From: Acidimicrobiia bacterium
GTDB taxonomy: Bacteria; Actinomycetota; Acidimicrobiia; Acidimicrobiales; Ilumatobacteraceae
DNA length: 11,181 nucleotides
NCBI GenBank assembly: GCA_010025655.1
Contig: RGSV01000024.1
Coordinates: forward strand, 1-11,181
Reading direction: 5' to 3'
Under the pieces are notes generated by a model that worked only from the letters and a program-made list of their open reading frames with translations, was not told where the DNA came from and did no database searches. Shown in pieces: positions 1-11,181 of the stretch (position 1 is its first letter; the number at the start of each line of letters is the position of its first letter). A program made the translations under genes and the position numbers.

Positions 1-744
1 TTGACACCGTTCGTGCTGACACCGATGGGAATGGCGGTCGAAGCACTGCCGCGTGCCGACGCAGTGCTCACCGTGACGAACCAGCACGATTTAGCACACC
101 TCATACGTCTCGCCTCACAACACGCCGTTGTTGTCAAAATCCGCTCTGCAATGCAACGTTTCGGTGTTGAGGTTTCTGAGGCCGCGTCGCTACGGCGTGC
201 CGCAGAGGACGCCGGGCACCGCGTGGTCGGTTGGTCGGTGCACCCACCACTCGTCGGCTCCGACGACGATCACGCCGATGAAGTCGCTCTGCTCGCCGCA
301 TCTCTCGCGAGTGATCTGCCGATTTTCGCCAGTCATATCGGCGCTGCGGCTAATCGCCTGCGCGCGCGACTTCAACACCGTGTGGTGGTGCGCACTGGAA
401 CGTCGCTATGGCTGGGTGACAAATCGATGGTCACGCTGCAAGCCGACGTGCTTGCCGTGCGTTCACTGAGTGCAGGAAGCGCAGCCGGCTATCGCGGCTC
501 GCGCGTCGACAACGAATCACAACTCGTCATGGTCGGCTGCGGGTCGAGCCACGGTGTGACGGCTCTCGACGACGGTCGCAGCCCCTTCCACTTCGCTCAG
601 CAGCGACTCTCGATGCTCGAGGCACCACATATGCACACCACGATGTTGGTCACGACCAACCAACCATGTCCACGTGTTGGTGATTGGGTCGACGTTCAGC
701 AACCGATGACTCGAGTGACCCCCGATGTCACCGTGTGGCGTTAG
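1..744 (+). CDS. Alanine-racemase-like PLP protein, C-terminal part (5' end outside window)
   Basis: The frame is open from the first base, so the gene almost certainly starts upstream; the TTG at 1 is probably an internal codon. The 247 visible residues fit the second half of the PLP-binding barrel and the C-terminal beta domain of a fold-type III alanine racemase. A VVKIRSAMQRFGVE segment (about 44-57) resembles the racemase K-x-D-x-G-M-x-R-x-G strand. An RTGTSLWLGD segment (131-140) resembles the RPGxxLYG motif. AGYRG (162-166) probably supplies the catalytic tyrosine of the second subunit (Tyr164). About 110 N-terminal residues, including the PLP lysine, lie outside the window. The MLEAPHMHTTML tail (204-215) is a feature I associate with a divergent actinobacterial branch annotated as alanine racemase, whose substrate I do not know. 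It converges on kynU, and the two stop codons overlap at 741-744. Confidence 0.7.
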   Translation: MTPFVLTPMGMAVEALPRADAVLTVTNQHDLAHLIRLASQHAVVVKIRSAMQRFGVEVSEAASLRRAAEDAGHRVVGWSVHPPLVGSDDDHADEVALLAASLASDLPIFASHIGAAANRLRARLQHRVVVRTGTSLWLGDKSMVTLQADVLAVRSLSAGSAAGYRGSRVDNESQLVMVGCGSSHGVTALDDGRSPFHFAQQRLSMLEAPHMHTTMLVTTNQPCPRVGDWVDVQQPMTRVTPDVTVWR

Positions 745-2003
745 GTAACACGACTCGTCGCGGCCTGTACTCGGCGGTAGTCGCCACCTTCAACGAGTGT
801 GCGAATACGTTCGAAACCTCGATAGACCTCGGTGAAACTCGTTGCGAGCGGTGACATCGCCAGTCGAATGCTCGATGGCTCTCGATAGTCGGGGATCACC
901 TTCACTATCTCGCGCATCGCCGTCGCAATCTGTTTGGCGTGAGGGTGCCGCAGTGTCACGTGACCACCCCGGCGCATCGGGTCACGCGGCGTGGTGAGCG
1001 AAAAACCGAGGGGTGCCAACCAGGCATCGTGCAGCCGCACCATCAGGTCGGTGCCGAGTGCGGCCTTTGCGGCAATCGCCGGCAGTGTTGCTTCGGCAAT
1101 CATCGAAAAGGCGGCCTCGACGCAGCGCATTCCAATGATCGATGGGCTCGCAATCTGAAACCCGCGCATGCCTTCAGCTCGTTCGAAGCCCTGACCCATC
1201 GCAAATTGATCACGCTGGGCGAACCAACCTTGAATCGGCACGCGCAACGAATCTTGCAGTCGCTTGTTGACGTACAACCACGCCGGTGAGCCGGGCCCCG
1301 AGTTGCCGTACTTGTATGTGCATCCCACGGCGAGATCCACCTCGTCACGGTCGAACTGCAGGTCGACAACACCGACGGCGTGACTGGCATCCCATAACAC
1401 GAGCGCTCCTGCTGCGTGGGCCTGTCGGGTGAGCTGTGCAACGTCATGCAGGGCGCCCGAGCGATACTGCACCACTGACAACGTGACGAGAGCAGTGTCA
1501 GCATTCAACTCGCGCGCCAACATCTCGGATGTGACGTACTCTTCGCCTGCTTCATCGTCGATCAACACCAGTCGTTTGTTGTGTTGGGCACACAGGCCTT
1601 CCAAGATGTATCGGTCGGTCGGAAAGTTCGCAGTATCACTGATCACGACCTTGCGAGTTGGGTTCGCTCGCATCGCAGCGTCGCACAGCTGGAAGAAGTT
1701 GACACTCGTTGTGTCGACGGCGAGTATCTGACCGCTCGCTGCGCCAAGAGCTGCCTTGCCAATCAGATCACCAACCCGTTGCGCTTCATCGATCCAGTGC
1801 GACCATCCGGTGACGAGTTCGCTACCCCACTCTTCGACGAGATATCGATGCACGAGATCGACGGTACGTTTGGGTAGACGGCCAAGCGAGTTGCCGTCGA
1901 GATAACACAACTCGGGGTCGGTAATGACGAACTCGTCGCGCCAGTGCCGTAGCGGGTCTATCGCATCAAGCCGCGCTACGTCTGCAGCACCGTCACGTGA
2001 CAT
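741..2003 (-). CDS. kynU: Kynureninase
   Basis: This is a cytosolic PLP enzyme of fold type I that cleaves L-kynurenine to anthranilate and L-alanine (or 3-hydroxykynurenine to 3-hydroxyanthranilate). The 420 residues are the usual family length. YLDGNSLGRLP (34-44) is the family's N-terminal signature. DTTSVN (97-102) and NFPTDRY (126-132) form the cofactor pocket. WDASHAVG (204-211) holds the PLP-contacting Asp205 and His208, and TYKYGNSGPGSPAWLY (229-244) contains the Schiff-base Lys231. The ATG at 2003 is preceded on its strand by AAGGTGA with 4 bases between, a fair Shine-Dalgarno site; the same bases also include a possible TAAGGT -10 box. It is divergent from the tryptophan dioxygenase gene, which supplies the pathway's first step. 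Formamidase, the enzyme between them, is not in the window. The 3' end overlaps the alanine-racemase-like gene tail to tail. Confidence 0.95.
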   Translation of the reverse strand: MSRDGAADVARLDAIDPLRHWRDEFVITDPELCYLDGNSLGRLPKRTVDLVHRYLVEEWGSELVTGWSHWIDEAQRVGDLIGKAALGAASGQILAVDTTSVNFFQLCDAAMRANPTRKVVISDTANFPTDRYILEGLCAQHNKRLVLIDDEAGEEYVTSEMLARELNADTALVTLSVVQYRSGALHDVAQLTRQAHAAGALVLWDASHAVGVVDLQFDRDEVDLAVGCTYKYGNSGPGSPAWLYVNKRLQDSLRVPIQGWFAQRDQFAMGQGFERAEGMRGFQIASPSIIGMRCVEAAFSMIAEATLPAIAAKAALGTDLMVRLHDAWLAPLGFSLTTPRDPMRRGGHVTLRHPHAKQIATAMREIVKVIPDYREPSSIRLAMSPLATSFTEVYRGFERIRTLVEGGDYRRVQAATSRVT

Positions 2004-2011
2004 AGTGTCAC
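1992..2011. promoter_or_regulatory. Inverted repeats over the kynU/kynA start region (operator candidate)
   Basis: Two overlapping perfect inverted repeats are visible. GTCACGTGAC (1992-2001) is a 10-bp palindrome, and GTGACA-TAG-TGTCAC (1997-2011) has 6-bp arms around a 3-base spacer. Together they give three alternating GTCAC/GTGAC units covering the kynU start codon, most of the 11-base intergenic spacer and the candidate kynA -10 box. This is the expected place for a repressor or ligand-responsive regulator of a divergent catabolic pair. Palindromes of this size also occur by chance in 11 kb, so the position carries more weight than the symmetry. No regulator gene is present in the window. 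Confidence 0.4.
2003..2008 (+). promoter_or_regulatory. Candidate -10 box of a leaderless kynA promoter
   Basis: TAGTGT fits the actinobacterial TANNNT -10 pattern. Exactly 6 bases separate it from the kynA ATG, so transcription would start on the A of the start codon. There is no Shine-Dalgarno site upstream of kynA, which fits leaderless translation. Its first base is also the first base of the kynU start codon. No convincing -35 box was seen. Confidence 0.4.
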
Positions 2012-2015
2012 CTTA
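2010..2015 (-). promoter_or_regulatory. Candidate -10 box of a leaderless kynU promoter, overlapping an SD-like site
   Basis: Read on the minus strand this is TAAGGT, again a TANNNT match 6 bases ahead of an ATG (kynU). Its first base pairs with the first base of the kynA start codon. The same bases form most of AAGGTGA (2014-2008), which could serve as a Shine-Dalgarno site on a transcript started further upstream inside kynA. The sequence alone cannot separate the two readings. Confidence 0.3.
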
Positions 2016-2827
2016 TGCGCGCGAGTGATTCGACGCCGAATCAACGAGCCACCACCTATTCGTCGTATCTGCGGGTGCCTGAGCTGCTGTCATTGCAAAC
2101 GCCGCGAGCCGACGAACCTGAGCACGACGAGCTGTTGTTCATCGTCATTCACCAGACCTACGAATTGTGGTTCAAGACGCTGTTGCATGAGTTCACTCGA
2201 TCAGGTGCAATGCTTCGGGCTGCCCGCAGTCATGATGCGCTGGCATCACTCGGTCGCATCCGCACGATTCTGAAGACCCTCGTTGCCCAGGTCGACGTGC
2301 TCGAGACCATGACGCCACTGCAGTTCGGCACGTTTCGTGGGCGTCTCGAGGCCGCCAGCGGGTTTCAGTCGGCGCAGTTTCGTGAAGTTGAAATCGTGCT
2401 TGGCCGACGTGACCAGTCGGTGTTGGCAAGTTTCGCCGACGGTTCAGACGAGCATCAGCGACTGACGGCCGCCTTGCATCGACCCTCGCTCTGGCACCAC
2501 ACGCTCGCCTATCTGGCTGCACGCGGTCACGCCGTGCCACCGACGGCGCTTAATGGTGATGTGACGACTGCATACACGCCAACTCAGGCCGTGCAAGACG
2601 TGGTGCTCAGCGCGTATCAACATGACGCAGAGGCGGCGTTGGTGCTCGAGCGACTCGTCGACATCGACGAAGGATTGCAGGAGTGGCGTTATCGACATGT
2701 GAAGATGGTCGAGCGCACCATCGGCCACAAACACGGCACGGGTGGCTCGTCAGGTGCCGAGTATCTGGTGGCAACGCTCTTTCGCCCCGTCTTCCCCGAC
2801 TTGTGGGCCGTGCGCGACCGCTTCTGA
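2015..2827 (+). CDS. kynA: Tryptophan 2,3-dioxygenase
   Basis: This heme enzyme opens the indole ring of L-tryptophan with O2 to give N-formylkynurenine, the first step of the kynurenine route; the family forms cytosolic homotetramers. The 270 residues match the usual bacterial length. TYSSYLRVPELLSLQ (14-28) is the typical N-terminal segment. FIVIHQTYELWFK (42-54) contains the active-site His46. FGTFRGRLEAASGFQSAQFR (104-123) includes the substrate-carboxylate arginine (Arg108) and the ASGFQS signature. YRHVKMVERTIG (226-237) gives the proximal heme ligand His228, followed by the GTGGSSG loop (241-247). The ATG at 2015 is the only start in frame that keeps the conserved N-terminus. It lies 11 bases from the divergent kynU start and has no Shine-Dalgarno site, so the message may be leaderless. 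The ung gene follows after 6 bases. Confidence 0.96.
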   Translation: MRASDSTPNQRATTYSSYLRVPELLSLQTPRADEPEHDELLFIVIHQTYELWFKTLLHEFTRSGAMLRAARSHDALASLGRIRTILKTLVAQVDVLETMTPLQFGTFRGRLEAASGFQSAQFREVEIVLGRRDQSVLASFADGSDEHQRLTAALHRPSLWHHTLAYLAARGHAVPPTALNGDVTTAYTPTQAVQDVVLSAYQHDAEAALVLERLVDIDEGLQEWRYRHVKMVERTIGHKHGTGGSSGAEYLVATLFRPVFPDLWAVRDRF

Positions 2828-2833
2828 GCGTTG

Positions 2834-3490
2834 ATGACCACTGATTGGAACCCACTGTTACGCGGCGAGTTTGAAAAGCCATACTGGCAACAACTGCAAC
2901 AGTTCGTGCGCGATGAACGATCGCGCGGCGTGGTGCACCCGAAACACGAAGATGTGTTCGCCGCCCTGCACCTCACGCCGTATGCCGACGTACGCGTGGT
3001 GATTCTCGGCCAAGACCCCTATCACGGCGCGGGTCAGGCGCATGGTCTGTGTTTTTCTGTTCAACACGGCGTGGCAGTGCCACCTTCGTTGCAGAACATG
3101 TTCAAAGAGTTGCGTGACGATCTCGGCATCGCAGTTGCATCGCACGGCAACCTCACGAAGTGGGCACAGCAAGGTGTGTTGTTGCTGAACACGACGCTGA
3201 CGGTGCGTGCCGGTAGCGCAGGCTCACATCACGGTAAGGGTTGGGAGACATTCACTGACGAGGTAATTCGTGTCGTCAATGAGCGCGACTTCGTGGTCTT
3301 CGTGTTGTGGGGAGCCAATGCCCGACGCAAGAAGTCGCTGATTAACACCTCGCGTCACACGATTATCGAGTCGGCACATCCATCACCGCTCTCAGCCCAC
3401 AACGGTTTCTTTGGCTCACGACCGTTCTCACGCGTCAATGCGGCACTTGAACATGCGGGTCACAGCGCAATCGACTGGTCTCTCGGCTGA
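2834..3490 (+). CDS. ung: Uracil-DNA glycosylase, family 1
   Basis: The enzyme removes uracil from DNA, whether from cytosine deamination or dUTP misincorporation, to begin base-excision repair; it is cytosolic, monomeric and cofactor-free. VVILGQDPYHGAGQAHGLCF (55-74) is the family 1 motif with the water-activating Asp61, and Phe74 stacks on uracil. LLLNTTLTV (117-125) contains the uracil-reading Asn119. HPSPLSAHNGFFGSRPFS (182-199) is the DNA-intercalation loop with catalytic His182. The 218 residues are close to the usual length. I chose ATG at 2834 over the TTG immediately before it (2831). Only 6 bases separate it from kynA, so it is probably co-transcribed with kynA, although the functions are unrelated. 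Confidence 0.96.
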   Translation: MTTDWNPLLRGEFEKPYWQQLQQFVRDERSRGVVHPKHEDVFAALHLTPYADVRVVILGQDPYHGAGQAHGLCFSVQHGVAVPPSLQNMFKELRDDLGIAVASHGNLTKWAQQGVLLLNTTLTVRAGSAGSHHGKGWETFTDEVIRVVNERDFVVFVLWGANARRKKSLINTSRHTIIESAHPSPLSAHNGFFGSRPFSRVNAALEHAGHSAIDWSLG

Positions 3491-3512
3491 TACCCAGTCG
3501 GCGCTTCGCTAC

Positions 3513-3518
3513 TACATT
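3513..3518 (+). promoter_or_regulatory. Candidate -10 box for the SRPBCC-sulfatase pair
   Basis: TACATT fits TANNNT and stands exactly 6 bases before the ATG at 3525, the spacing needed for a leaderless start. It lies in a 34-base gap after ung, and no Shine-Dalgarno site precedes the gene. No clear -35 box was seen. Confidence 0.3.
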
Positions 3519-3524
3519 TTCACC

Positions 3525-3917
3525 ATGGGTTCAGTGCGACGACACGTGCACATTGACCGAGACCCAGACACCGTGTGGAAACTCGTCGGAGCCCTCGAGC
3601 GTCAGCACGAATGGTTTCCGCTCAGCGGCTGTCGCGTCGAGGGTAAGAAGCGCTGGATCACCCTGCCGAGTGGCATCACCTTCGAAGAGGACATCATCAC
3701 ACACGACCACTCGCTACGACGGTTTCAATATCGAATCGTTGGCAATCCAGGCATCACCGCACACCTCGGCACCTGCGATGTGCTGGACGACGGCCGCGGT
3801 GGCTCGACGGTGGTGTATTCGACCGACATGGAACCTGAAGCACTCGCCCTCGTCATCGGTGGTGCGGCAGGTGAGGGTCTGCACAAACTGAAGCAACTCA
3901 TGGAGGCCGGCGGCTGA
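3525..3917 (+). CDS. Small SRPBCC (START-like) family protein
   Basis: A 130-residue soluble protein with the layout of the SRPBCC/polyketide-cyclase-like helix-grip fold. The opening beta strand RRHVHIDRDPDTVWKLVG (5-22) leads into the first helix, the typical 'conserved residues then D-x-VW' entry of the fold. Alternating beta strands follow, and a C-terminal amphipathic helix (about 108-128) would close the hydrophobic cavity. Family members bind or transform hydrophobic small molecules; nothing here identifies the ligand. The frame is open further back into ung, but the fold begins at the ATG at 3525, so I chose that start. Its TGA overlaps the ATG of the sulfatase gene (TGATG at 3915-3919), which implies translational coupling and probably a shared role. 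No signal peptide or membrane segment is present. Confidence 0.75.
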   Translation: MGSVRRHVHIDRDPDTVWKLVGALERQHEWFPLSGCRVEGKKRWITLPSGITFEEDIITHDHSLRRFQYRIVGNPGITAHLGTCDVLDDGRGGSTVVYSTDMEPEALALVIGGAAGEGLHKLKQLMEAGG

Positions 3918-5485
3918 TGGGTCGCAAAATTCTCTACATCACCACCGACCAGCAACGTTATGACGCGCTCGGTTGCAACGGCGGCGAGATTGCGCGTACC
4001 CCCGTCATCGACTCACTTGCGGCGAACGGCATCGTGTATGACCGCGCACATCCGCAAAACGTGGTGTGCATGCCGTCGCGCAGCACGATGTTGACCGGAC
4101 AACACGTAAGCACCCATGGTGTGTGGATGAATGGCGTGCCGCTTGCAAGCGACGCGCCGAGCATTGCGTCTGATTTGCGGCGAGCCGGCTATCGCACCGC
4201 ACTCGTCGGCAAGGCACACTTCGAGCCGTTCATTGATCCGTTTCTGCGGTTTGCCGAGAATCGCATTGGCTCGGGTGGTCTCGAGACCGAGATGCACCTT
4301 GACGCCGACGGTTTACCTGCACCCCATCGCGGCTTCGAGCACTTCGCTCTCGCAACCCACGGGGGTATGGGTCCATTTCATTACGCCCGATGGCTGCGCG
4401 AAAAGAACCCTGCCGCGGCGGGCATGTTCTTCCAAGTGCTCGATCAGCAGTTACAGGTGAATGCCGGTGGTGGTGGCGAAACTGGCGCGCCGCAGGTGAA
4501 GCACAACGACATCCCCCGCGAGTGGTATCACACCGAGTGGGTTGCCGACCAAACGATTGCGTGGCTCGACTCGCTGCCTGATGATGCCGACTGGTTTTGT
4601 TGGATGAGTTTTCCCGACCCGCATCATCCGTGGGATCCGCCAAAGAGCGAAATCGGGCGCGTCAACTGGCGTGATCTTGATCTTCCACCTGGATACATCG
4701 CCGATGCGAGCGAACGAGAGCGTGTGCTCGACGACAAGCCCCGCCACTGGCGACTCTGGTATGAGGGCACGTTCGTCTCGAACTACGAAGCGCCAGCCAA
4801 ATGGGTGCCGAAGACCCTCACCGCCGATCATGTGCGCGAGATCAACGCCATGGCGCACATCGAGAATGAGTTGATTGACGAAGCGGTTGGCCGCGTGCTC
4901 TCACGCATTGGTGCGCGCGGTTGGGGCAACGACCTCGACGTGCTCTACACGACCGATCATGGCGAGCTGCAGGGCGACTTCGGGCTCATGTTCAAAGGGC
5001 CGTACCACGTTGATTCGTTGATGCGTCTGCCGCTCATCTGGCGACCTGCGCCGTCAGCGCGCATTTCACCTGCGCGTGTGAGTGCACCTGTCGGCTTGGT
5101 GTCACTGGCTGGCACCTTCGCGACAATCGCTGGTTTGCCACACCCCGACTACGCCGAGGCCGAACGGCTGCCAACTTCAGATGACGAGGCCGTTTCGCTG
5201 GGTCACGAACGTGTGCTCACCGAGTGGGACAGCGTGTTGTTCGGAAAGATCGTCGGCGCACGCACGATCTGTCGTGACAACTGGGTGTGCACTGCGATGC
5301 TGCCGGGCACCGTGCACGACGGCACCGAGGGTGAGTTGTACGACCTCACCCATGATCCTCTGCAGCGTCGTAATTTGTGGAACGACCCCGCATCGGCCAC
5401 CCAGCGTGATGCATTACTTGATGACATGTGGTCTTCGTTCCCTGCCACCGTGCTGCCACGCCGCCCCTGCGACGCACCGGTCTGA
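3917..5485 (+). CDS. Formylglycine-dependent sulfatase family hydrolase
   Basis: A 522-residue member of the alkaline phosphatase superfamily that would hydrolyse a sulfate ester, or a phosphonate/phosphate monoester, at a calcium or manganese centre. CMPSR (51-55) is the C-x-P-x-R site whose Cys51 is converted to formylglycine by a separate enzyme not in this window. Likely metal and sulfate contacts are Asp11 and Gln12 (TTDQQRYDALG), Lys99 and His101 (GKAHFEP), His236 and/or His237 (PDPHHPWDPP), Asp347-His348 (TTDHGE) and Lys360 (FKGPYH). The PDPHHP motif recalls choline-sulfatase and phosphonate-monoester-hydrolase-like branches. No N-terminal signal peptide is visible, so the enzyme is probably cytosolic. 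A GGAGG site (3902-3906) lies 10 bases before the ATG. The last eight codons and stop belong to one copy of a 28-bp direct repeat. The substrate is unknown. Confidence 0.9.
   Translation: MGRKILYITTDQQRYDALGCNGGEIARTPVIDSLAANGIVYDRAHPQNVVCMPSRSTMLTGQHVSTHGVWMNGVPLASDAPSIASDLRRAGYRTALVGKAHFEPFIDPFLRFAENRIGSGGLETEMHLDADGLPAPHRGFEHFALATHGGMGPFHYARWLREKNPAAAGMFFQVLDQQLQVNAGGGGETGAPQVKHNDIPREWYHTEWVADQTIAWLDSLPDDADWFCWMSFPDPHHPWDPPKSEIGRVNWRDLDLPPGYIADASERERVLDDKPRHWRLWYEGTFVSNYEAPAKWVPKTLTADHVREINAMAHIENELIDEAVGRVLSRIGARGWGNDLDVLYTTDHGELQGDFGLMFKGPYHVDSLMRLPLIWRPAPSARISPARVSAPVGLVSLAGTFATIAGLPHPDYAEAERLPTSDDEAVSLGHERVLTEWDSVLFGKIVGARTICRDNWVCTAMLPGTVHDGTEGELYDLTHDPLQRRNLWNDPASATQRDALLDDMWSSFPATVLPRRPCDAPV
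5458..5485 (+). repeat. 28-bp direct repeat, upstream copy (3' end of sulfatase gene)
   Basis: These 28 bases match 6702-6729 at 27 of 28 positions; the single difference is C at 5465 against T at 6709, and the 20 bases 5466-5485 match exactly. Identity ends abruptly on both sides. The copy encodes the last residues of the sulfatase and its TGA. Inside it are a short palindrome TGCGACGCA (5468-5476) and ACCGGT (5476-5481). By simple expectation such a match in 11 kb is not due to chance. Confidence 0.9.
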
Positions 5486-5489
5486 ACCT

Positions 5490-6698
5490 GTGACCACGCG
5501 CAACGACGTCATCGTCATTGGCGGTGGCATTGTTGGCTTGGCAACGGCACTGCATCTCTTGCAGCAGATGCCTGGTCGACGATTGGTCGTCATAGAAAAG
5601 GAGCCGGCAGTTGCACAGCATCAGACTGGGCATAACAGCGGTGTAATCCACTCAGGTCTTTACTATCGCCCGGGCTCACTGAAAGCGCGCTTATGTGTCG
5701 AGGGCTACAACAAACTTCTTGACTTTTGTCGTGAAGAACAGATTCCCCATGAAGTATGCGGAAAGGTCGTAGTCGCACTTGCTGACTCACAGGTACCGCA
5801 GCTCGACGAGCTCGAGCGACGTGGGAGCGCCAACGGGCTTGGTGGTCTCCGGCGACTCACACCAGCAGAGATTCGGGAGCGTGAGCCCCACTGCGCTGGT
5901 GTCGCTGGGTTGTTTGTGCCACACACTGGCATCGTCGACTATGGCGCAGTAGCCGAGGCGATGGCTCGACATATTCGTGCCTTGGGTGGTGAAATCAGAC
6001 TCGATGAAGCTGTAGTCACAATCTCACCTGGTGAGCACGAGGTGCGTGTGCACACCACCCGCGGTGAGCACACGTGCAAGTTCGTGGTGACCTGTGGTGG
6101 CTTGCAGTCTGATCGTTTGACCCGCCAAACGGTGAGCGACCTCGATCTCCAGATTCTTCCATTTCGCGGCGAGTACTACACCCTCCGTGACTCTGCTCGC
6201 CATCTGGTGCGACATCTGATCTATCCGGTTCCAGACCCATCATTTCCGTTTCTTGGAGTGCACTTCACGCGCATGATTGATGGTGCCGTGGAGTGCGGGC
6301 CGAACGCCGTGCTTGCCTTCGCGCGTGAGGGCTACACCAAGACAACTGTGCGGCCTGGCGAGCTCGTTGAAACGTTGACATGGCCTGGTTTTCGAAAAGT
6401 CGCAAGAAAGTACTGGCGTACGGGTCTCGGAGAGTATCGGCGCTCGTTCTCGAAACGCGCTTTCGTTCGTGCACTCCAACAGCTCGTGCCAGACGTAACG
6501 GAAGGCGACTTGGTGCCAGCGCCAGCCGGCGTACGGGCCCAAGCGTGTGACCGTGATGGAAATCTGCTTGATGACTTTGCGATTCGTGAGACCGCACGAG
6601 TCTTCAATGTCTGCAATGCCCCGTCACCAGCGGCGACCGCGTCGCTGGCGATTGGCTCATACCTCGCCTCGCGCGTTACCGAACGATTCGAGGCGTAG
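5490..6698 (+). CDS. lhgO: L-2-hydroxyglutarate oxidase/dehydrogenase (FAD)
   Basis: The enzyme oxidises L-2-hydroxyglutarate to 2-oxoglutarate, passing electrons to O2 or the quinone pool; homologues are membrane-associated flavoproteins of the DAO fold. DVIVIGGGIVGLATALHLL (6-24) is the FAD-binding dinucleotide fold, and Glu36 in VVIEKE should contact the ribose. HNSGVIHSGLYYRPGSLKA (48-66) is the signature of the LhgO/L2HGDH family, and a second FAD region lies near APSPAATASLAIG (377-389). The 402 residues match the family. I chose GTG at 5490, 4 bases after the sulfatase stop and 5 residues before the first beta strand; the same frame runs further upstream but only as a shadow of the sulfatase gene. 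GC is lower than in the neighbours (eight sampled lines about 55%, against about 63% in four sulfatase lines). A 28-bp direct repeat brackets the gene. No Shine-Dalgarno site is visible. Confidence 0.92.
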   Translation: MTTRNDVIVIGGGIVGLATALHLLQQMPGRRLVVIEKEPAVAQHQTGHNSGVIHSGLYYRPGSLKARLCVEGYNKLLDFCREEQIPHEVCGKVVVALADSQVPQLDELERRGSANGLGGLRRLTPAEIREREPHCAGVAGLFVPHTGIVDYGAVAEAMARHIRALGGEIRLDEAVVTISPGEHEVRVHTTRGEHTCKFVVTCGGLQSDRLTRQTVSDLDLQILPFRGEYYTLRDSARHLVRHLIYPVPDPSFPFLGVHFTRMIDGAVECGPNAVLAFAREGYTKTTVRPGELVETLTWPGFRKVARKYWRTGLGEYRRSFSKRAFVRALQQLVPDVTEGDLVPAPAGVRAQACDRDGNLLDDFAIRETARVFNVCNAPSPAATASLAIGSYLASRVTERFEA

Positions 6699-6701
6699 TT
6701 G

Positions 6702-6729
6702 ACGCCGCTCCTGCGACGCACCGGTCTGA
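6702..6729 (+). repeat. 28-bp direct repeat, downstream copy (after lhgO)
   Basis: The second copy lies 1244 bp after the first, beginning 3 bases after the lhgO stop codon and ending 15 bases before the aguA stop codon on the other strand. Here it is non-coding. The bases immediately inside the two copies show no terminal inverted repeats, and no transposase or integrase lies between them. No clear stem and U-tract terminator could be made out in the 6699-6744 convergent gap. Confidence 0.9.
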
Positions 6730-6744
6730 GGTCAGTCTCGAGTT

Positions 6745-7722
6745 TTACAGCGCTGGTATCTGCTGCGTGATGCAGTGAATGCCGCCGCCGCCATAGGCAA
6801 GAATTTCACCAACGTCGAGCCCGACGACTTCACGCGACGGAAACCATTCGCCAAGTAGTGCCAGCACATCGTCATCGGCCGGGTGACCACACACGGGCAC
6901 AATGACGCCGCCGTTCACGACATAGAAGTTCACGTAGGGCACCACAACCCTGCGACCGTCGACATCAGTAAATGGCAAGACGGGTACTTCGCGCACTATG
7001 AAACCAGCGTCCTCTACCACGCGACGATTCACCGCCATGCGCTGGTGGTCGGGCTCTGCTGTGTCGTCGCAGCCTTGCAGCACCACCGTTTGCTCGTCGG
7101 CGAACGCCGCGACGTTGTCGACGTGGCCATCGGTGCCGTCGTCAAGATGCAACCCGTGCGGTAGCCAGACAACACGCTCTTGCCCAAGCTCGCTACGAAG
7201 CCGAGCCTCAATCTGCTCACGCGACAGGTGTGGATTGCGGTTCTTGTTTAAGAGACACTGCTCGGTCGTCAGCAGCGTGCCTTCACCGTTTGTCGTGATC
7301 GACCCGCCTTCGAGCACCATGTCGATGCTGCGATTTGTCTCGCCGCGCAGATGCAGCCATGCCGCTGCAACCTTGGCGTCGTTGTCGTACGGCAGATACT
7401 TGCCTCCCCAACTGTTGAACTTCCAACTCGTGCCGACGCGCTGTAGCCCGTCGCTGACATAGATCGGCCCCGTGTCACGAAACCATGAGTCGTCAATCGG
7501 TAGTGCCACGACTTCCACTGTGCTGCCGCACTGCGCAGCAGCGCGTTCAATATCTTGGTGGTTGGCAATCATGGTGACGGGCTCAAAGCCAGAGATGGTG
7601 CGAGCCACTGAGGCGTGCGCAAGATATGCATCACCGAGTCGCTGGCCGTACAGTTCATGACGGGCCGGCCAGCACATCACCGTGCGTTCATGGCGGGCAA
7701 ACTCCGCCGGCATGCGCATCAT
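6745..7722 (-). CDS. aguA: Agmatine deiminase
   Basis: The enzyme hydrolyses agmatine to N-carbamoylputrescine and ammonia, the first half of the arginine-decarboxylase route to putrescine. It belongs to the guanidino-group-modifying (pentein) fold. RMPAEFARHERTVMCWP (3-19) is the usual opening. Residues 78-87 (DDSWFRDTGP) contain Asp83, LEGGSI (137-142) has Glu138, DDGTDGHVDN (194-203) has the catalytic His200, and GGGGIHCITQQIP (311-323) has the nucleophile Cys317. The 325-residue length is slightly short but complete. The frame extends to 7932, but that extension lies inside aguB and shows no family similarity. ATG at 7722 is the first codon after the aguB stop; 7719 and 7713 are alternative ATGs. 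It is the last gene of the minus-strand unit with aguB, separated by 7 bases. Confidence 0.95.
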   Translation of the reverse strand: MMRMPAEFARHERTVMCWPARHELYGQRLGDAYLAHASVARTISGFEPVTMIANHQDIERAAAQCGSTVEVVALPIDDSWFRDTGPIYVSDGLQRVGTSWKFNSWGGKYLPYDNDAKVAAAWLHLRGETNRSIDMVLEGGSITTNGEGTLLTTEQCLLNKNRNPHLSREQIEARLRSELGQERVVWLPHGLHLDDGTDGHVDNVAAFADEQTVVLQGCDDTAEPDHQRMAVNRRVVEDAGFIVREVPVLPFTDVDGRRVVVPYVNFYVVNGGVIVPVCGHPADDDVLALLGEWFPSREVVGLDVGEILAYGGGGIHCITQQIPAL

Positions 7723-7729
7723 GCGTGAC

Positions 7730-8626
7730 TCAGCGCCGTGGCGTTTCGTTGGCGCCGTCGAAAGCGGTGCGAGCACCATCAAGCGTCGTAAGCGCGCCAT
7801 ACAACTCAGGGCGGCGATCGCGGAATAAACCCCACGCTGCACGCATCGCTCGATTTGCTTCGACGTCAATTTCGGCGACCAGCACACGCTCGTCGTCACG
7901 CCCCGCTTCGGCAACCTTCTCCCCTGTTGCATCGGTAATGAACGACGAACCGTAGAAGGTCACCGTCGTCGGGTTGCCCACTTCGCGGCCGGTGCGATTG
8001 GCTGCAACGACGGGAACCAGATTGGCAGCGGCATGGCCCTGCATCACGCGTTGCCAGTGGGCGCTTGAATCCCACGTCGGGTTCTGCGGCTCACTGCCGA
8101 TGGCGGTTGGATACAGAATCACATCGGCACCGAGCAGCGCCATGCTGCGAGCGGCTTCGGGAAACCACTGGTCCCAACAGATGCCAACGCCGACAGCACC
8201 GAACTTGGTCCGCCAGACACGAAACCCGGTATCGCCTGGCGAGAAATAAAACTTCTCGGAATATCCCGGTCCGTCAGGAATATGGCTCTTGCGATACTTG
8301 CCGAGCACCGCACCATCTGCGTCAACGACAACCACCGTGTTGAAGTAGGCGTTGTTGGCTCGTTCAAAGAGGCTCAGTGGCAGCACCACCTGCAACTCAC
8401 GCGCCACCTTGGCGAAGTGCGAAATCGTCGGGTGGCCGTCGAGAGGTAGCGCACGCTGCAACTCTTCGGCGCGTTGGTCTTTGCAGAAGTAGTGACCCTC
8501 GAAGAGTTCTGGAATCAAGACGATGTGCGCACCCTGCGCTGCGGCATCACGCACGAGGCGTTCGGCGACCGCAATATTCGTCGCAGTGTCGACCGCCATC
8601 GACATCTGAATCGCAGCAACACGCAT
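7730..8626 (-). CDS. aguB: N-carbamoylputrescine amidase (nitrilase superfamily)
   Basis: It hydrolyses N-carbamoylputrescine to putrescine, CO2 and ammonia, completing the pathway begun by agmatine deiminase. This is a cytosolic homo-oligomer of the nitrilase superfamily with a Glu-Lys-Cys triad. The triad is visible as Glu40 (VLIPELFEGHYF), Lys113 (GKYRKSHIPDGPGY) and Cys150 (GVGICWDQWFPE). The ELFEGHYFCK segment and the PTAIGSEP loop (about 193-200) are typical of AguB rather than of other nitrilases. The 298 residues match the family. The ATG at 8626 follows the peroxidase stop codon by 6 bases. No Shine-Dalgarno site is evident, which suggests re-initiation after the upstream gene. Its adjacency to aguA makes the assignment firm. 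Confidence 0.95.
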   Translation of the reverse strand: MRVAAIQMSMAVDTATNIAVAERLVRDAAAQGAHIVLIPELFEGHYFCKDQRAEELQRALPLDGHPTISHFAKVARELQVVLPLSLFERANNAYFNTVVVVDADGAVLGKYRKSHIPDGPGYSEKFYFSPGDTGFRVWRTKFGAVGVGICWDQWFPEAARSMALLGADVILYPTAIGSEPQNPTWDSSAHWQRVMQGHAAANLVPVVAANRTGREVGNPTTVTFYGSSFITDATGEKVAEAGRDDERVLVAEIDVEANRAMRAAWGLFRDRRPELYGALTTLDGARTAFDGANETPRR

Positions 8627-8632
8627 GGGTGG

Positions 8633-9118
8633 TCAGTTCAGCGCGGTACGAATTGCAGCCCGCAGTGTCGCATCCTCCGGGGTCACCATCGGGCTGAATC
8701 GGGCGATGACCTTGCCGTCTTTGCCGACGAGGAACTTTTCAAAGTTCCAGCGAATGTCTCCTGAGTGGCCTTCGGCATCGGCCACCGCAGTAAGCGAGTC
8801 GTACAACGCGTGTCGACCCGTGCCGTTGACCTCAATCTTCTCGGTAAGCGGAAACGTCACGCCGTAACTCGTCGAGCAGAAGGTGGTGATCTCCTCGGCT
8901 GACCCTGGCTCTTGACCCCCGAATTGATTGCACGGCACCCCGACCACTGAGAACCCGTCTTTGGCGAATTCTTTGTGCAGTGCCTCGAGACCCGTGTATT
9001 GCGGGGTGAGACCACACTTCGACGCCACGTTGACAACCAGCGTGACGCCGCCACTGCGCGCCGCAAGCACGTCAGTCGCACTCATCAGACCCTTGATTTT
9101 CACGTTGTAGATCGACAT
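8633..9118 (-). CDS. Glutathione-peroxidase-family thiol peroxidase
   Basis: It reduces hydrogen peroxide or organic hydroperoxides. NVASKCGLTPQY (30-41) holds the peroxidatic Cys35 in place of selenocysteine. PCNQFGGQEPG (62-72) supplies Gln69, and WNF (124-126) supplies Trp124 and Asn125, completing the catalytic tetrad. Cys81 in ITTFCSTSYGVTFP sits where the resolving cysteine of two-cysteine members is found, so the natural reductant is more likely thioredoxin than glutathione. The 161 residues are the usual monomer length. I chose ATG at 9118 because AGGAAGG lies 8 bases upstream on the same strand and the fold starts there; the frame runs back to 9250 without similarity. It heads the minus-strand unit with aguB and aguA. 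Confidence 0.93.
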   Translation of the reverse strand: MSIYNVKIKGLMSATDVLAARSGGVTLVVNVASKCGLTPQYTGLEALHKEFAKDGFSVVGVPCNQFGGQEPGSAEEITTFCSTSYGVTFPLTEKIEVNGTGRHALYDSLTAVADAEGHSGDIRWNFEKFLVGKDGKVIARFSPMVTPEDATLRAAIRTALN

Positions 9119-9183
9119 GGCACACGCCTTCCTGATTGGTCGCTGGTTCGCAAGGCTAGTTGTGTTCCTGCTACACACGACAT
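9119..9183. promoter_or_regulatory. Divergent intergenic region: peroxidase leader and methyltransferase upstream
   Basis: At 65 bases this is the longest gap in the window. On the minus strand it holds AGGAAGG (9133-9127), a good Shine-Dalgarno site for the peroxidase gene, and a possible TAGCCT -10 box (9158-9153), which would give a short leader of roughly 25-30 bases. On the plus strand TACACA at 9172-9177 sits 6 bases ahead of the GTG at 9184, an imperfect TANNNT match. No clear -35 boxes or strong palindromes were found. Confidence 0.35.
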
Positions 9184-9789
9184 GTGCCAAGAACGACATT
9201 TGACTCCTCGTATTATTCACGCTTCTACGGTTCGCGACCCGTGCACTCAAAGACTGAGGTGGCCAACCTCGCTAGTGCAGTGCACGCGCTCTTGGCCTGG
9301 TGGCAGGCGCCCGTTCGCTCGATGCTCGAGGTCGGTGCCGGCCGTGGCCACTGGAGTTCGTGGTACCGCAAGACCCATCCCCAAGTGAAGGTCGTTTCCA
9401 TTGACATCAGTGCGCACGCCTGCGCGGAGTATGGCCACGAGCAACGAGACATCTCGCAGTGGCGACCGCGCTACCCGTTCGATCTGGTTACTTGTGTCGG
9501 TGTGCTGCAGTATCTCGACGACACCGCTGCTGCACGCGCCATCAAGAACCTGGCAGCTGCCACTCGCACGGCACTGTATCTCGAGGTCCCGACGCACTTC
9601 GACATGGCTCATGTCGTCGAGCGAAAGTCGACCGACCTAGACGTCTACGTGCGTTCGGGGGTGTGGTATCGCAAGCATCTCGCCAAGCACTTTGATGAGA
9701 CTGGTGCGGGTCTGTGGATACGGCGTGGCAGCGGAGTCATGTTGTATGAACTCGAACATCACGCCAAACCGCGCGACCGGCGGCGCTGA
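9184..9789 (+). CDS. Class I SAM-dependent methyltransferase, substrate unknown
   Basis: A 201-residue soluble protein with a Rossmann-fold methyltransferase core. MLEVGAGRGHW (51-61) is motif I for S-adenosylmethionine binding. VVSIDIS (73-79) ends the second strand with the acidic residue that should contact the cofactor ribose. DLVTCVGVLQYLDD (101-114) is the motif IV/post-motif region, and ALYLEVP (131-137) is the next core strand. The C-terminal part, WYRKHLAKHF and WIRRGSG, is basic and aromatic-rich, reminiscent of small methyltransferases of the UbiE/biotin-synthesis type, but no substrate can be named. The start is uncertain: GTG at 9184 is the first plausible one, and TTG codons at 9160 and within 9190-9200 are alternatives. 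No Shine-Dalgarno site was seen. It is divergent from the peroxidase gene and 14 bases upstream of cdd. Confidence 0.75.
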   Translation: MPRTTFDSSYYSRFYGSRPVHSKTEVANLASAVHALLAWWQAPVRSMLEVGAGRGHWSSWYRKTHPQVKVVSIDISAHACAEYGHEQRDISQWRPRYPFDLVTCVGVLQYLDDTAAARAIKNLAAATRTALYLEVPTHFDMAHVVERKSTDLDVYVRSGVWYRKHLAKHFDETGAGLWIRRGSGVMLYELEHHAKPRDRRR

Positions 9790-9790
9790 C

Positions 9791-9796
9791 TAGCGT
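9791..9796 (+). promoter_or_regulatory. Candidate -10 box for the cdd run
   Basis: TAGCGT fits TANNNT and lies 7 bases before the cdd ATG in the 14-base gap after the methyltransferase gene. A leaderless or near-leaderless cdd transcript is possible; no Shine-Dalgarno site is present. Confidence 0.25.
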
Positions 9797-9803
9797 TGCG
9801 CCA

Positions 9804-10205
9804 ATGACGAACATCGATTGGGCAGCCCTGCGCTCCGCAGCTCATGAAGCGGCGACCTTTGCGTATGTTCCCTATTCCAAGTTTCGCGTCGGTGCAGCAG
9901 GCTTGACGAGTGACGGTCGTATTGTCACGGGCTGCAACGTCGAAAATGCGTCGTATGGTCTCACGCTCTGTGCCGAATGCGGGATGATCAGCGAGCTCGC
10001 ACGCACCGGAGGTGGACGCCTCGTCGCCGTCTGCACGGTCGGCAATGGCGCGCCGGTGACTCCGTGCGGCCGGTGTCGCCAATTGCTGTGGGAACATGGC
10101 GGGCCCGACATGTTGATTGAGGTTGAAGGAGCGCCTCGTCGTATGAGCGAGATGATTCCACATGCGTTTCCTGAAGCTTCAAACTTCACTCAACCCAACA
10201 AGTGA
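9804..10205 (+). CDS. cdd: Cytidine deaminase, short homotetrameric type
   Basis: It deaminates cytidine and deoxycytidine to uridine and deoxyuridine in pyrimidine salvage. The 133 residues match the short zinc-dependent class. YVPYSKFRVGAA (21-32) is the substrate-loop signature. GCNVENASYGLTLCAE (43-58) contains the nucleoside-binding Asn45 and Glu47, the zinc ligand Cys56 and the proton shuttle Glu58. TPCGRCRQLLWE (86-97) supplies zinc ligands Cys88 and Cys91. The tail ends in the family's P-x-x-F (AFPEASNF) pattern. The next gene overlaps its stop by 4 bases if it begins at GTG 10202. Thymidine kinase two genes on suggests a nucleoside-salvage locus. Confidence 0.96.
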   Translation: MTNIDWAALRSAAHEAATFAYVPYSKFRVGAAGLTSDGRIVTGCNVENASYGLTLCAECGMISELARTGGGRLVAVCTVGNGAPVTPCGRCRQLLWEHGGPDMLIEVEGAPRRMSEMIPHAFPEASNFTQPNK

Positions 10206-11107
10206 CCAACACGATGCCTCGATATCTCACCGAAAAACAGGTCACCGCATTTCAACGCGATGGATTCCTCGTCGTCCCTGACTTCGTCTCCGAAGAACAT
10301 TGTCTGGCATTGCGAGAACGGGCCATGCAACTTGCCGAGCAGCACGTGCCATCACCAGAACAGGCGACGATCTTTACCGCTGACGGCAAGCCGTTGCATG
10401 CGGGTGACGACTACTTCTTGTCGAGCGGTGAAGCAATTCGCTGTTTCTTTGAGAAAGACGCCTTTGACGCCGCCGGCCATCTGCGCGATGATGCCCATCT
10501 CTGTCTGAACAAGCTCGGTCACGCGATGCACGACCTTGATCCGGTATTTGACTCGTTCAGTCGCACACCACAGTTGGCTGCCGTTGCAAGCGACATCGGC
10601 ATGATCGAGCCACTGCTCCTGCAATCGATGTATATCTTCAAACAGCCGCGCATCGGTGGAGAAGTCACGTGCCACACCGACCACACGTATCTGTGGACCG
10701 AGCCGCGCAGTGTCGTCGGTTTCTGGTTCGCAATCGATGATGCAACGACAGAGAATGGCTGTATGTGGGCGCTCCCCGGCGGACACCGACTGCCCGTTCG
10801 CGAACGCTCGCGACTGAATGAAGCGCGCACCTCAACGGTGACCGACGTGCTCGTGGCTGAGCCGTATCCACTCGACTCGCTCGCCTGTCTTGAAGCTAAG
10901 CGTGGCACCCTGGTGTTGCTCGACGGTGCAGTGCCGCATCTCTCGGCAGCCAACAACAGCGACAAACCGCGACACGCCTACACAATTCACGCCATTGATG
11001 GTGTTGCTTCGTATCTCGACGACAACTGGCTGCAGCGCCCGACTCTTCCAATGAGGGGTTTTGCACCATCGACGACCAGCCGCGTCACGAGCGCCACACA
11101 GAACTGA
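10202..11107 (+). CDS. PHYHD1-like Fe(II)/2-oxoglutarate dioxygenase (PhyH family)
   Basis: A 301-residue member of the phytanoyl-CoA dioxygenase family, which couples oxidative decarboxylation of 2-oxoglutarate to hydroxylation of a substrate. The jelly-roll fold carries the iron triad: HTDHTYLWTEP (158-168) gives His158 and Asp160, and GAVPHLSAANNSD (242-254) gives His246. Arg257 should bind 2-oxoglutarate. Three further stretches resemble, as I recall it, animal PHYHD1: residues around 74-92 (SSGEAIRCFFEKDAFD), 139-153 (LLQSMYIFKQPRIGG) and 181-194 (ATTENGCMWALPGG). The similarity therefore spans nearly the whole protein rather than only the metal site. The GTG at 10202 overlaps the cdd stop; ATG at 10214 is an equally good start and would remove four residues. 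No Shine-Dalgarno site is visible. The substrate is unknown; its place between cdd and tdk hints at a nucleoside or related compound, as inference only. Confidence 0.88.
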   Translation: MTNTMPRYLTEKQVTAFQRDGFLVVPDFVSEEHCLALRERAMQLAEQHVPSPEQATIFTADGKPLHAGDDYFLSSGEAIRCFFEKDAFDAAGHLRDDAHLCLNKLGHAMHDLDPVFDSFSRTPQLAAVASDIGMIEPLLLQSMYIFKQPRIGGEVTCHTDHTYLWTEPRSVVGFWFAIDDATTENGCMWALPGGHRLPVRERSRLNEARTSTVTDVLVAEPYPLDSLACLEAKRGTLVLLDGAVPHLSAANNSDKPRHAYTIHAIDGVASYLDDNWLQRPTLPMRGFAPSTTSRVTSATQN

Positions 11108-11112
11108 CGTTC

Positions 11113-11181
11113 ATGGCGACCCTGCGCTTTAGTTTCGGCACGATGGGCTCTGGCAAGAGCACACTCGCATTGCAGATTCAC
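11113..11181 (+). CDS. tdk: Thymidine kinase, N-terminal fragment (3' end outside window)
   Basis: Only the first 23 codons are present. They read as a short beta strand followed by a P-loop, FGTMGSGKSTLALQIH (8-23), with the GxxGxGKS nucleotide-binding pattern. The FGTM-xx-GKSTLALQ form closely resembles the opening of actinobacterial type II thymidine kinases, which phosphorylate thymidine and deoxyuridine and are fed by deoxyuridine from cytidine deaminase. The ATG at 11113 follows the dioxygenase stop codon by 5 bases, and no Shine-Dalgarno site precedes it. Another P-loop kinase or ATPase cannot be ruled out from so short a fragment, although the nearby cdd supports Tdk. Confidence 0.65.
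   Translation, partial: MATLRFSFGTMGSGKSTLALQIH

Follow-up and report, generated by a model that had tools for sequence, protein, structure and literature searches.

A 28-base direct repeat around lhgO as a possible scar of imprecise allele exchange in a freshwater actinobacterium

Organisation of the locus

We analysed an 11,181-nucleotide stretch of DNA (contig RGSV01000024.1, hereafter the window) from an Acidimicrobiia bacterium of the family Ilumatobacteraceae, in which a sulfatase-family gene is followed by lhgO and then by aguA and aguB on the opposite strand. The relevant features are as follows.

3917..5485, plus strand: gene of the sulfatase family encoding 522 aa, which forms the conserved left border of the slot (Pfam PF00884; 9 of 12 congeners have an orthologue, truncated at a contig end in one)
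5458..5485, plus strand: repeat copy 1, the last 25 coding bases of the sulfatase and its stop codon (from the sequence)
5490..6698, plus strand: lhgO, the slot's accessory gene, encoding a 402-aa L-2-hydroxyglutarate oxidase from a GTG start (559.6 bits to NCBIfam NF008726, cut-off 299)
6699..6701, plus strand: the novel right-hand junction, 3 bases lying after the lhgO stop and before copy 2 (from the sequence)
6702..6729, plus strand: repeat copy 2, a duplicated sulfatase 3' end outside the sulfatase, with T for C once (from the sequence)
6730..6744, no strand: 15-base spacer from copy 2 to the aguA stop (compared with empty slots)
6745..7755, minus strand: aguA-like gene of the agmatine deiminase family, start approximate, conserved right border (Pfam PF04371)

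The protein match firmly supports lhgO as a genuine L-2-hydroxyglutarate oxidase gene, while both NCBIfam matches of the aguA-like gene are to agmatine deiminase and fall below the curated cut-off. Two copies of a 28-base sequence (5458-5485 and 6702-6729) lie in direct orientation, identical at 27 of 28 bases, the sole difference being a C/T at base 8, after which 20 bases match exactly. Copy 1 ends with the last base of the sulfatase stop codon, beyond which the next five bases differ at every position (ACCTG vs GGTCA). The GTG start of lhgO at 5490 lies 4 bases past copy 1, and copy 2 begins 3 bases past the lhgO stop (6696-6698), such that lhgO is the only gene between them. A preliminary description of the window had reported this arrangement, and repeat lengths, identities, spacings and the single-gene interval were all recovered as described.

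The repeat pair is unique in its genome

The exact part of the repeat measures 20 bases, while the longest exact direct repeat in 200 shuffles that kept the window's first-order Markov composition had a maximum of 17 and a mean of 13.5; the pair is real and beyond chance. In the organism's own draft genome (1.52 Mb, 78% complete), which is the single assembly from which the repeat is known, these two places are the only matches to the 28-mer at up to 3 mismatches, confirming that it is not dispersed genome-wide. The other strand of this genome gave no match, and a reversed-pattern control gave 0. No other internal non-tandem pair of like quality was found within 6 kb across 101 contigs of this genome (the window and 100 others, a non-random set of 566 kb, 51 kb of them N), the nearest other internal pair matching at 21 of 23 bases (contig L203).

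We also considered the 28-mer as a structure or terminator and rejected this, as 5380-6820 contains no terminator or promoter match and the junction folds like its shuffles (z 0.61 and -0.20 for the two strands). No Rfam match was found in 5300-6900. Separately, GGCGT-AGTTG-ACGCC, with two 5-base inverted arms around a 5-base loop, lies across the novel right junction (6692-6706), perhaps by chance.

Some features of the assembly itself were recorded. Two contig starts are exact copies of sequence lying about 1.1 kb further into their own contig (L205, 1-39 and 1147-1185; L212, 1-72 and 1105-1176), the L212 copy being a piece of a pyrH-like gene placed beyond the gene after frr (names by eye); both are probably contig-end chimeras. 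The lengths of 30 of the 101 contigs are multiples of 30, where 3-4 are expected, hinting at stepwise trimming in assembly; one contig entered this count cut to 20,000 bases. Public record titles of several MAGs near this genome (L095 and others) read 'Bifidobacterium breve' or 'Ferrithrix thermotolerans' and are probably misnamed.

The slot between sulfatase and aguA varies across the genus

Among 13 genomes of the genus, the organism's own included, nine congeners show the sulfatase together with its downstream side, and G001, G011 and G012 gave weak sulfatase matches only. The slot is empty in seven of the nine (G002, G004, G005, G006, G007, G008 and G010), with sulfatase followed directly by aguA, and the remaining two, G003 and G009, carry lhgO in the same slot (69% and 68% identity) without the repeat. 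A wider set of 80 sulfatase loci drawn from genome_contigs, which includes most of the nine congeners again, has aguA downstream in 45 cases and no aguA within the fetched stretch in 35. At most 52 bases separate the two matches in 39 of the 45 aguA-bearing loci; 2 have lhgO, and 4 have a 1.8-kb insert. With the seven empty congeners, these 39 loci provide the support that the preliminary description had asked for in its own check. In these four (L105, L114, L115 and L119) the same slot holds a two-gene cargo, 3-hydroxyisobutyrate-dehydrogenase-like and oxygenase-like by eye, whose start again lies no more than about 25 bases from the sulfatase stop. On this evidence a sulfatase adjoining aguA looks like the ancestral state, and the slot appears to take up genes occasionally.

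Empty junctions in the congeners range, by eye, from overlapping stops to 31 bases. The 15 bases from copy 2 to the aguA stop fall inside this range, and copy 2, spacer and aguA stop together resemble an empty junction. The left junction of lhgO lies at the slot edge also used in congeners; its right junction is unique to the window.

In a tree of sulfatase and aguA proteins every lhgO carrier is closely related to a genome with an empty slot: the window pairs with G010, G003 with G006 and G008, and G009 with G002. G009 (with lhgO) and G002 (without) average 97% identity in the 3 kb leading up to the slot, where 100-base bins within the sulfatase score 94-100%, and 95% in the roughly 1.1 kb beyond it, where bins on the aguA side score 92-99%. 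On this tree the pattern calls for either three gains of lhgO or one gain followed by five or six losses, the number varying with the root. Given this filling and emptying within the genus, lhgO appears to be a come-and-go gene between conserved convergent genes, and since G003 and G009 have lhgO and no repeat, the slot can fill without one.

Composition and relatives of lhgO

Third-position G+C of lhgO is 0.58, compared with 0.61-0.72 in nine other window genes (read in frame, with ung and an SRPBCC gene left out), and in the two congeners the values are 0.45 and 0.53 for lhgO but 0.70 and 0.73 for the sulfatases; this lower value hints at a foreign origin. Close relatives occur in 3 of the 13 genomes of the genus, including the organism's own, with weak matches in three more (E 2e-7 to 9e-4). 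The three carriers share 68.5, 67.7 and 70.8% amino-acid identity in lhgO, somewhat lower than the 70.5, 71.2 and 78.8% in aguA. In a tree of 140 lhgO proteins they form one group of 41 tips with P0001-P0038 (support 0.97), outside which fall ten copies from genus g4 (G223, which belongs to genus g6, was left out of this check). Within the group P0001 is a 96% lhgO with 63 member sequences, the longest contig behind them measuring 3,999 bases. In the g4 stretches read, lhgO adjoins an ABC-exporter-like gene and mostly also sugar-isomerase- and epimerase-like genes (names by eye). The grouping of the three carriers and their identities fit an old gene of the genus, coming and going at one place.

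A phage or plasmid vehicle for lhgO was considered and rejected. No relatives were found in viral contigs, where two stretches matched a pattern and neither was confirmed, and homologues in 284 plasmid and 8 phage records are all below 60% identity. Three cyanophage records of equal length (ON073792, PP438404 and PP438434) contain a homologue with 52.6% identity over 95% of the query, annotated in one of them as an FAD dependent oxidoreductase. An estimate of lhgO population frequency from protein-cluster sizes was dropped as too crude.

The duplication is probably younger than the slot polymorphism

Set against either repeat copy, every one of the nine congeners has 7-11 mismatches in 28 bases, compared with 1 between the copies themselves; the duplication would therefore have arisen in the window's lineage from its own sulfatase end, and probably postdates the separation of that lineage from all congeners sampled. 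Later gene conversion between the copies would equally make the repeat look young. When the sulfatase end was searched for again in the next 3 kb of 56 related loci (less where contigs end, down to 259 bases), 0 of 56 exceeded 19/28, whereas the window has 27/28; the best score among control 28-mers taken from within those sulfatase genes was 20/28. This check left out 24 of the 80 loci, namely L145, which ends two bases past the match, and L149-L171, of which 22 have neither aguA nor aguB and L167 has aguB; G007, cut at its other end, was likewise left out, and for L142 the end coordinate lies off any stop codon. On its right the repeat stops with the final base of the stop codon, at the very point where the lhgO-plus and lhgO-minus alleles of the congeners part.

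An imprecise exchange between lhgO-plus and lhgO-minus alleles

The simplest account, to which we give about an even chance, is that the repeat is the scar of an imprecise exchange between these two alleles. The slot is dimorphic in the genus, some lineages having lhgO and others being empty. The left part, sulfatase and lhgO, would come from an lhgO-plus allele, which just past the lhgO stop would have been joined, without long homology, to an lhgO-minus allele 28 bases before its sulfatase stop, thereby leaving a second sulfatase 3' end between lhgO and aguA. The minus-allele parent would have read sulfatase stop, then the spacer GGTCAGTC. The dimorphic slot, the lineage-specific duplication and its right edge at the stop codon are observed, while we infer both the exchange of flanks by recombination and the identity of the participating alleles.

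Two routes may be envisaged. In one, a linear fragment recombines on one side only, by homology-facilitated illegitimate recombination; in the other, a fragment made of 28 bases of the sulfatase end and lhgO closes into a circle and enters by a single crossover. Linear or circular, the product is identical. A point against the circular route is that 28 bases lie just under the approximately 30 given for RecA-dependent recombination in E. coli in the cited part of PMC2884548. The one-sided account is in turn weakened because illegitimate recombination of this kind, as presented in the relevant sections of PMC3240628, seldom occurs under laboratory conditions and usually removes DNA from the recipient. 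An ordinary two-sided exchange could also apply since the lhgO-plus congeners share aguA, which counts against one-sidedness. Profiles of three congener pairs with and without lhgO showed no divergent donor tract next to the slot, and that of the window against G010 showed no clear one. A ComEC-type domain, compatible with DNA uptake, was found in 9 of the 13 genomes of the genus, including the organism's own.

Among the origins proposed in the preliminary description, capture by short-homology recombination comes closest to the imprecise exchange favoured here. The view that the repeat marks the filling of the slot itself, whether by att-like restoration of the gene end or a cassette mobilised in trans, both raised in that description, or by target duplication, is not supported, given that two congeners have lhgO without the repeat and that the duplication is lineage-specific.

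The same observation weighs on the general case of target-site duplication, in which lhgO would have entered via a 28-base staggered break that duplicated the sulfatase end, whether by a transposition-like event, a trans-acting recombinase or fragment capture in break repair. The geometry suits it, with an empty site in congeners and near-identical copies flanking one gene; nevertheless, in addition to the two repeat-free carriers, the two insert ends do not form an inverted pair (by eye, and among the 25 listed of 77 inverted pairs none joins the ends), no recombinase was found among the 10 window proteins searched, and the genome holds no further 28-mer. We regard such an insertion as unlikely. 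Lineage-specificity of both copies would also be expected had lhgO long been resident and a local template switch during replication copied the sulfatase end to its far side. The 5-base inverted repeat across the junction speaks for such a switch, and lhgO divergence (68-71% amino-acid identity, just above the divergence of aguA at 70.5-79%) is compatible with long residence. It leaves unexplained why the copied piece ends exactly at a stop codon and is followed by a spacer like that of an empty slot, and we consider it decidedly unlikely.

Assembly or amplification could also have joined a plus haplotype to a minus haplotype, with no chromosome carrying the repeat, and the C/T difference could then be a strain difference. 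This retains some probability because 6 of the 202 contig ends examined look chimeric: 30 bases there, in direct orientation in 2 and inverted in 4, recur 0.2-1.1 kb further into the contig they terminate. Not counted are a seventh end, where the copy is in tandem, and an eighth, which matches a different contig. The chimeric-looking cases all lie at contig ends, whereas the repeat is internal, between two intact genes, and a chimera of a single haplotype could not yield copy 2 followed by aguA; an artefact appears decidedly improbable. Imprecise exchange may also be placed in a wider setting, in which lhgO-plus and lhgO-minus alleles are kept side by side genus-wide as a trans-species presence/absence polymorphism, through recombination and perhaps selection, and the window is a recombinant caught in the act; we view this extension as rather unlikely.

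Relation to known systems

The slot fits the definition of a minimal mobile element in Neisseria, namely variable gene content between two conserved flanking genes, as worded in the cited part of PMC3082526: among nine congeners 7 are empty and 2 hold lhgO, and 4 further loci hold a two-gene cargo. As to transfer through the flanks, those of G009 and G002 are near-identical up to the slot and no divergent donor tract is visible. The present slot differs in varying between species-level genomes of a freshwater actinobacterium, with exchange by recombination being what we infer, and in adding a 28-base scar.

In homology-facilitated illegitimate recombination one of the two ends joined is homologous and the other illegitimate; the passages concerned describe it for S. 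pneumoniae, Acinetobacter baylyi and Pseudomonas stutzeri and as rare in E. coli (PMC3240628, PMC5361080). The proposed event resembles it in that one end is anchored by homology and the other joined illegitimately. As described there the process generally deletes recipient DNA, whereas the window shows a short duplication. In the E. coli study, as reported in the part cited, duplications were present in 56 of 60 recombinants and ascribed to single crossovers of circular molecules, as in the circular route above (PMC3240628). Repeats also flank 10-18% of variable segments in E. coli, S. aureus and S. pyogenes, 66-94% of them shorter than 30 bp, and in the cited sections are discussed mainly as a route of deletion (PMC2884548). 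The window's repeat differs from these in being probably younger than its variable slot.

Other classes of element were compared as well. The insert ends are not inverted copies by eye and no transposase occurs among the 10 window proteins, as a transposon or insertion sequence would have. As to the attC-type structured site that follows the gene in an integron cassette, the junction folds like its shuffles and 5300-6900 has no match to the general Rfam models. As for an integrative element at a gene's 3' end, the interval is lhgO alone and the other two carriers have no repeat.

Taken together, the locus is a neat small case of a known kind and no new kind of mobile element. It presents one metabolic gene that freshwater actinobacteria with small genomes can gain and lose at a fixed place, no dedicated mobile-element machinery being seen at the locus. 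The repeat offers a route to exact loss of lhgO and, given sequenced conspecific strains, the scar would expose the recombination step itself.
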